64,000 bases of DNA, from positions 3,069,001 through 3,133,000 of the forward strand of contig NZ_JIAL01000001.1 of assembly GCF_000688455.1 (NCBI RefSeq), in the 5' to 3' direction. Source of the stretch: Pseudacidobacterium ailaaui (GTDB taxonomy: Bacteria; Acidobacteriota; Terriglobia; Terriglobales; Acidobacteriaceae). How positions within the stretch are numbered: the stretch's first letter is position 1; the number at the start of each line of letters is the position of its first letter. Position numbers and translations under genes: made by a program. Shown piece by piece: positions 1 to 64,000 of this stretch. The notes beneath the pieces were generated by a model. The model was not told the DNA's origin, searched no databases, and saw only the letters and a list, made by a program, of their open reading frames with translations.

Positions 1-465
1 AAGCAGAATGCCACCGGAGACGGTCTGCATCCCTTCTTTTTCCTCGCTTACAGCGTGGACCTGCAGATGAATCTGCTGGGTCTGCTCCTGTCGGATATTT
101 TGTGAAAAAGGCAAGGTCGATACGGCCAGGTGCGGAGCGTCTGTGCGGACGACAGTCCCCTCCACCGTGCGTACTTTACCGTCGGCCAAGTACGCAAGAT
201 CTGTCTGAGGATTCGGATAGGGAACTGCCTCGACGCAAAATGCTCCCAAAAGCAGAAACAGCACTGTGGGAGGGACGAGAGCCAAGGGGGATGGGGCATC
301 GGCAGACAGGAGGCTGAGCATTGCGCACAGAGTTGCGCTGACAAAGAGCAGAGCAGGGGAGATCCAGAAAAAATGGCAGATGCAAACACCGCAGGCAAAC
401 CAGAGGGCGGCAAAAAACAAGGGTACTTCGGTAAAACGCAGCGGTTTCACAGCCTCTGCTGGCAT
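1..465 (-). CDS. comEC: ComEC/Rec2-type competence membrane protein, N-terminal part
   Basis: The reverse strand stays open from an ATG at 465 to the window edge, giving 155 codons that begin MPAEAVKPLRF. Three strongly hydrophobic stretches lie at about residues 16-35, 36-55 and 62-78. They are followed by a soluble segment with DGKVRTVEGTVVRT, which resembles the DUF4131/OB-like N-terminus of ComEC proteins, the inner-membrane channels for transforming DNA. The usual protein is 700-850 residues, so the competence and nuclease-like domains lie outside the window. The gene starts 3 bp after the upstream methyltransferase stop and is probably the last visible member of a six-gene minus-strand operon. 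The identification rests only on the N-terminus and position, so it is moderate. Confidence 0.6.
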   Translation of the reverse strand, partial: MPAEAVKPLRFTEVPLFFAALWFACGVCICHFFWISPALLFVSATLCAMLSLLSADAPSPLALVPPTVLFLLLGAFCVEAVPYPNPQTDLAYLADGKVRTVEGTVVRTDAPHLAVSTLPFSQNIRQEQTQQIHLQVHAVSEEKEGMQTVSGGILL

Positions 466-468
466 AGC

Positions 469-1749
469 TCAATCAAGCAACAACACCGTTACACTTTCCA
501 GATGGAACGTCTGCGGGAACAGGTCCACCATGTGGATGCTTTGGACGTGATAGCCGAATTCTAGCAATGCTCTCAAATCGCGGGAGAGAGTTGCCGGGTC
601 ACAGGAGACATAAACCAGCTGTTTGGCCCTTACTTTCGTAAGTAAGGAAGTGATTTCCTTGCCAAGTCCTGCACGAGGAGGGTCGGCCAGGATCAGGTCT
701 GGTGGGGCCTCTTTCCGCTCTACCTGTTGGCGCAAAAATTTAAGCGTCTGGCTGGCAACCGCCTGATGGCCAGTTCCGGACAAATTGTGATGCAGGTCCT
801 GTGAAGATGAGGGGGAAGCTTCAACCCCGATGACATGATCAAAAGTTTCAGCAAGTTTGCGTGAAAAGAGGCCAACTCCGGCGTACAGGTCCCACGCCAG
901 ATTACCAGAGCGGCCGTGGCAGGCCAGGCTGGCAAGATGGTCGACGAGAAAGCGGTTGACCTGGAAAAATGACCCGCTACTGACGCGGTAGGTATGGCCG
1001 GCTGCCCGGTATGTTAATGATTGCGCCTTCCATGTGGCCGCCCTGGAAACACGGTGTTTTCCCTTTTGTGAAAAATAGACGGCGGCCCCGGAGAGTGCAG
1101 GGACTTCCGGGCGAAGCGCCTCACAGAAGTGCCCAAGGACCGCGCCGACGCGCGGCAAATGTCTGTCTGTCCAGAGAGAAAGAAGCAGTTCATCCTGGGC
1201 ATGGTTGGTAAAAAACTCGATCTCCTGAAAATTGCCGATGCCGCAGCTCTGGCCCACGCGCTGGACAGCGGCGATGGCCTGCTCAAGCATGGGTGCGGAG
1301 ATGGGGCATTGATGGACCGCCAGCCCCTGATGCGAGCTGCGCTTTCGATAGCAAAGGCCGAAAGGCTGCTCAGCAATATGAAGGCGGACGCGGTTTCGAT
1401 AGGCCCAAGGAGCAGCGAAGACTGGTTGAATTTCCGGCAAACCACGCAGATGCGCCCGCTCCAGTGTTTCAGACAAAATGCTGCGCTTGATTTCCAATTG
1501 CAGAGCATAGTCTGCATGCTGGTAATGGCATCCGCCGCATAATCCATAGTATTCGCAGGGAGGCTGAGAGCGCTGGTGTGAAGCTTCCAGTATCGTCTCC
1601 ACCTCTGCCTGAATGTACCCAGGTCGTTCTTCAACGCTACGGGCCTCCAACAGTTCTCCCGGAAGCGACAGAGGAACAAAGACGGCCTTGCCTTCCACGC
1701 GAGCGAGTCCGGCGCCGCCATAAATGCACTTTTCAATTCGCAGCTTCAT
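469..1749 (-). CDS. SAM-dependent RNA (uracil-5-)methyltransferase, RlmD/TrmA family
   Basis: The 426-residue protein has the RlmD (RumA) layout. An N-terminal TRAM-like segment comes first, then four cysteines at 65, 71, 74 and 148 that match the 4Fe-4S ligands of RumA (PPCEYYGLCGGC and HQCPIS). A C-terminal Rossmann methyltransferase follows with the SAM loop DLYAGVGLFSRKLA, the DPPRAGLG motif and the catalytic cysteine in SCDPATLSRDL. Such enzymes make 5-methyluridine in 23S rRNA (U1939 or U747 type) or in tRNA; which target is used cannot be read from sequence. The ATG overlaps the TGA of the upstream gene (ATGA), so the two are probably translationally coupled. Confidence 0.88.
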   Translation of the reverse strand: MKLRIEKCIYGGAGLARVEGKAVFVPLSLPGELLEARSVEERPGYIQAEVETILEASHQRSQPPCEYYGLCGGCHYQHADYALQLEIKRSILSETLERAHLRGLPEIQPVFAAPWAYRNRVRLHIAEQPFGLCYRKRSSHQGLAVHQCPISAPMLEQAIAAVQRVGQSCGIGNFQEIEFFTNHAQDELLLSLWTDRHLPRVGAVLGHFCEALRPEVPALSGAAVYFSQKGKHRVSRAATWKAQSLTYRAAGHTYRVSSGSFFQVNRFLVDHLASLACHGRSGNLAWDLYAGVGLFSRKLAETFDHVIGVEASPSSSQDLHHNLSGTGHQAVASQTLKFLRQQVERKEAPPDLILADPPRAGLGKEITSLLTKVRAKQLVYVSCDPATLSRDLRALLEFGYHVQSIHMVDLFPQTFHLESVTVLLLD

Positions 1750-2531
1750 GACTGGTCCATGTAGAAGAGGCTCAGGCGGTGCAACTTGTATCGTTCGAGT
1801 AAGCGCTTGTGTACGAACTGCTGTTCAATTTGCCGGATCTGTACGGCGCTCATCCGCCGCTTGTAGGGGGCCAGTTCCTGCTCTGCCTGGGTGCGGAGGC
1901 TTCGCAGCTCGTCTTCCGGAGTCATGGTCAGTAGCTGGGCAAAGAGCTTTTCTTCGAGCGTGGCCAAAGTGCGCTCTAAGTCTTCCAGATCAGGCAGCTC
2001 AACACGGACGCCGGCAGCCAGCGCCAGAAGACGCTGTGCGGTTTCCTCGAAGCGTGCGGCTTTCAGGTCCTCGGCGCAACGTTCAAGATGTGAGGCGATG
2101 CGGTCTGCCTCAAACCCGGCAGCTGCCGTATGGTCGTTATGCTGTGCTGTGGAGGCACCCGTCGCTGCCTCTCGCATCTCCTCCACGGCGGCCATGACCT
2201 CCTGCGCGCAATAGGCCAGTCCGTTGATGCGCCGAGAGCGCGATCTCGCCCTGCGCTGTTCATATTTCTCAAACGTAGCGTCAATGCCTCGCAGAACAGC
2301 TTCAAGTGGCACGCCGGCCTCGCGCCAGGCCTCAATCAGCGCCCAGTCCAGGGTGGAAAGCAGAAGCACAGAACCGCGTTTCCTCTGGAAGTGTTCTTCG
2401 ATTTCCGTAAAGTAGTTGAAATAGTTTTCCAAGATGTACTTCTGTTGATGCGGGTTGCGGAAATGGCGCCGCTTCTGTGCACATTCATTTCCCGCGGGCC
2501 GAACTACAGTGCCATCCGTAGTGGAAGCCAC
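1746..2531 (-). CDS. conserved hypothetical protein, charged and helical
   Basis: This 261-residue protein from a GTG start is not one I can assign to a named family. It has no signal peptide or membrane segment. It is rich in Glu, Arg, Ala and Leu, with long predicted helices such as EEHFQRKRGSVLLLSTLDW and a basic stretch EQRRARSRSRRIN near residue 95. A region near the C-terminus (PYKRRMSAVQIRQIEQQFVHKRL) looks amphipathic. It sits between coaX and the RNA methyltransferase and overlaps the latter by 4 bp, so it belongs to the operon. A GGAGG lies only two bases before the GTG, so the true start may be a little downstream. Confidence 0.75.
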   Translation of the reverse strand: MASTTDGTVVRPAGNECAQKRRHFRNPHQQKYILENYFNYFTEIEEHFQRKRGSVLLLSTLDWALIEAWREAGVPLEAVLRGIDATFEKYEQRRARSRSRRINGLAYCAQEVMAAVEEMREAATGASTAQHNDHTAAAGFEADRIASHLERCAEDLKAARFEETAQRLLALAAGVRVELPDLEDLERTLATLEEKLFAQLLTMTPEDELRSLRTQAEQELAPYKRRMSAVQIRQIEQQFVHKRLLERYKLHRLSLFYMDQS

Positions 2532-2577
2532 CGCCTCCGAGGGCCTTGTCCAAATCTATAGCGTCAGACGGCAGCTT

Positions 2578-3408
2578 CTAAGAAGATGCCCGGTTAGTTT
2601 CATCCGCATGGGCATGGCTCTTTGCGCTCCGGTTGCGGTCATGGATGATACGAAGGCCGTCAAGGGTCAACATATCGTCAATTTCTGAAATATATTTTGA
2701 TTCGCTTGCAATCAGGTGGGCAAGTCCACCGGTTGCGATGCACTTTGTGCCTTCCCCTAGCTTCGCAATCATGCGTCCAAGGATAAAGTCCACCAGACCA
2801 ATATGGCCATAAAAGAGACCAATCTGCAGATTGTCAACGGTGTTTGTGCCAATGATCTTTGCCGGACGTTTGATTTCCACGCGCGGCAGGCGCGCAGCGC
2901 GCGCAAATAGCGCTTCCGCAGAAATATTCAGCCCCGGGGCGATGGCTCCGCCAAGAAATTCTCCCTTGTGTGAAACCACATCAAAATTCGTCGCTGTACC
3001 AAAATCCACAACAATGGTCGGGCCACCATATTTGGCGAATGCTCCCACGCAGTTGGCTACGCGATCAGCACCAACCTCACTGGGGTTGTCGGTCAAAATC
3101 GGCAGACCGGTCTTGACTCCCGGCTCAATGAACAACGGTTTCTGGTGAAAATAACGCTCACAGAACTGGCGCAAAACCCAGTCCACCGGCGGGACCACAG
3201 ATGCAATGACCACCGATTGGATGCGGGAGCTTTCCACCCCCTCGCTGTGTAGCAGGCTCCGTACCAGAATGCCATATTCGTCGGCGGTCTGGCCGTGGCG
3301 CGTGCTGATCCGCCAGGTGGCGCGCAGTTTGTCCGTGAGGCCATCGCTCTTCAGCGTGTATAACGCGATGACCGTGTTCGTATTGTTTACATTCAGCACC
3401 AGGAGCAT
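2578..3408 (-). CDS. coaX: type III pantothenate kinase with altered first ATP-binding motif
   Basis: CoaX phosphorylates pantothenate in the first step of coenzyme A synthesis. I chose the ATG at 3408 (276 residues) over the longer frame to 3495 because the protein then begins MLLVLNVNNTNTV, where CoaX proteins begin, and AAGAAAG sits just upstream. Family motifs are present: VGADRVAN, DFGTATNFD with the catalytic Asp, GGAIAPG and ATGGLAHLI. The first ASKHA phosphate motif, normally D-x-G-N-T, reads N-V-N-N-T here, so the first of the three conserved aspartates is Asn. The gene lies 16 bp after birA, a common pairing. Confidence 0.92.
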   Translation of the reverse strand: MLLVLNVNNTNTVIALYTLKSDGLTDKLRATWRISTRHGQTADEYGILVRSLLHSEGVESSRIQSVVIASVVPPVDWVLRQFCERYFHQKPLFIEPGVKTGLPILTDNPSEVGADRVANCVGAFAKYGGPTIVVDFGTATNFDVVSHKGEFLGGAIAPGLNISAEALFARAARLPRVEIKRPAKIIGTNTVDNLQIGLFYGHIGLVDFILGRMIAKLGEGTKCIATGGLAHLIASESKYISEIDDMLTLDGLRIIHDRNRSAKSHAHADETNRASS

Positions 3409-3424
3409 AAGTTTCTTTCTTGTT

Positions 3425-4207
3425 TCAGGCTTCGCGGACTCCTCCGGAATACACCGTCCGGACTCCTTCGGTGGTACGCACCAAAAGAAATCCACGGGGG
3501 TCCAGACCCTCGGTCACGCCCCAATATCCCTCACCTTCCTCGACGCGCACATGCTTGCCGCGCACCCAGGAGGAGGCTGCTTCCAGACGGCGCAGAATTG
3601 CCGGCGCTGATTCGCGGGACAGCCCGGAAATCTCACGATGAAGCGATTGTAACAAGGCAATCAGCAGCTCCTGTCGCGGCCAACTCCTTCCCGTCTCGAT
3701 TCGCAGGGAAGTCGCGATATCTCCCAGATCCGGAGGAAATTGTTCCTGCTGGACGTTCATTCCAATACCAACGACGGCATGGCGGATCCGAGTAACTTCG
3801 GCATTCAGCTCCGTAAGAATTCCGCAGAACTTCCGACGGCCAAACAGTAGGTCGTTGGGCCATCGCAGATCGCATTCCAGAGATGTGACCTGCCGGACCG
3901 CCTCACGCACTGCCAGTCCAGCAGCCAATGAGAGCCAGAGCACCTCTGCTGGAGGAATCTGGGGACGAAGCAGAATGCTGACATAGAGTCCGGAACCGGG
4001 CGGAGAAGACCAATGGTGTGCGCCCCGTCCTCGGCCCGCAGTCTGTTCCTCCGCAAAGTAGACGCTGCCGTGCGGCGCGCCAGCCTCTGCCTGCTTTAGA
4101 GCGTGGGTGTTTGTGGAATGAATGCTGGGGAAAAAATGCAGTTTGCCGTGGAAGGGAGTTCTCTCCAGGGCATGGTCCAGAGCTTCAAGATCAAAGCAGT
4201 CCTTCAT
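3425..4207 (-). CDS. birA: biotin--[acetyl-CoA-carboxylase] ligase, no repressor domain
   Basis: This 260-residue protein is a group I biotin protein ligase, which joins biotin to the carrier subunit of acetyl-CoA carboxylase. It has the substrate region SIHSTNTHALK, the biotinyl-AMP loop AGRGRGAHHW (residues 57-66, a variant of GRGRRGRxW), LRWPNDLL, and the KFCGILTE strand with the catalytic lysine. A C-terminal SH3-like part ends in TEGVRTVYSGGVREA. The N-terminal winged helix of E. coli BirA is missing, so it should not act as a DNA-binding repressor. The ATG is 12 bp after the phosphatase stop and coaX follows. Confidence 0.92.
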   Translation of the reverse strand: MKDCFDLEALDHALERTPFHGKLHFFPSIHSTNTHALKQAEAGAPHGSVYFAEEQTAGRGRGAHHWSSPPGSGLYVSILLRPQIPPAEVLWLSLAAGLAVREAVRQVTSLECDLRWPNDLLFGRRKFCGILTELNAEVTRIRHAVVGIGMNVQQEQFPPDLGDIATSLRIETGRSWPRQELLIALLQSLHREISGLSRESAPAILRRLEAASSWVRGKHVRVEEGEGYWGVTEGLDPRGFLLVRTTEGVRTVYSGGVREA

Positions 4208-4219
4208 GGCACAAATTCG

Positions 4220-6427
4220 TTATTTTTGTCGGGCCAGGACGAGAGTAATATCGTCCGGCTGCTCCTGGCCACCGATCCAGTTGCGCAGCGACTGCATGAC
4301 TTGTTCCGAGATAAAGTCAAGCGGCTTATGGCGATGGCGGCGCACAACCTCAATCAGCCGGTCTTCGCCAAATTCGCCAAATTCATTTTCCGGTTCGGTG
4401 ACTCCATCGCTGTATGCAATCAGAATGTCCCCCGGATGCAGTTGCTCCACACCCTGGTCATAAGTTGCGTGCTCCAGAAGACCGACGACGGTGCCACCGC
4501 AACCCAATGTTGCCACACTGTCGTCGGCCCGCAGCACCAGCGGTGGCAGTTGTCCTCCGCAGGAGTAGGTCAGTTGCTGCGTGGATCCATCGTAATGCGC
4601 GAGAAATAACGTTGCATATTTTTCCGGCTGTGTGCTGCGGTAAAGATGACGATTGAGCTGTGTCAGGATTCTGGCTGGTTCCAGAAATGGGTCGCCCTCC
4701 CCATCTCCATTGCGGCTGGCCAGAAGGTCCTCGCCAGCAAAGCGGTATGCGCGGACGGCCGAATGCAGAGTGGCCATCAAAAGTGCGGCAGAGATTCCCT
4801 TTCCACTGATGTCGCCGAGCGCCAGCCCAAGCTGGGAATCACCGAAAACCAGGAAGTCGTAGTAGTCTCCGCTTACAGTGCGTGCCGGATAGCATGCGCC
4901 ATGTAGTTCCAGCATGGGCAGGGAAATCGCGCCGCGAGGGAACAGGTTGGCCTGGACTTCCTGTGCAATGGAAAGCTCACTTTGCAGACGCTCTTTTTCC
5001 CGCTGCTCGGCCAAAAGGCGCTCCAGTGAGTAGGCCATGCGATTGAAGGAACGGGAGAGGGCCGCGAGCTGGTCATTGCGCGTCACCTTTATGCGGTGGG
5101 TCAGATTGCCTTTGTCGATCTCCACGGTGGCGTCATACAGATCGCTGACCGATTGCGTGATGGTCCGGTTCAACCGCATGGCCATGATGAAAGCAATCAT
5201 CTCCAGCAGGCCAAAGAAAATCGCCACTCCAATCAGGATGTCCTGTACAACTGTGGCGATCCTCAGTGAGGTGATAAAGAGACGATTGTAAAGAAGCGAG
5301 GGGCGGGATGTGACGATGGTAGACGTATCGCGCAGCTTTCCTGTGGACCAGTCCCTGGTCTCCAGCGGAGCATAGAAGGTGATGGGAATATCGTAGAAAT
5401 GTTGGGCTGCGGGCAGAGAGCCGCCAGCGATGGAATTTTCCCGGATCTCCTCGGTGACTCGCTTGTGCCGGGTCAACTCTGCCTCGACGCCTGTATGTTT
5501 GCCGTCAGCCGATGGAGCTGGAGCAGTCTCATCCTGCACAACGGGAATCATTTCAATCCTGCCGATGCCATGAGCCACTTCATCAATGCTTGAGCTGTCC
5601 AGAAGTACGCTGGAGATGAGGGTCGTGGTATGTCCGTTCAGGGTATGCGAGTCCACCGCGCGCAGATAAAACCTGTTCTGGTCCCAGACCACTCCTTTCT
5701 CAAAGCCGTCTTTTACCCAGGCGGGCACTTGAGTAATGGAAGTGGCGTTCAGGCTCTCAGGCAGGACCGGGAGGGGTTTGCCATCATAAAATGCGGCAAC
5801 ACGCAGGCCCAGGTCACGACTGTCAGATGAGATGTCCACTTCAGGCAAGGGAACGGCGCGGACCGAAGGCTGCTGTGCGAGTACATGCGCCACATGCATG
5901 GAAAAGGCGCGATTTTCCGCAGCAAAGTGTTCCAGTTGGGCATTCAACTCCGCCGTAGCAGCAAAAATGGCAAACTGTCCGCTGAATACATAAAGCGAGA
6001 TCAACGCCAGCATCACAAACAGCACCACCGGCGTCAGAGCCATCAGCAGATAGGTAAGGATGAGACGGTTACGCAGCTTCCAGAGAAAGCGGCCGAAGAT
6101 CCAGCGAAAGAAGAGTGGTACACAAAAAATGACCAGTAGGACCAGCGTAAAGATGCTGATACCGTTAAAAATGTGTCCCGCCAGCCCAGGGAGCAGCCGC
6201 TCCGGAATCAGGACCAGATAAATGGTCAGCAGCCAGAAGGCAAGGCGATGTACCTTACTTTGCGGAGGCTCACGCCGCAGTGCACGAAATACGCGAGCTT
6301 CAAAATTTCTGACTCGTCCCATAAAGTGCTGATGCAATTGAGTGTATCGCAAGGCGGAAGGAGAGGAGCCGCTGGCGGGACCGTTTCCGCAAAGCGGGGG
6401 TCTCGGGATTTCCTCCACTGAAATCAT
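4220..6427 (-). CDS. membrane PP2C/SpoIIE-type serine phosphatase with HAMP domain
   Basis: The 735-residue protein has two membrane segments near residues 65-115, another pair near 120-150, an extracytoplasmic sensor region of about 230 residues, and a further membrane helix (DILIGVAIFFGLLEMIAFIM). A HAMP linker (LYDATVEIDKGNLTHRI) and coiled coil follow, then a C-terminal SpoIIE/RsbU phosphatase domain with metal-binding motifs SGDYYDF, GDISGKGISAALLMA and AYSDGVTE. Such proteins dephosphorylate anti-sigma antagonists or other signalling proteins. No anti-sigma partner lies nearby, so its target is unknown. The start is not certain, because neither ATG at 6427 nor Met36 has a clear ribosome binding site. 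It appears to lead the birA-coaX operon. Confidence 0.88.
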   Translation of the reverse strand: MISVEEIPRPPLCGNGPASGSSPSALRYTQLHQHFMGRVRNFEARVFRALRREPPQSKVHRLAFWLLTIYLVLIPERLLPGLAGHIFNGISIFTLVLLVIFCVPLFFRWIFGRFLWKLRNRLILTYLLMALTPVVLFVMLALISLYVFSGQFAIFAATAELNAQLEHFAAENRAFSMHVAHVLAQQPSVRAVPLPEVDISSDSRDLGLRVAAFYDGKPLPVLPESLNATSITQVPAWVKDGFEKGVVWDQNRFYLRAVDSHTLNGHTTTLISSVLLDSSSIDEVAHGIGRIEMIPVVQDETAPAPSADGKHTGVEAELTRHKRVTEEIRENSIAGGSLPAAQHFYDIPITFYAPLETRDWSTGKLRDTSTIVTSRPSLLYNRLFITSLRIATVVQDILIGVAIFFGLLEMIAFIMAMRLNRTITQSVSDLYDATVEIDKGNLTHRIKVTRNDQLAALSRSFNRMAYSLERLLAEQREKERLQSELSIAQEVQANLFPRGAISLPMLELHGACYPARTVSGDYYDFLVFGDSQLGLALGDISGKGISAALLMATLHSAVRAYRFAGEDLLASRNGDGEGDPFLEPARILTQLNRHLYRSTQPEKYATLFLAHYDGSTQQLTYSCGGQLPPLVLRADDSVATLGCGGTVVGLLEHATYDQGVEQLHPGDILIAYSDGVTEPENEFGEFGEDRLIEVVRRHRHKPLDFISEQVMQSLRNWIGGQEQPDDITLVLARQK

Positions 6428-6714
6428 CCGTGGGTCCGGGCTTCAGAGGAGTAAACCGGTATGTTTCGCAGCAGGTAAACTAGCCAGGACCTGGTCGACC
6501 CTCAAGAGGACAAAAATGCTTTTTCTGGAGAGGGGCAAATGATCCATTCTGCAAACTTGGCCTAAAACCAATTTGTTCAGAAATGGACATGCTCTGTTCG
6601 GAAGCGAACATTTCCCGAAAAGGGGGAATTCAGCAAGTCTTTTTATATCTATTGCTTAAACATAAATTGGCTTTGGTATATCTCATGCTTTTATGATGCG
6701 CTAAGAGGCCCACC
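6428..6714. other. divergent intergenic region
   Basis: These 287 bp separate the phosphatase operon (minus) from the ADOP permease (plus). The half next to the permease is AT-rich. A TATGAT hexamer lies about 20 bp before the permease ATG with a poor -35 match upstream, so it is only a weak promoter candidate. I see no RNA gene or repeat here. Confidence 0.4.
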
Positions 6715-9281
6715 ATGCAAACTCTCCGGCAGGACGTTTCTTATGCTCTGCGCCAGATGCGCCATTCTCCCGTCCTCACGCTGACTGCAATGCTCACGCT
6801 CGCGCTTGGCATTGGTGCAACGACGGCAATTTTTTCTTTGATCCATACAATCATGCTGAAGTCCCTGCCAGTTGTGGATCCCTCCAGTTTGTATCGGGTG
6901 GGCAGCGGCAATGACTGCTGCGTAGAAGGCGGCCCGCAGGATGAGTGGGGCATGTTTTCTTATTCGTTCTACCAGCGGATGAAGGACGCAGCCCCGGAAT
7001 TTGAGGAGATGGCGGCTTTCCAGGCAGGTGCATGGCAGTATAGTGTGCGCCGGGCAAATGCCGAGCGGCAGGCCCGAGCCATGTATGGTGAGTTCGTTAC
7101 CGGCAATTACTTTTCTACTTTTGGAATCAAGGCTTTTGCTGGACGCACGATGACTCCGGCGGACGACCAGCCCTCCGCGCCTCCGGTGGCCATGCTGAGC
7201 TACCGCGCATGGCAGCAGGAGTATGGCGCTGATCCCTCCGTGGTGGGCTCTTCGTTCATTCTGGAAGGTCGTCCTTTCACCATCATCGGAATTACACCGC
7301 CAGGATTTTTCGGAGAGACATTGCGCAGCAATCCCCCGGATTTGTGGCTTCCGTTACAGCAGGAGCCGATGGTGCGGGGCGATGATTCTCTGGTCAAGAA
7401 GCCCGCTTCCGCGTGGCTCCGTGTGATTGGACGGTTGCGTCCGGGTGCTTCCGTGAGTGGCTTGTCTGCACGGTTCACAACCATGGTGCGAGAGTGGCTC
7501 CAGACAGACTTTATGTCCGATGCCGGCGCGCCTAAAGAATGGCTTCCCCAAATCAAAGCCACTCTTCCCAAGCAGATCATCAAGGTCATTCCGGCCGGCT
7601 CGGGCGTAAGCGATATGAAGCATGAATACAAAGACAGCTTACGCATTCTTCTTATTGTTTGCTGTCTGGTCCTGCTGATTGCCTGTGCCAATATCGCAAA
7701 CCTGCTCCTGGCCCGAGGAGCTGCGCGCCGAAATCAGACTTCGGTGCGGCTGGCGCTGGGGCGTCCCGACCGAGGCTTATCCGGCAGTCGCTCACAGAGA
7801 GTCTTGTTCTCTCTGTGTTTGGTGGGGCATTGGGAGTCGCTGTGGCCTATCTTGGCGTAAAACTGATGATTTCTTTGGCATTCAGCAGGGCGCACTTTGT
7901 GCCAATTGATGCAACGCCTTCGCTCCCGGTCCTGGCCTTTGCTTTTGGGTTGTCGCTTGTCACCGGGGTGCTCTTTGGGACCGCGCCAGCATGGATTGCC
8001 ACACATGCTGATCCAGCCGAGGCGCTTCGTGGAGCAAGCCGCAGCACGCATGACAAGGCATCCCTTCCGCAGAAAGCGCTGGTTGTGGTCCAGGCGGCAC
8101 TTTCGATTGTTCTTTTGGCCGGTGCGGGATTTCTCACACGGAGCCTGCAAAAGCTCGAACATCAAAACATGGGGTTTGAGACAGACCACCGCGTGAGCAT
8201 CGTTCTGAATACGCCTCCTGCCAGTTATTCCCAGGCACGTCTGGATGGACTCTATCGCGAACTGCAGGACAGGCTGTCTCGGATTCCCGGAGTGCAGCGG
8301 GCGGCGCTGGCCCTGTACTCTCCTCTGATCGACAACTGGGGTGAACTTGTAATTCGGGAAGGCAAAGGTGTGCCTACATTCAGTGATGATGCGTCATCGT
8401 CCTGGGACCGTGTCAGCGTCGGATATCTGGAACTGATGGGACAGCATCTTGTGCAGGGCCGCAGCATTACCGAGCAGGACACGGCCTCCTCGCGCAATAT
8501 TGCAGTAGTGGATGAAGAGTTTGTTCGCAAGTTTTTCAAAAAAGGAGAAGATCCGCTGGGCGCACATTTTGGCATGGACATGCCACAGTACAGCGGAACC
8601 TACGAGATTGTTGGCGTAGTCCGCTCGGCCAACTACACCGATACGACGGGTCATTGGCGGCGGCCCGTGATCTTCTTGCCCCTGGCGCAGCACGCTCGTT
8701 ATGACAATCCTCTGATGCAATGGGTAGACGACCGCACGCATCGAATCGAAAGCGCCGTCCTGCAGATTCGGGGCAGCATGACGGGTCTGGAACCCCAGAT
8801 CCGGCGCGCCTTCAGTGAAGTGGATCCCAACTTGACGATCGTTCGTATCCAGACGATGCAGGAACAGGTAGACGGCACCTTGGATCAGCAGCGCACCATG
8901 GCGGAGATGACTGGGCTTTTCGGCGTTCTGGCTCTTGCCCTGGCTGCGATTGGTCTCTACGGCGTGACCGCATACACGGTCGAGCGGCGTACCAGCGAGA
9001 TCGGTATACGCATGGCGCTGGGGGCCGATCGGGCGAACGTCGTCAGAATGGTGCTGCGGGGCGCATTTTTGCAGATCCTGATTGGTCTTGCGATTGGTCT
9101 TCCGATTGCCATTGCTTGTGGACGCCTGATTGCAGCCCAACTTTATCAGGTAAAAAGCTGGGACCCGCTGGTATTGTTCGGGGCCGTATTCTCCCTCGGA
9201 CTCTGCGCTTTCCTGGCCAGTGTGATCCCGGCCCAGCGTGCGGCCTCGATTGATCCGGTAAAAGCATTACGGACGGAGTGA
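6715..9281 (+). pseudogene. ADOP/MacB-like ABC permease split by a frameshift
   Basis: The two overlapping frames 6715-7860 and about 7760-9281 together encode one roughly 855-residue duplicated FtsX/MacB-type permease without its own ATPase, the family known as acidobacterial duplicated orphan permeases. The N-terminus has the usual YALRQMRHSPVLTLTAMLTL start, a MacB periplasmic domain and the first FtsX block ending ANIANLLLARGAARR. The second half carries the repeat block and ends in PVKALRTE. Reading frame is lost at the four-G run 7758-7761: one extra G would give LALGASRPRLIRQSLTESL across the junction. It is either a real one-base deletion or a sequencing error. Confidence 0.85.
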
Positions 9282-9318
9282 TTTGCCGCAGAACCAGGAG
9301 TAGCTCCGGTTCCATCCT

Positions 9319-9353
9319 GATCTTCCGGCTTTGCGAGGCATTGTCGGAAGATC
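9319..9353 (+). terminator. stem-loop after the permease gene, no U-tract
   Basis: GATCTTCCG at 9319-9327 pairs perfectly with CGGAAGATC at 9345-9353, and the outer flanks also partly pair. It lies 38 bp after the permease stop. No run of T follows, so an intrinsic terminator is only possible, not shown. Confidence 0.35.
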
Positions 9354-9372
9354 TTGGATGCTCAGGCGCAAT

Positions 9373-9402
9373 TTGTCCCTCGACTGTCCTGCCAGCTATG
9401 AT
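9373..9402 (+). promoter_or_regulatory. sigma-70-type promoter candidate for the phosphofructokinase
   Basis: TTGTCC at 9373-9378 and TATGAT at 9397-9402 are separated by 18 bp. They lie about 67 bp upstream of the ATG at 9469, which has a GAAGGAG ribosome binding site. The match is by eye only. Confidence 0.45.
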
Positions 9403-9468
9403 GGCTGAGGAACTTTTCTGAAGACGGAAGCCAATCCGGAACAATTTCATAGAAGGAGAAGACAGGAA

Positions 9469-10503
9469 ATGCGAGTTGGTCTGCTTACTGGAGGCGGGGA
9501 CTGCCCCGGTCTGAATGCAGTGATTCATGCTGTGGTGAAAAAGGGCATTTACCACTATGGCGATGAGTTTGTCGGCTTTCTGGAGGGCTGGCGTGGTGTT
9601 CTGGAGAACCTGACGACGCCGCTGACCCTTGAGGCCGTGGACGGAATTCTGGACCAGGGCGGCACGATTCTGCGCACTTCACGCACCAACGTCCGCAAGA
9701 TTGAAGGGGGCATTGAGAAGTGCATTGCCAATCTGAAGGCCAATAAGATTGATGCGCTGATCGCCATTGGCGGCGATGATACCCAGTCGGTGACCAACGC
9801 GCTGGTCAAGGCCGGCGTACCCGGCGTGGGCGTTCCCAAGACGATTGACAACGACCTTTACGGCACCGACGCGTGTTTTGGCTTTGATACCGCTGTCTCC
9901 ATCGCGACGGAAGCCATTGACCGGCTGCATACGACCGCCGAAGCCCATAACCGAGTCATTGTCTGCGAAGTGATGGGCAGAGACGCAGGCTGGATCGCAC
10001 TGACCGCAGGCGTTGCCGGAGGCGCACATGCCATTCTGGTTCCGGAAAAGCCGATTGATATTGACCACGTCTGCAAGCTGCTCAAATACAACCACGATCA
10101 CGGGAAGAAGTATGGCATTGTGGTTGTGGCAGAGGGGGCAAAGCTGCCCAGTGGCGGCCAGGCTACCGTGGGTGGCAAGGTAGACAGCTTTGGTCACGCA
10201 CGGCTGGGGGGAATCGCCCAGGCACTGGCAGAGCTGATTGAAGAGAAGACCGGCTATGAAACCCGCTCGGTCAACCTTGGGCACACCCAGCGCGGTGGTA
10301 CTCCTACAGCTTATGACCGGATGCTCTCGACCCGCTACGGTCTGGCGGCGATTGACCTGGTACATCAAGGAAATTTCGGACGACTCGTGGTGCTGCGCGG
10401 AACAGAAATTAAAGACATTCCGTTGGAAGAAGCCATTTCAAAGAACAGAACAGTGGATGAGCATTTTCTTGAAATCCTTAATGGACTCGAACCGAAGGTG
10501 TAG
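9469..10503 (+). CDS. 6-phosphofructokinase with PPi-dependent signature residues
   Basis: The 344-residue enzyme phosphorylates fructose 6-phosphate in glycolysis. It begins RVGLLTGGGDCPGLNAVI, carries the phosphate-donor loop GGDDT at 101-105, the catalytic PKTIDND at 123-129, MGRDAGW, and the LGHTQRGG effector/substrate region. Numbering coincides with E. coli PfkA, so position 104 is Asp instead of Gly and position 124 is Lys instead of Gly. In the family Asp104 plus Lys124 marks pyrophosphate-dependent enzymes, so PPi is the likely donor and the step may be reversible. A GAAGGAG site precedes the ATG, a promoter is visible upstream, and a strong terminator follows, so it looks monocistronic. 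Confidence 0.93.
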   Translation: MRVGLLTGGGDCPGLNAVIHAVVKKGIYHYGDEFVGFLEGWRGVLENLTTPLTLEAVDGILDQGGTILRTSRTNVRKIEGGIEKCIANLKANKIDALIAIGGDDTQSVTNALVKAGVPGVGVPKTIDNDLYGTDACFGFDTAVSIATEAIDRLHTTAEAHNRVIVCEVMGRDAGWIALTAGVAGGAHAILVPEKPIDIDHVCKLLKYNHDHGKKYGIVVVAEGAKLPSGGQATVGGKVDSFGHARLGGIAQALAELIEEKTGYETRSVNLGHTQRGGTPTAYDRMLSTRYGLAAIDLVHQGNFGRLVVLRGTEIKDIPLEEAISKNRTVDEHFLEILNGLEPKV

Positions 10504-10523
10504 GGTCCACTCCGCAGACGGAC

Positions 10524-10560
10524 AAAAGGCTGGAGACATCTATCTCCAGCCTTTTCTGTT
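10524..10560 (+). terminator. intrinsic terminator after phosphofructokinase
   Basis: A 13-bp perfect stem, AAAAGGCTGGAGA (10524-10536) with TCTCCAGCCTTTT (10543-10555), encloses a 6-base loop. It is followed by CTGTT and begins 21 bp after the stop codon. Confidence 0.9.
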
Positions 10561-10688
10561 GCCAGCTCTCGATACTTCATTAATTACTTTAAGCAATTGA
10601 CTGCGGGAACCATTTTGGTTAACAGGAGAAAACCCGCATATTTACGGTCGAAACCCGAGGTTTTTCCTCAACTATAAGGAAAAGTTCT

Positions 10689-10718
10689 TGAATTTCAGGA
10701 GGAAAACGGGGTATAAGC
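10689..10718 (+). promoter_or_regulatory. promoter candidate for the excisionase-like gene
   Basis: TTGAAT at 10689-10694 and TATAAG at 10713-10718 are spaced by 18 bp and lie 55 bp before the ATG at 10773. The surrounding region 10561-10772 is otherwise AT-rich and shows no gene. Confidence 0.45.
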
Positions 10719-10772
10719 ACAGGGCCGGGAAAATTCTTCAGGCGGCATCATGATTTTCAGTGGGGGCAGAAA

Positions 10773-11033
10773 ATGAAAACGTCAGCAGCGCGCAGTGAAG
10801 TTCGTGAGGTCATGGACATTCGGCAAGCAGCAGAATATCTTGGCATCAGTCCCGACACTCTTTATAAATATGCCTCGGAAAGCTTTGTTCCCGCTTTTAA
10901 ACTGGGGAACCGCTGGCGGTTCAAAAAATCGCGGCTGGACGATTGGATGGACCAGCAATCCGGCGGAGCTTCCCGGGCGGAGATCAGGGTGGTCCGGCCG
11001 CGGCAAAAGAAACCGGTCCGGGCGGCACGATAA
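10773..11033 (+). CDS. excisionase-family helix-turn-helix DNA-binding protein
   Basis: This 86-residue protein contains the HTH_17/MerR-like winged helix typical of excisionase-family proteins: MDIRQAAEYLGISPDTLYKYASE followed by the wing FKLGNRWRFKKSRLDDWM. The C-terminal tail is strongly basic (RVVRPRQKKPVRAAR), which would help non-specific DNA binding. The ATG has GGGGG upstream at good spacing. There is no integrase or other mobile gene next to it, so it is more likely a small chromosomal regulator than a recombination factor. Its target is unknown. Confidence 0.8.
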   Translation: MKTSAARSEVREVMDIRQAAEYLGISPDTLYKYASESFVPAFKLGNRWRFKKSRLDDWMDQQSGGASRAEIRVVRPRQKKPVRAAR

Positions 11034-11145
11034 GACGGCTTTTGGGCGGCTTTCCTTTAAGAATTTCTGTTGAAAAACAGGCATACGGAATGCCTTGCGT
11101 CATGGCGTGAGCGTATACTCGCCAGCTGATGGGGGAGTAACGTTT

Positions 11146-11616
11146 ATGGAAACGACAGAGGCACGATTGATTCCGCACCTGACGGTGAGCGATGCCGCAG
11201 CGGCCATTGATTTTTATAAAAAGGCCTTCAACGCTGTGGAAGTTGCCCGGCATATCGCCCCGGATGGAAAACGCATCATGCATGCTCGGGTGGAACTCTT
11301 TGGCAGTGCATTGATGCTGAACGACGATTTTTGCGATTATACCGGGGGAAAAAGCAATACCCCGGAGGCGCTCTCCGGCTCTCCGGTGACATTGCACCTG
11401 CAGGTAGATGATGCACGCCGGGTATGGGATTTGGCGGTGGCAGCAGGGGCCAAGGTTGTCATGCCATTACAGGAACAGTTTTGGGGCGATATTTATGGCA
11501 TGTTCATCGATCCCTTTGGCCACAAATGGTCCGTTGGAGAGACCGTGAAAAAACTCAGCGAGACCCAAATTCAGGAAGGAGCAAAGCAAGCCTTTGGGCA
11601 TGCCCCCAGGGCTTAA
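11146..11616 (+). CDS. VOC-fold (glyoxalase/PhnB-like) protein
   Basis: From the ATG at 11146, which has GGGGGAG nearby, the protein is 156 residues; the longer frame starting at 11095 lacks such a site. It has the single-domain VOC pattern of PhnB/YdeK-like proteins: LIPHLTVSDAAAAIDFYKKAF at the start, ELFGSALMLND in the middle and WGDIYGMFIDPFGHKWSVGE at the end. PhnB-like members are widespread and mostly without a known substrate, so only the fold can be assigned. Confidence 0.82.
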   Translation: METTEARLIPHLTVSDAAAAIDFYKKAFNAVEVARHIAPDGKRIMHARVELFGSALMLNDDFCDYTGGKSNTPEALSGSPVTLHLQVDDARRVWDLAVAAGAKVVMPLQEQFWGDIYGMFIDPFGHKWSVGETVKKLSETQIQEGAKQAFGHAPRA

Positions 11617-11665
11617 AGCAGAAGTTCTCCGGACAGACCCTGTACCGCCGGGGGAAGGCTGCGAT

Positions 11666-12520
11666 TCAGCGGATCTGAATCTCCCCGGAGCCAGTTTCGG
11701 CACGAACTGTCGGGCCTCCTCCGTGGATGTCTCCCATGACGTGATGAGAGTTGAGGTTGCCGTGGATGGTCAGAGGTTGGCTGCTATGGATGGAGCCAGA
11801 TCCGGAGGACGCATCCAGCGAGAAGTGTGCATCTCCTGTGATCATGGTGATGGAGCCCGAGCCGGTTTCGAGTTTCCATGAGGCCGTAGGCTGTCCCTGA
11901 ATTTCCAGATCACCTGAGCCAGTTTCGGCAAAAAGGGCGCCCTGAACATTTTTCAGACGAATGCTTCCGCTGCCGGTCTGCGCCTTGACATTATCAGATG
12001 CGAGCATTTCCGCGCGAATCTCTCCGGAGCCAGTTTCGAGTAGGACCTGGCGAGACAGCCCCGAGGCATCAATGGATCCCGAGCCAGTGCTGATCTTTGC
12101 CGGGCCACTCAGGTTGGTGATGTGAATATCGCCAGAGCCGCTGCTTGCGGAAAGGTCTGTACCTTTCGGGGCTGTGATGTCGTAATCAATCGAAACATTG
12201 TGTTCGTTCAGGTGCTTTCCAATGGAAACCGTGTTGCCATTTTGCTCAATCGGAGGGTTGGAAACAATTTGTTGTACTCGCTGCTCGGGTGAAGAGCTGT
12301 CCATCCAGCTGCCCCATTTGCCGGCATGAACGTGTCCAATGATGTGAATCCTGGAGTCCTGTCCCGCAGTGACCCGAATCGAACCGGACCCGGTGCTGAT
12401 GCTGAGTGTTGCCGGACCATTGACGTGCAGTGTTTTATCGAAAGTGCCGTCGGCGGCAAACAGGGCCGCGGGACAAAGCAGCAGCAAAACTGCAGACGAT
12501 TTTTGAAAGACAGATACCAT
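11666..12520 (-). CDS. secreted DUF4097 auto-adhesin-like protein with GSG repeats
   Basis: The ATG at 12520 has AGGAGAA at good spacing and gives 284 residues. A signal peptide (SAVLLLLCPAALFAADG) is followed by a repetitive beta-strand region. Short units ending in the triplet Gly-Ser-Gly recur about ten times (STGSGSI, SSGSGDI, ETGSGEI and similar), spaced roughly 18-22 residues apart, as in DUF4097 proteins predicted to form a right-handed beta-helix. Function in this family is not settled. It is the second gene after an efflux adaptor, 26 bp away, so both are probably co-transcribed and the protein works in the envelope. Confidence 0.8.
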   Translation of the reverse strand: MVSVFQKSSAVLLLLCPAALFAADGTFDKTLHVNGPATLSISTGSGSIRVTAGQDSRIHIIGHVHAGKWGSWMDSSSPEQRVQQIVSNPPIEQNGNTVSIGKHLNEHNVSIDYDITAPKGTDLSASSGSGDIHITNLSGPAKISTGSGSIDASGLSRQVLLETGSGEIRAEMLASDNVKAQTGSGSIRLKNVQGALFAETGSGDLEIQGQPTASWKLETGSGSITMITGDAHFSLDASSGSGSIHSSQPLTIHGNLNSHHVMGDIHGGGPTVRAETGSGEIQIR

Positions 12521-12546
12521 TTTGTTCTCCTGGCGAATGTCCTGCA

Positions 12547-13767
12547 TTATTGTTGCAAAACGACAGTGTCTCCTTCCTTCAGTCCCTCAAGAATCTCGGT
12601 CTTGCTTCCGTTTGAGATTCCGAGCTTTACCGGGACCTTGCGCTGCCCATCTTTCTGTTTTGGGTCAGGGACAAAGGCGAAGGCATTCTTCTGGTTGTCA
12701 TAGACAATTGCCTGTTCAGGAACAGTAAGTGCGTTCTTGTGTTCCGTAATCAGAATCTCTGCATTGGCAGTCATGTTGGCTTTCAGCTCGCCGGTAGGAT
12801 TGTCAATCGAGACGCGAACCTCAAAGGTGGTCACATTGTCCTTTTCAACCCCAAGAGGTGCAATTTTTGTGACCTTGCCATGGAAGGTCTTATTGGGAAA
12901 GGACTCAACGCGGATCCGTGCCGGCTGGCCAAGGTATACGCTGCCGATGTCGGCCTCGTCCACTTTTCCCTGAACATAGACCTGTGTTGTATCGCCAAGT
13001 GTCATGACCAACGTGGCTGTAGATCCGAGAACCAGAATTGAACTGACCGCATCGCCAATCTCCACGTCGCGAGACAAAACGACGCCGTCGATAGGAGAGA
13101 CCAGAGTGGTGTAGCTGAGTTGCTCGTTGAGCTGGTCGAGGCTGGCCTGGGCCTCCCTGACCTGGGCTTCGGCCTGCTTTAATTTGGCTTCATCCACCTG
13201 GATCTGCGCCAGTGCCGCATCCCTCTTGTTCTTTTCAGCAACGTAATTGCGCTGCGCGTCATCGAGCACCTGCTGGGAAACGATTCCATCCTTTTGCATG
13301 GCGAGATTGCGCTCGTAAGTTGATTGATAGAGAGGCAGATCCGGGGCCGCAGCGTTGACCCGGTCCTGGGCGATATTTGCCTGGTAAGTGACGACATTGG
13401 CCTGGGCTGCGGAAAGCTGCGCCTTTTGCGCCGCTACCTGGGCAAGAATTTCCTGCTGATCAAGTTGCGCCAGCACCTGTCCTTTGTGTACATGCTGATT
13501 GATGTCGACGAACAGTTTTTCGACGATGCCGCTGGCTTTGGATTTGAGCTCCACTTTGGTAATGGGCTGGATCTTGCCAGTAGCCACAACGCTCTTTGCG
13601 ATGTCAGCACGCGAAGCTTTTGCCAGACGGCCGGAGTCAATTTTTGTCCCGCTGCCATGTGCTGCCGAAACAATCACAATCAGAATGATGAGCGAGGCCG
13701 CCGAGATACTACCCCAGAGCCACCATCTTTTTTTCTTTCGCTGCACAGCCACTGGACATACTCCCAC
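12547..13767 (-). CDS. MacA/HlyD-type periplasmic adaptor protein
   Basis: The 406-residue protein has a short cytoplasmic basic N-terminus (QRKKKRWW), one membrane anchor at about residues 18-36, and the order lipoyl half, coiled-coil hairpin, lipoyl half, beta-barrel. Visible pieces are GKIQPITKVELKSKASGIV, the long helical AQLSAAQANV to EAQASLDQLNEQL region, SPIDGVVLSRDVEIGDAV and the barrel EADIGSVYLGQPARIRVESF. Such adaptors link a MacB-like permease/ATPase to an outer-membrane channel. Neither partner is adjacent, so the pump it serves is unclear. The gene is divergent from the CNNM-type gene. Confidence 0.9.
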   Translation of the reverse strand: MGVCPVAVQRKKKRWWLWGSISAASLIILIVIVSAAHGSGTKIDSGRLAKASRADIAKSVVATGKIQPITKVELKSKASGIVEKLFVDINQHVHKGQVLAQLDQQEILAQVAAQKAQLSAAQANVVTYQANIAQDRVNAAAPDLPLYQSTYERNLAMQKDGIVSQQVLDDAQRNYVAEKNKRDAALAQIQVDEAKLKQAEAQVREAQASLDQLNEQLSYTTLVSPIDGVVLSRDVEIGDAVSSILVLGSTATLVMTLGDTTQVYVQGKVDEADIGSVYLGQPARIRVESFPNKTFHGKVTKIAPLGVEKDNVTTFEVRVSIDNPTGELKANMTANAEILITEHKNALTVPEQAIVYDNQKNAFAFVPDPKQKDGQRKVPVKLGISNGSKTEILEGLKEGDTVVLQQ

Positions 13768-13868
13768 AAATCAGTCTCATGGCGGCTGTAGATACTCCGC
13801 CTGCCAGGTATACGTAGAGGAAAAGGAATTGGTTCCCGGACCCTGTCCTCTTGATAGACTCAGAAAAA

Positions 13869-15233
13869 ATGTCTGGATTTCTGCTTTTCCGGTTTGTTTC
13901 CATCGCCATGCTGATTCTGGCCAACGGATTTTTTGTGGCAGCAGAATTCGCCATTGTCAGCTTGCGCGATACCAGAGTGGAACAACTGATTGCGCAGAGG
14001 AGGCCGGGAGCGCGCATCGTCCGGCGGCTGCAGCAGAACCTTGGAGACTTTCTGCCTGCAGTCCAGTTTGGAGTTACGCTGTGCAGTCTTGCTTTGGGCT
14101 GGATTGGCGAGCCGGTGGTTGCAGACATTTTTGAGGTGTGGCTGGCAAATGTGCCCCACGCGAGGGTCTATGCGCATTTGATTGCAGTTCCGGTGGCCTT
14201 TGCGCTCATTACCTATTTTCACGTGCTGCTTGGGGAGCTGGTTCCAAAGTCACTGGCCCTGCGAAAGGTAGACCAGATGGCGCTGGGCGTTGCCGGTCCG
14301 ATGGATGCGTTTATCCGCGTGACGCGTCCGGCGGTGCGGCTGATGAACCGGTCTGCCTCCCTGGTACTGAAACTATTTCATGCCCCCATGGCGCATGAGT
14401 CTTCCGTGCACACCCCGGAAGAGTTGAAGCTGGTGGCGACAGCGGCGCGTCGTTCCGGTGTGTTGCCGGAATTTCAGGAATCGTTGATTCATCGTGTGGT
14501 GGAGGCCAATGATATTTCTGCCAGAGAGATCATGACGCCCCGCCAGCGCATCTTCTCTCTTCCGGCCGACATGCTTGTAGAAGAGGCTAGTGCGCGCATC
14601 ATTGAGGAGCAGCACTCACGTGTTCCTGTCTATGATCCGGCGCGAGGGCAGGACTACATCATCGGCGTCGTCTACTCAAAAGAGATATCGAGATTGATGC
14701 ATTTCCGGGCCATGGCCCGCACACGGTTTGCGGATGCGCCATTTTCTGAGCTGCGGCTGCGGCAGGTAATGCGCGAAGTGCTCGTAGTGCCGGAGACCAA
14801 ACCTGTCCTGGATCTGCTGCGAGAGTTTCAGCAGCGCCGCCGGCACCTGGCCATTGTTGTCGATGAATTCGGCACGACGGTCGGGCTGGTCACGGTAGAG
14901 GACGCAATCGAGCAGCTCATTGGCGAAGTCGAAGATGAATTTGATGTGACGGTGCGCAGGCCTTTGACTTCAGCCAGCGGAGGGGTCGTCCTTGATGGAA
15001 GCGTCAACCTGCGCGATCTAGAAACACAGATGAACTGGCATTTGCCCCGTGATGGAGGAGCAGAGACGCTGGCTGGTTTCTTGCTGGCCCGGCTGGGGAG
15101 GATCCCCCGGGGAGGCGAATGTGTGGAGTACGAAGGCCGTAGGATCACCGTGGCCGAGATGAGCGGTCATCGCATCAGCAAAGTACTTGTACAGGAGATT
15201 GCTCAACAAGAGAAGACGGAGAAGGCCTCCTGA
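13869..15233 (+). CDS. CNNM/HlyC-CorC family membrane protein with CBS pair
   Basis: I start this gene at the ATG at 13869 (454 residues); a TTG at 13851 would add six. It has a CNNM membrane domain of about four helices beginning MLILANGFFVAAEFAIVSL, a CBS pair (AREIMTPRQRIFSLPADM and VMREVLVVPETKPVLDLLREFQ), the conserved VVDEFGTTVGLVTVEDAIEQLIGEVEDE, and a C-terminal CorC/HlyC transporter-associated domain. The family is linked to Mg2+ or Co2+ transport, although the old hemolysin name persists. The stop overlaps the next start in TGATG, suggesting translational coupling with the permease that follows. Confidence 0.9.
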   Translation: MSGFLLFRFVSIAMLILANGFFVAAEFAIVSLRDTRVEQLIAQRRPGARIVRRLQQNLGDFLPAVQFGVTLCSLALGWIGEPVVADIFEVWLANVPHARVYAHLIAVPVAFALITYFHVLLGELVPKSLALRKVDQMALGVAGPMDAFIRVTRPAVRLMNRSASLVLKLFHAPMAHESSVHTPEELKLVATAARRSGVLPEFQESLIHRVVEANDISAREIMTPRQRIFSLPADMLVEEASARIIEEQHSRVPVYDPARGQDYIIGVVYSKEISRLMHFRAMARTRFADAPFSELRLRQVMREVLVVPETKPVLDLLREFQQRRRHLAIVVDEFGTTVGLVTVEDAIEQLIGEVEDEFDVTVRRPLTSASGGVVLDGSVNLRDLETQMNWHLPRDGGAETLAGFLLARLGRIPRGGECVEYEGRRITVAEMSGHRISKVLVQEIAQQEKTEKAS

Positions 15234-16156
15234 TGCGGGTGCTTCGCATACTGCTGATGCGACTGATGTACATTCTGCCAGTCATCTGGCTCGTGGTGAC
15301 GCTGGTTTTCCTGCTGATCCACATCGTGCCGGGTGATCCGGTGGAGCAGATGCTGGGGGAAGGTGCACGCACACAGGACATCGCCGCTCTCCGCCATGCT
15401 TATGGGCTGGATGTCCCCATAGGAACGCAGTATCTGCACTACTGGCGAGGTGTGCTGCACGGAGACCTGGGTCGTTCCCTCCGGTTGAATGATTCTGTGA
15501 CGCATCTGGTGCTGACGCGATACCCGTACACACTGGAGCTGACGCTGGCAGCGTTGGTCATTGCTTTGGTACTTGCTGTTCCGGCTGGAATCAGCGCGGC
15601 ACTGCACCGCTCGCGTTGGCAGGACCATACGGTCGGTGTGGTCAGTTTGCTCGGTCTGTCATTTCCGGTCTTTGCTTCTGGGCCAATTCTTATCCTGCTG
15701 GTCTCCATCAAACTCGGCTGGCTGCCTGTTAGCGGGGCGGGAGGGTGGGACCACCTTGTCTTGCCCGCGTGTACGATGGGTGCGGCCCTGGCTGCGATTC
15801 TGACTCGCATGGTGCGCACGGCCATGCTGGAAGAGCTGGGACAGGACTATATCCGAACGGCACGCGCCAAGGGTCTGCCGGAGCGGACGGTGGTCTATAA
15901 ACATGCCCTGCGCAACGCAATGGTTCCTGTACTGACGCTGGTAGGACTGCAATTTGGCGCGCTTCTGGCCGGGGCGATCGTGACCGAGACAATATTCAGT
16001 TGGCCGGGAATCGGACGGCTGACCCTTTCCGCTATCTCCAATCGGGACTATGCTCTGGTACAGGGCTGTATCCTCGCCGTCGGGCTCACCTATGTGCTGG
16101 TGAATCTCGTCACGGATTTGCTTTATATGGTTGTGAATCCGCGGGTCCGTAGCTGA
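15233..16156 (+). CDS. DppB/OppB-type ABC transporter permease, orphan
   Basis: The 307-residue integral membrane protein has six predicted helices and the BPD_transp_1 signature. The N-terminus RLMYILPVIWLVVTLVFLLIHIVPGDP is typical of DppB. The EAA loop that contacts the ATPase is EELGQDYIRTARAKGLPERTV, and ITETIFSWPGIG-like VTETIFSWPGIGRLTL follows. Normally a DppC permease, two ATPases and a binding protein are adjacent; none is present, so the other subunits must be elsewhere. It overlaps the CNNM-type gene by one base. Confidence 0.9.
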   Translation: MRVLRILLMRLMYILPVIWLVVTLVFLLIHIVPGDPVEQMLGEGARTQDIAALRHAYGLDVPIGTQYLHYWRGVLHGDLGRSLRLNDSVTHLVLTRYPYTLELTLAALVIALVLAVPAGISAALHRSRWQDHTVGVVSLLGLSFPVFASGPILILLVSIKLGWLPVSGAGGWDHLVLPACTMGAALAAILTRMVRTAMLEELGQDYIRTARAKGLPERTVVYKHALRNAMVPVLTLVGLQFGALLAGAIVTETIFSWPGIGRLTLSAISNRDYALVQGCILAVGLTYVLVNLVTDLLYMVVNPRVRS

Positions 16157-16341
16157 AGAAGATCTTTTACCGGTTGGGCAATGGGCTGCACTCCCAAAAT
16201 GGTCTGTCGCATATTTTTCCTGAGCGGCGGCTCTTCACAAAAGTACAGAAAAATGACGATGATATATGTTTCAGGCCCCTACCTTGGGCCGTCATCGAGC
16301 GTGTAGACTGAGGATATCTCCCCTGAAAGTAAAGAGTAGGA

Positions 16342-18027
16342 ATGGCACTTCTTCAACCCAAACTTAACCTGAAAGTATCGCAGCGGCAGATCCTCACGCC
16401 CGGGCTGATGCAGATGGTGAGCGTGCTTGCGCTGAACAAGATCGAGTTGAAGGAGATGATTCAGGCCGAGATTGCGGAAAATCCGATCCTCGAAGAGTTG
16501 GAAGAAAACGTTCCTTTGCTGGATGATGTGGCCAGCCGGGAAGAACAACTGGCGCAGCCAACAGAGAGCAGCTTTGGCGATGCCGCCATAAAGAAATCGG
16601 ACCCTTTTGATGAGATAGATTTCGGCTCTTATTTTCAAGAGTATCTGGACCCGGGCTTCCGCTCCCCGGACAGCTTTGAGGTCTCGGAAAAACCCTCAAT
16701 CGAGAATTTTCTTTCCCGACCGGGCACACTCACAGACCACCTTAGCTGGCAGCTTGGATCTCTGAACATCTCACCTGCCGTGCGTGACGCGGCGGAATAT
16801 ATCATCGGCAACCTGAATGAAGATGGTTACCTTACCGCAACCGATGAGGAACTGCTTGAGGGGCATCTGCGCGAGCAGTTAGAGCCGGAGCACGACCACG
16901 GTGTTGTTCCGGCCGTCCGTCCGGAATTCCGAATGACTGACATTCCGGAGGCGATCCGGGAGCGGGCCCGAGGACATCTGGCAACGGCATTGGAAGTTGT
17001 CAGGTCTCTTGATCCGTTAGGCGTAGGGGCACGCGACCTTCGTGAATGCCTGTTACTACAACTGGATGCCCAGCGTCATGAATTTGAACTCATCTATCAG
17101 AGGCAGAAACACGCGGCGCAGGCTCCGGAAATTCATGCTTCGACAGAAGAGATCTCCGAAGATCTGGCAGGAGAAGACCACAAGCATGGAATGAATGGCA
17201 ATGGGCATGCCCAGCGCCTGGCTGTATTTCAGGCCGCAAGAGAGATTGCGGACAAGCACCTGCTGCTGCTGCAGAAGCGCGACATGCGGGAGGTGGCAAA
17301 AGCTGCTGGATGCTCGGTAGAAATTGCCCGGCAGGCCGTGGATCTGATTCGCACCCTCGATCCACGTCCGGGACAGCGTTATAACCGTTCAGAGACGCGC
17401 CTGATTGAGCCGGATGTCGCCTTCGTGAAGCGCGGCGATGACTATGTTGTCGTGATGAACGATGAAGATATGCCTTCTCTGCGTCTAAACCAGGGATACC
17501 GTCGTATGATTACGCAGGACGGGACAGAAAAAGAGGTCCGGGACTACGTAAAAGAACGCTACCGCTCTGCGCTGCAGCTGATGCGGAACATAGAACAGCG
17601 GAAGAACACGATCCTGCGGACCTGCGAGGCCATCGTGCGGCGGCAGAAGGAGTTTCTGGAAAAGGGCGTGGAATCGCTCAAGCCGATGATGATCAAGGAA
17701 GTGGCGGAAGAAATTGGTGTGCATCCATCCACAGTGAGCCGCGCTGTATCCAACAAATATGTACATACTCCGCAGGGAGTTTACGAGCTGCGCTTTTTCT
17801 TTTCGGAGGGAGTCAACGGACCGGAAGGTGCGGGCACTCCCTTGATGCTGCTCAAACGGAAGGTAAAAAAACTGATTGAAGAGGAGGACCCCAAAAAACC
17901 GCTGACCGATGATCAGATCGCAAATATGCTTCAGTCACAGGGAATCAACGTGACACGCCGTACCGTGGCCAAATATCGCGAGGACATGAGAATTCCGAGC
18001 ACCCATCAGCGTCGGGTACGGAGTTGA
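16342..18027 (+). CDS. rpoN: RNA polymerase sigma-54 factor
   Basis: RpoN recruits RNA polymerase to -24/-12 promoters and needs enhancer-binding ATPases. The 561-residue protein shows the three expected regions. The Gln/Leu-rich activator-binding N-terminus is LNLKVSQRQILTPGLMQMVSVLALN, with ELKEMIQAEIAENPILEE next. An acidic linker follows, then the core-binding domain with LDPLGVGARDLRECLLLQL. The DNA-binding end has the HTH at IGVHPSTVSRAVSNKYV and the RpoN box TRRTVAKYRE. It is followed by hpf and rapZ, a widely conserved order. A GC-rich stem-loop (GGCCC 16274-16278 with GGGCC 16286-16290) lies in the 185-bp upstream region. Confidence 0.96.
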   Translation: MALLQPKLNLKVSQRQILTPGLMQMVSVLALNKIELKEMIQAEIAENPILEELEENVPLLDDVASREEQLAQPTESSFGDAAIKKSDPFDEIDFGSYFQEYLDPGFRSPDSFEVSEKPSIENFLSRPGTLTDHLSWQLGSLNISPAVRDAAEYIIGNLNEDGYLTATDEELLEGHLREQLEPEHDHGVVPAVRPEFRMTDIPEAIRERARGHLATALEVVRSLDPLGVGARDLRECLLLQLDAQRHEFELIYQRQKHAAQAPEIHASTEEISEDLAGEDHKHGMNGNGHAQRLAVFQAAREIADKHLLLLQKRDMREVAKAAGCSVEIARQAVDLIRTLDPRPGQRYNRSETRLIEPDVAFVKRGDDYVVVMNDEDMPSLRLNQGYRRMITQDGTEKEVRDYVKERYRSALQLMRNIEQRKNTILRTCEAIVRRQKEFLEKGVESLKPMMIKEVAEEIGVHPSTVSRAVSNKYVHTPQGVYELRFFFSEGVNGPEGAGTPLMLLKRKVKKLIEEEDPKKPLTDDQIANMLQSQGINVTRRTVAKYREDMRIPSTHQRRVRS

Positions 18028-18099
18028 GGTAGAATCTACAAACCTGCTGAGGATTTGTGCATCTCCAGCAGTACAACATTTGGGAAGGGAGCTTTCGCC

Positions 18100-18759
18100 A
18101 TGCAGGTTGAGTACACTGGCAGGCAGGTGACCGTCACCCCCGCTCTTCGCGCCATTGCCGATGAATCCATTGCGCGCATCGCAAAAATCCTGGGAAAAAC
18201 TACGAGCGCCCACGTGGTCTTGACGGCGGAAAAATACCGTAAATTTGCCGAAGTCACCATAAAGACGCGCTTACAAGACATTGTGGCGACGTCAGAGGCC
18301 AATTTCATGGAGACCGCGCTCCGCGAGGCGCTGGAAAAGGCCGAAACCCAGGCCATCCGCTGCAAAAAGAAGATACAGGCCGTGAAACGGCAGCCGAAAG
18401 AGGAAAAACTTGCCGCTGAGCCCCAGTTGGCCCGTCCTCGCCGCTCGGCAAAGACCTCGCCTTCAGCAGCAGAAGAGACCATTCCAGCCCAGACCTCGGG
18501 AAAAGCCAATGGAAATGGACATGCCCGCCAGAGCATTCCAGTAACCGTGCATTCTTTTCCGGCCCGGGTCCCCGTACCGGAGCCACACATCGTCCGTTCC
18601 GCTGATTCTGTAGCGATCCGTCCCATGACCCTGGAGGAGGCGGTGAAAGAAGCGGAGTTTCGTGACCGCGAGGTCTTCGTCTTCCGCGACCATGAGGGGC
18701 AGGTGAAGGTGCTGCACCGCAAGCGGGATGGCAAGATGGAGCTGATTGAAGCTCCCTGA
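18100..18759 (+). CDS. hpf: long-form ribosome hibernation promoting factor
   Basis: I place the start at the ATG at 18100, preceded by GGGAAGGGAG, giving 219 residues. The N-terminal domain (MQVEYTGRQVTVTPALRAIADESIARIAKIL to about residue 100) is the ribosome-binding HPF/RaiA fold. The C-terminal domain (IRPMTLEEAVKEAEFRDREVFVFRD) is the dimerisation domain of long HPF that forms 100S ribosome dimers directly. A Lys/Ala/Pro-rich linker joins them. The gene is 72 bp after rpoN, the classic position of this so-called sigma-54 modulation protein. Confidence 0.93.
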   Translation: MQVEYTGRQVTVTPALRAIADESIARIAKILGKTTSAHVVLTAEKYRKFAEVTIKTRLQDIVATSEANFMETALREALEKAETQAIRCKKKIQAVKRQPKEEKLAAEPQLARPRRSAKTSPSAAEETIPAQTSGKANGNGHARQSIPVTVHSFPARVPVPEPHIVRSADSVAIRPMTLEEAVKEAEFRDREVFVFRDHEGQVKVLHRKRDGKMELIEAP

Positions 18760-18844
18760 ACCAAGCTGCCTTCTGCGGGTGGCCTTCTGGACAGAGAAGG
18801 TCATCCGCATACCACCTGGGGCCTGACAATGGTACGCTGGGCAC

Positions 18845-19774
18845 ATGCCATCCAAAAATGTCCGTAAACCTGCTGATGGTCCACGGAAAAAAAAGAACAC
18901 TCCTGCGCACAATGTAGAGGAGGACCGTTCGCTCATTATCATCACCGGCCTCTCCGGGTCCGGAAAACTCTCCGCCCTCAAGGCATTTGAAGACATGGGG
19001 CATTATGCCGTGGACAATATGCCAATCGATCTGGTCCCGCGTTTTGCCGAACTGATTGGGGAATCCACCACCACAACAAAAGCGGCCCTGGTTGTTGATG
19101 TGCGGGAAGGGCAGGGACTGGAGCGTTTTCCTCAGATGCTGCAGGGCATCCGCCACATTTTACCCACGACGGTCATTTATCTTGAGGCTTCGGAGCCGGT
19201 GCTGCTGCGTCGTTTTTCTGAGACGCGGCGGCCGCACCCTCTGGGCAGGCAGGAGATGGTCGCCTCGGCCATACGCGCCGAGCGGAAGCTGCTGGATCCT
19301 ATCCGCAATGTGGCAGACGTCATTATCGACACCTCGAATTTTAATGTCCATGAGCTGCGGGCCTACATACAGGACAAGTTCGCCGGGGCCGGAGATGGGA
19401 AAGACCTTTTGATCTCCTCCATCAGTTTTGGATACAAGAACGGTCTTCCACTGGAGGCTGATCTTGTCTTTGATGTTCGCTTTTTGCCGAATCCGCACTT
19501 TATTCCTGAATTTCGTCCTCTGACCGGCAAACATCCAAAACTGGTGTCCTATCTCCGCAAATTTGCGCAGACGCGGGAATTCTTGGATCGTGTAACCGGG
19601 CTACTGCTGTATCTTCTGCCTCATTACATCCATGAGGGAAAAAGCTATCTGACAATTGCTTTTGGCTGCACAGGAGGCCAGCACCGCTCGGTAATGATTG
19701 CTGAAGAAATCGGCAAGCGGCTTGCAAAAGAGGGCTATCGTGTTAAGACCGCCCACCGCGACATGCCGCGTTAA
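18845..19774 (+). CDS. rapZ: RNase adapter/nucleotide-binding protein RapZ
   Basis: The 309-residue protein has an N-terminal P-loop kinase-like domain with Walker A GLSGSGKL, then the conserved GHYAVDNMPIDLVPRF and EASEPVLLRRFSETRRPHPL. A C-terminal domain contains ISFGYKNGLPLEADLVFDVRFLPNP and IAFGCTGGQHRSV. In enterobacteria RapZ controls glucosamine-6-phosphate synthase through small RNAs; in other phyla the role is less clear. A 40-residue basic N-terminal extension precedes the P-loop. HprK and PtsN, often between hpf and rapZ, are missing here. Its stop shares four bases (TTAA) with the convergent nadC stop. Confidence 0.93.
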   Translation: MPSKNVRKPADGPRKKKNTPAHNVEEDRSLIIITGLSGSGKLSALKAFEDMGHYAVDNMPIDLVPRFAELIGESTTTTKAALVVDVREGQGLERFPQMLQGIRHILPTTVIYLEASEPVLLRRFSETRRPHPLGRQEMVASAIRAERKLLDPIRNVADVIIDTSNFNVHELRAYIQDKFAGAGDGKDLLISSISFGYKNGLPLEADLVFDVRFLPNPHFIPEFRPLTGKHPKLVSYLRKFAQTREFLDRVTGLLLYLLPHYIHEGKSYLTIAFGCTGGQHRSVMIAEEIGKRLAKEGYRVKTAHRDMPR

Positions 19775-20655
19775 TAGATCTCCGCTGTGATTTTCATACT
19801 CAGGTCTACGGCCGGGGCAGAATGTGTAAGAGCTCCTACGGAGATGTAGTCCACGCCGGCAAGAGCGTATTTACGAACAGTTTCAAGGTTCATTCCGCCA
19901 GAAGCCTCAATCGGAATGCTGAGGCCGCGTTCACGTACCAGCGTGACGGCCTTCCTGACTTGTTCCGGCGTCATATTATCCAACAGCAGGGACTCTGCGC
20001 CGTGATCGAGCGCAGTCGTCAGTTCCTCGAACGTGCGCACCTCGATATCGATCGTCTGGCCCGGTTGGCGCAGTTCCTTTGCGCGATTTAGAACTTTTTC
20101 AATTCCTCCGCCAAGAGAGATGTGATTGTTCTTGATCAAGATGCCATCGGAAAGGTCGAGGCGATGGTTCTTTCCTCCGCCGCAGCGGACAGCATATTTA
20201 TCCAGAACGCGCAGTCCGGGTACGGTCTTTCGTGTGTCCAGGATGTGCGCGCTGGTGCCGGCAATGGCGTCTACATACTGACGGGTAAGTGTGGCGATTC
20301 CGCTCAGGCGCTGCATCAGATTCAAAATGACGCGCTCGCAGGAGAGGATGACGCTGGCTTTGTGGCGGATGACGGCAAGGGCGTGTCCCCGGGAGACACG
20401 GACGCCATCGAAAATTTCAGGATGATGCACAACCTCAAAGCGGCCGTGGTCTTTGCCATCAAGCCGGGCAAAGATCTCCAGAAAGCGCGGAATGCAGCCC
20501 AGTCCTGAGACTACACAGTCCTGTTTGGCGATGATGGTTGCTGAAGCACGCAAGGATGGATCAATGGTAAGCGCAGTGGTTACATCATGCGTAGCTTTGT
20601 CTTCTACTAATGCCTGTTCGAGAATCGCGTCAATCCGCCTGCTTTTCCAATCCAT
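19771..20655 (-). CDS. nadC: nicotinate-nucleotide pyrophosphorylase (carboxylating)
   Basis: NadC converts quinolinate and PRPP to nicotinate mononucleotide in NAD synthesis. The 294-residue sequence has the substrate-binding SCERVILNLMQRLSGIATLTRQYVD, TRKTVPGLRVLDKYAV, RCGGGKNHRLDLSDGILIKNNH and the phosphate-binding EASGGMNLETVRKYALAGVDYISVGALTHS. The length is normal. Its ATG shares one base with the valS stop (TAATG), so the two genes are co-transcribed. It converges on rapZ with overlapping stop codons. Confidence 0.96.
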   Translation of the reverse strand: MDWKSRRIDAILEQALVEDKATHDVTTALTIDPSLRASATIIAKQDCVVSGLGCIPRFLEIFARLDGKDHGRFEVVHHPEIFDGVRVSRGHALAVIRHKASVILSCERVILNLMQRLSGIATLTRQYVDAIAGTSAHILDTRKTVPGLRVLDKYAVRCGGGKNHRLDLSDGILIKNNHISLGGGIEKVLNRAKELRQPGQTIDIEVRTFEELTTALDHGAESLLLDNMTPEQVRKAVTLVRERGLSIPIEASGGMNLETVRKYALAGVDYISVGALTHSAPAVDLSMKITAEIY

Positions 20656-23402
20656 TATGCAAATTGCTCCAGTCTTTCCAGTGCGTCGAGCGTTTCCTGC
20701 CGTAACATGGATGCTTCCTCTGCCTGTTTTTTCAGGCCGGAAACAACCTTCTCCGGTGCTTTGGCCAGAAAAGATTCATTTTCCAACTGACGTTTTGCAT
20801 TGGCCAGAAGTTTTTCGTACTGTTCCAGTTTTTTGTGCAGGCGTTCACGTTCCGCCGCAAGGTCTATCTGTTTTTCATAGGGCGTGCCAACGGTAAAGTT
20901 GGCTGTGGTCCGCGTATTGGCTGGCCCGAGCTTCCACTCTGAAGGAAATTGAATTTCAGAAACGCGAGCGAGTTTTTCAATGATGTCCTGGTTTGAATCG
21001 GCGAGGTTCCTGATTGCATCCGTCGCCGTAAGTTCGATGGCCACCGGCTCGCGTTCTGGCACATCCAGGTCTTTCCGCAGGGCGCGGACCGTCACGATGA
21101 GTTCCTGCAGGACAGACATCTCATTTTCCGCTACAGGATTCCGAGCGTCTGCACTCGCCTGAGGATAACGGGACAAAGCGATGGACTTTGCCGGAGGATT
21201 TTCCTCATAGAGCGCGTGCCAGAGCTCTTCTGTAAGGAATGGCATGAAGGGCGAAAGCAGTCGAAGCGCTGCTTCAAATGTGCTCAACAGGGTCATCAAG
21301 GCTGACTTGCTGCGCTGCTGATGGATGGAACTGCTGAAATCCAGCCTGATTTTTACCATCTCCAGATACCAGTCGCAGAAGTCGCCCCAGAAGAACTGAT
21401 AAACAAGATTCGCGGCTTCGTGGAAGCGATATTCGCCCAGGGCCTGATTGACCTCTGCTGCAACCTGGTCCAGTCGCGATGTGATCCAGCGCGCCTCGAT
21501 GGGAGCATCCGGCCCGGGAGCGGTCCTATTTGTAAACCATTGCGGATCAAGTTCAATCCCAGCTTCTTTTGCCTTGTCCACGTTCATGAAGATGAAGCGC
21601 GCCGCGTTCCATATCTTGTTTGCAAAAGCACGATATCCCTCAGTACGCGCTTCGCTAAAGGCAATGTCGGTTCCGGGAGACGCCATGGCCGCCAGCGTGA
21701 AGCGCACAGCATCTGTGCCATATTTGCTGACGATCTCGATAGGGTCAATCACATTGCCTTTGGTCTTGGACATCTTCTGACGTTCCGCATCGCGCACCAG
21801 TGCGTGAATGTAGACCTCGCGGAAGGGCACAGCATCTTTCAGTGTGCGCTGCGAGCCGTCCGGCATGGGCATGTCCAGCATGAAGTGGCAGCCCAGCATG
21901 ATCATCCTCGCCACCCAGAAGAAAAGTATGTCAAAACCTGTAACAAGCAACTGCGTCGGATAGAAAACGTCGAGATCCTGTGTGTGCCTTGGCCAGCCAA
22001 AGACAGAGCAGGGAAGCAGTCCGGAGGAGAACCAGGTATCGAGCACATCGGTTTCCTGCTGAAGCACAGCACTTTCGCAGAAGGAACATTTTGCCGGCGT
22101 TTCGCGCGCGACCGTGATCTGTTTGCAGGCCCGGCAGTGCCATGCAGGGATGCGGTGCCCCCACCAGAGCTGGCGTGAGATGCACCAGTCGTGGATATTG
22201 CGCATCCATTCGAAATACGTTCTGGCGTACTGCTCCGGAGTAAACCGGATATGCCCCTGCTCCACCGCGGCAATGGCTTTGTCCGCCAGAGGTTGGATCT
22301 TGATGAACCACTGCGTCGAGAGCCGAGGCTCTACCACCGTCTTGCAGCGGTCGCATTTGCCAATGGATAGGGTATGGTCTTTGATCGCACCCAGCAGCCC
22401 CTGGGATTCCAGGTCCGCCAGAATCTGTTTGCGCGCCTCGTAGCGGTCGAGTCCGGCATAGGCACTGCCTTCGGCATTGATGTGTGCCGTTTCATCCATT
22501 ACATTGATGGAGGGCAATCCGTGGCGCTGTCCCAATGTAAAGTCATTCGGATCATGGGCCGGAGTGACTTTTACCGCCCCGGTGCCAAATTCGGGACTGA
22601 CCCACGCATCGGTAATGACCGGGATTTCGCGACCAACCAGAGGCAGCCGCAGGTGCTTGCCGTGCAGATGCTGGTAACGCTCGTCATCAGGATGTACGGC
22701 CACGGCCACATCGCCCAGCATGGTTTCCGGACGGGTGGTGGCGATGGTAAGAAACGCTCCTGGTTCTTCCGTGACGGGATACCTGATTTCCCATAGTTTT
22801 CCTTGCTGTTCTTCATGAACAACTTCAAGGTCGCTGATGGCTGTCTGGCAGCGCGGGCACCAGTTGACGATGTAGGCGCCGCGATAAATCAGTCCCTGTT
22901 CATATAGCCGCACAAAGGCTTCTCGCACAGCCACAGACAGGTTGTCGTCCATCGTAAAGTATTCGCGTGCCCAGTCCACGCTTGCGCCCAGGCGCTTCAT
23001 CTGGTTGAGAATTGCGCCGCCGTAGTGCTGCTTCCATTGCCAGACGCGCTCAATGAAGGCCTCGCGGCCCAGGTCCTGCCGTTTTTTTCCTTCGGCGGCC
23101 AACTGGCGTTCCACCATCATCTGGGTGGCAATTCCGGCGTGGTCCGTGCCCGGAAGCCATAACGTCAGGTCGCCACACATGCGTCGCCAACGGGCAAGGA
23201 TGTCCATCTCCGTCTGGTTGAGCATGTGCCCCATATGGAGCCGTCCAGTGACGTTGGGCGGGGGCAGAAGCATGGTGAAGGGGGATGCGGCAGGAGTGCC
23301 CTTCGGCGTAGGCGTTTCAAACAGGCGCTCGCGCACCCAGTACCCTGCCCAGCGGTCTTCTATGGCAGTGGGATCATAAGCTTTTGGCAAATCGTGAGAC
23401 AT
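20655..23402 (-). CDS. valS: valyl-tRNA synthetase
   Basis: The 915-residue class Ia synthetase charges tRNA-Val. It has the HIGH-type motif GRLHMGHML near residue 60, a CP1 editing domain with TTRPETMLGDVAVAVHP and GTGAVKVTPAHDPNDF, the KMSKS motif as KMSKTKGN near residue 545, and the anticodon-binding helical domain. The C-terminus is the typical ValS coiled coil (LAAERERLHKKLEQYEKLLANAKRQLEN). No truncation is seen. A terminator hairpin of the upstream bamD gene lies between the two genes. Confidence 0.97.
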   Translation of the reverse strand: MSHDLPKAYDPTAIEDRWAGYWVRERLFETPTPKGTPAASPFTMLLPPPNVTGRLHMGHMLNQTEMDILARWRRMCGDLTLWLPGTDHAGIATQMMVERQLAAEGKKRQDLGREAFIERVWQWKQHYGGAILNQMKRLGASVDWAREYFTMDDNLSVAVREAFVRLYEQGLIYRGAYIVNWCPRCQTAISDLEVVHEEQQGKLWEIRYPVTEEPGAFLTIATTRPETMLGDVAVAVHPDDERYQHLHGKHLRLPLVGREIPVITDAWVSPEFGTGAVKVTPAHDPNDFTLGQRHGLPSINVMDETAHINAEGSAYAGLDRYEARKQILADLESQGLLGAIKDHTLSIGKCDRCKTVVEPRLSTQWFIKIQPLADKAIAAVEQGHIRFTPEQYARTYFEWMRNIHDWCISRQLWWGHRIPAWHCRACKQITVARETPAKCSFCESAVLQQETDVLDTWFSSGLLPCSVFGWPRHTQDLDVFYPTQLLVTGFDILFFWVARMIMLGCHFMLDMPMPDGSQRTLKDAVPFREVYIHALVRDAERQKMSKTKGNVIDPIEIVSKYGTDAVRFTLAAMASPGTDIAFSEARTEGYRAFANKIWNAARFIFMNVDKAKEAGIELDPQWFTNRTAPGPDAPIEARWITSRLDQVAAEVNQALGEYRFHEAANLVYQFFWGDFCDWYLEMVKIRLDFSSSIHQQRSKSALMTLLSTFEAALRLLSPFMPFLTEELWHALYEENPPAKSIALSRYPQASADARNPVAENEMSVLQELIVTVRALRKDLDVPEREPVAIELTATDAIRNLADSNQDIIEKLARVSEIQFPSEWKLGPANTRTTANFTVGTPYEKQIDLAAERERLHKKLEQYEKLLANAKRQLENESFLAKAPEKVVSGLKKQAEEASMLRQETLDALERLEQFA

Positions 23403-23451
23403 GAATCAAAAATCCTAACCTTTCACGATAAAGCATTGTGATGGAAGAACA

Positions 23452-23475
23452 AAGGCCGCCGGAAGTGGCGGCCTT
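23452..23475 (-). terminator. intrinsic terminator after bamD
   Basis: AAGGCCGCC (23452-23460) and GGCGGCCTT (23467-23475) form a 9-bp GC-rich stem with a 6-base loop. Read on the minus strand it is followed by TGTTCTT. It lies 22 bp after the bamD stop and before valS. Confidence 0.8.
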
Positions 23476-23496
23476 CGCTGCTGAAATTCTTCTGCT

Positions 23497-25092
23497 CTAG
23501 AACGGGTTCAGCTTGCCCAGGCCTTTCTTCTTCTTTTTGGTGGAAGACTCTTTACTATTGTCTACTGGGACATTCTTCTTGCCTTTGGTCCCGGTCTGGA
23601 CCTGTGCTTTAGACTGTTCTCCCGCCTTTACGTCGTTGATCTGCTCAGGAGCAGGGGCGGGTTTGTCTACCGGGGGCAGCGGAGCATTGGTATTCGATGG
23701 GCCTACGGGCTTCAATCCATATTCTGCTCCCGGATTTGCAGGAGCGCTGCTGCCATTTCCAGGCGCGGCGGTCTCGCCAGTCCCTGTAGCTGGAGCACTC
23801 GTGTTTGCTGCTCCCGTACTGGAATTTGCACTAGGATTGATGACTTCCACGCTGGTGGACGTTCCCCCACTGCTTCCGGTTGGGACTGCTTCCATCTCCA
23901 CCGCTGCGCCGCTGGAAGCCCCGGAGGCCGGAACAGAAGCGCTGGTGGCCGCCGCGGCCGCGGTTGCGCTCGCGCCTTGCGTGGGAGCGGGAATCGGCTG
24001 GCCCTTGACCGCAGCCTCGTACATGGCGGCTGTGGCCTCTCTCACCTGGGGCGCCGTGGTTTGGGGCGGATCCGTAACTGTAGGCTCGCCAACACGGGCA
24101 GCGCGGATAGTAGACGGCCCTGGTTTTACCAGGAGAAGCGCGCGGTCTTTAATGTGGACGTTGGTGCGGCTGCCTTCTTCGGCCTCACTTTCGGCCAGCT
24201 CGGCTTGCGTGGGTTCAGGAATGGGACGTCCCATGGCAATCAGGCGGTCCTTGGCATCTTCCACGTGCGGTGCCATCGCATAACGGGTCACCACGCGATC
24301 GTAAGCGGCGGCAGCGCGGTCGTTGTATGCCTGGACCAGCTCTTCTTTGGCTTTTGGCGGCAAATTCAGCTTCTGGGTCATCTGCGCCAGAGTGACATAG
24401 GCGTCACCAAGAGTAATGAGCGTCTGGTCACTTTTACTGAAGAGTGGATACGTATCAGCCACTGTCTGCAAGCGGGCAATGGAGGCAGTCCAGTTTTCGC
24501 GCGCAGCGTAGAACTCACCAATTTCAAATTGTCGTTGCGCCAGCACTTCCTGCACTTCGCGCAGCCGCTGTTTGGCCCTGGGAATCAGAGGCGAGTCCGG
24601 AAACTGCTGGATCATCGTCCGGTATTCCTGTTCGGCGTGCATCGCATTCTGAGGATCGCGGTCCGGCTTTTCCATCTGCTGGAAATAAATGTCGCCCACC
24701 TTCATCTGCGCTTCGGCAGCCTCAGGAGTGTTGGGGAAGAAGGTGATGAAGTCCTTGTACTCCTGCTCGGCCTGGGTAAGGGCGGCCGATCCGCCTTCCT
24801 TATACCAGGTGTCGCCGATGGCGAGCTTGGCGCGCATCGCGTATTCGGTATCAGGGTAGGTATTCAGGAGGGTCTGCAAGTCAAGGCGGGCCACATCATA
24901 CTTGCCCTTTTTCAGGGCCTTCATCGCCTTGTCAAACAGCTCCTTGTCCGGCTGCTTGGAGTTCACGTTCGCCAGCGGATTCTGGCTCAGGTCCGTTTGC
25001 TTCTTCTTTTTCTTGCCCAGGGCGTGAGACGCTGCTGGTATCAGCGCCAGACACAGGCAAACAGCCGACATTTGTGTAACAAACCGTTTCAT
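23497..25092 (-). CDS. bamD: outer membrane assembly lipoprotein-like BamD with long C-terminal tail
   Basis: BamD is a TPR protein of the complex that folds outer-membrane beta-barrels. The 531-residue product has a signal peptide (LCLALIPAASHALG) and TPR/Sel1-like helices from about residue 45 to 270: ELFDKAMKALKKGKYDVARLD, ALTQAEQEYKDFITFFPNTPEA and AEQEYRTMIQQFPDSPLIPRA are clear. After residue 300 a long Ala/Pro/Ser/Thr-rich low-complexity tail runs to a lysine-rich end (SSTKKKKKGLGKLNPF). Typical BamD is about 250 residues, so the tail is an addition. No lipobox cysteine is evident at the signal cleavage site, which is unusual for a Bam lipoprotein. Confidence 0.85.
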   Translation of the reverse strand: MKRFVTQMSAVCLCLALIPAASHALGKKKKKQTDLSQNPLANVNSKQPDKELFDKAMKALKKGKYDVARLDLQTLLNTYPDTEYAMRAKLAIGDTWYKEGGSAALTQAEQEYKDFITFFPNTPEAAEAQMKVGDIYFQQMEKPDRDPQNAMHAEQEYRTMIQQFPDSPLIPRAKQRLREVQEVLAQRQFEIGEFYAARENWTASIARLQTVADTYPLFSKSDQTLITLGDAYVTLAQMTQKLNLPPKAKEELVQAYNDRAAAAYDRVVTRYAMAPHVEDAKDRLIAMGRPIPEPTQAELAESEAEEGSRTNVHIKDRALLLVKPGPSTIRAARVGEPTVTDPPQTTAPQVREATAAMYEAAVKGQPIPAPTQGASATAAAAATSASVPASGASSGAAVEMEAVPTGSSGGTSTSVEVINPSANSSTGAANTSAPATGTGETAAPGNGSSAPANPGAEYGLKPVGPSNTNAPLPPVDKPAPAPEQINDVKAGEQSKAQVQTGTKGKKNVPVDNSKESSTKKKKKGLGKLNPF

Positions 25093-25183
25093 AACACTTC
25101 AACTCCTGGGCACGGGTGAAACGCAGGGTCCCGCGATTCTAAAAAGATCTGGCACCTTGCTGTGACCCGCATCGCCGCGAACC

Positions 25184-25858
25184 TTAAACAACTACTTCTG
25201 CCGCCCTGCGTGCCGCTTCGAGCAGAGAACGCGCATTTTCCTCGGCCTTTCCGTCACCAAAGACAGCATTGCCTGCCACCAGCAGCTCGCCACCATTTTC
25301 GACGACAGCGGGAATCGTATCGTGAGCCACGCCGCCATCCACTTCAATCCTATAACTCAGCCCCAGTTCCTGGCGAAGCTCGCGCAGCTGCCGCAGTTTT
25401 TTAAGCGAGTAAGGGATAAATTTCTGCGCCCCAAAGCCCGGATTTACGCTCATGACCAGCACGTGGTGCACCATGCCCAGCACCGGGCGCAGCAGATGCA
25501 CCTCTGTTGCCGGATTGATGACAACAGCTGGCTGCATTCCGTGCCGCGCAATCAGTTCCAGAGTGCGGTGCAGGTGCCGGCAGGCTTCATAGTGGACACT
25601 TACCCAGTCGGCCCCGGCGTCAGCGAAAGCCGGAATATATTCATCCGGATTTTCAATCATCAGATGGCAGTCCAGAGGCAGTTTGGTGACCTTGCGCAAT
25701 GACTTGACCACGGGCGGACCGAGCGTAATGTTCGGGACAAAGTGGCCGTCCATCACATCCACATGGATCACGCTGCCGCCGCCGCGCTCTGCCGCCGCAA
25801 CCTCGTCCGCAAGACGGGCAAAATCAGCCGAAAGAATAGAGGGAACCAGCTCAACCAC
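25184..25858 (-). CDS. rpe: ribulose-phosphate 3-epimerase
   Basis: Rpe interconverts ribulose 5-phosphate and xylulose 5-phosphate in the pentose phosphate pathway. The 224-residue TIM barrel shows PSILSADFARL, the metal-site HVDVMDGHFVPNITLGP, LDCHLMIENPDEY, VMSVNPGFGAQKFIP, the catalytic EVDGGV and GGELLVAGNAVFG. The length is standard. It is divergent from the DUF374 gene with a 56-bp spacer. Confidence 0.96.
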   Translation of the reverse strand: MVELVPSILSADFARLADEVAAAERGGGSVIHVDVMDGHFVPNITLGPPVVKSLRKVTKLPLDCHLMIENPDEYIPAFADAGADWVSVHYEACRHLHRTLELIARHGMQPAVVINPATEVHLLRPVLGMVHHVLVMSVNPGFGAQKFIPYSLKKLRQLRELRQELGLSYRIEVDGGVAHDTIPAVVENGGELLVAGNAVFGDGKAEENARSLLEAARRAAEVVV

Positions 25859-25914
25859 GATATGGCCAGTGTATCAAGTTTAGTGCAAACGCTCATCCCC
25901 GTTAGAATCAAAAC

Positions 25915-26610
25915 GTGTCCCGGCAAGACGGCCCGAAATTCACTGTTCGACAGCGTATGGCGCTCGCCATTGTGCCGCGGTTGACGGCGGCCCTTCTGGC
26001 AGCCATTGGAGCAACGCTGCGGTTTCGGGTAATCGCTGAACCGGGGGCCACGCCCGCGACGCCTCCGGCAAGAGGGATCTTCTGCTTTTGGCACCGTTGT
26101 ACGTTACCCTGTGCCTGGTATTTCCGCAAATTCCGCTGCTCCATCCTCATCAGCCGTAGCTTTGACGGCGAGCTGATCGCCCGGACGCTGGCGCTTCTGG
26201 GCTTTGGTAGTGTGCGCGGATCGAGTTCGCGCGGCGGTGCAGCAGGTCTTCTGGCATTACAGCAGGTCATCGAACAAGGGGAGCCCGTGGTCTTTACTGC
26301 TGACGGCCCGCGCGGCCCGATCTATCAGACAAAAATGGGGCCGGTAAAACTTGCCCAGATGACCCAGCGGGAAATTGGCAGCTTCTATCTTTTGCCGGAG
26401 CGGGCGTGGGTGGTGCGCTCCTGGGACCAGTTTTTGGTTCCAAAACCATTCTCGCGGGTGGCGGTCAGTTGGTCACGCCCAGTTGCACCTCCCTCGCCGG
26501 ATGCAGACGCCGCCGCATTGGAAGACAAGCGCAGAGAACTGAATGATGCACTGGAGCGCGCAAGAACCAACGCAGAGCGATATTTCGCTTCATCCGGCCA
26601 GACGCACTAG
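25915..26610 (+). CDS. DUF374 lysophospholipid acyltransferase-like protein
   Basis: This 231-residue protein starts at GTG 25915. It has a hydrophobic N-terminus (VPRLTAALLAAIGATLRF) and the acyltransferase-like pattern of DUF374: FCFWHRCTLPCAWYF, ISRSFDGELIARTLALLGF, SSSRGGAAGLLALQQ and FTADGPRGPIYQTKMGPVKLAQ. These match the H-box and the glycine-rich blocks of lysophospholipid acyltransferases, and members have been proposed to modify lipid A or phospholipids. A TTAGAAT -10-like element lies 8 bp before the start, so the transcript may be nearly leaderless. The 3' end overlaps the convergent GNAT gene by 21 bp. Confidence 0.85.
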   Translation: MSRQDGPKFTVRQRMALAIVPRLTAALLAAIGATLRFRVIAEPGATPATPPARGIFCFWHRCTLPCAWYFRKFRCSILISRSFDGELIARTLALLGFGSVRGSSSRGGAAGLLALQQVIEQGEPVVFTADGPRGPIYQTKMGPVKLAQMTQREIGSFYLLPERAWVVRSWDQFLVPKPFSRVAVSWSRPVAPPSPDADAAALEDKRRELNDALERARTNAERYFASSGQTH

Positions 26611-27111
26611 CTGCTCGGCTTCCACCCGGGGGCCAAGAATTGAGACCTTGGGCAACTGGCCGCGGGCCATGGCCACTTCATCGCAGCGGTATAGGCGCGG
26701 GCAGTTCTGGCAGTCCTTGAAAATTTTGTCTGGAAGCGCGGCGCGGTCTTCGACAACGCGGAAGCCATATTTGAAGAAGAAATCCGGGATGCGTGTAAAG
26801 AGGCAGACGCAACCGACGCCGTGCTCCTCCGCTTCATCGAGCAAAGCGCTCAACAGGTTTGCACCCGCGCCCTGGCCCTTGGCCTCAGGACGGACGACGA
26901 TCGAGCGCACCTCGGCCAAGTGCGGGCCATAAAGGTGGAGCGCGCCGCAGCCAAGAAAGACACCAGAATCACTTTCAGCCACGGTAAAGTCGCGTATGTT
27001 TTCACAGATCTCAGGAAAGGCGCGACGCAACAGCGTGCCGTCGCCGGAAAGGCTGTTCACAAGCTCGTAGATGTTGGTTGCGTCCTGGAGGCGCGCCTTA
27101 CGCACCTGCAT
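26590..27111 (-). CDS. GNAT-type N-acetylglutamate synthase (ArgA-like)
   Basis: The 173-residue single GNAT domain has the acetyl-CoA loop RPEAKGQGAGANLLSAL (motif A, Q/RxxGxG/A), LYGPHLAEVRSIVV before it and FFFKYGFRVVE after. A cysteine cluster FKDCQNCPRLYRCDE near residue 135 recalls the short-form acetylglutamate synthases found outside the enterobacteria. It is the last gene of the arginine operon, starts inside the end of argH (14-bp overlap) and has AGGAGG at good spacing. Context plus the cysteine cluster argue for the first step of arginine synthesis, though substrate specificity cannot be proven from sequence. Confidence 0.78.
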   Translation of the reverse strand: MQVRKARLQDATNIYELVNSLSGDGTLLRRAFPEICENIRDFTVAESDSGVFLGCGALHLYGPHLAEVRSIVVRPEAKGQGAGANLLSALLDEAEEHGVGCVCLFTRIPDFFFKYGFRVVEDRAALPDKIFKDCQNCPRLYRCDEVAMARGQLPKVSILGPRVEAEQLVRLAG

Positions 27112-28530
27112 GGGATGCCTCCTGCGCTCCGAGATCGACCTTGCCGTAGATATCGATGAGGTTCTGTACTCGGCCCTCGGCGTCTTTCAGCGCTTCCTGC
27201 ACGCGGTGACGTGCCGTTCCTCCAAGCACATCATGGCAGTCGAGTGTCGCTTCGAGTGTAATGGCAGCAAAGAAGTCCTGCTCGAACTCAGGGCCAAATT
27301 GCTTGAGTTCATTGAGGGTCAGTTGGTCCAACTCACAGCCTTTGTCCAGACAATAACGAACAGCATTGCCGATTTTTTCATGGGCCTTGCGGAAGGGAAC
27401 TCCCTTATGAACAAGATAGGTCGCCGCAGCCATTGCATTCATAAATCCGGTTTGGCAAGCTGCGCGCATCCGGTCGGTGCGGAAGTTTAGCGCCGCCGTA
27501 AATTTCGCCAACAGATTGAGGGTAAGATGCATTGCGGTGGTTGCGGTAAAGACAGGCTCCTGGGTCTCCTGTAGGTCCTTGTTGTAAGCCAACGGCAGGC
27601 CTTTTAGTTGTAGAACGACTGCCTGGGCTGCTCCATTCACCCGGCCCACTTTGGCGCGGACCAGCTCCGTCAGGTCAGGATTTTTCTTCTGCGGCATCGC
27701 GCTTGATCCGGTAGAAAATGCCTCGGGCAAATCGACAAAACCAAACTCAGCAGTGGAGAACAGCGTGATCTCTTCCGCAAATCGGCTGGCATGCAATGCA
27801 ACCAGCGTCAGCGCGTTCAGATATTCGAGGACAAAGTCGCGGTCGCTGGTTGCGTCCATGCTGTTGGCCGTTGGGGCGGTGAAACGAAGCTCTCTGGCAG
27901 CAACATTGCGGTCCAGCGCCAGCGTCGCTCCAGCAATGGGGCCCGAACCAAGCGGGCAGAAATTCAGGCGCTTCGCGCAGTCTTCGAGGCGTGAAATGTC
28001 GCGCAGCAACATCTCGACATACGCCAGCAGCCAATGTGCAACAAGCACAGGCTCGGCGCGCTGCAGGTGCGTGTATGAAGGCATCACGGCACTGCCCATC
28101 GTTTTCGCTTTTTCAATCAGCTGTTGCGCCCATGCTGCAATGTGCATGATGGCCACGCGAATACGGAAACGAATGTATAAACGCAGGTCTGTTGCGATCT
28201 GTTCATTACGGCTGCGGCCCGTGTGCAGTTTCAGGCCGAGATCGCCGAGGGCGTCGACGAGTTTCATCTCGACGAAGTGATGGATGTCTTCGGCATCGGC
28301 CTCGCTGATACCTGATGCTGCAATCTGGTCCAGAGCAACGGAAATCCGCGACCTCTCATCCTGTGTCAAGACCCCGGCCGCTTCAAGAGCGAGCGCATGA
28401 GCTTTACTGGCAGCTACTTCGTCATCGAGCAGTTGCCGGTCAAAGCGAAAGGAACGCTGCCAGTGGTCGAACGCAGGATCCAGCGGTTCGCGGAAGCGAC
28501 CAGACCACATCTTGCCCTGCTGTTCACTCA

Positions 28531-28531
<1 letters not shown>
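27098..28531 (-). CDS. argH: argininosuccinate lyase
   Basis: ArgH splits argininosuccinate into arginine and fumarate. The 477-residue enzyme has MWSGRFREPLDPAFDHWQRSF, HTGRSRNEQIATDLRLY, the YTHLQRAEPVLVAHW helix, and the family signature GSSAMPQKKNPDLTELVR with the catalytic serine. I use the ATG at 28531, whose first base is the last base of the argG stop; a TTG immediately before it is a less likely start. Confidence 0.96.
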
Positions 28532-30941
<2,410 letters not shown>

Positions 30942-30949
<8 letters not shown>

Positions 30950-32201
30950 TTTCAGTTCCTCCTTGGGATTGAGCGCGCTCGCCGGCGTAGGCAGGGCTGT
31001 GCTCGGTAAAGATTTGGTCCAGGGCAGCCGCGGCTTCATCCACGTGTGCCCGTTGAATGATATAGGGCGGCAGGAAGCGCAGCACTGTCTCGCTCGTGCG
31101 GTTGATGAGGATGTGCCGTTTCATCATCTCCGCCAGAACAGTTTTCGCCAGTTCAACGGATTCCACTTCAATGGCCAGCATCAGGCCAAGCCCTCGCACT
31201 TCCGTAATGGCGCTGTGCTTCTGCATAAGCGTTTTGAGCTTTTGCTGGAAATAACCGCCAACGCTGTGGATGTGGTCGAGAAGGTGCTCCTTCTCCATGG
31301 TGTCAATCACAGCAATCGCTGTAGTGCAGGCAAGCGGACCGCCTCCAAATGTTGTGCCGTGCATTCCCGGATGGATTGCATGCGCAGCCTCTTCCTTGCA
31401 AAGCATGGCGCCCAGCGGCAGCCCTCCGGCAAGCGGTTTTGCGAGGGTGGTCACATCGGGCTGCACTCCGTAATGTTGATAGGCGAACCACTTTCCTGTG
31501 CGCCCGAGTCCGGCCTGGATTTCATCTATGATCAGCAGCGCGCCTGTCGATTGCGTCAGTTCGCGTGCCGTCTGCATAAATTCCTGCGAAACAGGCCGGA
31601 CACCGCCCTCGCCCTGGACTGCTTCCAGCAGCACTGCACAGACATCGGTCGAAAACTTTGCCTTGAGGTCAGCAACATCATTGAAGCGGACAAACTCCAC
31701 TCCAGGCATCACCGGAGCAAATGGCTCCCGGTACTTTTCCTTGTGTGTCGCAGCCACCGAACCCATCGTGCGCCCATGGAAGCTGTGCTCAAGGGCCAGA
31801 ATCTTTGTGCCCATCGGTTTGCCTTCACCGCGCTTTAAGCCAGCGTGAGCGCGGGCCAGTTTCAGGGCCGCCTCAATAGCTTCCGTTCCGCTGTTGCAGA
31901 AGAAGGCACGGTCCATTCCGCTCTTCTCCGTCAGACGCAGGGCCAGCTCGGCCTGGCCTTCATGAAAGTATAGGTTGGAGATGTGAATCAGCTTTTTGCT
32001 TTGCTCAGCAATGGCACCTACGATGGCCGGATGGCCATAGCCCAGCGCATTCACGCCGATACCGCTCAGCAAATCCAGATAGCGTTCGCCATTCTCGTCA
32101 ATCAGATGAACGCCTTCTCCCCGCACAAAGAGCAGAGGATTGCGCTCATAGGTGGAAAGCAGCAGCTTTGTCTCTGCCGCGCGAATTGCATCGAGTTTCA
32201 T
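30942..32201 (-). CDS. argD: acetylornithine aminotransferase
   Basis: ArgD transfers the amino group to N-acetylglutamate semialdehyde using PLP. The 419-residue class III aminotransferase has [55 protein letters not shown], the [24 protein letters not shown] block, the PLP lysine in [15 protein letters not shown], and [12 protein letters not shown] use the ATG at 32201, which has GGAG upstream. A TTG five codons earlier is in frame. It lies 64 bp after argB and overlaps argF by 8 bp. Confidence 0.95.
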
Positions 32202-32265
32202 TGAAGAAGTCTCCAAAGTTGCCTGCGAAGAATGCTGTCTTTTAAGAGCACAGCGGCGAAGGATT

Positions 32266-33048
32266 CTAAGCCACCATCACTTCCGTCCCATGGTTGACCC
32301 GGGCGCTGCACAGGTCAGGTAGGACCGATGCCACTTCTGCAGGCAGAATACGCACGCGCTTGACGCCCTGCAGCAGGGCCTCGCGGCAGGCGCTCAGTTT
32401 TGGCAGCATTCCTCCGCTGATCACGGCGTCTTTGGCGAGCTTCGCGATCTGGTCAATGGAGAGCCAGCGCATCACCTCACCATTCGCGTCCTTCACCCCA
32501 GGAACGTCCGTGAGAAAAACCAGTGCATCGGCTTTGCAGGCGGCTGCGCAGGCAGACGCCATCTCATCGGCATTGATGTTGTAGTATTCGCCATCAAAAC
32601 CGAGTGCAAGGCTGGAGATCACTGGTACTGCGCCCATCTTCCAGATGGCTTCCAGCCAGCGCGGATCAGACGCAACAATTTCACCCACAAAGCCTAGATC
32701 GGGCGCCGTGCGCTTTTTGCGTGCACGAAAGACCAGGCCATCACCACCACAGAGTCCTACGGCAGCCTGCCCATGCTTGCCCAGAGCGGCCACCAATGAT
32801 TTGTTGACGCGCCCGCTTAACACCATCAGCGCAGTGTCCCGTGTCTCAGCATCCGTCACACGCAGGCCGGAAATAAATTCACTCTGTTTGCCAAGCTGCT
32901 TTAAAGTTTTGGTCAACTGCACACCGCCGCCATGCACCAGGGCCACCTGGTTGCCGTCCTTCACCAGTTCCGCAATCGCCTTGGCGCAACTCTCGCGCAG
33001 TTCGGGATTTTCCAGTGCAGCGCCGCCAAGTTTTACGACGAATTTCAT
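32266..33048 (-). CDS. argB: acetylglutamate kinase
   Basis: ArgB phosphorylates N-acetylglutamate. The 260-residue amino-acid kinase has the N-terminal VVKLGGAAL lysine strand, LVHGGGVQLTKTLKQLG, SGRVNKSLVAALG, AVGLCGGDGL and the C-terminal NINADEMASACAAACKADALVFLTDVPGV. It resembles the shorter E. coli-like enzymes, without the N-terminal helix associated with arginine-inhibited hexameric forms, so feedback control may rest on the synthase or on ArgR. The ATG overlaps the argC stop (ATGA). Confidence 0.94.
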   Translation of the reverse strand: MKFVVKLGGAALENPELRESCAKAIAELVKDGNQVALVHGGGVQLTKTLKQLGKQSEFISGLRVTDAETRDTALMVLSGRVNKSLVAALGKHGQAAVGLCGGDGLVFRARKKRTAPDLGFVGEIVASDPRWLEAIWKMGAVPVISSLALGFDGEYYNINADEMASACAAACKADALVFLTDVPGVKDANGEVMRWLSIDQIAKLAKDAVISGGMLPKLSACREALLQGVKRVRILPAEVASVLPDLCSARVNHGTEVMVA

Positions 33049-34097
33049 ATCAACCCCTCCGCTTCATTCCATCCATACATGACATTGAGGTTTTGCACCG
33101 CTTGTCCAGCAGCGCCCTTGAGCAGGTTGTCCAAACACGACACAATCACGCATCGTCGTCCATCGGCGGCAAGCTGAAAACCGATATCGCAGAAATTCGT
33201 CCGCACCGAATACTGGATCTGAGGCAGATGTCCGGCAGGGAAGACCCGCACCAGAGGGCTATTTTTATAAAACTCGCGGAAGCAGGCTTCCACTTCCTCT
33301 GAAGTCCTTTTTTCTTGAAACCAGAAATAGATCGTTGAAAGAATTCCACGCGGAATCGGCAGCAGATGCGGCGTGAAAGTAATCTGTTCCGACTTCAGAT
33401 CCAGCTGCTCCAGCAACTCGCCTGTGTGACGGTGGCCGAAAACACCATATGCTGAAAGATTGTCCGCGGCATACATGAAGTGTGTTTTCGCCGTCGGGGC
33501 CTTGCCTGCACCGGAGACACCGGATTTTGAATCACTCACGATGCCACGCTCAGCGTCCACCCAGCCCCTTGCCACCAGCGGTTTCAAAGCCAAAATAATG
33601 GACGTGGCGTAGCATCCGGGATTGGCAACCAATTCCGCATCCTTAATTTCATCGCGATGCAGCTCTGGCATTCCGTAGACAGCTTTGGTCTGCGTCTTTA
33701 CTGCTACATCCGAGCCTTCATCGGGAAACTGATAAACAGCGCGGTTTTCCGCATGGACCAGCCGCCACGCTCCGCTCAAATCCACCACACGAATGCCGTG
33801 TTCCAGGGCCGAGGGCGCCCATTCACGCGACTGTTCATGCGGAGTAGCAAGGAAGAGCACATCCACGCCGCGGTCCTTTATTAGGTCCCAGGAAAATGGT
33901 TCAACCATTATCGCGTGGGAACCATTGTTGTCCATGAGATGCGGATGCAGTTGCGTCAAGGGCTGTGCTGCTTCTGTGCGCCCCAGAAATAAAGGCGCTG
34001 CGCCCTTAAGCTGTGGATGGCGCAGCAGAAGCCGGGCCAGCTCCATTCCGGCGTAGCCTGAAACTCCCATCACCGCGGTTTGAATCTTCTTTGTCAT
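33045..34097 (-). CDS. argC: N-acetyl-gamma-glutamyl-phosphate reductase
   Basis: ArgC reduces acetylglutamyl phosphate to the semialdehyde with NADPH. The 350-residue protein starts with the Rossmann loop TAVMGVSGYAGMELARLLLRHP and has LFLATPHEQS, VVDLSGAWRL, the catalytic cysteine in NPGCYATS, and SDSKSGVSGAGKAPT. The ATG at 34097, two bases after the argR stop, gives the family N-terminus; a longer frame to 34160 would run into argR. It is the second gene of the arginine operon. Confidence 0.95.
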   Translation of the reverse strand: MTKKIQTAVMGVSGYAGMELARLLLRHPQLKGAAPLFLGRTEAAQPLTQLHPHLMDNNGSHAIMVEPFSWDLIKDRGVDVLFLATPHEQSREWAPSALEHGIRVVDLSGAWRLVHAENRAVYQFPDEGSDVAVKTQTKAVYGMPELHRDEIKDAELVANPGCYATSIILALKPLVARGWVDAERGIVSDSKSGVSGAGKAPTAKTHFMYAADNLSAYGVFGHRHTGELLEQLDLKSEQITFTPHLLPIPRGILSTIYFWFQEKRTSEEVEACFREFYKNSPLVRVFPAGHLPQIQYSVRTNFCDIGFQLAADGRRCVIVSCLDNLLKGAAGQAVQNLNVMYGWNEAEGLI

Positions 34098-34099
34098 CG

Positions 34100-34567
34100 T
34101 CAGCCAATCATTTCTTCCAGGCGTGCCTTTAAATACGACGCACTCTTCTGGTCCGGACAAATAATCAGGACCGTGTCATCCCCTGCCAGGGTCCCGACCA
34201 CTTCTTTCCAATCTTCGTGATCAATCGCCAGCGCCACAGGCTGCGCACTTCCACTGGCAGTAATCACAACCAGTTGGTTTTGCGCCTGTTTCACCTTCAG
34301 GCCAAAGCTTCTCAGAACTTCATGAACAGAAGGCAAACCCGTCTCTTCTTCGGCGCGGAGGTGCCCATTTCCATTGCCATTTCCATTGGGAAGGGCATAG
34401 CCGTTGGGCCCTTTATAGAGATGTAATTCGTGGATGTCCCGCGAGACTGTGGCCTGGGTCACATCAAAGCCGCGCCGCACAAGTTTCCGCCGCAGCTCCT
34501 CCTGGTTGGAGATGACCGTTGTCGCCACCAGTTCCCGAATTGCGTTATGTCTCTCTACTTTGCTCAA
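34100..34567 (-). CDS. argR: arginine repressor ArgR
   Basis: ArgR is the hexameric arginine-sensing regulator that binds ARG boxes. The 155-residue protein has the winged-helix part MSKVERHNAIRELVATTVISN with FDVTQATVSRDIHELHL as recognition helix. A Gly/Asn-rich linker (NGNGNGNGH) follows, then the C-terminal core that binds arginine, with GTLAGDDTVLIICPD. It begins at TTG 34567 without a visible ribosome binding site, and the start lies two bases after the stop of a 13-codon upstream ORF, so re-initiation is plausible. It leads the arg operon, next to two ARG boxes, implying autoregulation. Confidence 0.95.
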   Translation of the reverse strand: MSKVERHNAIRELVATTVISNQEELRRKLVRRGFDVTQATVSRDIHELHLYKGPNGYALPNGNGNGNGHLRAEEETGLPSVHEVLRSFGLKVKQAQNQLVVITASGSAQPVALAIDHEDWKEVVGTLAGDDTVLIICPDQKSASYLKARLEEMIG

Positions 34568-34569
34568 AA

Positions 34570-34611
34570 TCAGAAAAAACGCGGCAGCAGAGCCGCGTCC
34601 TCACGATGCAT
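34570..34611 (-). CDS. 13-codon leader ORF upstream of argR
   Basis: The reading frame MHREDAALLPRFF runs from an ATG at 34611 to a TGA at 34570 and ends two bases before the argR TTG. Arginine codons (CGT) occupy positions 3 and 11. The expected transcription start is only about 10 bases upstream, so the message would be nearly leaderless. The second half of the ORF forms the stem of a terminator. There is no homologue I can name and translation is inferred from layout only. Confidence 0.4.
   Translation of the reverse strand: MHREDAALLPRFF
34574..34598 (-). terminator. intrinsic terminator inside the argR leader (possible attenuator)
   Basis: On the minus strand ACGCGGC (34598-34592) pairs with GCCGCGT (34585-34579) around a TCTGCT loop, followed directly by six T (34579-34574). 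This is a complete Rho-independent terminator placed between the promoter and the argR start codon, and it overlaps the leader ORF. Confidence 0.75.
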
Positions 34612-34620
34612 AAAAATACA
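34607..34620 (-). promoter_or_regulatory. ARG box 1 (ArgR operator)
   Basis: TGCATAAAAATACA fits the 5-4-5 ARG-box pattern TGAAT-N4-ATTCA at 8 of 10 conserved bases. It covers the predicted transcription start and the ATG of the leader ORF. Its centre is 21 bp from that of box 2, the spacing known for paired ARG boxes. Confidence 0.75.
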
Positions 34621-34625
34621 ATATC

Positions 34626-34656
34626 ATTGTATAAATATACAAATCCCACTTGTCAA
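34626..34656 (-). promoter_or_regulatory. sigma-70 promoter of the arg operon
   Basis: A perfect -35 TTGACA lies at 34656-34651. The -10 is TATACA at 34633-34628 (17-bp spacer) or TACAAT at 34631-34626 (19-bp spacer). Transcription should begin near 34620. Both ARG boxes overlap it, so ArgR would block RNA polymerase directly. Confidence 0.75.
34628..34641 (-). promoter_or_regulatory. ARG box 2 (ArgR operator)
   Basis: TGTATAAATATACA is a palindrome with the same 5-4-5 geometry, and the symmetry extends one base on each side (34627-34642). It covers the -10 region of the argR promoter. Confidence 0.78.
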
Positions 34657-34708
34657 TAGATTTTGTTTATTTTCCGGAAAAAGGGCCGGGAATGCGGCCA
34701 AGTGGAGC

Positions 34709-34739
34709 TGAGGATGACGGAAGGACGGCGTCATCCTCA
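34709..34739 (-). terminator. strong hairpin between galE and argR
   Basis: TGAGGATGACG (34709-34719) pairs perfectly with CGTCATCCTCA (34729-34739), an 11-bp stem with a 9-base loop, 19 bp after the galE stop. No T-run follows on either strand, so it may be a galE 3'-end structure rather than a proven intrinsic terminator. Confidence 0.5.
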
Positions 34740-34758
34740 AACGGGCAAGGCAGCCGGG

Positions 34759-35742
34759 TCAGGATGTAGCCGTCAACTGATAGCGCTGTTGGTGCCACTT
34801 CCAGGCGCTGGCGAGAATGCTGTCCAGGGATGCGAACTCTGGTTTCCAGCCAAGTTCACGACCAATTTTTTCTGAACTCGCAATCAGAATGGCTGGGTCG
34901 CCGGGGCGCCGCTGTGCCTCTTCAACGGGAATGGGATGGCCGGTCACACGGCGAGCAGCCTCAATGACTTCGCGGATGGAGAAGCCGTGTCCATTGCCGA
35001 GGTTATAGATGAGGCGATCGCGTTCAGCAAGAGCGTTGAAGGCAAGCAGGTGGGCTCTGGCCAGGTCCCACACATGGATATAGTCTCGAATGCAGGTGCC
35101 GTCCGGCGTGGGATAATCGGTTCCGAATACCTTGATGTTGGGACGACGCCCCAGGGCCACGTCCAGTACCAGGGGAATCAGATGCGATTCTGGTTCATGG
35201 GCTTCGCCCCGTCCCTCGATTGCCCCCGCAACATTGAAATAGCGCAGGCTCGCGTAGCGAAAGCCGTGGATCCGATTCAGCCAGGTCAGCATCTGTTCGA
35301 CCAGGAGCTTCGATTCACCGTAAGCATTGGTAGGACAAAGTGGCGCATCTTCCTCAATTGGCGTAGTTTTCGGCTCGCCATAGACCGCTGCGGTGGAGGA
35401 AAAAACGAACTTCTTTACCTTATGCGCCAGCATGACCTCCAGCAACGTGAGGGTCGAAGCGGTGTTATTACGAAAATATACCTCGGGAGACTTCATGCTC
35501 TCTCCGGCTTCAATCAGGGCAGCGAAGTGCATCACTCCATCGAAGGCGTAACTTTGAAAAGCGGCATCCAGCGAGGCCCGATCAGCCAGATCACCCTCAA
35601 GAAAGGTAGCTTTGGCAGGAATGAGGGCCCGATGGGCATGGCACAAATTGTCATAGATGACAGCTTCATGCCCGTTCTGCATTAGAAGCTCGGCCACTGT
35701 CCCACCAATATATCCGGCGCCGCCGGTGACGAGAATTCTCAA
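34759..35742 (-). CDS. galE: UDP-glucose 4-epimerase, TTG start
   Basis: GalE interconverts UDP-glucose and UDP-galactose, feeding exopolysaccharide and LPS sugars. It shows the NAD loop LVTGGAGYIGGTVAELL, HFAALIEAGESMKSPEVYF, the catalytic SSTAAVYGEP and YGESK, and YFNVAGA. The start is TTG at 35742, since AAAGGAGAT lies just upstream and gives 327 residues, normal for GalE. The frame back to 35823 would add 27 residues of unrelated sequence. Confidence 0.94.
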   Translation of the reverse strand: MRILVTGGAGYIGGTVAELLMQNGHEAVIYDNLCHAHRALIPAKATFLEGDLADRASLDAAFQSYAFDGVMHFAALIEAGESMKSPEVYFRNNTASTLTLLEVMLAHKVKKFVFSSTAAVYGEPKTTPIEEDAPLCPTNAYGESKLLVEQMLTWLNRIHGFRYASLRYFNVAGAIEGRGEAHEPESHLIPLVLDVALGRRPNIKVFGTDYPTPDGTCIRDYIHVWDLARAHLLAFNALAERDRLIYNLGNGHGFSIREVIEAARRVTGHPIPVEEAQRRPGDPAILIASSEKIGRELGWKPEFASLDSILASAWKWHQQRYQLTATS

Positions 35743-36211
35743 AATTCCATCTCCTTTTGGGTTTGTTACGGTTGCAGATGCGGAAGGGAAAACATCAGGA
35801 ACAAAGGGAACCTTTTTATTCACTTCCAGAGTAGCTGAAAGTTTTTATGGAAGCATCTAATCAGGAAAAGATTACACGGAAGAGGTATGAAATTCCGTAA
35901 AGTGACCAAGGTAATAGTTACTAGTAAGTTCTACTTAATTACTTGTTTGCGACGAGAATTGTCCTTAAATTTAGGCGGAAATGAGTGTCTTGCAGAGGAT
36001 GTGAGATAGTGATTGGAGTGGGTGTTTTTACCTAGAGAGTGAAGACCGACCCCTCGTTATTTGGCAATCAACTTGCACATCATTCATTTGAGGGACTGCT
36101 CGTCTGCCTTCCATGCCTTGGGAAGTGAATATTTTGAATGTAGAGGCGAATGGATTCGTCTATCAAATTTTAGAGTTTTAGAGAAAAAGGTCATTTGGAC
36201 AACTGGAAGTT
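35743..36211. other. AT-rich divergent intergenic region
   Basis: About 470 bp separate galE from the TonB-like gene, and the sequence is clearly more AT-rich than its surroundings. It contains a perfect 10-bp palindrome TTACTAGTAA at 35918-35927 and several A/T runs. I see no convincing ORF, tRNA or terminator; promoters for both flanking genes should be here. Confidence 0.5.
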
Positions 36212-37291
36212 ATGGCGAGTAACGGGAACGATCCGCTGAATCGGGCAAATTTGGGTCTTCTGCCCGAAGAAAAGGGCAGATTCGGGTCATTTGGTGTAAG
36301 TACAGTCATCAACCTGGTGGCTGCCGGAATCCTGATTCTTCTAACGATGGCGCAGATTCATCAGGAGCAAAAGCGCCGTCAATATCAGACCACGGAATTG
36401 ATATTTCCGGTAGAGCAGCCGAAGCCGTACGTGCCGCCTGCTCCAAAAATCCACATTATTCCTCCGCCTCCAAAAATTGAGCAACCGAAGATCACGCTCC
36501 CGAAGCCTCAGCCGGAGCCGCCGAAACCCGTGGCGGTAAAAGTTCCGACCCCAGAGATGCCGAAACTGGAGCCTGCGCCGCCCAAGGCCGTGACGCCACC
36601 GCCGCAGCCAAAGGTCGGGCTTTTCAAGAGCGCGGTCCCGACGCGAGTGGCGAACAATAATTCAGCTCCCACCCCGAAGACGGGCGGCTTTGGCGACCCC
36701 AACGGAGTAACTCCTAATCCTCATGCTACCCGTCCAGCCACCATTGCTGCGGTCGGAGCTTTTGCTGCAGCGCCTGGTCCGGCAAATGGAGCCGGAGCGG
36801 CGCGTCAGGGGGCAGTCCATGGGACGGATTTTGGCTCTGGAGTCGCCAATGGGGTACCCGGTGGGAAGGACCGCGGTACAGTTGCCTCGGCGGGATTTAA
36901 GAGTGGAGTTGTGGGAGGTACGGGGGCCCCGGGGAGCCATGGGACTGTGGCCACAGGCGGATTTCAGACTCCTGTGGGTACAGGAAATGGTGAGCAGCAC
37001 CTGGCCAAGATGCAGGAGCCACAGTCGACCCCAATTGTGGTGGTCTCGAAGCCGCTTCCACAGTACACACCAGAGGCGAGACAGCTACGGATTCAAGGGG
37101 ATGTAACGCTGGAAGTTCGCTTTACCGCCTCCGGGCGGGTTGAAGTGCTGAGGGTTGTCAGCGGGCTTGGACATGGTCTGGATCAGCAGGCAATTCTGGC
37201 TGCGGAGAAGATCCGGTTTAAGCCCGCCACCAAAAATGGCATTCCGGTGGACGAAGTGAGCACGATCCGGATCACGTTCCAGCTGGCATAG
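36212..37291 (+). CDS. TonB-like energy transducer protein
   Basis: This 359-residue protein has a single N-terminal membrane anchor (VINLVAAGILILLTMAQIH, about residues 31-50), a long Pro/Lys-rich periplasmic spacer (repeats of PPPKIEQPK, PKPQPEPPKP and similar), and a Gly/Ala/Thr-rich stretch. It ends in a TonB C-terminal domain (LPQYTPEARQLRIQGDVTLEVRF with KIRFKPATKNGIPV). TonB passes proton-motive energy from ExbB/ExbD to outer-membrane receptors. ExbB/D are not nearby, and the Gly-rich insert of about 120 residues between spacer and domain is unusual. Confidence 0.85.
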   Translation: MASNGNDPLNRANLGLLPEEKGRFGSFGVSTVINLVAAGILILLTMAQIHQEQKRRQYQTTELIFPVEQPKPYVPPAPKIHIIPPPPKIEQPKITLPKPQPEPPKPVAVKVPTPEMPKLEPAPPKAVTPPPQPKVGLFKSAVPTRVANNNSAPTPKTGGFGDPNGVTPNPHATRPATIAAVGAFAAAPGPANGAGAARQGAVHGTDFGSGVANGVPGGKDRGTVASAGFKSGVVGGTGAPGSHGTVATGGFQTPVGTGNGEQHLAKMQEPQSTPIVVVSKPLPQYTPEARQLRIQGDVTLEVRFTASGRVEVLRVVSGLGHGLDQQAILAAEKIRFKPATKNGIPVDEVSTIRITFQLA

Positions 37292-37404
37292 TAGAGCACG
37301 GCAACTTCTTGTGAAGGAAGGTCAGGATTCAGTGGTTTTCAGGTGCGGCAAATGCGGTCTGTCCGCCAAGACAAAGAACATAAATATATATCAGGAGCTA
37401 GACA

Positions 37405-39207
37405 ATGCTTTTTCGTAAGGTGTGGATGACTGCTGCTGCAGTCATACTGGCGGCAGGTGCCGCGCATGCAAAGACACAAAAATTTGCGCCTCCGGTTCCG
37501 CTCTCTCCTGAACAATCAGCCCTGGTGCAGAAAGCGATTGCGCAGGAAAAGACCATCGTCAAGGCCATTCAGCAACACACTCCTGTGGTGCAGACTTACA
37601 TCCAGAACATGCGTCCGGACCCGCAGCTTTATTCTGTGCCGGATTCAGACCAGTACATGCTGGGACGTGTGGACTTCAGCAAGGCCTTCTACAACAAAGG
37701 ATACGAGGCGAAGCCTTCACGGCATGGATTCTTCAAAGGATCCATGAATTTCCTTTCTGGACTGACCAAGTCTTTTGACCTCAGCTATTCTCCTACTGGA
37801 TTTATGGACATGATGTTCCTGGATCCGGTCAGCTTTGATCAGCAGCACTATGATTTCTCCTATGTCCGGCGCGAGTTTTTGGGCAGTATTCGCACCATGG
37901 TGTTCGACGTGCACCCAAAGCCTGGAACCGGTGCTGGCCGCTTTTTCGGACGGATCTGGATCGAAGACCAGGACGGCAATATTGTCCGCTTTAACGGGAC
38001 GTACACGAACAGTAAAAATTCCGACATAACCCGGTACTATCACTTTGACAGCTGGCGTATGAACCTGCAGCCGGAAGTCTGGCTGCCTGTGGCCATCTAT
38101 GTGGAGGAATCCGAAGGGGGTACTGGGAAAAAACATGGCGGCTTCCGTGCGCAGACCCACTTCTGGGGCTATTCGCTGAAGCTTCCACAGCGAGAGTCAG
38201 AAGCCGAATCCATTGTGGTGGAAAATGCACAGGACCAGAGCGAAAACTCCCAGGACGTTGGTCCGCTGGGGGCCAAGCGGCAGTGGGTTGCGCAGGCCGA
38301 ACAGAATGTGCTTGACCGTCTCGTGCAAGCTGGACTCCTCGCTCCGCCCAGCGATTTTGACAAGGTGCTGGAGCAGGTCACGAATAACATCATCATCGGC
38401 AATAAGCTGGATCTTCCGGCAGACATTCATTGCCGCGTAATTCTCACCACGCCTCTGGAATCCCTTGCAGTCGGCAACACAATTCTGCTTAGCAAAGGTC
38501 TGATTGACGTGCTGCCTACAGAAGAGGATCTGGCTGCGGTAATCAGCTTTCAGCTTGCGCATATCGTTCTCGGGCACCATATTGACACGCGGTACGCCTT
38601 TAATGACCGCCTTCTCTTTCCAGATGAGGCCACGTTCCAGCGCATCAATATGAGCCATACTCCGGCCGACGATGAGGCTGCCGCGAAGAAGGCCGTCGAG
38701 TTATTTGATAACTCCATCTACCACGACAAATCGGCCAGTGTAAGCCTCTTTTTCCAGCAGGTTGTAGCCAGGGAAAAATATCTTCCGGGTCTGCTCAGCC
38801 CTAGGTTGGGAGACCCTTTGCTTAAAGCGGATGGAACACCTTGGTTGTCTGCCTTCCTGAATCGCGGACCGAAGTTGAATCTTACGGACATGAACCAGCA
38901 GCTTGCCGCGTTGCCACTGGGCAGCCACTTGAAGGCAGATCCCTGGGATGACAAGGTCTACGCGCTGAACATCCGTCAGGAACACATTCTCAATCCGAGC
39001 GACAAAATGCCGCTGGAACTGACTCCGGTTTATTTCCGACTGCAGCGCTATCAACCCCCGGCAGCCGCAGCATCACTTCCTGCGGGACAACAACCAGTGA
39101 ATGGAAGCGCGCCTGCGGACAGTAACACGCCTCCGCAGCAGCCTGACAACAACACTCCGCAGCCACAGCAGACACAACCGCAACCGGGACAAAATCCCCA
39201 GTCATGA
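37405..39207 (+). CDS. secreted M48-like protein lacking the HExxH zinc motif
   Basis: The 600-residue protein has a signal peptide (WMTAAAVILAAGAAHAKT). A domain to about residue 260 is of unknown type, with outer-membrane-lipoprotein-like beta features (VFDVHPKPGTGAGRFFGRIWI). Residues about 300-480 resemble M48 metalloproteases (AVGNTILLSKGLIDVLPTEEDLAAVI). Where M48 proteins have HExxH, this one reads FQLAH at 382-386, so the first His and catalytic Glu are lost and zinc chemistry is not expected. The tail is Pro/Gln-rich. It lies between a TonB-like gene and an outer-membrane-type gene and is preceded by AGGAG. Confidence 0.75.
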   Translation: MLFRKVWMTAAAVILAAGAAHAKTQKFAPPVPLSPEQSALVQKAIAQEKTIVKAIQQHTPVVQTYIQNMRPDPQLYSVPDSDQYMLGRVDFSKAFYNKGYEAKPSRHGFFKGSMNFLSGLTKSFDLSYSPTGFMDMMFLDPVSFDQQHYDFSYVRREFLGSIRTMVFDVHPKPGTGAGRFFGRIWIEDQDGNIVRFNGTYTNSKNSDITRYYHFDSWRMNLQPEVWLPVAIYVEESEGGTGKKHGGFRAQTHFWGYSLKLPQRESEAESIVVENAQDQSENSQDVGPLGAKRQWVAQAEQNVLDRLVQAGLLAPPSDFDKVLEQVTNNIIIGNKLDLPADIHCRVILTTPLESLAVGNTILLSKGLIDVLPTEEDLAAVISFQLAHIVLGHHIDTRYAFNDRLLFPDEATFQRINMSHTPADDEAAAKKAVELFDNSIYHDKSASVSLFFQQVVAREKYLPGLLSPRLGDPLLKADGTPWLSAFLNRGPKLNLTDMNQQLAALPLGSHLKADPWDDKVYALNIRQEHILNPSDKMPLELTPVYFRLQRYQPPAAAASLPAGQQPVNGSAPADSNTPPQQPDNNTPQPQQTQPQPGQNPQS

Positions 39208-39290
39208 AGGGACAGAATTCATGACTGGCTACCTACATCAAGTTCGCTATGTTTTTTGCTCCTTGGCAAACCATCTACAGGAGACTGCTC

Positions 39291-39857
39291 GTGTCTAAAA
39301 AAATATTGGTCTTGGCCATTGTTCTCAACTCCCTTCTTTCTTTTGCGCAGGTGGCCCCGGCGAATCGCGGCGGAGGACTTTCGCTATCAGCAGGTGCGGA
39401 ATATTCCGACTTTAACCCGGATTGGGGGCCTGACCGTTTGCAGGGCATGGCCGCTTTTTTTGATCTGGATCATCTTTTCCTGAACCGACTGGGAGTGGAA
39501 GGTGAGGCGCGCTGGCTGCGCTTCAATCAGCCCCACGGGGAAACAGAGGACAACTACCTGCTTGGCCCGCGCTTTCGGATGGTTCGTTTCGGAAAACTAG
39601 AGGCTTATGGAAAGTTCCTCATGGGCGGAGGGTGGATAACATATCGCGATAAACTTGGCAGCGGCAGCTACTTTGCTTATGCCCCTGGCATCACCGGAGA
39701 GTACCGTCTCTCTCGGCACTGGAAGGTGCGCGGCGACTATGAATACGAATTCTGGCCAGCCGCTCCCGGTGAGGCCTTCACCGCGCCTTTCGGAAAAACG
39801 AGTAGCGGTCTAACTCCGAATGGCTTCAGTGTGGGTGTTTCTTACCGCATCTTCTAA
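39291..39857 (+). CDS. small outer-membrane beta-barrel-like protein
   Basis: I place the start at GTG 39291, which has AGGAG eight bases upstream, giving 188 residues; the frame to 39249 lacks such a site. A signal peptide (ILVLAIVLNSLLSFAQV) precedes alternating beta strands such as LSLSAGAEYSDF, GVEGEARWLRF, LEAYGKFLMGGGW and WKVRGDYEYEFW, and the protein ends in Phe (GFSVGVSYRIF). The OmpA-like eight-strand pattern with a terminal aromatic residue is what BAM substrates show. No specific function is visible. Confidence 0.72.
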   Translation: MSKKILVLAIVLNSLLSFAQVAPANRGGGLSLSAGAEYSDFNPDWGPDRLQGMAAFFDLDHLFLNRLGVEGEARWLRFNQPHGETEDNYLLGPRFRMVRFGKLEAYGKFLMGGGWITYRDKLGSGSYFAYAPGITGEYRLSRHWKVRGDYEYEFWPAAPGEAFTAPFGKTSSGLTPNGFSVGVSYRIF

Positions 39858-39965
39858 AAAGTAAGGAAGCAAGCCGCGGGCGGTTTGATGCTGCGGCTTG
39901 CTCTCCGTTCAGAACGTAGCTGGAGTATCATCTACTTAGCGGCCCCTTGCTGCAAGAGTGAGTCC

Positions 39966-41168
39966 ATGTCCAAAAATTTCAAACGCGTCATTCTAGGAAT
40001 ATCCGTGCTTCTAGTCGCCATTGTCCTGATTGGCGGTTTGGGAATGAATGGTGTACGCGCCGGTACACAGAGTGATGGTGCGTACAGGCAAATGGGTGTT
40101 TATGAAGAGGTGCTGCATAAGATTCAGAGCGACTACGTGGTCGAACCCAACCTGAACAAAGTAACGACTGGGGCGCTCCATGGACTGCTGGAGTCCCTTG
40201 ACTCTGATTCAAGTTACTTGACCCCGGCTGAATACACGACCTTTAAAGCGCATGAGAATGAAGGCTCCGCAGCACAGGTGGGCCTGAATGTTTCAAAGCG
40301 CGGTGGATATGCCACTGTTGTCTCTGTTATGCCGGGAAGCCCTGCGGAACGCGAGCAGATTCAGGACGGGGACATCATCGTGGCCATTGGGGACCAGCCT
40401 ACAAGGGAAATGTCGCTGGCGATGGTTCGTCTTCTGCTGGAAGGCAAACCCGGGACCCAGGTGACTTTCTCACTGGTGCGTCCGGAGCGGGGCAAATATG
40501 ACCCGGAGAAAATTACTCTTACCCGCACGAATGTGACCGTTCCGGCGATGGGACAGCAGGAGTACGAAAACTCAAGCATCCTCTATCTCAAGCCAGTGGT
40601 CCTGAACAAGGAGCGCGTAGACGAAATCGAGTCCCGCCTCAAGGCAATGCAGAAGAACGGCAACAAAAAGGTTTTACTGGATTTACGCGATGTTGCCCTG
40701 GGAGACGAGCAGCAGGCGGTTCGTCTGGCCAATGCTTTTATTCGTAACGGAACGATTGCCATGCTTGAAGGACAAAAAGTAAGCAAACAGACCTTTGCGG
40801 CAGATCCGAATAAGTTCATTACCAATGCTCCTTTGGCTGTTCTGGTCAACCATGGCACATCAGGCCCCGGAGAGTTGGTGGCTGCGGCAATTCTTGATAA
40901 CAAACGCGGTGATGTTGTCGGAGACCGCACGTTTGGTGAAGGTAGCGTACAGAAAACCATTGAATTACCAGATGGCGCTGCTCTGATACTGTCCGTGGCA
41001 AAATATGAATCTCCTTCCGGAAAAAAGATACAGGACGAGGCCGTAACTCCAAACGTTCTGGTTGCTTCTGACTTTGACCAGTATGATGATCCAAACCAGA
41101 AGCCGGTCTCCCATCAGGACGATCAATTGAATAAAGCGCTGGATCTGTTAAAACAAAAGAACGCATAA
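39966..41168 (+). CDS. S41/CtpA-like PDZ protein with lost catalytic dyad
   Basis: The ATG at 39966 gives 400 residues with an N-terminal membrane anchor (ILGISVLLVAIVLIGGLGM), a helical N-domain, a PDZ domain (VVSVMPGSPAEREQIQDGDIIVAIGD, about 105-170) and an S41 peptidase fold to residue 365. In active CtpA/Prc enzymes the Ser and Lys lie 25 residues apart. Here those positions are Gly300 (HGTSGPGEL) and Glu325 (TFGEGSVQ), so both are gone. It is probably a scaffold or regulator. It is followed by a class A PBP, and CtpA homologues often act on peptidoglycan enzymes. Confidence 0.85.
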   Translation: MSKNFKRVILGISVLLVAIVLIGGLGMNGVRAGTQSDGAYRQMGVYEEVLHKIQSDYVVEPNLNKVTTGALHGLLESLDSDSSYLTPAEYTTFKAHENEGSAAQVGLNVSKRGGYATVVSVMPGSPAEREQIQDGDIIVAIGDQPTREMSLAMVRLLLEGKPGTQVTFSLVRPERGKYDPEKITLTRTNVTVPAMGQQEYENSSILYLKPVVLNKERVDEIESRLKAMQKNGNKKVLLDLRDVALGDEQQAVRLANAFIRNGTIAMLEGQKVSKQTFAADPNKFITNAPLAVLVNHGTSGPGELVAAAILDNKRGDVVGDRTFGEGSVQKTIELPDGAALILSVAKYESPSGKKIQDEAVTPNVLVASDFDQYDDPNQKPVSHQDDQLNKALDLLKQKNA

Positions 41169-41262
41169 ACGCGAAAGCGGTCATGGCCAACTCTTTCCTA
41201 TTGCAGATATGCGGCAGGATAAGCGGTCATCCTGAAAAACGTCTTTGAATCAACGCATTCAG

Positions 41263-43443
41263 ATGAGATCTCCCTTTCGTCCGGGCACAGGACGGCGTAA
41301 AGTGGCCGGCGGCGTAGCGATAGCTGTCCTTGTGCTGTTAGCTGTGGCCGTTGGCTCTCTCAGCGGTCTCATGCTGGTCTACACCATCAATCTTCCGCAA
41401 ATTGCCGATCTCATGCGTTATCGTCCTGACACGATTACGGAGTTGTACGATACACATGGACGGGTTTTTGGCTCCTTTGCGCTGGAGCGCCGGATTCCTG
41501 TGAACTACAACGATTTCTCACCTCTGCTTCGCGAAGCGGTAGTCTCGATTGAAGACAAGAATTTCGAAGATCATTGGGGAGTCAACATCTTCCGTGTTCT
41601 GGGAGCGGCCTATCATGATCTGACATCCAAGACCCGAGCTCAAGGGGCCTCCACCCTGACCATGCAGTTGGCCAGAAATCTTTTCCTGGGCCGTGAACGG
41701 ACGTTCGGGCGCAAGCTACAGGAAGTCCTGCTTTCCATTCAGATGGAGCATGCCTTCACCAAGCAGCAGATCTTTACGCTTTATGCAAACCAGATTTATC
41801 TGGGGCACGGCATGTATGGATTTGAAGCTGGCGCGCAATATTATTTCAGCAAGCATGCCAAAGATCTCACTTTGCCGGAGGCCGCGCTTCTGGCTGGTTT
41901 GCCGAAAGGTCCTGTTGAGTATTCGCCCATCCTCAATCCGGAGAAGGCGTTCCGACGGCGCAATATGGTCATCAATGCCATGCTGGAGGATGGAAAGATT
42001 ACCGCAGCGCAGGCCAATGTGGCACGGGCCGTACCGCTAGGACTCCACCTTCAGCCCCCTGCAAACAGCGTAGCGCCCTGGTTTGTCGAGGCGGTCCGGC
42101 GTGAGCTGGAGCAGAAGCTGGGAACAGACCAGGTCCACGAAGCGGGCCTAAAGGTCTACACGACGCTCGATCTGGATTTGCAGCAGGTAGCCAATCATGC
42201 TCTTCTGGATGGTCTGGCCAGCTATGAGCGGCAGCGTGGATGGCGCGGGCATTTGCTGAATGTGATTGCTGGCGGAGTTGCAATGGAAGGATTCAGGCAC
42301 CCGGACTGGGTCATTCCGCCGCAGCCAGGAGATTACGTTCATGCACTTGTGACCGGGGTGCTGCCCTATCAGGTAACGGCGCGTGTGGGTGACCATGACT
42401 TATTGCTCGTGCCTGAAGACTGGACATGGACGAAGTTCCGTACTGCAGATGCATTTCTGAAGGTGGGCGATCTTGTCTATGTACACCTGCGGCAGCCAGA
42501 GGGCAGCCTTTTGCGTGGCACGCTGGAGCAGGATACGGGTGCTGAGGGAGCGTTATTGGCCATGGACAATGCTACCGGCGATGTCCTGGCCATGGTGGGA
42601 GGAAGAGACTTTCACCTATCGCAGTTCAATCGCGCCACGCAGGCCCAGCGGCAAACCGGATCATCTTTTAAGCCTTACGTTTACACAGCTGCAGTGGAAG
42701 AAGGCGCCAGGCCGGAAGAGATGATTCTTGATGCTCCAACTTCATTCGGCGGGTATACTCCCCACAATTATGAGGGGAATTACCTTGGCAGTATCACACT
42801 GCTCAAGGCCTTTGCGGATTCACGCAATATTCCTGCGCTGAAGCTGGCAGAACGCGTTGGCATCCGCAAGGTCATTGACGTTGCACATCGGTTTGGCATA
42901 ACCACCAACATTCCAGCCTATCTGCCAGTGGCTCTCGGCTCCGTCGAAGTTACGCTGGAGCAGCAGGTGGCCGCATATTCTGTTTTTCCGAATGATGGCA
43001 TTCGTATTTCCCCGCGGATCATACGCCGCGTCACTTCGGCTGACGGTGCACCGTTGCTCGAAGACAAACCTGCAGTCAGTGAGGTCACGAGCGCCCGTGT
43101 GGCCAGAATTATGATGACCTTTCTGCGTGAGGTCACACGTTCTGGAACGGCGGCCGCAGCGTCTTCGCTGAACCATCCTGTGGGTGGTAAAACGGGCACC
43201 ACAAGCGACTTTACAGATGCATGGTTTGTTGGTTTTTCTCCTTCGGTCACCTGCGGGGTCTGGACCGGCTACGATAATCGGGAAAGTCTTGGAGACAAGG
43301 AAACAGGGGCCCGGGTTGCACTCCCCATATGGATGGATTTTATGCGGGCCGCCATTGCCGGCAGGAATGACGAGGCCTTTCCTGGAGACATGAGGCCAGT
43401 TTCGTCTCAGGCACGGATTGCAGCGGCGGTCAGCGCGCACTAG
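41263..43443 (+). CDS. class A penicillin-binding protein (PBP1)
   Basis: This bifunctional enzyme polymerises and cross-links peptidoglycan. From the ATG at 41263 it has 726 residues: an N-terminal membrane anchor (VAIAVLVLLAVAVGSLSGLML), a GT51 transglycosylase domain with VVSIEDKNFEDHWGVN, QGASTLTMQLARN and KLQEVLLSIQMEHAFTK, and a transpeptidase domain with SxxK in TGSSFKPY, a SRN motif in DSRNIPAL and KTGTT. A TTG at 41245 is an alternative start. It follows the dead S41 homologue by 94 bp. Confidence 0.93.
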   Translation: MRSPFRPGTGRRKVAGGVAIAVLVLLAVAVGSLSGLMLVYTINLPQIADLMRYRPDTITELYDTHGRVFGSFALERRIPVNYNDFSPLLREAVVSIEDKNFEDHWGVNIFRVLGAAYHDLTSKTRAQGASTLTMQLARNLFLGRERTFGRKLQEVLLSIQMEHAFTKQQIFTLYANQIYLGHGMYGFEAGAQYYFSKHAKDLTLPEAALLAGLPKGPVEYSPILNPEKAFRRRNMVINAMLEDGKITAAQANVARAVPLGLHLQPPANSVAPWFVEAVRRELEQKLGTDQVHEAGLKVYTTLDLDLQQVANHALLDGLASYERQRGWRGHLLNVIAGGVAMEGFRHPDWVIPPQPGDYVHALVTGVLPYQVTARVGDHDLLLVPEDWTWTKFRTADAFLKVGDLVYVHLRQPEGSLLRGTLEQDTGAEGALLAMDNATGDVLAMVGGRDFHLSQFNRATQAQRQTGSSFKPYVYTAAVEEGARPEEMILDAPTSFGGYTPHNYEGNYLGSITLLKAFADSRNIPALKLAERVGIRKVIDVAHRFGITTNIPAYLPVALGSVEVTLEQQVAAYSVFPNDGIRISPRIIRRVTSADGAPLLEDKPAVSEVTSARVARIMMTFLREVTRSGTAAAASSLNHPVGGKTGTTSDFTDAWFVGFSPSVTCGVWTGYDNRESLGDKETGARVALPIWMDFMRAAIAGRNDEAFPGDMRPVSSQARIAAAVSAH

Positions 43444-43469
43444 AGGTCCCGATTGCGTCCGGGTGGTAT

Positions 43470-44294
43470 TCAGGATGAAGAGGCGGAGGGAAGTGTACGC
43501 CGGGCGCGCTGCCAGGAATAGGCAATGCGCGCGAGAATGCCAGAGAACATATACATAAGCGCCATGATGATCAGCACATATTCGGAAAAGAAAACCAGCG
43601 CGTAAAGGAGCAGGCCAATCAGCACCATCCACTGGAAAGGATGACGGCTGGAAAGGTTGATCTCCTTGCCGCTCCAGAAGCGCCAGGTGCTGACCATCAG
43701 GAAGCCAATCAGGCCGACCAACGCCATCCAGATCAAAGCTACCCATGGAATCGAAATAGGGATGCCGTGAAAGAAATGAATCACGGCAGCAATGATTCCC
43801 GCCGCTGCCGGAATGGGCATACCCACAAAATACTTTCGTCCCGGCCGGCCAGGGTTTTTGGGTACAGGATTCACACTGATGTTGAAGCGGGCCAGACGGC
43901 TGGCGCCACAGATGAGGAAGAGAAAACAAACAAAGGCGCCAAACTGTATCAGCTTCTGGCGGAAGACGAGATCACCCAGAGGTGGGAGCATACGGAAGCC
44001 CCAGGTAAAGGCAAGAATGCTTGGGGCAACGCCAAAAGTAATCACGTCGGCAAGGGAATCGAGTTCTTTGCCGAATTCGCTGGTGGTATGGGTCATGCGC
44101 GCGATGCGGCCATCGAGCGCATCGAAGGGTATTGCAAAACCAATGGCCAGGGCGGCCCAGTCAAAATGATGCGGCTCCTGTGCAGAGCCTTGCAGGCTCT
44201 GCATGATGGCAAAATAACCTGCCGCGATGTTTCCTGCCGTGAAAAGAGAGGGCAGGATGTACATCCCACGGCGCCGGCGTGAGCCTCTGGCCAT
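43470..44294 (-). CDS. pssA: CDP-diacylglycerol--serine O-phosphatidyltransferase
   Basis: PssA makes phosphatidylserine. The 274-residue membrane protein has the CDP-alcohol phosphotransferase motif as FDALDGRIARMTHTTSEFGKE with LDSLADVITFGVAP, and about seven to eight predicted helices. An Arg-rich N-terminus (ARGSRRRRG) precedes the first helix. The ATG shares one base with the psd stop, so phosphatidylserine synthesis and decarboxylation are made from one message. Confidence 0.95.
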   Translation of the reverse strand: MARGSRRRRGMYILPSLFTAGNIAAGYFAIMQSLQGSAQEPHHFDWAALAIGFAIPFDALDGRIARMTHTTSEFGKELDSLADVITFGVAPSILAFTWGFRMLPPLGDLVFRQKLIQFGAFVCFLFLICGASRLARFNISVNPVPKNPGRPGRKYFVGMPIPAAAGIIAAVIHFFHGIPISIPWVALIWMALVGLIGFLMVSTWRFWSGKEINLSSRHPFQWMVLIGLLLYALVFFSEYVLIIMALMYMFSGILARIAYSWQRARRTLPSASSS

Positions 44295-44962
44295 TAAACC
44301 AACGTCTCCACTTCAAGTTCGGCCAGTATCGGGTCCTCAGTGAAAGCAGCAAGTTGTGCCAGCACCGTGGAGCCTCCCTGTACTCGATCGCCCTTCTTTA
44401 CTCGGAGTTCGGCATAAACGGGCAGGAGCACATCGACGCGAGAGCCAAATTTAATCATGCCCACGCGTTCACCTCGCTCCAGGTAATCTCCCGCTTTGGG
44501 CTGAAAAACAATCCGTCGCGCCAGAAGTCCCGCAATTTGTTTGAAAGCCACCTCGTGGCCTTCCGGGCTATCCAAAACCGCCAGATTTTGCTCGTTCTTA
44601 TCAGCCGAGGCGGGATCCAGCGCATTCAGATAAAGACCTTTCTGGTAACGGACTTCACGAAGCACCCCGCTGATCGGAGAGCGGTTTACGTGAACATCAA
44701 AAACGCTAAGAAAAATGCTCAGGCGGAGGCGCTCACCAGAAGGGGTCATGATGCGTTCAATCGCTGTGAGCTTACCGTCGGCAGGAGACACAACCAGACC
44801 CTCCCCCTGGGGGATGGTGCGCTCGGGGTCACGAAAAAACCAAAGAAAAAACACAGCGAGCAGCAGAGGCAACACTGCCCAACCCCAGTGACCGGTCAGT
44901 AAATATACAATGACCGAGACCGCAATCAGGGCAAACCCGTAATAGTATCCGTCACGAACCAT
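44294..44962 (-). CDS. psd: phosphatidylserine decarboxylase proenzyme
   Basis: Psd converts phosphatidylserine to phosphatidylethanolamine. The 222-residue protein is the short type: two N-terminal membrane helices ([27 protein letters not shown]), then [40 protein letters not shown], and the self-cleavage site Gly-Ser in [12 protein letters not shown], where Ser becomes the pyruvoyl group. It is upstream of pssA in the operon. A perfect inverted repeat reaches into its start codon. Confidence 0.95.
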
Positions 44963-44985
44963 GAGAGATTGATTCTCTCATTATA
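44962..44985 (-). promoter_or_regulatory. psd promoter -10 and hairpin at the start codon
   Basis: On the minus strand TATAAT (44985-44980) lies immediately before the 19-bp inverted repeat TGAGAGA-N5-TCTCTCA (44980-44962). The repeat ends in the first base of the psd ATG (44962-44960). I see no good -35. A transcript starting here would carry a short leader whose stem would partly hide the initiation region. Confidence 0.45.
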
Positions 44986-44998
44986 GAGGGAAGTACTC

Positions 44999-45208
44999 TC
45001 AGGCTACGTGATGATACATACCGTTTCTCAGGGCCTCCAACTGGTCTTTTACTGACAGTTTCAGCTTTTTCAGCCTTACCTCTTCAAGCTGCTCTTCGGC
45101 TGACAGGTAGGGTTTCTGGAGCAGACTTTCGAGCTTCTCCGAATAATGACGGTGCTGCTCTTCAAGACGACGGATGGCATCACTATCCGGTGACCCAAAT
45201 ATTTCCAT
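44999..45208 (-). CDS. DUF465 (YdcH-like) small protein
   Basis: This 69-residue protein is a short charged helical hairpin: DAIRRLEEQHRHYSEKLESLL, a turn, then EEQLEEVRLKKLKLSVKDQLEALR. The pattern, with the conserved KKxKLxxKDxL, is DUF465. Members are small cytosolic coiled-coil proteins of unknown role. AGGAGG lies just upstream of the ATG. It could be co-transcribed with psd, 36 bp away. Confidence 0.88.
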   Translation of the reverse strand: MEIFGSPDSDAIRRLEEQHRHYSEKLESLLQKPYLSAEEQLEEVRLKKLKLSVKDQLEALRNGMYHHVA

Positions 45209-45277
45209 CAGAACACCTCCTTATTTCTCTAAGACGTAACAAGCTAACACCACGTTTGCCTGAAGGCAACTGTGTTT

Positions 45278-45724
45278 TTAGGAGCAAGCGTGAAGAGGAC
45301 CAAGCTCCATGCCCATGAGCAGAGCGTCTTCCGAAGGGGAAGAATAATAGCCTGGACGCAGGCCCTCAGTCCTCATCCCAAAGCTCTTGTAAAGTCTGAT
45401 GGCCGTTGTATTTGAAGCCCGTACTTCAAGTTCCAACCGAACAGCATTTTTCAAACTCGCCCAGACCGCGACGGCTTTGAGCAGGGCCTTCCCCACGCCC
45501 TGGCTGCGTGCTTCTTTTACCACAGCGATGGATTCAAGCTCGCAGATATCCACAACGAGCCGGACAATCGAAAAGCCAATGATGCGATTGTCTGATTCGG
45601 CCACAAAGCCGGAGCGGCCCTCGTAGTCTCGGCGGGTCCAATGAGGTACTTCCGGGACCTCTTGTGCCAGCGCCAGTAAAGCATCAAGATCTCCGGTTTG
45701 CAGTGGGCGGACAGTAAATTTCAC
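45278..45724 (-). CDS. rimI: ribosomal-protein-alanine N-acetyltransferase-like GNAT
   Basis: The 148-residue GNAT protein has ELESIAVVKEARSQGVGKALLKAV as acetyl-CoA motif A, RLELEVRASNTTAIRLYKSFGMRTEGLRPGYY as motif B, and the ED/YY ending typical of RimI. RimI acetylates the N-terminus of protein S18 and often sits beside tsaB; here tsaB is 1.6 kb away, with a TetR/SDR pair in between. The GTG start overlaps the TetR stop (GTGA). Confidence 0.85.
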   Translation of the reverse strand: MKFTVRPLQTGDLDALLALAQEVPEVPHWTRRDYEGRSGFVAESDNRIIGFSIVRLVVDICELESIAVVKEARSQGVGKALLKAVAVWASLKNAVRLELEVRASNTTAIRLYKSFGMRTEGLRPGYYSSPSEDALLMGMELGPLHACS

Positions 45725-46326
45725 GGCCTCCGGCTCCTCAGCGCGCTGCTTCTGCGTGAGCCAGCAATCAGAATGTCCACAAGTTTCTTTGCGCTTTGCT
45801 GCCAGTTTGCTCCGGTTGCGATGTGTGCCACACCAATTAAGGCCCGTAACAGATCAAAAGGTTCGATGTCTGGCCGCAGCTCTTTGCTTTGGATGCCCCT
45901 CTGCACCAGCATCTCCACGGCCTCTTTCATCAGCCCATGCGAGCCTTGATAGAGCCTGCTTGGCCCTCCGGTCAGCGAATTCAGTGCGGGCGCAATGATG
46001 TGCTTGGCTGCAATGTAGTCCACAAACAACAGCATCCATTGCCGGAGTGCCTCCACCGGAGGCATGGTTTTGGCATATTGGCGTGCCGATGCTGCCAGTT
46101 TCTCCACTTCGCCCTGATAGACCGCTTCAATCAGAGCATCCCGGTTTGGGAAGTGCCGATAAAGGGTGCCTGCACCGACACCAGCCTGTTTAGCAATATC
46201 GTCAAGGCTTGCATCTGCTCCGTGGCGGGTAAAGGCCTCTTTTGCAGCTTCCAGAATTCGATCGCGGTTGCGCCGTGCATCTGCGCGGGGCCTTCTTGCT
46301 TCGGGTTGGGAGTTTTGGATCGACAT
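45721..46326 (-). CDS. TetR-family transcriptional regulator
   Basis: From the ATG at 46326 the protein has 201 residues. The N-terminal HTH domain is ADARRNRDRILEAAKEAFTRHGADASLDDIAKQAGVGAGTLYRHFPNRDALIEAVY. The C-terminal ligand domain resembles that of TetR proteins with the SbtR-like region (PPVEALRQWMLLFVDYIA). It is divergent from an SDR gene. Two near-identical 15-bp palindromes lie in the spacer, so it very likely represses itself and the SDR gene. rimI follows with a 4-bp overlap. Confidence 0.92.
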   Translation of the reverse strand: MSIQNSQPEARRPRADARRNRDRILEAAKEAFTRHGADASLDDIAKQAGVGAGTLYRHFPNRDALIEAVYQGEVEKLAASARQYAKTMPPVEALRQWMLLFVDYIAAKHIIAPALNSLTGGPSRLYQGSHGLMKEAVEMLVQRGIQSKELRPDIEPFDLLRALIGVAHIATGANWQQSAKKLVDILIAGSRRSSALRSRRP

Positions 46327-46339
46327 AAAAATTTGCAAC

Positions 46340-46354
46340 CGGAGAGTATCTCCG
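46340..46354. promoter_or_regulatory. TetR operator candidate 1
   Basis: CGGAGAGTATCTCCG is a 15-bp perfect-arm palindrome (CGGAGA/TCTCCG) preceded by TTGCAAC. The same CGGAG-N5-CTCCG core recurs 29 bp downstream. Confidence 0.6.
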
Positions 46355-46368
46355 CTTATCTATTGCAA

Positions 46369-46383
46369 CGGAGGCGTCCTCCG
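46369..46383. promoter_or_regulatory. TetR operator candidate 2
   Basis: CGGAGGCGTCCTCCG repeats the CGGAG-N5-CTCCG core of the first site and is also preceded by TTGCAA. The arms extend to ACGGAGG/CCTCCGT. A third, different palindrome (TATCAGC-C-GCTGATA, 46391-46405) follows. Confidence 0.6.
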
Positions 46384-46455
46384 TTTTTGATATCAGCCGC
46401 TGATACAGTTCCGCGGCGCTACGGTTTAAAAATGTCCACATCAGGAGAATAAAAC

Positions 46456-47334
46456 ATGCGTGTTTTTGTTACAGGTGCGACAGGATTTATCGGATCAGCC
46501 CTGGTCCCGGAGCTGCTTAAGGCGGGCTATGAAGTACTCGGATTCGCTCGCAGTGATGCCGGAGCGAAGTGGCTGGCCGAAGCAGGCGCAGAGGTGCAGC
46601 GCGGCGATTTGGAAGATCTGGACAGCTTGCGTCGCGGCGCCGCCTCGGCGCAGGCCGTTATTCATCTCGCCTTCATTCATGACTTCCAGAAGTTTCGGCA
46701 AAACTGTGAGATTGACCGGCGGGCCATTGAAGCGATGGGCGCGGTGCTTGCGGGCCAAGACCGTACCCTCATCGTGACCAGTGGTCTTGCGTTGGCCTCA
46801 CGGGGCCGTCTTGCTACGGAAGATGACCCGTCAGAACCTGTTTCCGAAAACTTTCCACGCGCCTCGGAGGCGGCCGCAGCCGGGCTGCAAGGAGTGCGGA
46901 CCATGGTGATCCGTCTGCCTCAGGTCCATGACCGGAGAAAGCAAGGGCTGATTACCTGGCTGGTCCAGCTAGCCAAAGAAAAGGGTGTCTCTGCATATCT
47001 GGGTGAGGGGAAGACCCGCTGGGCAGCGGCGCACGTAAGCGATGTTGCCCGGCTGTACCGGCTTGCTATGGAAAAGGGAGAGTCCGGAGCACGATATCAC
47101 GCGGTGGCGGAAGAGGAGATTCCCCTCCGTCAAATCGCCGAGGCCATAGGTCAAGGACTGGGATTACCGGTTGCTTCTGTGGCACCGGAAGATGCACTTG
47201 CGCACTTTGGCTGGCTCACGCGGTTTCTGACGTGGGACCTCACCGGTTCCAGCGCCAAAACACGCAAAGAGCTAGGCTGGGACCCAGTGGGACCTGATCT
47301 GATTACCGATCTTGCAAGCTTGCGCTTTTCATAA
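46456..47334 (+). CDS. atypical SDR / NAD-dependent epimerase-like protein
   Basis: The 292-residue protein starts with the dinucleotide loop FVTGATGFIGSALVPELLKAG and has RGDLEDLDSLRRGAASAQAVIHLAF, IVTSGLALASRG and VIRLPQVHDRRKQG, as in extended/atypical SDR proteins annotated NAD-dependent epimerase. The YxxxK pair of classical members is not obvious, so substrate cannot be given. It is controlled, by inference, by the divergent TetR regulator. Its 3' end overlaps convergent tsaB by 32 bp. Confidence 0.85.
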   Translation: MRVFVTGATGFIGSALVPELLKAGYEVLGFARSDAGAKWLAEAGAEVQRGDLEDLDSLRRGAASAQAVIHLAFIHDFQKFRQNCEIDRRAIEAMGAVLAGQDRTLIVTSGLALASRGRLATEDDPSEPVSENFPRASEAAAAGLQGVRTMVIRLPQVHDRRKQGLITWLVQLAKEKGVSAYLGEGKTRWAAAHVSDVARLYRLAMEKGESGARYHAVAEEEIPLRQIAEAIGQGLGLPVASVAPEDALAHFGWLTRFLTWDLTGSSAKTRKELGWDPVGPDLITDLASLRFS

Positions 47335-47950
47335 ATTTCACCTCAGCGTCGGCGCGGCGCAGATAGTTTCCATCCAGGAATGTGGGATCGACAAAGTCGC
47401 GCCGCAGCCATCCAGGCAGCGCGAACGCAATCGCGTCGCTGGCAGTCGGCGGAGAGACGAACTGCGCATTTGGAAGCTTTTGTGCTGCTGTTTCCTCACA
47501 GATAGCAAGTTCCTGTTCTGCACAAGCTTTGCGAAGGACTTCCAGCGAAAGCAGTGCTTCCTGGGCCTGATTGAGCGCAGCATTGCGGAAGTAGAATTCG
47601 CCACGTCCGGCATCGAGGGCAGCATATTTTGTTTTTGCCTTATGTGCCAGTACAGCAAGGCGTGATATGGCCATGACCGGAACATGAAGTGCTTCCACCA
47701 GTCCTTTGACTGTACTCAGGCCGACACGGATTCCGGTAAAGCTTCCCGGCCCATGAACAACGATAATGGCCTGAATGTGCTGGACCCCGACTTGGTTCGT
47801 ACGAAGCAGTTCTTCGATGCGTGGGACCAGCATGGACGAATATGTTTTGCCTGTCAGCTCAGTTTCAGCGAGCAGAGAGGCCTTTTCCTTATCAGGACGT
47901 GCAAGAGCGACGGTCCCTGTAGTGCTGCAAGTGTCGATTCCCAGAAGCAA
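47303..47950 (-). CDS. tsaB: tRNA threonylcarbamoyladenosine synthesis protein TsaB
   Basis: TsaB is the inactive partner of TsaD in making t6A37 on ANN-decoding tRNAs. The sequence has LLGIDTCSTTGTVALARP at the start and HGPGSFTGIRVGLSTVKGL, both hallmarks. I place the start at TTG 47950 (215 residues), behind AAGGGG. The frame continues to 48220 only through unrelated sequence antisense-like to the dehydrogenase gene, so the longer version is rejected. The gene follows the zinc dehydrogenase by 16 bp. Confidence 0.88.
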   Translation of the reverse strand: MLLGIDTCSTTGTVALARPDKEKASLLAETELTGKTYSSMLVPRIEELLRTNQVGVQHIQAIIVVHGPGSFTGIRVGLSTVKGLVEALHVPVMAISRLAVLAHKAKTKYAALDAGRGEFYFRNAALNQAQEALLSLEVLRKACAEQELAICEETAAQKLPNAQFVSPPTASDAIAFALPGWLRRDFVDPTFLDGNYLRRADAEVKFMKSASLQDR

Positions 47951-47966
47951 GAGTAGGTCTATCCCC

Positions 47967-48977
47967 TTAACATGAGACGATGATTTTCGTGAATCGGGCC
48001 GGATCGGCTGCCCAGGCGGCGAATGCCTGCGGCGCCTCCTCCATTGGCACGATGGCACTGATGGCTGCGTCCACAGGAAAACGTTTGAGTTCCAGCATCG
48101 CGATGACTTCGCGGAAGTCCTGAGGAAGAGCATTGCGTGTGCCCAGGATGTCCAGCTCTTTTTGTACAAAGAGCCTGGTTTCATATGGCACCGGCTCCTT
48201 TGCGTAGCCAATGTAAACAACGCGACCGGTAAAAGCTACAACCTCAACCGCGGCAAGAAATGTTTCGGGCCGACCGACCGCTTCGATCACCACCTGAGGC
48301 CCAAGACCCTCGGTGAGTTCTTTCAGAACAGCCGGCACGTCTTCTTTTTGAGCGTGAATGGCATGGGAGGCGCCAGCCTGAAGCGCGATTTGCAGTTTGC
48401 TTTCGTCTACGTCAATTGCAATGGTGCGGGCGCCTCGAAATGCGCAGGCGGAGACGGCACCCAGGCCAACTCCTCCGCATCCAAAGATGGCCACAGTGTC
48501 CGTATTGGTCACGCGGCCCCTCGCTACAGCATGGAAACCCACAGTGAGCGGCTCAACAAGACAAAGCTCATGCAGCTTCAGGCGGGCAGGGAAGAGTTTT
48601 TCTGCCGGGACGGCAATGTATTCCGTCAAAGCGCCATCGCGCTGCACCCCCAGGGTCTGGTTCATCTGGCAGGCGTTGCTTCTTTGGTTGCGGCAGGCCC
48701 CGCAGCGTCCACAGCTGGTGTAAGGAGAAAGGGTCACATCCGTGCCCACGGGAATCACGGAGAAATCGCCGTCTGTTTCCACGACCGTTGCCGCAATCTC
48801 GTGTCCCGGAATGCGCGGATAGGAAACAAGCGGGTTGCGACCGCGGAATGAGTTCAGATCTGTCCCACAAAGCCCCACGTAGCGCACACGCAGCAATACC
48901 TGACCGGGTTTGCGTACCGGTGGAGGAACATCTTCAATTTGCGCGATGCCAGCTCTACGCAGGACCAGCGCCTTCAT
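47967..48977 (-). CDS. zinc-dependent alcohol dehydrogenase family protein
   Basis: The 336-residue medium-chain dehydrogenase has the catalytic zinc site CGTDLNSFRG and IPGHEIAATV, the structural zinc cysteines CGRCGACRNQRSNAC, and the NAD loop FGCGGVGLGAVSACAFRGAR. It resembles galactitol-1-phosphate/threonine dehydrogenase-like members, but substrate cannot be assigned. It lies between mce-meaB and tsaB on the same strand with 16 and 33 bp gaps, so all may be transcribed together. Confidence 0.88.
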   Translation of the reverse strand: MKALVLRRAGIAQIEDVPPPVRKPGQVLLRVRYVGLCGTDLNSFRGRNPLVSYPRIPGHEIAATVVETDGDFSVIPVGTDVTLSPYTSCGRCGACRNQRSNACQMNQTLGVQRDGALTEYIAVPAEKLFPARLKLHELCLVEPLTVGFHAVARGRVTNTDTVAIFGCGGVGLGAVSACAFRGARTIAIDVDESKLQIALQAGASHAIHAQKEDVPAVLKELTEGLGPQVVIEAVGRPETFLAAVEVVAFTGRVVYIGYAKEPVPYETRLFVQKELDILGTRNALPQDFREVIAMLELKRFPVDAAISAIVPMEEAPQAFAAWAADPARFTKIIVSC

Positions 48978-49010
48978 GCAATCTCTCCTTTTGTGAGCAG
49001 GTCCTGCTTG

Positions 49011-49433
49011 TCATTGCCGACGGTGCGGTCCGTCGGCAGGCAAGTCCTGGCAGATTTCCAGCAGAACGCCTCCGGTACTTGAAGGATGGATAAAGAAATA
49101 GAGATGACCGCCAGCGCCAACCTGTATCTCATTGGAGATGAGATTTACGCCGTTTGCCTTAAGGTCTTCCAGAGTAGCGGAGATGTTCTCCACGTGCAGG
49201 GCGACATGGTGCAATCCTCCCCCCCGTTTTGCAAGAAACTTGCCCACCGGTGAATCTTCCGAAGTAGGCTCCAGCAACTCAATGCGCCCTTCATCCAGAG
49301 GGACCATGGCGACACGCACTTTTTCATGTTCAATCGTTTCCTCCTGCAAGACAGACAGGCCCAGAGACTCATAAAATGCGCGTGCTTTGGAAATGCTTTT
49401 GACTGCGATTCCAAGATGATCAATTTTTGTCAT
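49011..49433 (-). CDS. mce: methylmalonyl-CoA epimerase
   Basis: Mce interconverts (S)- and (R)-methylmalonyl-CoA before the B12-dependent mutase. From the ATG at 49433 it has 140 residues and is a VOC-fold protein with MTKIDHLGIAVKSISKARAFYESLGL, GRIELLEPTSEDSPVGKFL, GGGLHHVALHVENI and VLLEICQ, where the His and Glu metal ligands are visible. It overlaps the 3' end of meaB by 14 bp. A longer frame to 49514 lies within meaB and is not used. Confidence 0.93.
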   Translation of the reverse strand: MTKIDHLGIAVKSISKARAFYESLGLSVLQEETIEHEKVRVAMVPLDEGRIELLEPTSEDSPVGKFLAKRGGGLHHVALHVENISATLEDLKANGVNLISNEIQVGAGGHLYFFIHPSSTGGVLLEICQDLPADGPHRRQ

Positions 49434-50376
49434 AAGCGGTAATCCTGGAAACCAATTGATAGGGATCTTCTTCTCCGCGTGCAACGCGCGCTGCATAAAG
49501 CTCCAGCTCGGCATCAGTCAGAATCTGTTCCCGCAACCGCAGCATCAGCGCCTGAAGCACCATCTGGACGAGGCGTTCCCGCCAGCAGCGTTTGCGCCGC
49601 GTTTGCAGGTGGTCCTCAGTCTGGAGCCATTGTTTCATCTCTTCGATGGCCGAGGCCAGTTTGTCCAGTCCTTGGCCGGTGGCTGCAACAGTTTGGATCA
49701 CAGGAGGCGTGCGGGACATTTGTGTGCTGGCCAGCGACTGCATCGCACGGACCTCATTTTCCACTCGGTCGGCCCCTTCACGGTCAGCTTTGTTGATCAC
49801 AAAAATATCAGCGATTTCCATCATGCCGGCCTTGATGCTTTGTACATCGTCACCCATTCCAGGCACCAGAACGACCAGCGTGATATCAGCCAGACGGACA
49901 ATATCCACTTCATCCTGTCCTACGCCGACGGTCTCAATCAGGATGATTTCCTTTCCGCTGGCCTCAAGAACCGAGGCCACATCGGCCGTCCTCTGTGCCA
50001 AACCTCCGAGAGAGCCGCGTGTGGCCATACTACGCACATAAAGACCGGTGTCATGCAGACTGTCCTGCATCCGAATGCGATCGCCAAGGATGGCGCCCCC
50101 GCTGAACGGACTGGTCGGGTCTACAGCGATGACGCCAACGGTTGCTCCCCTTCCGCGATAATGCCGGGCGAGCTGGTCTACCAAGGTGCTTTTCCCGGCG
50201 CCCGGAGGTCCTGTGACCCCAACGCGAAGGGCGCGGCCGCTCAAGGGAAAACATGCTGAGAGGACATCGCTGGCAAGCGGGGAGCCATTTTCAACAATAG
50301 AAATGGCCCGTGCCAGAGCACGGACATCGCCTGCGCGCAGGCGCTCGATGAGTTGCGGAATATCAGCAGTGCTCAT
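49420..50376 (-). CDS. meaB: methylmalonyl-CoA mutase-associated GTPase MeaB
   Basis: MeaB is a G3E-type GTPase that guards B12 loading and activity of methylmalonyl-CoA mutase. The 318-residue protein has the P-loop VTGPPGAGKSTLVDQLA, IAVDPTSPFSGGAILGDRIRM, RSMATRGSLGGLA, the switch-like ETVGVGQDE, and the G4 motif NKADREGADR. It overlaps mce, confirming a methylmalonyl-CoA module. The mutase itself is not in the window. Confidence 0.95.
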   Translation of the reverse strand: MSTADIPQLIERLRAGDVRALARAISIVENGSPLASDVLSACFPLSGRALRVGVTGPPGAGKSTLVDQLARHYRGRGATVGVIAVDPTSPFSGGAILGDRIRMQDSLHDTGLYVRSMATRGSLGGLAQRTADVASVLEASGKEIILIETVGVGQDEVDIVRLADITLVVLVPGMGDDVQSIKAGMMEIADIFVINKADREGADRVENEVRAMQSLASTQMSRTPPVIQTVAATGQGLDKLASAIEEMKQWLQTEDHLQTRRKRCWRERLVQMVLQALMLRLREQILTDAELELYAARVARGEEDPYQLVSRITAYDKN

Positions 50377-50529
50377 GGACGGTGATGGGTGGCGACAAGG
50401 TTGCGCCAGCGCAAGGGCCGGGAAGATCCTTTATGCATCAGAGGCCCTCGCACAATCGCTTTCCTTGTCCTATGTGGTGGTTGTCTTACGGCAGCATGAT
50501 AGCACCCTGGTTTTGGCACTCAGATGCCT

Positions 50530-51732
50530 TCATCCTCGGGATGGCACAACTTTCAGAATTTCACGCGCAATCACCATCCGCTGGATTTCGCTGGTGCCCT
50601 CGCCAATCGTGCATAGTTTCACGTCCCGATAGTACTTTTCAGCGGGGTAGTCTTTGATGAAGCCATAGCCACCATGTAATTGTACGGCCTGGTCACAGAT
50701 GCGGACTGCGACTTCACTCGCGTAGAGCTTGGCCATAGAAGATTCGCGGGTCACACGCTGGCCCGCATCCTTCAGCACGGCCGCGCGCAGCGTCAGCAGC
50801 CTGGCCGCGTCCAGTTCCGTTGCCATGTCTGCCAGCTTCCATTGGACGCCCTGAAATTCGGCGATGGCCTTTCCGAACTGGCGGCGCTCCTTTACATAGC
50901 GAAGGCTGGCATCGAGTGCTCCTCGTGCGATCCCCAGAGATAGGGCAGCAATGGAGATGCGTCCTCCATCCAACACGCGCATGGAGTCAATAAATCCTTC
51001 GCCGAGGTTGCCCAGAAGATTTTCCTGAGGAATTTCGCAGTCTTCAAAGATCAGCTCAGAGGTGTCACTGGCGCGTAGTCCTAGCTTGTTTTCCTTCTTG
51101 CCGGGACGGAATCCCGGCGTTCCCTTTTCAACCACAAATGCTGAGAGTCCGTGCGTGCCCTGGGTCTTGTCCGTTACAGCAATGACGACGGCAACGTCGG
51201 CGTAATGCCCATTGGTAATGAAGGTTTTATTGCCGTTGAGCACCCACTTGTCTCCTTTGCGGACGGCCGTGGTCCTGGCCCCGGCCGCGTCAGACCCGGA
51301 GTTCGGCTCAGTCAGCCCCCACGCGCCCAGCCATTCGCCACTGGCCAGTTTGGGGACATATTTGCGGCGCTGCTCTTCGGTCCCGGCAAGAAAAATGTGG
51401 TTGGTGCAAAGTGAATTGTGGGCTGCAACGATGATGCCGATGGACCCGTCTACAGCGGAAAGTTCCTCAATCGCCGTGACATAATCCACATAACCCAATC
51501 CAGATCCGCCGTATTCGACCGGGAAGATGATCCCCATCAGGCCCATTCGCCCGAGCTGTCGGACAACCTCAGCAGGGAATTCACTGGCCTCGTCCCAGCG
51601 CATGACATTCGGTGCGATTTCCCGTTGAGCAAAATCACGGACTTCTTTGCGCAGTTGCTGCTGCTCCTCAGTAAGGGTAAAAGGATAAGTCCGGGCCGAT
51701 GGCTGAACGACTTCTGTTTCTTCTATAGACAT
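50530..51732 (-). CDS. acyl-CoA dehydrogenase
   Basis: The ATG at 51732 has AGGAG six bases upstream and gives 400 residues; the frame to 51855 is not supported. The FAD-dependent fold is complete: [107 protein letters not shown] and [19 protein letters not shown] with the catalytic Glu. It resembles short/branched or butyryl-CoA dehydrogenases. Proximity to mce-meaB suggests branched amino-acid or fatty-acid catabolism. It is divergent from the nuclease gene. Confidence 0.94.
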
Positions 51733-51927
51733 GATGACTCCTAAACAGCGTAGGATGACGAGAAAACCTGCAATCGTAGCATTTTTTCGGGGCATTTGTC
51801 GTGCGGACCAGACCAGCCGGTACTGTTGAAGAAAAAGGAGTCTGTTTTTTCTCAAGATACGGGCTTGTGCCCCAAAGGCTGTCTTTCACAGTTTGGCAAA
51901 GGGTTTCTGGTTATACTCACTGTGTCC

Positions 51928-52872
51928 ATGAAAACACCAGCTTCTGACCTGCTTCGCTGTGCTGCTATTGCAGTGCTGATGCCTCTTCTGGCGGTACCCC
52001 CCTCTTTTGGGTGGGGAAATACTGGCCACCGTCTTGTCAATCGGCTGGCTGCGGAAAGTCTCCCTGCCGATGTGCCAGCGTTTCTGCGGACCGCAGCAGC
52101 TGTGGATGAGATAGAGTATCTCGGCCCGGAGCCGGACCGCTGGCGTTCGCCCGCTGAACCGGAATTGAATGCGATGCAGGCCCCGGACCACTTTATTGAT
52201 CTGGAGCTGGCCGACGTCATCCACCCGCTTCCGCGCCGACGCTATGATTTCATTGCTGCAGCCTATGCCGCTAGCCTGATGCACCCGGCACAGGCGCGCG
52301 ATCTGCGGCCGGAGCACATTGGCTTTCAGCCCTATATCACGAACGAGGTCTGGGAGCGGTTGAAGGCGGCCATGCGCGAATATCGCACCCTGAACACAAA
52401 ACATGAGGACACAAAACCGGTAGAGGCAGCCATCCTCTTCTACGCCGGCTGGCTCGGTCACTATGTGGGAGATGGTGCGCAGCCCCTGCACACTACCGTG
52501 AATTACAACGGATGGGTAGGCAAGGAGAACCCGAATGGTTATACGACCGACCATCGGATCCATTGGAAATTTGAGGGTATTTTTGTCGACGCAAACCTGA
52601 AGGAAAGCGATGTGAGGCCGCTGGTTTCTCCGATGCGATCAATTGGCGATGAATTTGATGACTACTTAGGGTATCTGCGGCATTCGTCCACTCTGGTGGA
52701 GAAAGTCTATCAACTGGACAAAACCGGCGCCTTTGATGGGACAGGAACGCCCGAGGGAAAGCAGTTTGTGGCAGAGCGCCTGGCAGCAGGGGCGAGCATG
52801 TTGCGTGATCTGATTTATGCAGCATGGCTGCAGAGCGCGCAGCCTGTTCCTGAGCAGCATTCAGAAAACTAG
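51928..52872 (+). CDS. secreted S1/P1-type nuclease
   Basis: From the ATG at 51928 the product has 314 residues with a signal peptide ([19 protein letters not shown]). The mature protein would begin Trp-Gly (WGNTGHRLV), where the amino-terminal Trp is a zinc ligand in this family. Other ligands are visible in [24 protein letters not shown] and [10 protein letters not shown]1/P1 enzymes cut single-stranded nucleic acids and are likely used for scavenging phosphate or nucleotides. The stop shares four bases (CTAG) with the convergent LLM gene. Confidence 0.85.
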
Positions 52873-53915
52873 GCGATGGCCGCCGGCGCAGTTTCAGCTT
52901 CCGCCTGCGCGGCCTGTTTTATCTGCGCCACAATTTCATAGGACCGCAGTCGTGCAGCATGATCATAAGGACTGCAGGTCAGAATCAGCTCATCGGCATT
53001 CGTTTTCTCTAAAAATGCTTCCAGCTTGCTGCGGACTGTGTGGCTCTCCCCGACAATGGCGGCCGCACGCTTTGAAGTAATTACAGCATGTTCCATCTCT
53101 GTTGCCAGGCCATTCAGGGAGTCCACAGGAGGAGAGAGAGGAGCCAACTGGCCGCGCACCAGACGGAGGAAGTTTAGATATTCCGTGGTGGAGAGGCGCT
53201 GTGCCTCTTCGTTCGTGTCTGCTGCCAGTACAGGCAGGCCGATCATGACGTAAGGCCGTTTGAGGACCTCAGAAGGCCGAAAGAAATGCCGGTATATTTC
53301 CAGCGCAGAGAAAAGGTCTACGGGCGAGAAATGCGCTGCAAAGGCGAAGGGAAGCCCGAGATCTCCAGCAAGCTGTGCGCTAAAGCCGCTGGACCCAAGG
53401 AGCCAGACGGGGACATCCAGGCCCGCTCCGGGAATGGCCCGGACAGCCTGTCCGGGACGTGGAATAGCAAAATATTCACGTAACTCCGCCACCAATTGCG
53501 GAAAAGGATCATGATTGTTAAGGTCGCGGCGCAGGGCCTGCATGGTGGGATAGTCTGTTCCCGGTGCGCGGCCCAGGCCAAGATCAATGCGGCCTGGATA
53601 GAGGCTTTCAAGCGTGCCGAACTGTTCGGCAATGACCAGAGGTGCATGGTTGGGCAGCATGATTCCACCTGCGCCAACGCGGATGGTGGAGGTGCCCCCG
53701 GCAACGTATCCGATGAGCACAGCCGTCGCGGCACTGGCAACAGAGGCCAGATTGTGGTGCTCGGCCAGCCAGTAGCGCCGATAGCCCCAGCGCTCGGCGT
53801 GTTGGGCCAGGTCAAGGGTCTCGCGAAAAGTTTCGGCGATGGTGTGGCCTTCCTTGATGGGCGCAAGGTCGAGAACAGAAAGCGGCGTACGGGCCAGACG
53901 GGAAGGTTGTGCCAT
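52869..53915 (-). CDS. LLM-class flavin-dependent oxidoreductase
   Basis: From the ATG at 53915 the protein has 348 residues, starting [19 protein letters not shown], with [58 protein letters not shown] and [26 protein letters not shown], typical of bacterial-luciferase-like monooxygenases of the LLM group 1 (YhbW/MsnO8-like) type. An upstream open frame to 54110 passes through tRNA-Glu and is an artefact. Substrate is unknown. Confidence 0.9.
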
Positions 53916-53966
53916 GTTTGAATGATGCCTGAAAGAAGGAGATTGATTCAGGCGCGGCGACAGGTT

Positions 53967-53995
53967 TCGCGTAAAGCAACTCTTTCTGTTAGAAT
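53967..53995 (+). promoter_or_regulatory. tRNA-Glu promoter candidate
   Basis: TAGAAT at 53990-53995 is a good -10 hexamer 37 bp upstream of the tRNA. The -35 position has only the weak TTTCGC. Confidence 0.3.
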
Positions 53996-54032
53996 CTGAT
54001 GAGTCAGCAATACTCTTCCCGCTGGACCTTCT

Positions 54033-54109
54033 GGCGCCATGGTGTAATTGGTCAACACGCCGCCCTCTCAAGGCGGAGAGTTCGGGTTCGATCCCCGATG
54101 GCGCTACCA
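54033..54109 (+). tRNA. tRNA-Glu (anticodon CTC)
   Basis: The 77-nt cloverleaf includes an encoded CCA. Acceptor GGCGCCA pairs with TGGCGCT (one G-T wobble at the tip), the D arm GTGT/ACAC encloses AATTGGTCA, and the anticodon stem CCGCC/GGCGG holds loop CTCTCAA with anticodon CTC for GAG codons. The T arm TCGGG-TTCGATC-CCCGA is perfect. The 3' half is duplicated 762 bp downstream. It overlaps the upstream side of the LLM gene promoter on the opposite strand. Confidence 0.95.
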
Positions 54110-54138
54110 ATTTAGAATCAATAAACTTACGGGAGAAT

Positions 54139-54166
54139 CACAGAATGTCCTAAGAGGCATTCTGTG
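54139..54166. repeat. inverted repeat inside the tRNA-associated insertion
   Basis: CACAGAATG (54139-54147) and CATTCTGTG (54158-54166) form a perfect 9-bp stem with a 10-base loop, 30 bp from the left junction. The position would suit a recombinase or Xis arm site, but that is a guess. Confidence 0.5.
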
Positions 54167-54314
54167 CCGAATTGTTGTGCCTAGAGTTTACGGCGAAAGA
54201 GGCACACAATGAGACGCAAGACAGAGCACCCCGGCCATGCTGCCCGGTTTGCCAGATCGGTTCGGGCGTCCTTTTTCAGTATCCTAAGCTAGACATTTTT
54301 GCTAAGCTGCCGCT

Positions 54315-54524
54315 ATGGTAGCAATAGAAACAGTCGAAGCTGTTCCCTCTGTAGAGGAGTGGACAAAAATGATGGATGACGCTTCTGCAGAAGAGGCGAT
54401 TAAACTCTGGCAGCTGTCCATCGCATGCCTAGCCGCAACTAATTGCCAAGATCAAGATGGCTGGGGAAGGCGAATCGGCATCGCTGAAAGAATCTTGGAC
54501 AAGCGCGGAATTTCTCGATATTAG
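54315..54524 (+). CDS. hypothetical small acidic protein in the insertion
   Basis: This 69-residue ORF (MVAIETVEAVPSVEEWTKMM at the start) is acidic and predicted helical, with a Cys/Trp-containing middle (WQLSIACLAATNCQDQDGWG). I do not recognise the family. No clear ribosome binding site precedes the ATG. It is the best coding candidate within the 762-bp insertion; a frame-shifted overlapping ORF to 54693 looks less protein-like. A further 27-codon basic ORF at 54209-54292 has an AGAGG upstream. Confidence 0.35.
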   Translation: MVAIETVEAVPSVEEWTKMMDDASAEEAIKLWQLSIACLAATNCQDQDGWGRRIGIAERILDKRGISRY

Positions 54525-54823
54525 GGCAGCTAAGCCCCATGCAAGCACGTCAGCCGGGCAGCCCTTACCTCGGCCAAAACTTCGCTCAGAAACCGGCTTA
54601 GAACGAGCTGCTGGCCCTCTAGTTAAGGTCAATGTATGGCCGAAATTCCGGGCACATTACAGGGCATTTTTTGGTCTAGATCTTTGTGTCTAGCGACTTC
54701 CAAAACAGCCCATAAGCCGCACAAAGAAACAAGCAGAATCGCTTAGAAATAACATGCTTATTTTTTAGCAGTTTATGCTTAATTTTCTGTGGTCTGTCTT
54801 ACTAATTTACTGACGAAAATTTT

Positions 54824-54871
54824 GCCCTCTCAAGGCGGAGAGTTCAGGTTCGATCCCCGATGGCGCTACCA
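54824..54871 (+). repeat. direct repeat of the tRNA-Glu 3' half (att-like)
   Basis: This 48-bp copy has the anticodon loop, T arm, acceptor 3' strand and CCA, with one change in the T stem. It lacks the 5' half, so it cannot be a tRNA. It lies 7 bp before the multicopper oxidase stop. Confidence 0.85.
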
Positions 54872-54878
54872 TCAAAAA

Positions 54879-56450
54879 TCAAGACCAGGCCGGCAGTACT
54901 TCAAAAGGACGCATCATCTCGTTGTCCTCGTGTTCGAGCACGTGGCAGTGCCAGACATAGCGTCCCGTGTATCCCTCAAATGGAACGATAATTCTTGTCA
55001 CCATATTGGGGTCGCAGCGCACGGTATCTTTCCAGCCCCTCTCATTCGCATCCGGAGCAGTAAGAGGGCCAGTAAACCGCAGCTCACCTGTCTGCTGATA
55101 GTGAAAGGAATCGAAGCGGCGCCTGCTGAGCACCTGGAAGCGTACCAGATGCAGGTGAATCGGGTGCGAGTCGTCGGTCAGGTTCACAAATTCCCATATT
55201 TCGGTCGTGTTGAGCACCGGATTCTCCGTGACAGGAGCGTGCCACGGGGTGTTGTTCAGCAGCATCCCCATGGACCGCTGGACATCGTCCATGTTCTCGC
55301 CTAAGGTCAGACGGCGTGTCCGGACTGCTTTTGATTCGGCCAGCGACGCGAATTCGCATAGCTTTTCAGGAATTCGATGCTGGTTGTTCCGCGTGACCGT
55401 GCCTACCCTGAATTGCAGTACGGGAAAGGTGTCGCTGACCATCTCAAACCTTTTTCCCGCCTCGGTGCTGAAGTCAATAAGGAGGTCGGCACGCTCTCCC
55501 GGGGCCAGGAGCAGCCGCTTCTGCTCTACGGGGGCTCCAAGAAGTCCCTGGTCGGAGCCGATTTGGAGAAAGCTGATGCCAGTTGTCAAAGAGAGGCGAA
55601 AGAAGCGCCCATTTGAGCCATTCATGATGCGAAGGTGGTAGAGACGCGGTTCCACGTCGCAATAAGGCAGCAGCTTGCCGTTGGCCAGAATGGAGTCCCC
55701 GAAGACCTCCGGCACCCAGATCTGGCCAGGCTTGTCTGAGACCGGATACTCCAACTGCCCATCGGCCCTGAGGATGCGATCGCAGAGAAGCAGCGGAATT
55801 TCATAGTTTCCGCTGGGTAGGCCCAGGTTCTCCTCAAGCAGGCTGCGGACCAGGAACATGCCCATCATTCCGGCATAGGTATTCAGCCGGTTAATGCCCA
55901 TGGTGTGGTCATGGTAGAAGAGCAGCGCTTCTCCGTGCTGCGAAGGATAGAAGCATGTCTGGGACTTTCCAGGCACCACCCAATGCTCGGGATAACCGTC
56001 GCTGTCCGCAGGAGTGCGTCCGCCATGCAGATGGATGACACCCCGTACCTCGGGGACGTCCTTGCCAGCTCCATGCAGAGAGTGGTCAATGGGAAGAAAA
56101 TGGCGGGCCGGAAGGCGGTTCTGCCATTCAACAATGAGCCCTTTCTCTACCCGTGTTTCCAGGGTCGGCCCTGGGAAGGTCCCGCCGAGGGTCCACATAC
56201 GGGTGGGCGGAAGGTCGCGATGTACTTTCACCATGACCTCGCGCATGGCGATGCGGTAAAACGGGATTTTCTCCTTGGGGTTGAAAGGATTCGTGCGCAT
56301 TTCCTCTGCACGCGCAGCCGGAGGGACCGGTAGCGGATCGACATAGGGGTGCAAGGAGGAAGCTGTGAGCGGTGAGGACACCGGTCGGTCCAGGGCCGAG
56401 CCCGCCAGGACCAGCCCGGCGCGGGAGATGAACTTGCGTCGAGTAATCAA
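54879..56450 (-). CDS. Tat-exported multicopper oxidase (CotA-like)
   Basis: The TTG at 56450 gives the Tat leader (M)ITRRKFISRAGLVLAGSALD and has GAGGGG at good spacing; the TTG at 56465 is less likely. The 523-residue oxidase has all four copper motifs: HLHGGRTP, YHDHTMG, HPIHLHLVRF and WHCHVLEHEDNEMM, where a Met follows the last His as axial type 1 ligand. The order resembles CotA/bilirubin-oxidase laccases. It is likely periplasmic, oxidising phenols or metal ions. A terminator hairpin abuts its ribosome binding site. Confidence 0.9.
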   Translation of the reverse strand: MITRRKFISRAGLVLAGSALDRPVSSPLTASSLHPYVDPLPVPPAARAEEMRTNPFNPKEKIPFYRIAMREVMVKVHRDLPPTRMWTLGGTFPGPTLETRVEKGLIVEWQNRLPARHFLPIDHSLHGAGKDVPEVRGVIHLHGGRTPADSDGYPEHWVVPGKSQTCFYPSQHGEALLFYHDHTMGINRLNTYAGMMGMFLVRSLLEENLGLPSGNYEIPLLLCDRILRADGQLEYPVSDKPGQIWVPEVFGDSILANGKLLPYCDVEPRLYHLRIMNGSNGRFFRLSLTTGISFLQIGSDQGLLGAPVEQKRLLLAPGERADLLIDFSTEAGKRFEMVSDTFPVLQFRVGTVTRNNQHRIPEKLCEFASLAESKAVRTRRLTLGENMDDVQRSMGMLLNNTPWHAPVTENPVLNTTEIWEFVNLTDDSHPIHLHLVRFQVLSRRRFDSFHYQQTGELRFTGPLTAPDANERGWKDTVRCDPNMVTRIIVPFEGYTGRYVWHCHVLEHEDNEMMRPFEVLPAWS

Positions 56451-56463
56451 AGAGGGTCCCCTC

Positions 56464-56498
56464 AAAAGAAAAGGGTAGCAGCGCAGGGCCGCTACCCT
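56464..56498 (-). terminator. intrinsic terminator between phosphoesterase and oxidase genes
   Basis: AGGGTAGC (56472-56479) pairs with GCTACCCT (56491-56498) around an 11-base loop. On the minus strand it is followed by TTTCTTTT (to 56464), directly before the GAGGGG ribosome binding site of the oxidase gene. Confidence 0.75.
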
Positions 56499-56515
56499 GA
56501 GACGAGGTTTAGCAA

Positions 56516-58135
56516 TTAACGCCAGTCGTGGTCTTCGTCTTGGTCGACCAGCACAAGCCCGGAATTCTGGTCAAGCAGGAAGAGGCCGCCATTACGAGGG
56601 TTGCGGAAGTCAAACATACCGTTCAGCGGCCCGGCAAGAGCGTCAAAAGCGCCGGTGATTCGCTGGCCGCCAAGCCAGTTATCTTCAATAAAGCGCAGGA
56701 TCGAACTCTGGTCGGTGATGGTGTGGTCCACGTAATTCTTTTTTGCCCAGGGCGAAATGACCATCAGTGGAATCCGAGGACCATAGCCGCAGCGTCCTTG
56801 AGCGTGTTCAGCATTGACGCCCGCCAGGTTGGTGACGGTGCTGCTGCCGCACTGTCCAGGACCAGTGAGAGCATCCGCGGCAGTCTGTGACTGGTTGACG
56901 ATCGGACTCATCTGATGGTCGTACCAGCCATCGGAATCGTCATAAGAGATGACGACGGCCGTGGATTTCCATTCCGGACGGGTCTCAAGAAAGTTGATCA
57001 CCTGGACGACAAAGGCCTGTTCATCGAGTGGGTCTGAGTATCCGGCATGCGCGTCCTGATAGCCAGGGGCCTTCAGGAAGCTCACCGCAGGCATGTTCCC
57101 CGCCTTTACCGCAGCAAAAAAGTCATCGATGTCGTATTGATGGTTGGCCTGGTCGGTTTTCCCAATCATAGCGACAGATGTGGGGCGAAGGTGTTTCGGG
57201 TTCCAGGTAGATTCGTAGTACTGGAATGGTTGGTGGTGAGGAATGTAGTCCGCTTTGGTTACGTGTGTAATCGATGAGGTATGCGAACGCTTGCAACCGG
57301 TGGTCCCATTCGGATTGATTTTGGTCAGGTCGAAGCCGCCTTCAAAAAAGCCCCAGGTAATGCCTTTGGCATTCAGCAGGTCGCCTACGTTTTGCCCGCT
57401 GAACTGCACCAGTGCGCCTGTGGTTGTGGAGCACACATCGCCGACCGGATCAGCATCGCTGATAAGAGTGTAGCCTCCGGAACCGTCTTCAATCACATCG
57501 CCACTGGCGTTGATCTGATCGGTGACGCCGTTGGTCTGGCCGGAGATGAGATTGATGGCGCCTGGAGTGGAGGGTCCGAAGGTGGTGCCATACGAATTGT
57601 CGTTCATCGCATATCGCTGAGCATAGTTCCAGAGCGCGGTGACCGTGTTGCCATCGTAATAACCCATGACCAGGGCGTTGGTCGTCTGCCCGCTTGGCGG
57701 CGGTCCAGGAGTACCGGTGTATTCCGGAAAGGAATCCATCAATCCATTGTGAAAGGCCTGCTGCTCAGGAGTGTAGTCGTGGTCCTGGTCGGCAGTGGCA
57801 GCCTGCGTACGGTCCAAACGGAAGGGATTGCTGGCAGATGCGCCATTGCCTGCGGTGTTCAACAGATTTGGGTTGTTATACAGCAGCGCATCTGTAAATC
57901 CATTGACGGTAGGAGTGTTGCGCGAGGCCACAAATCTAGGCTCGCCTGAGGGGTTTAGAGCATGTGGATACGTGCCAAAGTAGTGATCAAAAGAGATGTT
58001 CTCACCAAAGATCACAACCAGGTGCTGGATCGGAGTCGTCGTGTCGCGGTCATGTTGTGCCTGAGCGATCGCAGGGATGGCGAACTGGCCTGACACCAGC
58101 AACGCTGCCAGGGAACTGGCAATCAACTTCTGCAT
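56516..58135 (-). CDS. secreted alkaline-phosphatase-superfamily phosphoesterase (AcpA/PLC-like)
   Basis: From the ATG at 58135, behind GGAGGAAG, the product has 539 residues with a signal peptide (SSLAALLVSGQFAIPAIAQA). The phosphoesterase domain starts QHLVVIFGENISFDHYFGTYP, the motif of bacterial phospholipase C and acid phosphatase AcpA. It continues with STPGAINLISGQTNG, YSDPLDEQAFVVQVINFLE, VVISYDDSDGWYDHQMSP and the C-terminal RIPLMVISPWAKKNYVDHT. The residues fit metal binding by Asp/His. Substrate (phospholipid or phosphomonoester) is open. It is followed by a terminator. Confidence 0.88.
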   Translation of the reverse strand: MQKLIASSLAALLVSGQFAIPAIAQAQHDRDTTTPIQHLVVIFGENISFDHYFGTYPHALNPSGEPRFVASRNTPTVNGFTDALLYNNPNLLNTAGNGASASNPFRLDRTQAATADQDHDYTPEQQAFHNGLMDSFPEYTGTPGPPPSGQTTNALVMGYYDGNTVTALWNYAQRYAMNDNSYGTTFGPSTPGAINLISGQTNGVTDQINASGDVIEDGSGGYTLISDADPVGDVCSTTTGALVQFSGQNVGDLLNAKGITWGFFEGGFDLTKINPNGTTGCKRSHTSSITHVTKADYIPHHQPFQYYESTWNPKHLRPTSVAMIGKTDQANHQYDIDDFFAAVKAGNMPAVSFLKAPGYQDAHAGYSDPLDEQAFVVQVINFLETRPEWKSTAVVISYDDSDGWYDHQMSPIVNQSQTAADALTGPGQCGSSTVTNLAGVNAEHAQGRCGYGPRIPLMVISPWAKKNYVDHTITDQSSILRFIEDNWLGGQRITGAFDALAGPLNGMFDFRNPRNGGLFLLDQNSGLVLVDQDEDHDWR

Positions 58136-58343
58136 GGTTCTTCCTCCATGCCGGGGGATGGGTCCTTCTTTCCGGCCATCTATGTAAGTAATGCGCGGGT
58201 GTGACTTTTTGTTTAAAGCCACGTTAGGGAGAGAAGAAAACTCATTCCGGAAAAGAAGTAAGGAAAGGGAGATGAGGGGACCAGGAATTCAGCGATGGTT
58301 CTGTTTTGGCTTCTTAGGGCAGAAGCAGGAAATTCCTCTGAAC

Positions 58344-58363
58344 ATCGGTTGTCTGCAACCGAT
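58344..58363. repeat. perfect palindrome in the dxr upstream region
   Basis: ATCGGTTG and CAACCGAT face each other across TCTG. It lies 34 bp before the dxr start and is followed by AAAATATC, so it could be an operator or an mRNA leader hairpin. Confidence 0.5.
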
Positions 58364-58397
58364 AAAATATCTTTAGGTTACAGGACAGAAAACAGGC

Positions 58398-59585
58398 TTG
58401 AAACAGATTGCAATTCTCGGTTCGACCGGGTCCATCGGGACCAGCACCCTTGACATCATTGAAAAATACCCGGAACGTTTCTCCGTAGCTGCTCTGGCGG
58501 CGGGGAAAAATATGGATGCAGTCCTGGAGCAATGCCTCCGCTGGCGGCCCAGGGTGGTCTCTGTGGCCACAGAAGAGCTCGCAGAGAAAACGGCGTCCCG
58601 GCTGAAGCAGAGTGGCCTTCAGGAAGTCGAAGTGGTCTATGGTACCGAAGGCACGGTGCGTGTGGCCACCCTGCCGGAGGTGGACTTTGTGGTTTCTGCC
58701 ATTGTGGGTGTGGCAGGACTGGAGGCCACCTACGCTGCCGTCCGGGCAGGCAAGGCCATCGGTCTGGCCAACAAAGAGGCCCTGGTGGCTGCCGGAGAAA
58801 TCCTGGTCCGCGAGGCGCGAGCGGCAAATGTTCCCCTGCTGCCCATCGACTCAGAGCACAATGCTGTTCACCAGTGCATGAGAGCAGGAGAGAAGTCTGA
58901 GGTGCGGCGCATCTGGCTTACGGCATCCGGAGGTCCTTTCCGCACCCTGCCGTTGGACCGTTTCGACTCGATCACCGTGGAACAGGCGTTGCGGCATCCG
59001 ACCTGGGTGATGGGGCGCCGCATCACGATTGACTCGGCCACCATGCTCAACAAAGGACTGGAGATCATCGAAGCCTGCCGGCTTTTTGATCTTCCTCCCT
59101 CCGCAGTGAAGGTCACCATTCACCCACAGTCCACGGTCCATTCGCTGGTAGAGTACATCGATGGAAGCATTTTGGCGCAGATCTCAGTGACAGACATGCG
59201 TCTGCCCATCCTCTATGCAATGAGCTATCCGGAACGTGTGGCTTCGGACCTTCGTTTTGATATGGCTGCACTGGGCCAGCTTTGCTTTGAACCTCCGGAC
59301 TTTGACCGTTTCCCTTGTCTTCGCCTGGCCTATGAGGCGGCCGAGAAGGGCGGCGCACACTGTATCGCGCTCAATGCGGCCGATGAAATTGCCGTGGAGG
59401 CCTTTCTAAATAAGTCCATTCCTTTTACAGGAATCGCGCGTACAATAGAAGAAGTCCTGGAAGCCACCCCCGAGGCCCACCCTGCGACCATTCAGGAAGT
59501 GCTGGCATCAGACAAAAGAGCACGCGAATTGGCGAGGGAGGCCCTGTGCAGGGCCGGAAACGCTGCCGTCTCTGACGCCCGCTGA
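58398..59585 (+). CDS. dxr: 1-deoxy-D-xylulose 5-phosphate reductoisomerase
   Basis: Dxr catalyses the first committed step of the MEP isoprenoid pathway with NADPH. The 395-residue enzyme starts at TTG 58398 with the loop ILGSTGSIGTSTLDII and has IGLANKEALVAAGE, LPIDSEHNAVHQC (metal site), LTASGGPFR, HPTWVMGRRITIDSATMLNKGLEIIEA and IHPQSTVHSLVEY. Substrate- and metal-binding residues are intact. It precedes rseP by 18 bp, a conserved pairing. Confidence 0.96.
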   Translation: MKQIAILGSTGSIGTSTLDIIEKYPERFSVAALAAGKNMDAVLEQCLRWRPRVVSVATEELAEKTASRLKQSGLQEVEVVYGTEGTVRVATLPEVDFVVSAIVGVAGLEATYAAVRAGKAIGLANKEALVAAGEILVREARAANVPLLPIDSEHNAVHQCMRAGEKSEVRRIWLTASGGPFRTLPLDRFDSITVEQALRHPTWVMGRRITIDSATMLNKGLEIIEACRLFDLPPSAVKVTIHPQSTVHSLVEYIDGSILAQISVTDMRLPILYAMSYPERVASDLRFDMAALGQLCFEPPDFDRFPCLRLAYEAAEKGGAHCIALNAADEIAVEAFLNKSIPFTGIARTIEEVLEATPEAHPATIQEVLASDKRARELAREALCRAGNAAVSDAR

Positions 59586-59603
59586 CAGGTTTTCTTAAAG
59601 ATC

Positions 59604-60977
59604 ATGCCATTTGCAATTACCGCTATTCTTTCCATGCTCGTGGTGCTTGGCATCATGGTGCTGGTGCACGAGTTCGGACACTTCATCGTGGCCAAGCTGT
59701 TTGGTGTTCGAGTCGAAGTCTTTTCCATTGGCTTTGGAACACGGCTGATTGGCTTCCGGAGAGGCGATACCGATTATCGCCTGAGCCTGCTGCCTTTAGG
59801 TGGCTATGTGAAGATGTCTGGAGAGAACCCCGGTGAGGCGCGCACTGGAGATCCAGGAGAATTTTCCTCGCATCCTCGCTGGCAGCGCATCCTGATCGGG
59901 CTGGCCGGTCCTGCGGCAAACTTTGTCCTGGCCTTTGTGCTCATGACCGGCTATTACATGATGCACAACGAGGTAGACCAGTACCTTTCAGGCCCAGCTG
60001 TGGTTGATTTCGTACCGCAGAATTCGGCAGCGGCCCATGCCGGCATTCAATCCGGCGACCGCATTGTCCGCTTCGATAAAGACGTCAATCCTACCTGGGA
60101 AAAAGTCCGTATCCGGGCGGCGCTGGATGCCAATTCCACAGTTCCGGTGACGGTAGAACGCAAGGTAGATGGCCAGTTACAGCAGTTTTCTACCCAGCTT
60201 TACCTGCTGGATGGAAACAAAAGCGATGATTTCGAGGTGGAATCAGTCGGTTTGATTCCGCGCTATCAGGATGGCCCGTTGAAAGTGCATGATGTCGAGC
60301 CGGGATATCCAGCGGAAAAAGCCGGCCTGAAGCCGGGAGATGAGATCCTTTCCATTGATGGTCAGGAGCTTCACTGGACCTCAGCAGTCGTGGCCTACCT
60401 CCAGCAGAATGGTAGCAAGCCTGTTGTACTTACCGTGCTCCGCAACGGCAAAACGCTGCACCTCACCATGACTCCGGCCCTGGGGGATGATGGCACAGGA
60501 CATACCAGCTACCGGCTTGGATTCAAGCCCTACCTGCCTCCATTCCGTGTGGAGCAGTTGCCGCTTCCGCAGGCTGTACGTCACTCTGTGAGCTTTAACC
60601 TGCAAAATTCCGGGTTGATCCTCGATGTGCTGCACCGTCTGGTGACCCGTCAATCCAACATCCAGCAGCTAAGTGGGCCGATTGGCATTGCGCGGCAGAC
60701 AGGGGAAGCCATTTCCATGCCAGGCTGGCAGCCCATCATTACGCTCATGGCCCTGATTAGCCTGAACCTCGGCATCTTCAATCTGCTGCCCATTCCCATC
60801 CTGGATGGTGGAATGATTCTGCTGCTGCTGATTGAGGGCACGCTGCGTCGGGACCTGAACCAGCAACTCAAGGAACGTATTTATCAGGTGGCGTTTGTGG
60901 TGCTGGTCATCTTTGCGGTCTTCGTCATGTTTAACGATGTTTCCAAGTTTAACCTCTTCTCGAAGTTAAAACCGTAA
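59604..60977 (+). CDS. rseP: site-2 zinc metalloprotease RseP
   Basis: RseP cleaves membrane anti-sigma factors inside the membrane. The 457-residue protein has the zinc motif VLVHEFGHFIVAK in the first helix, LLPLGGYVKM, two PDZ domains (VPQNSAAAHAGIQSGDRIVRF and VEPGYPAEKAGLKPGDEILSIDG), and the second active-site helix NLLPIPILDGGMILLLLIE. All catalytic residues (two His, Glu, Asp) are visible. It follows dxr, as in many bacteria. Confidence 0.96.
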   Translation: MPFAITAILSMLVVLGIMVLVHEFGHFIVAKLFGVRVEVFSIGFGTRLIGFRRGDTDYRLSLLPLGGYVKMSGENPGEARTGDPGEFSSHPRWQRILIGLAGPAANFVLAFVLMTGYYMMHNEVDQYLSGPAVVDFVPQNSAAAHAGIQSGDRIVRFDKDVNPTWEKVRIRAALDANSTVPVTVERKVDGQLQQFSTQLYLLDGNKSDDFEVESVGLIPRYQDGPLKVHDVEPGYPAEKAGLKPGDEILSIDGQELHWTSAVVAYLQQNGSKPVVLTVLRNGKTLHLTMTPALGDDGTGHTSYRLGFKPYLPPFRVEQLPLPQAVRHSVSFNLQNSGLILDVLHRLVTRQSNIQQLSGPIGIARQTGEAISMPGWQPIITLMALISLNLGIFNLLPIPILDGGMILLLLIEGTLRRDLNQQLKERIYQVAFVVLVIFAVFVMFNDVSKFNLFSKLKP

Positions 60978-61005
60978 ACCACACTTCAGAAGGTATTTAT
61001 AGATT

Positions 61006-61050
61006 CTTTATGCTGCTGAGGGGAGTTTTGGCCCGGCTCAGCGCATAAAG
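61006..61050. terminator. hairpin between convergent rseP and DUF genes
   Basis: CTTTATGCTGCTGAG (61006-61020) pairs with CTCAGCGCATAAAG (61037-61050) with one bulged base. It sits in the only gap between the two convergent operons, so it may terminate both, although neither side has a strong T-run. Confidence 0.5.
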
Positions 61051-61065
61051 GAGCGGTCGCTTGGA

Positions 61066-61344
61066 TTATCCCTTGCGGTTTCGCAGCCACTTGGCCAGTC
61101 CCAGCAGTAAAAGCAGAGAGCCAAAGGGCAGGCACATCATGGCAACAATCAGAGCAATCCAGCCAGGATTGGTATGCGGGCCCTCTGGTCCGATGCCTCC
61201 AAAAACAAACTTGGCCAGGCCCACAGAAGCCAGTCCCGCGGCCATTGTCCATATGCCAGAGAGCAACAACTGACGGGTACCATCGCCAGATGTGGGCTGA
61301 GTGGGAGCTTCAGCAGCGATCGGCATATCTTCTTTCATCGCCAT
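61066..61344 (-). CDS. small hypothetical membrane protein
   Basis: This 92-residue protein has two predicted membrane helices (LLLSGIWTMAAGLASVGLAKFVF and WIALIVAMMCLPFGSLLLLLGLAKWL) and a basic C-terminus (RNRKG). I do not recognise the family. It overlaps the DUF420 stop and ends the ctaB cluster, so a role in heme or oxidase assembly is only a guess. A start at the second ATG (two codons later) is also possible. Confidence 0.7.
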   Translation of the reverse strand: MAMKEDMPIAAEAPTQPTSGDGTRQLLLSGIWTMAAGLASVGLAKFVFGGIGPEGPHTNPGWIALIVAMMCLPFGSLLLLLGLAKWLRNRKG

Positions 61345-61889
61345 GCAGCCAGCATGACATAAACAATGACCCCCGTGACGGAAACATACATCCAGACCGG
61401 AAACGTGAAACGCGCCAGCTTTTTGTGCTGCGGAAAGCGTCCTGTAAGGGAAAAGAAGAACGTAATCAGGACCATGGGCAGGGCCACAACCGAGAGCAGA
61501 ATATGGCTTATCAGCAAAACCAGATAAGCTGTCCGGACGGGACCGTGCCCAGCAAAGCGCATTTCCCCATGCAGAGCGTGATTGATCACGTAGGAAACCA
61601 GAAAGAGCACGGAGAAGACGAAGGCCGTAAGCATGGAGGCGCGGTGCGCGGTCAGATTTCTTTTACGAACATAGGAAAAACCGATGGCCAGGGCAATGGC
61701 GCTCATCCCATTAAAAAGGGCGTTCAAGGCAGGCAGAAAGAGCAGCCTTGTGGCGTATTCCTGCGACGGAGGGTGTACATAAATCAGCCAGAACAAAAAG
61801 GCGCTGGCGGCCCCGCTGATGAGAATCAGGGCCGTGATGGGGGCCTTCGGCTGACTTTCTATCGTTTGTGCAGTTGCCTTTGCCATCAT
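61335..61889 (-). CDS. DUF420 membrane protein (YozB/CtaG-neighbour type)
   Basis: The 184-residue protein has five predicted helices and the DUF420 pattern: FLPALNALFNGMSAIALAIGF, RNLTAHRASMLTAFVFSVLFLVSYVINHALHGE, LLISHILLSVVALPMVLITFFFSLTGRF and KKLARFTFPVWMYVSVTGVIVYVML. Conserved histidines lie in the helices. DUF420 genes are commonly found with cytochrome oxidase and heme synthesis genes. AGGAG precedes the start. Confidence 0.88.
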   Translation of the reverse strand: MMAKATAQTIESQPKAPITALILISGAASAFLFWLIYVHPPSQEYATRLLFLPALNALFNGMSAIALAIGFSYVRKRNLTAHRASMLTAFVFSVLFLVSYVINHALHGEMRFAGHGPVRTAYLVLLISHILLSVVALPMVLITFFFSLTGRFPQHKKLARFTFPVWMYVSVTGVIVYVMLAAWR

Positions 61890-61910
61890 TGCGTCTCCTA
61901 CCTTGTCGTA

Positions 61911-62741
61911 TCAGGCTGCTGGCTGATTGGTTCTGCGGTTCACAATTGCCCAGGAGGCGGCAAATATCAGGAAGCAAAAGACCATCGTCACACCAAGATT
62001 GGTTTCCAAAGAGAAATCGGTTGTCTGCGTGGGAAAGAGGGCATTGCGCAATGCGTCAGTGCCGTAAGTAAGCGGGTTCAGGCGCATCAGCACACGCAAC
62101 CAACCGATGGCCCCGCTTGCAGGGAAGATAGAACCTGAAAGCATCCAGAGCGGCAACAGAAGAAGATTCACAATGGCATGGAAGGCCTGAGGTGAATCCA
62201 TGGGCCATGCGATTGCGAAGCCGAGCGCAGTGAGCTCAAAACTGATAAGCGCAATGGTGAGCACGCTGAGGGCAATCGCAGTGAGAGAGGGGTGCACGCC
62301 AACCAGCGGAGTAAAGAGCAGAAAGATCATGCCCTGGATGGCCGCCAAAGTTGTGCCGCCCATGACCTTGCCGAGCACGATGGCCGAGCGACTTACGGGA
62401 GCAGCCATGACCGACAACAGAAATCCCTCATTGCGGTCCTGAATGAGCGACATCATGCTGAAAATGGCCGTGAAGAGAACAATCATCACGACAGCTCCGG
62501 GAAAAAAATAGGCCAAATACTGGTCGGAACCGGTGCCGCTACTGTGAAAACTGTGAGCAAAGCCTGAGCCAAGCACGAACCAGAACAAAAGCGGTGAAGC
62601 GATCACGCCGACGACGCGCGCCTTCTGGCGGTAGAAACGGACAATTTCACGCTCCCAGAGGGTGCGGGCCGCAGTCCAGAGACTGGCGTTCCGTGAAGGA
62701 AGGGCCTTTGGCGCAGATGCAGTTGCGACAACGGTAGCCAT
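61911..62741 (-). CDS. ABC-2 type transporter permease
   Basis: The 276-residue protein has about six helices with the ABC-2 permease layout: WEREIVRFYRQKARVVGVIASPLLFWFVLGSGF, FFPGAVVMIVLFTAIFSMMSLIQDRNEGFLLSVMAAPVSRSAIVLGK, and a C-terminal PLWMLSGSIFPASGAIGWLRVLMRLNPLTYGTDALRN. The ATG is three bases after the ATPase stop, whose last codons contain AAGGAGG. With that ATPase it should form a DrrAB/NatAB-like exporter. Confidence 0.93.
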   Translation of the reverse strand: MATVVATASAPKALPSRNASLWTAARTLWEREIVRFYRQKARVVGVIASPLLFWFVLGSGFAHSFHSSGTGSDQYLAYFFPGAVVMIVLFTAIFSMMSLIQDRNEGFLLSVMAAPVSRSAIVLGKVMGGTTLAAIQGMIFLLFTPLVGVHPSLTAIALSVLTIALISFELTALGFAIAWPMDSPQAFHAIVNLLLLPLWMLSGSIFPASGAIGWLRVLMRLNPLTYGTDALRNALFPTQTTDFSLETNLGVTMVFCFLIFAASWAIVNRRTNQPAA

Positions 62742-62744
62742 GAA

Positions 62745-63776
62745 TCAGTCCTCCTTGATCCCTGTACTGATTTCTTGTTCTGTCCAGAAGCGGTGACCGG
62801 TGCGCTGAATGAAAACATCTTCCAGACTGGGCTTGGAGACAGAAATTCCCTGGACCAGGCCCGGGAAGGCTTCCACCACCTCGGTGACGAATTTATGGCC
62901 TTGCTCCCGTTCCAGACGGACCGTGTTGCCGAGGGCAGAGGGTGCGAGGAGAAAGCGATTGGCGATCTTCTCGGCCAGCTCCTGCGCGTCAGAGGCGCTG
63001 GTGGTCTCAAAGATGACCACATCACCGCCAATCTCTGATTTCAGATCAGAGGGCGAACCGAGTGCAACCAGTTTCCCCTGATTCAGAATGGCGAGGCGGT
63101 CGCAATGCTCTGCTTCTTCCATCAGATGGGTCGTTACAAGCACGGTCACACCCTCCTCATCGCGGAGCATCTTGAGATACTGCCAGACATCGCGGCGTGC
63201 TCCGGGATCCAGACCGGTAGAAGGCTCATCCAGCAGAAGGACAGAAGGGGAATGAATGAGTCCCTTGGCCAGTTCGACACGGCGCTGCATCCCTCCGGAG
63301 AGGGTCTCTACGCTGTCCCTGATGCGGTCGAGCAGTCCGACACGAGAGAGCACCTCGCTGATCCGTCGTTTAAGGGTGGCGCCTTTCAGCCCGTACAAGT
63401 GGCCCTGATGTCTGAGGTTTTCTCCAACCGTGAGTTTGATGTCGAGGCTGCGCGCCTGAAAGACGATGCCAATCTGCTGGCGGACCCGGTTGGGTTCATG
63501 GGCAACGTCGAAACCCTGAATGCGAGCGGTCCCGTTTGTCGGCACCATGAGTGTGGAGAGGATCCGGAAAAGTGTGGTTTTGCCGCTGCCATTCGGTCCG
63601 AGCAGGCCGAAGATCTCTGCCGGACGCACCTCGAAGGAAAGATGGTCCAGGGCCAGCCTCCCTCCGTAATCATGAGTAAGCTGCGACAAAGCGATGGGCG
63701 GTGCTGCGCCAGCGGAGTTCTGCGGCGCGGGACTTGTTCTATATACGGCTGGTTCCTGAACAGAGGCCATCATCAC
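62745..63776 (-). CDS. ABC transporter ATP-binding protein (DrrA/NatA-like)
   Basis: The 343-residue ATPase has Walker A GLLGPNGSGKTTLFRILSTL, Q-loop VFQARSLD, signature LSGGMQRRVELAKGL, Walker B LLLDEPSTGLDPG and the H-loop TTHLMEEAEHCDR. A C-terminal domain of about 90 residues follows, as in DrrA-type proteins. It starts at GTG 63776 or at one of the two ATG codons after it, just behind ctaB (ctaB stop at 63778). Its partner is the permease that follows. Substrate unknown. Confidence 0.94.
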   Translation of the reverse strand: MMMASVQEPAVYRTSPAPQNSAGAAPPIALSQLTHDYGGRLALDHLSFEVRPAEIFGLLGPNGSGKTTLFRILSTLMVPTNGTARIQGFDVAHEPNRVRQQIGIVFQARSLDIKLTVGENLRHQGHLYGLKGATLKRRISEVLSRVGLLDRIRDSVETLSGGMQRRVELAKGLIHSPSVLLLDEPSTGLDPGARRDVWQYLKMLRDEEGVTVLVTTHLMEEAEHCDRLAILNQGKLVALGSPSDLKSEIGGDVVIFETTSASDAQELAEKIANRFLLAPSALGNTVRLEREQGHKFVTEVVEAFPGLVQGISVSKPSLEDVFIQRTGHRFWTEQEISTGIKED

Positions 63777-63777
63777 A

Positions 63778-64000
63778 CTACTTTCCTGCCGCGTTGAGCA
63801 TGAGCACGGTGAGCAGAAGGGGCAGGTAGATCACGCTCACCTTGAGGAGGTCGCGCGCATACATTTTCGATTCGACCACACTGCGCGCGCGTGTGATACG
63901 AGCAAAACGCAAAGTATAGGCCAGATAGAAAATTCCCAGCAGCAATGCTGTCACGCCATAAATTCGGCCGGTCATGTGCAAATAGACCGGGAGCAGGCTG
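63778..64000 (-). CDS. ctaB: protoheme IX farnesyltransferase (heme o synthase), C-terminal part
   Basis: The frame is open to the window edge and ends at 63778. Its last 70 or so codons read SLLPVYLHMTGRIYGVTALLLG with FYLAYTLRF and a final LLKVSVIYLPLLLTVLMLNAAGK. This is the terminal helix pair of CtaB/CyoE, which makes heme o for cytochrome oxidases. The catalytic NDxxD loops lie outside. It begins the visible operon with the ABC exporter and DUF420. Confidence 0.8.
   Translation of the reverse strand, partial: SLLPVYLHMTGRIYGVTALLLGIFYLAYTLRFARITRARSVVESKMYARDLLKVSVIYLPLLLTVLMLNAAGK

Follow-up and report, generated by a model that had tools for sequence, protein, structure and literature searches.

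Organization of the argR locus

The window, i.e. the whole analyzed stretch of 64,000 nucleotides from the genome of Pseudacidobacterium ailaaui, carries on its minus strand a set of arginine biosynthesis genes headed by argR. The genes and the elements of the promoter region are listed below.

27098..34160, minus strand: argC, argB, argD, argF, argG and argH (NCBIfam profiles for argC, argB, argD, ornithine carbamoyltransferase, argG and argH, each over its cut-off)
34100..34567, minus strand: argR, arginine repressor, TTG start at 34567 (Pfam PF01316 and PF02863 over the cut-off)
34621-34606, minus strand: ARG box 2, TTGTATTTTTATGCAT, containing the ATG 34611-34609 (sequence, relatives)
34642-34627, minus strand: ARG box 1, TTGTATATTTATACAA (sequence, relatives)
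34633-34628, minus strand: −10 element TATACA, within ARG box 1 (sequence and spacing in relatives)
34656-34651, minus strand: −35 element TTGACA (sequence)
34699-34684, minus strand: terminator-like hairpin of galE
35823-34759, minus strand: galE, on the same strand as argR

The argR product reached 121.2 bits against the NCBIfam profile TIGR01529, which is below the cut-off of 130.45. The genes argRCBDFGH, with argR in the first position, are a putative operon and would be transcribed as one message. The longest ORF of argF overlaps the end of argD by 98 bases (window positions 30942-31039). Since the profile match starts at residue 49-52, the true argF start is probably located further downstream.

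The spacer between the TTGACA and TATACA hexamers has a length of 17 nt. From the position of this promoter, the transcription start is predicted at approximately 34621-34622, about 10 nt before the ATG at 34611. This agrees with an earlier note on this DNA, in which a 13-codon ORF was placed about 10 bases behind the predicted start. The TTGACA-17-TATACA promoter was not reported by the promoter scan, because the scan requires a T at the sixth position of the second hexamer.

The paired boxes in front of argR are presumably ARG boxes. Their dual pattern was matched once in the 3.69 Mb genome, in front of argR, and with this one match the ArgR regulon of this genome may consist of the argR operon alone. 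An argR gene and a promoter overlaid by two ARG boxes at a spacing of about 20-21 bp mark the locus as a putative ArgR-regulated operon. From what is known of the protein family, ArgR would be expected to bind here in an arginine-dependent manner and to repress transcription.

A terminator-like hairpin in the argR leader

Between ARG box 2 and argR the following elements were identified:

34574..34579, minus strand: U-tract of six T, the first T also paired in the stem (sequence)
34575..34602, minus strand: terminator-like hairpin, core stem 34598-34592 / 34585-34579, loop TCTGCT (sequence, folding, relatives)
34599..34602, minus strand: GAGG, a possible Shine-Dalgarno sequence that the hairpin might bridge to the TTG (sequence and alignment A2)

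The core stem ACGCGGC/GCCGCGT is lengthened by G-U and A-U pairs to 34602-34575. A hairpin with six T overlapping the short ORF had been described in the earlier note, and together with the U-tract it was found again at 34602-34574. The region 34570-34625 folds with −20.5 kcal/mol (z −3.9), and none of 200 shuffled sequences folded as well. The same was true for 34568-34605 (z −3.75, 0 of 200). For the longer region 34540-34625, which extends into argR, the z-score was only −1.66 and 10 of 200 shuffles were as good. As in an intrinsic terminator, a G+C-rich stem is followed by a U-run, and this arrangement is kept in part of the relatives. By its position it would be an intrinsic terminator located before the first structural gene.

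The frequency of such sites was estimated in 400 kb of the same genome, with at least 5 T required and with genes called by longest ORF, so that the counts are approximate. Among 114 genes with an upstream neighbour that is divergent or lies at a distance of over 400 nt, 3 had a sense-strand terminator-like site within the last 80 nt; when any gap of at least 40 nt was allowed, it was 10 of 164 genes. As judged from folding, from this rarity and from the conservation in relatives described below, the hairpin is more than a chance structure.

A riboswitch or other known RNA was rejected, since no Rfam 15 family (riboswitches, T-box and others) matched positions 26000-40000 at its gathering score. 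The two weak matches in 34480-34780 were far below that score (18.1 vs. 46 bits and 17.6 vs. 58.7 bits).

argR loci in related genomes

In the family Acidobacteriaceae, argR was found in 171 of 200 genomes. The 110 argR loci examined were the better matches among the argR-bearing genomes, the less similar ones being left out. L076 and L094 were excluded for the lack of a dual ARG box (score below 36), resulting in 108 loci, 105 of which had an argC match. The argR start in relatives was defined as the place aligned with residue 1 of the window ArgR, from which the real start codon may differ by a few nucleotides. Measured to this place, 79 leaders have at least 20 nt behind box 2 and 29 are shorter; the 79 include the window's own leader and three from the sister clade described below (L083, L095 and L097). 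One contig (G157, C1) carries two argR genes, at 2311336 and 2486979, with 52% and 60% identity to the window ArgR, of which only the second was examined (L073).

A tree of the 108 loci, obtained with a quick method from 147 columns and with 41 of 105 inner branches unresolved, splits them into a clade of 78 (SH-aLRT 99) and a sister clade of 30. The gap between box 2 and argR is at least 20 nt in 76 members of the clade of 78. In the sister clade it is below 20 nt in 27 of 30 loci, i.e. there is no room for a terminator, and at most 2 nt in 24.

The sister clade comprises L080-L111 without L081 and L094. Box 2 ends at most 2 nt from the aligned argR start or overlaps it in 24 of these 30 loci, so that the operator may be transcribed within the message.

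An extra sample of 39 argR loci (L218-L257 minus the duplicate L256) contained 31 loci from outside the family and 8 from within. A box pair with a score of at least 36 was found in 17 of the 31 and was lacking in 14. In 15 of these 17, no more than 20 nt separate the end of box 2 from the aligned argR start. The terminator criterion was passed by one of the 17 (L246), which has a weak stem and whose T run into a TATAAT. L246 and L252, which belong to another family (f3), have a TATAAT downstream of the ARG boxes and upstream of argR; the operator may therefore sit upstream of or over the −35 region there. Of the 8 further family loci, 7 have a box pair and 4 of these a leader (L241-L244, one genus); a terminator was found in none of the four.

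Conservation of the terminator-like hairpin

With a minimum of 6 stem pairs and of 4 T following the stem, a terminator-like hairpin was detected in 37 of the 79 leaders, compared to 2.3 expected from dinucleotide shuffles, and in none of the 29 short forms with less than 20 nt between box 2 and argR. With L241-L244 included, the count is 37 of 83. A folding-based criterion was passed by 40 of the 79 leaders (5.9 expected) and again by none of the 29 short forms. After L045 had been dropped by eye as false, 39 terminator-bearing leaders remained. Cultured relatives that have the element include Acidipila rosea DSM 103428 (L116) and Silvibacterium bohemicum S15 (L117). Hairpins or U-runs seen by eye and missed by the folding criterion (L011, L018, L027, L028, L046, L067, L069 and L078) were not added; L027 and L028 do pass the criterion of stem and T.

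The frequency of T in the first five positions behind the stem was 0.43-0.61 in all 79 leaders and 0.50-0.73 in the 62 leaders with a hairpin of −7 kcal/mol or below. From the twelfth position onward it was 0.03-0.25. The sequence of the stem varies freely, e.g. CGCGGC/GCCGCG, CGCAGA/TCTGCG, GTGACGC/GCGTCAC and GCGCGAC/GTCGCGC. Covariation was determined in alignment A2 of 18 leaders, where 96.1% of the stem cells were paired, compared to 21.6-48.5% with slid partners. The 8 double-changed cells were reached by 0 of 500 shuffles and the 3 double-changed pairs by 14 of 500; the count of further pair types was reached by 256 of 500. These figures lean towards structure, since the 18 leaders had been chosen for simple hairpins.

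The folding criterion excludes half of the clade (39 of 78), and on the tree the hairpin appears to have been lost in some subclades, which indicates that it is not essential. Based on the leaders compared, the terminator is often, not always, conserved and is found in one clade of the family. L022, L030, L031, L040 and L047 have an interrupted U-run (TTTCGATT or similar) and a hairpin that begins at the edge of the box. Such box-edge hairpins perhaps lie within a few nucleotides of the RNA start, and termination there might be weak.

Position of the terminator-like hairpin relative to promoter and operator

In 38 of the 39 terminator-bearing leaders, the stem ends and the U-run starts at a distance of 39-55 nt, counted from the base that precedes box 2. 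The average distance between box 2 and the stem end was 28.9 nt (sd 5.5, n=39), whereas the distance between the stem end and the argR start was 34.5 nt with a much larger spread (sd 26.5, n=39). The spacing to box 2 is nearly constant and that to argR variable; the element is therefore tied to promoter and operator and is independent of where argR starts.

A TTGACA-like hexamer (5-6 matches) precedes the −10 place in ARG box 1 by 15-19 nt in 31 of the 39 terminator-bearing leaders, compared to 15 of 39 in the other members of the clade. For the GCGCGG subclade an alternative promoter inside the boxes (TTGCAT-17-TATATT, found by eye) is possible; the hexamer counts show no clear preference.

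The hairpin starts at most 25 nt from the inferred 5′-end in 38 of the 39 leaders; in the GCGCGG subclade it begins at the edge of the box. A protective stem at the 5′-terminus is known for the ompA mRNA. A non-terminating stem which shields the argR operon mRNA from decay would suit this position and the retention of the structure through sequence change in half of the clade. Such a stem needs no U-run, and T is strongly enriched directly behind the stem here; protection as the function of the hairpin is therefore considered rather unlikely.

A role in argR translation was weighed for the subclade with TTG starts. No Shine-Dalgarno sequence was found by sequence inspection near the argR TTG, as the earlier note had observed, and the nearest candidate is the GAGG about 30 nt upstream, beyond the hairpin. 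By folding away the distance between GAGG and TTG, the hairpin could serve translation initiation. GAGG or similar purines directly precede the stem in most rows of alignment A2, and the TTG immediately follows the U-run in the window's subclade. In 12 leaders with a TTG start, counting by eye places this codon 8-12 nt downstream of the core stem (the computed distances are 3, 5 and 6 for L003, L010 and L012, whose stems were drawn longer). In the other 27 of the 39 leaders, however, argR starts 21-106 nt behind the stem, and the stem is fixed relative to the promoter and not to argR. Bridging as the function of the hairpin appears quite improbable. It is compatible with termination, and both protection and bridging could be additions to a terminator as well as rivals of it.

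The leader ORF

The stem of the hairpin overlaps a short ORF:

34570..34611, minus strand: 13-codon ORF, proposed as leader peptide, not conserved (sequence)

The ORF encodes M H R E D A A L L P R F F stop. As described in the earlier note, it has CGT codons for Arg at positions 3 and 11, and its TGA ends two bases upstream of the argR TTG at 34567. It had been proposed on this basis that a ribosome on the ORF keeps the hairpin from forming and thereby links arg expression to translation, which could be arginine-dependent. The existence of the ORF and its overlap with the 5′ arm of the stem fit such a mechanism, and in the 33 of 39 terminator-bearing leaders that have the ATG of box 2, a ribosome that only initiates there could mask the beginning of the stem.

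The comparison of leaders suggested in the earlier note gave a divided result: the stem is often kept (37 of 79, 2.3 expected), and the ORF with its Arg codons is not. No conservation of the 13-codon ORF above chance was found in the leaders of the relatives. The ATG in box 2 is absent in 6 of the 39 terminator-bearing leaders (L017, L019, L020, L025, L053 and L077); L017 and L053 have ATA in its place. In the 33 leaders with the ATG, the frame ranges between 2 and 172 codons in length. Its stop comes ahead of the stem in 1 leader, within the hairpin in 5 and downstream of the hairpin but short of argR in 12; in the remaining 15 it lies beyond the argR start. Arg codons amount to 48 of 372 in the ORF frame compared to 60 of 361 and 51 of 352 in the other frames, which is as expected since the stem is CG-rich. 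In L003, the only congener compared, the frame runs into argR in frame and has no stop. The earlier note had regarded a loss of both hairpin and ORF in close relatives as evidence against its proposal; the ORF was lost and the hairpin was not.

The argR frame of L003 (1360-1962) continues upstream across hairpin and ARG box with no stop, which would allow an N-terminal extension of ArgR there.

The ATG itself is part of the half-site TATGCA of ARG box 2, and the operator accounts for its presence. It is more common with the terminator (33 of 39 leaders) than without (23 of 39; Fisher p 0.022, uncorrected for kinship), and on the tree this association comprises only 4 independent pairs. No Shine-Dalgarno sequence was found before the ATG in the approximately 10 nt of A+T-rich leader that follow the inferred RNA start. 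A mutually exclusive antiterminator of comparable strength was likewise not detected in the 39 leaders, where the best structure before the 3′ arm had a median of −4.1 kcal/mol compared to −15.0 kcal/mol for the hairpin. The exception is L075 (−16.0 kcal/mol), whose structure has no contact to the 5′ arm. Since the 5′ arm has no alternative pairing of similar strength until the 3′ arm has been made, a two-state RNA switch is not evident. With ATG, length, frame, stop position and Arg codons not conserved, and with neither a ribosome binding site nor an antiterminator, the proposed coupling to translation of the ORF was not upheld, and leader-peptide attenuation is regarded as very improbable.

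The upstream neighbourhood

The possibility that the hairpin is the terminator of the upstream gene, galE being on the same strand in the window, or a product of chance is negligible: galE has a terminator-like hairpin of its own, the hairpin in question sits behind the arg promoter, the upstream gene is divergent in 34 of 38 relatives (longest ORF, a rough method), and the hairpin counts are far above those of the shuffles.

Behind galE, positions 34684-34738 contain the inverted repeats GAGGATGACG/CGTCATCCTC (34738-34710) and GGCCG/CGGCC, the latter followed by CTTTTT. The two repeats perhaps form a tandem galE terminator. In L003, L014 and L030 the upstream gene is divergent and encodes a class-II glutamine amidotransferase protein; for the partial piece of L014 the best NCBIfam match was the large subunit of glutamate synthase, below the cut-off. 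The region upstream of the arg promoter thus seems to have been rearranged in the lineage of the window, with galE in place of the divergent amidotransferase gene.

Comparison with known systems

Arginine operons autoregulated by ArgR and ARG boxes are known from the E. coli and B. subtilis type. The locus described here is similar to these in its argR gene with paired ARG boxes over the promoter, and differs by the promoter-locked terminator behind the operator. Leader-peptide attenuators of amino acid operons combine a terminator in the leader with a short ORF. The terminator is shared with these systems, as is an overlapping short ORF in this one genome, whereas a conserved ORF, regulatory codons, a ribosome binding site and an antiterminator were not found, so that the leader would probably not belong to this class.

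In Pseudomonas, ArgR belongs to another protein family. The nearest precedent found is the leader terminator of carA (P32 RNA) in Pseudomonas syringae DC3000. The study of that leader places a Rho-independent terminator between the transcription start and the first gene, marks ArgR sites at the promoter, maps a 3′-end downstream of the terminator and reports no leader ORF (PMC4997734). Breaking or removing the stem-loop increased carA expression, arginine raised and uracil lowered it, and pyrimidine control is discussed; for carA of P. aeruginosa, a leader peptide is described (PMC4997734). As far as described there, the P. syringae leader resembles the one analyzed here in belonging to an arginine-pathway operon with ArgR sites and a terminator and without a leader ORF. 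It differs in that the operon is carAB and not an argR operon.

For Acidobacteria, an earlier survey states that almost none of the predicted attenuators has an associated function (Naville and Gautheret, 2010; PMC2965389). The words arginine, argR and argC are absent from the main text of that paper. For the leader analyzed here, the gene, the operator geometry and the conservation are given. A further paper (PMC8297930) had no bearing on leader termination of argR. The open-licence papers searched yielded no description of a leader terminator in an argR-type operon, which does not prove its absence.

Proposed role of the leader terminator

Taken from the sequence and its conservation, the hairpin and U-run are probably a promoter-locked leader attenuator which limits transcription of argRCBDFGH alongside ArgR and does so without a leader peptide. 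In the transcript controlled by ArgR, the U-run would occupy approximately +43 to +49, and an RNA polymerase escaping repression by ArgR would reach the terminator immediately. A fraction of the polymerases would stop at about +48 and yield a short RNA of approximately 48 nt, and the remainder would continue into argRCBDFGH. Partial termination of this kind would lower the expression of argR and of the biosynthetic genes together. We infer ArgR binding, termination in the cell and the existence of a terminated fraction from the DNA. Since no antiterminator is evident, an attenuator that is constant or modulated by a protein or ribosome is the most likely form.

A conditional attenuator which senses arginine or the state of translation without a leader peptide or antiterminator is unlikely but can be formulated. 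A ribosome on the first nucleotides, at the AUG in the transcribed ARG box, or ArgR itself might act on the hairpin, and one operator would then be DNA site, promoter and RNA control element at once. A ribosome merely initiating at the AUG of box 2 could touch the stem, so that the AUG may have a role even if no peptide is made.

Attenuation of the arginine operon, as suggested in the earlier note, is retained here in the form of a terminator-like element beyond the ArgR operators, with which conservation, U-run and covariation are consistent; control by translation of the ORF is not part of it. The earlier finding is narrowed to an often conserved, apparently operator-locked leader terminator without a leader peptide.

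If a promoter-locked leader attenuator is present, a textbook repressor operon would carry a second brake that acts at the RNA level and that many members of the clade have retained, in a phylum where hardly any predicted attenuator had an assigned function according to the 2010 survey. Its near-constant distance to the operator and the lack of an evident sensor would offer a clean test of whether selection keeps bare leader terminators as a means of adjusting how strongly and how noisily autoregulated operons are expressed.
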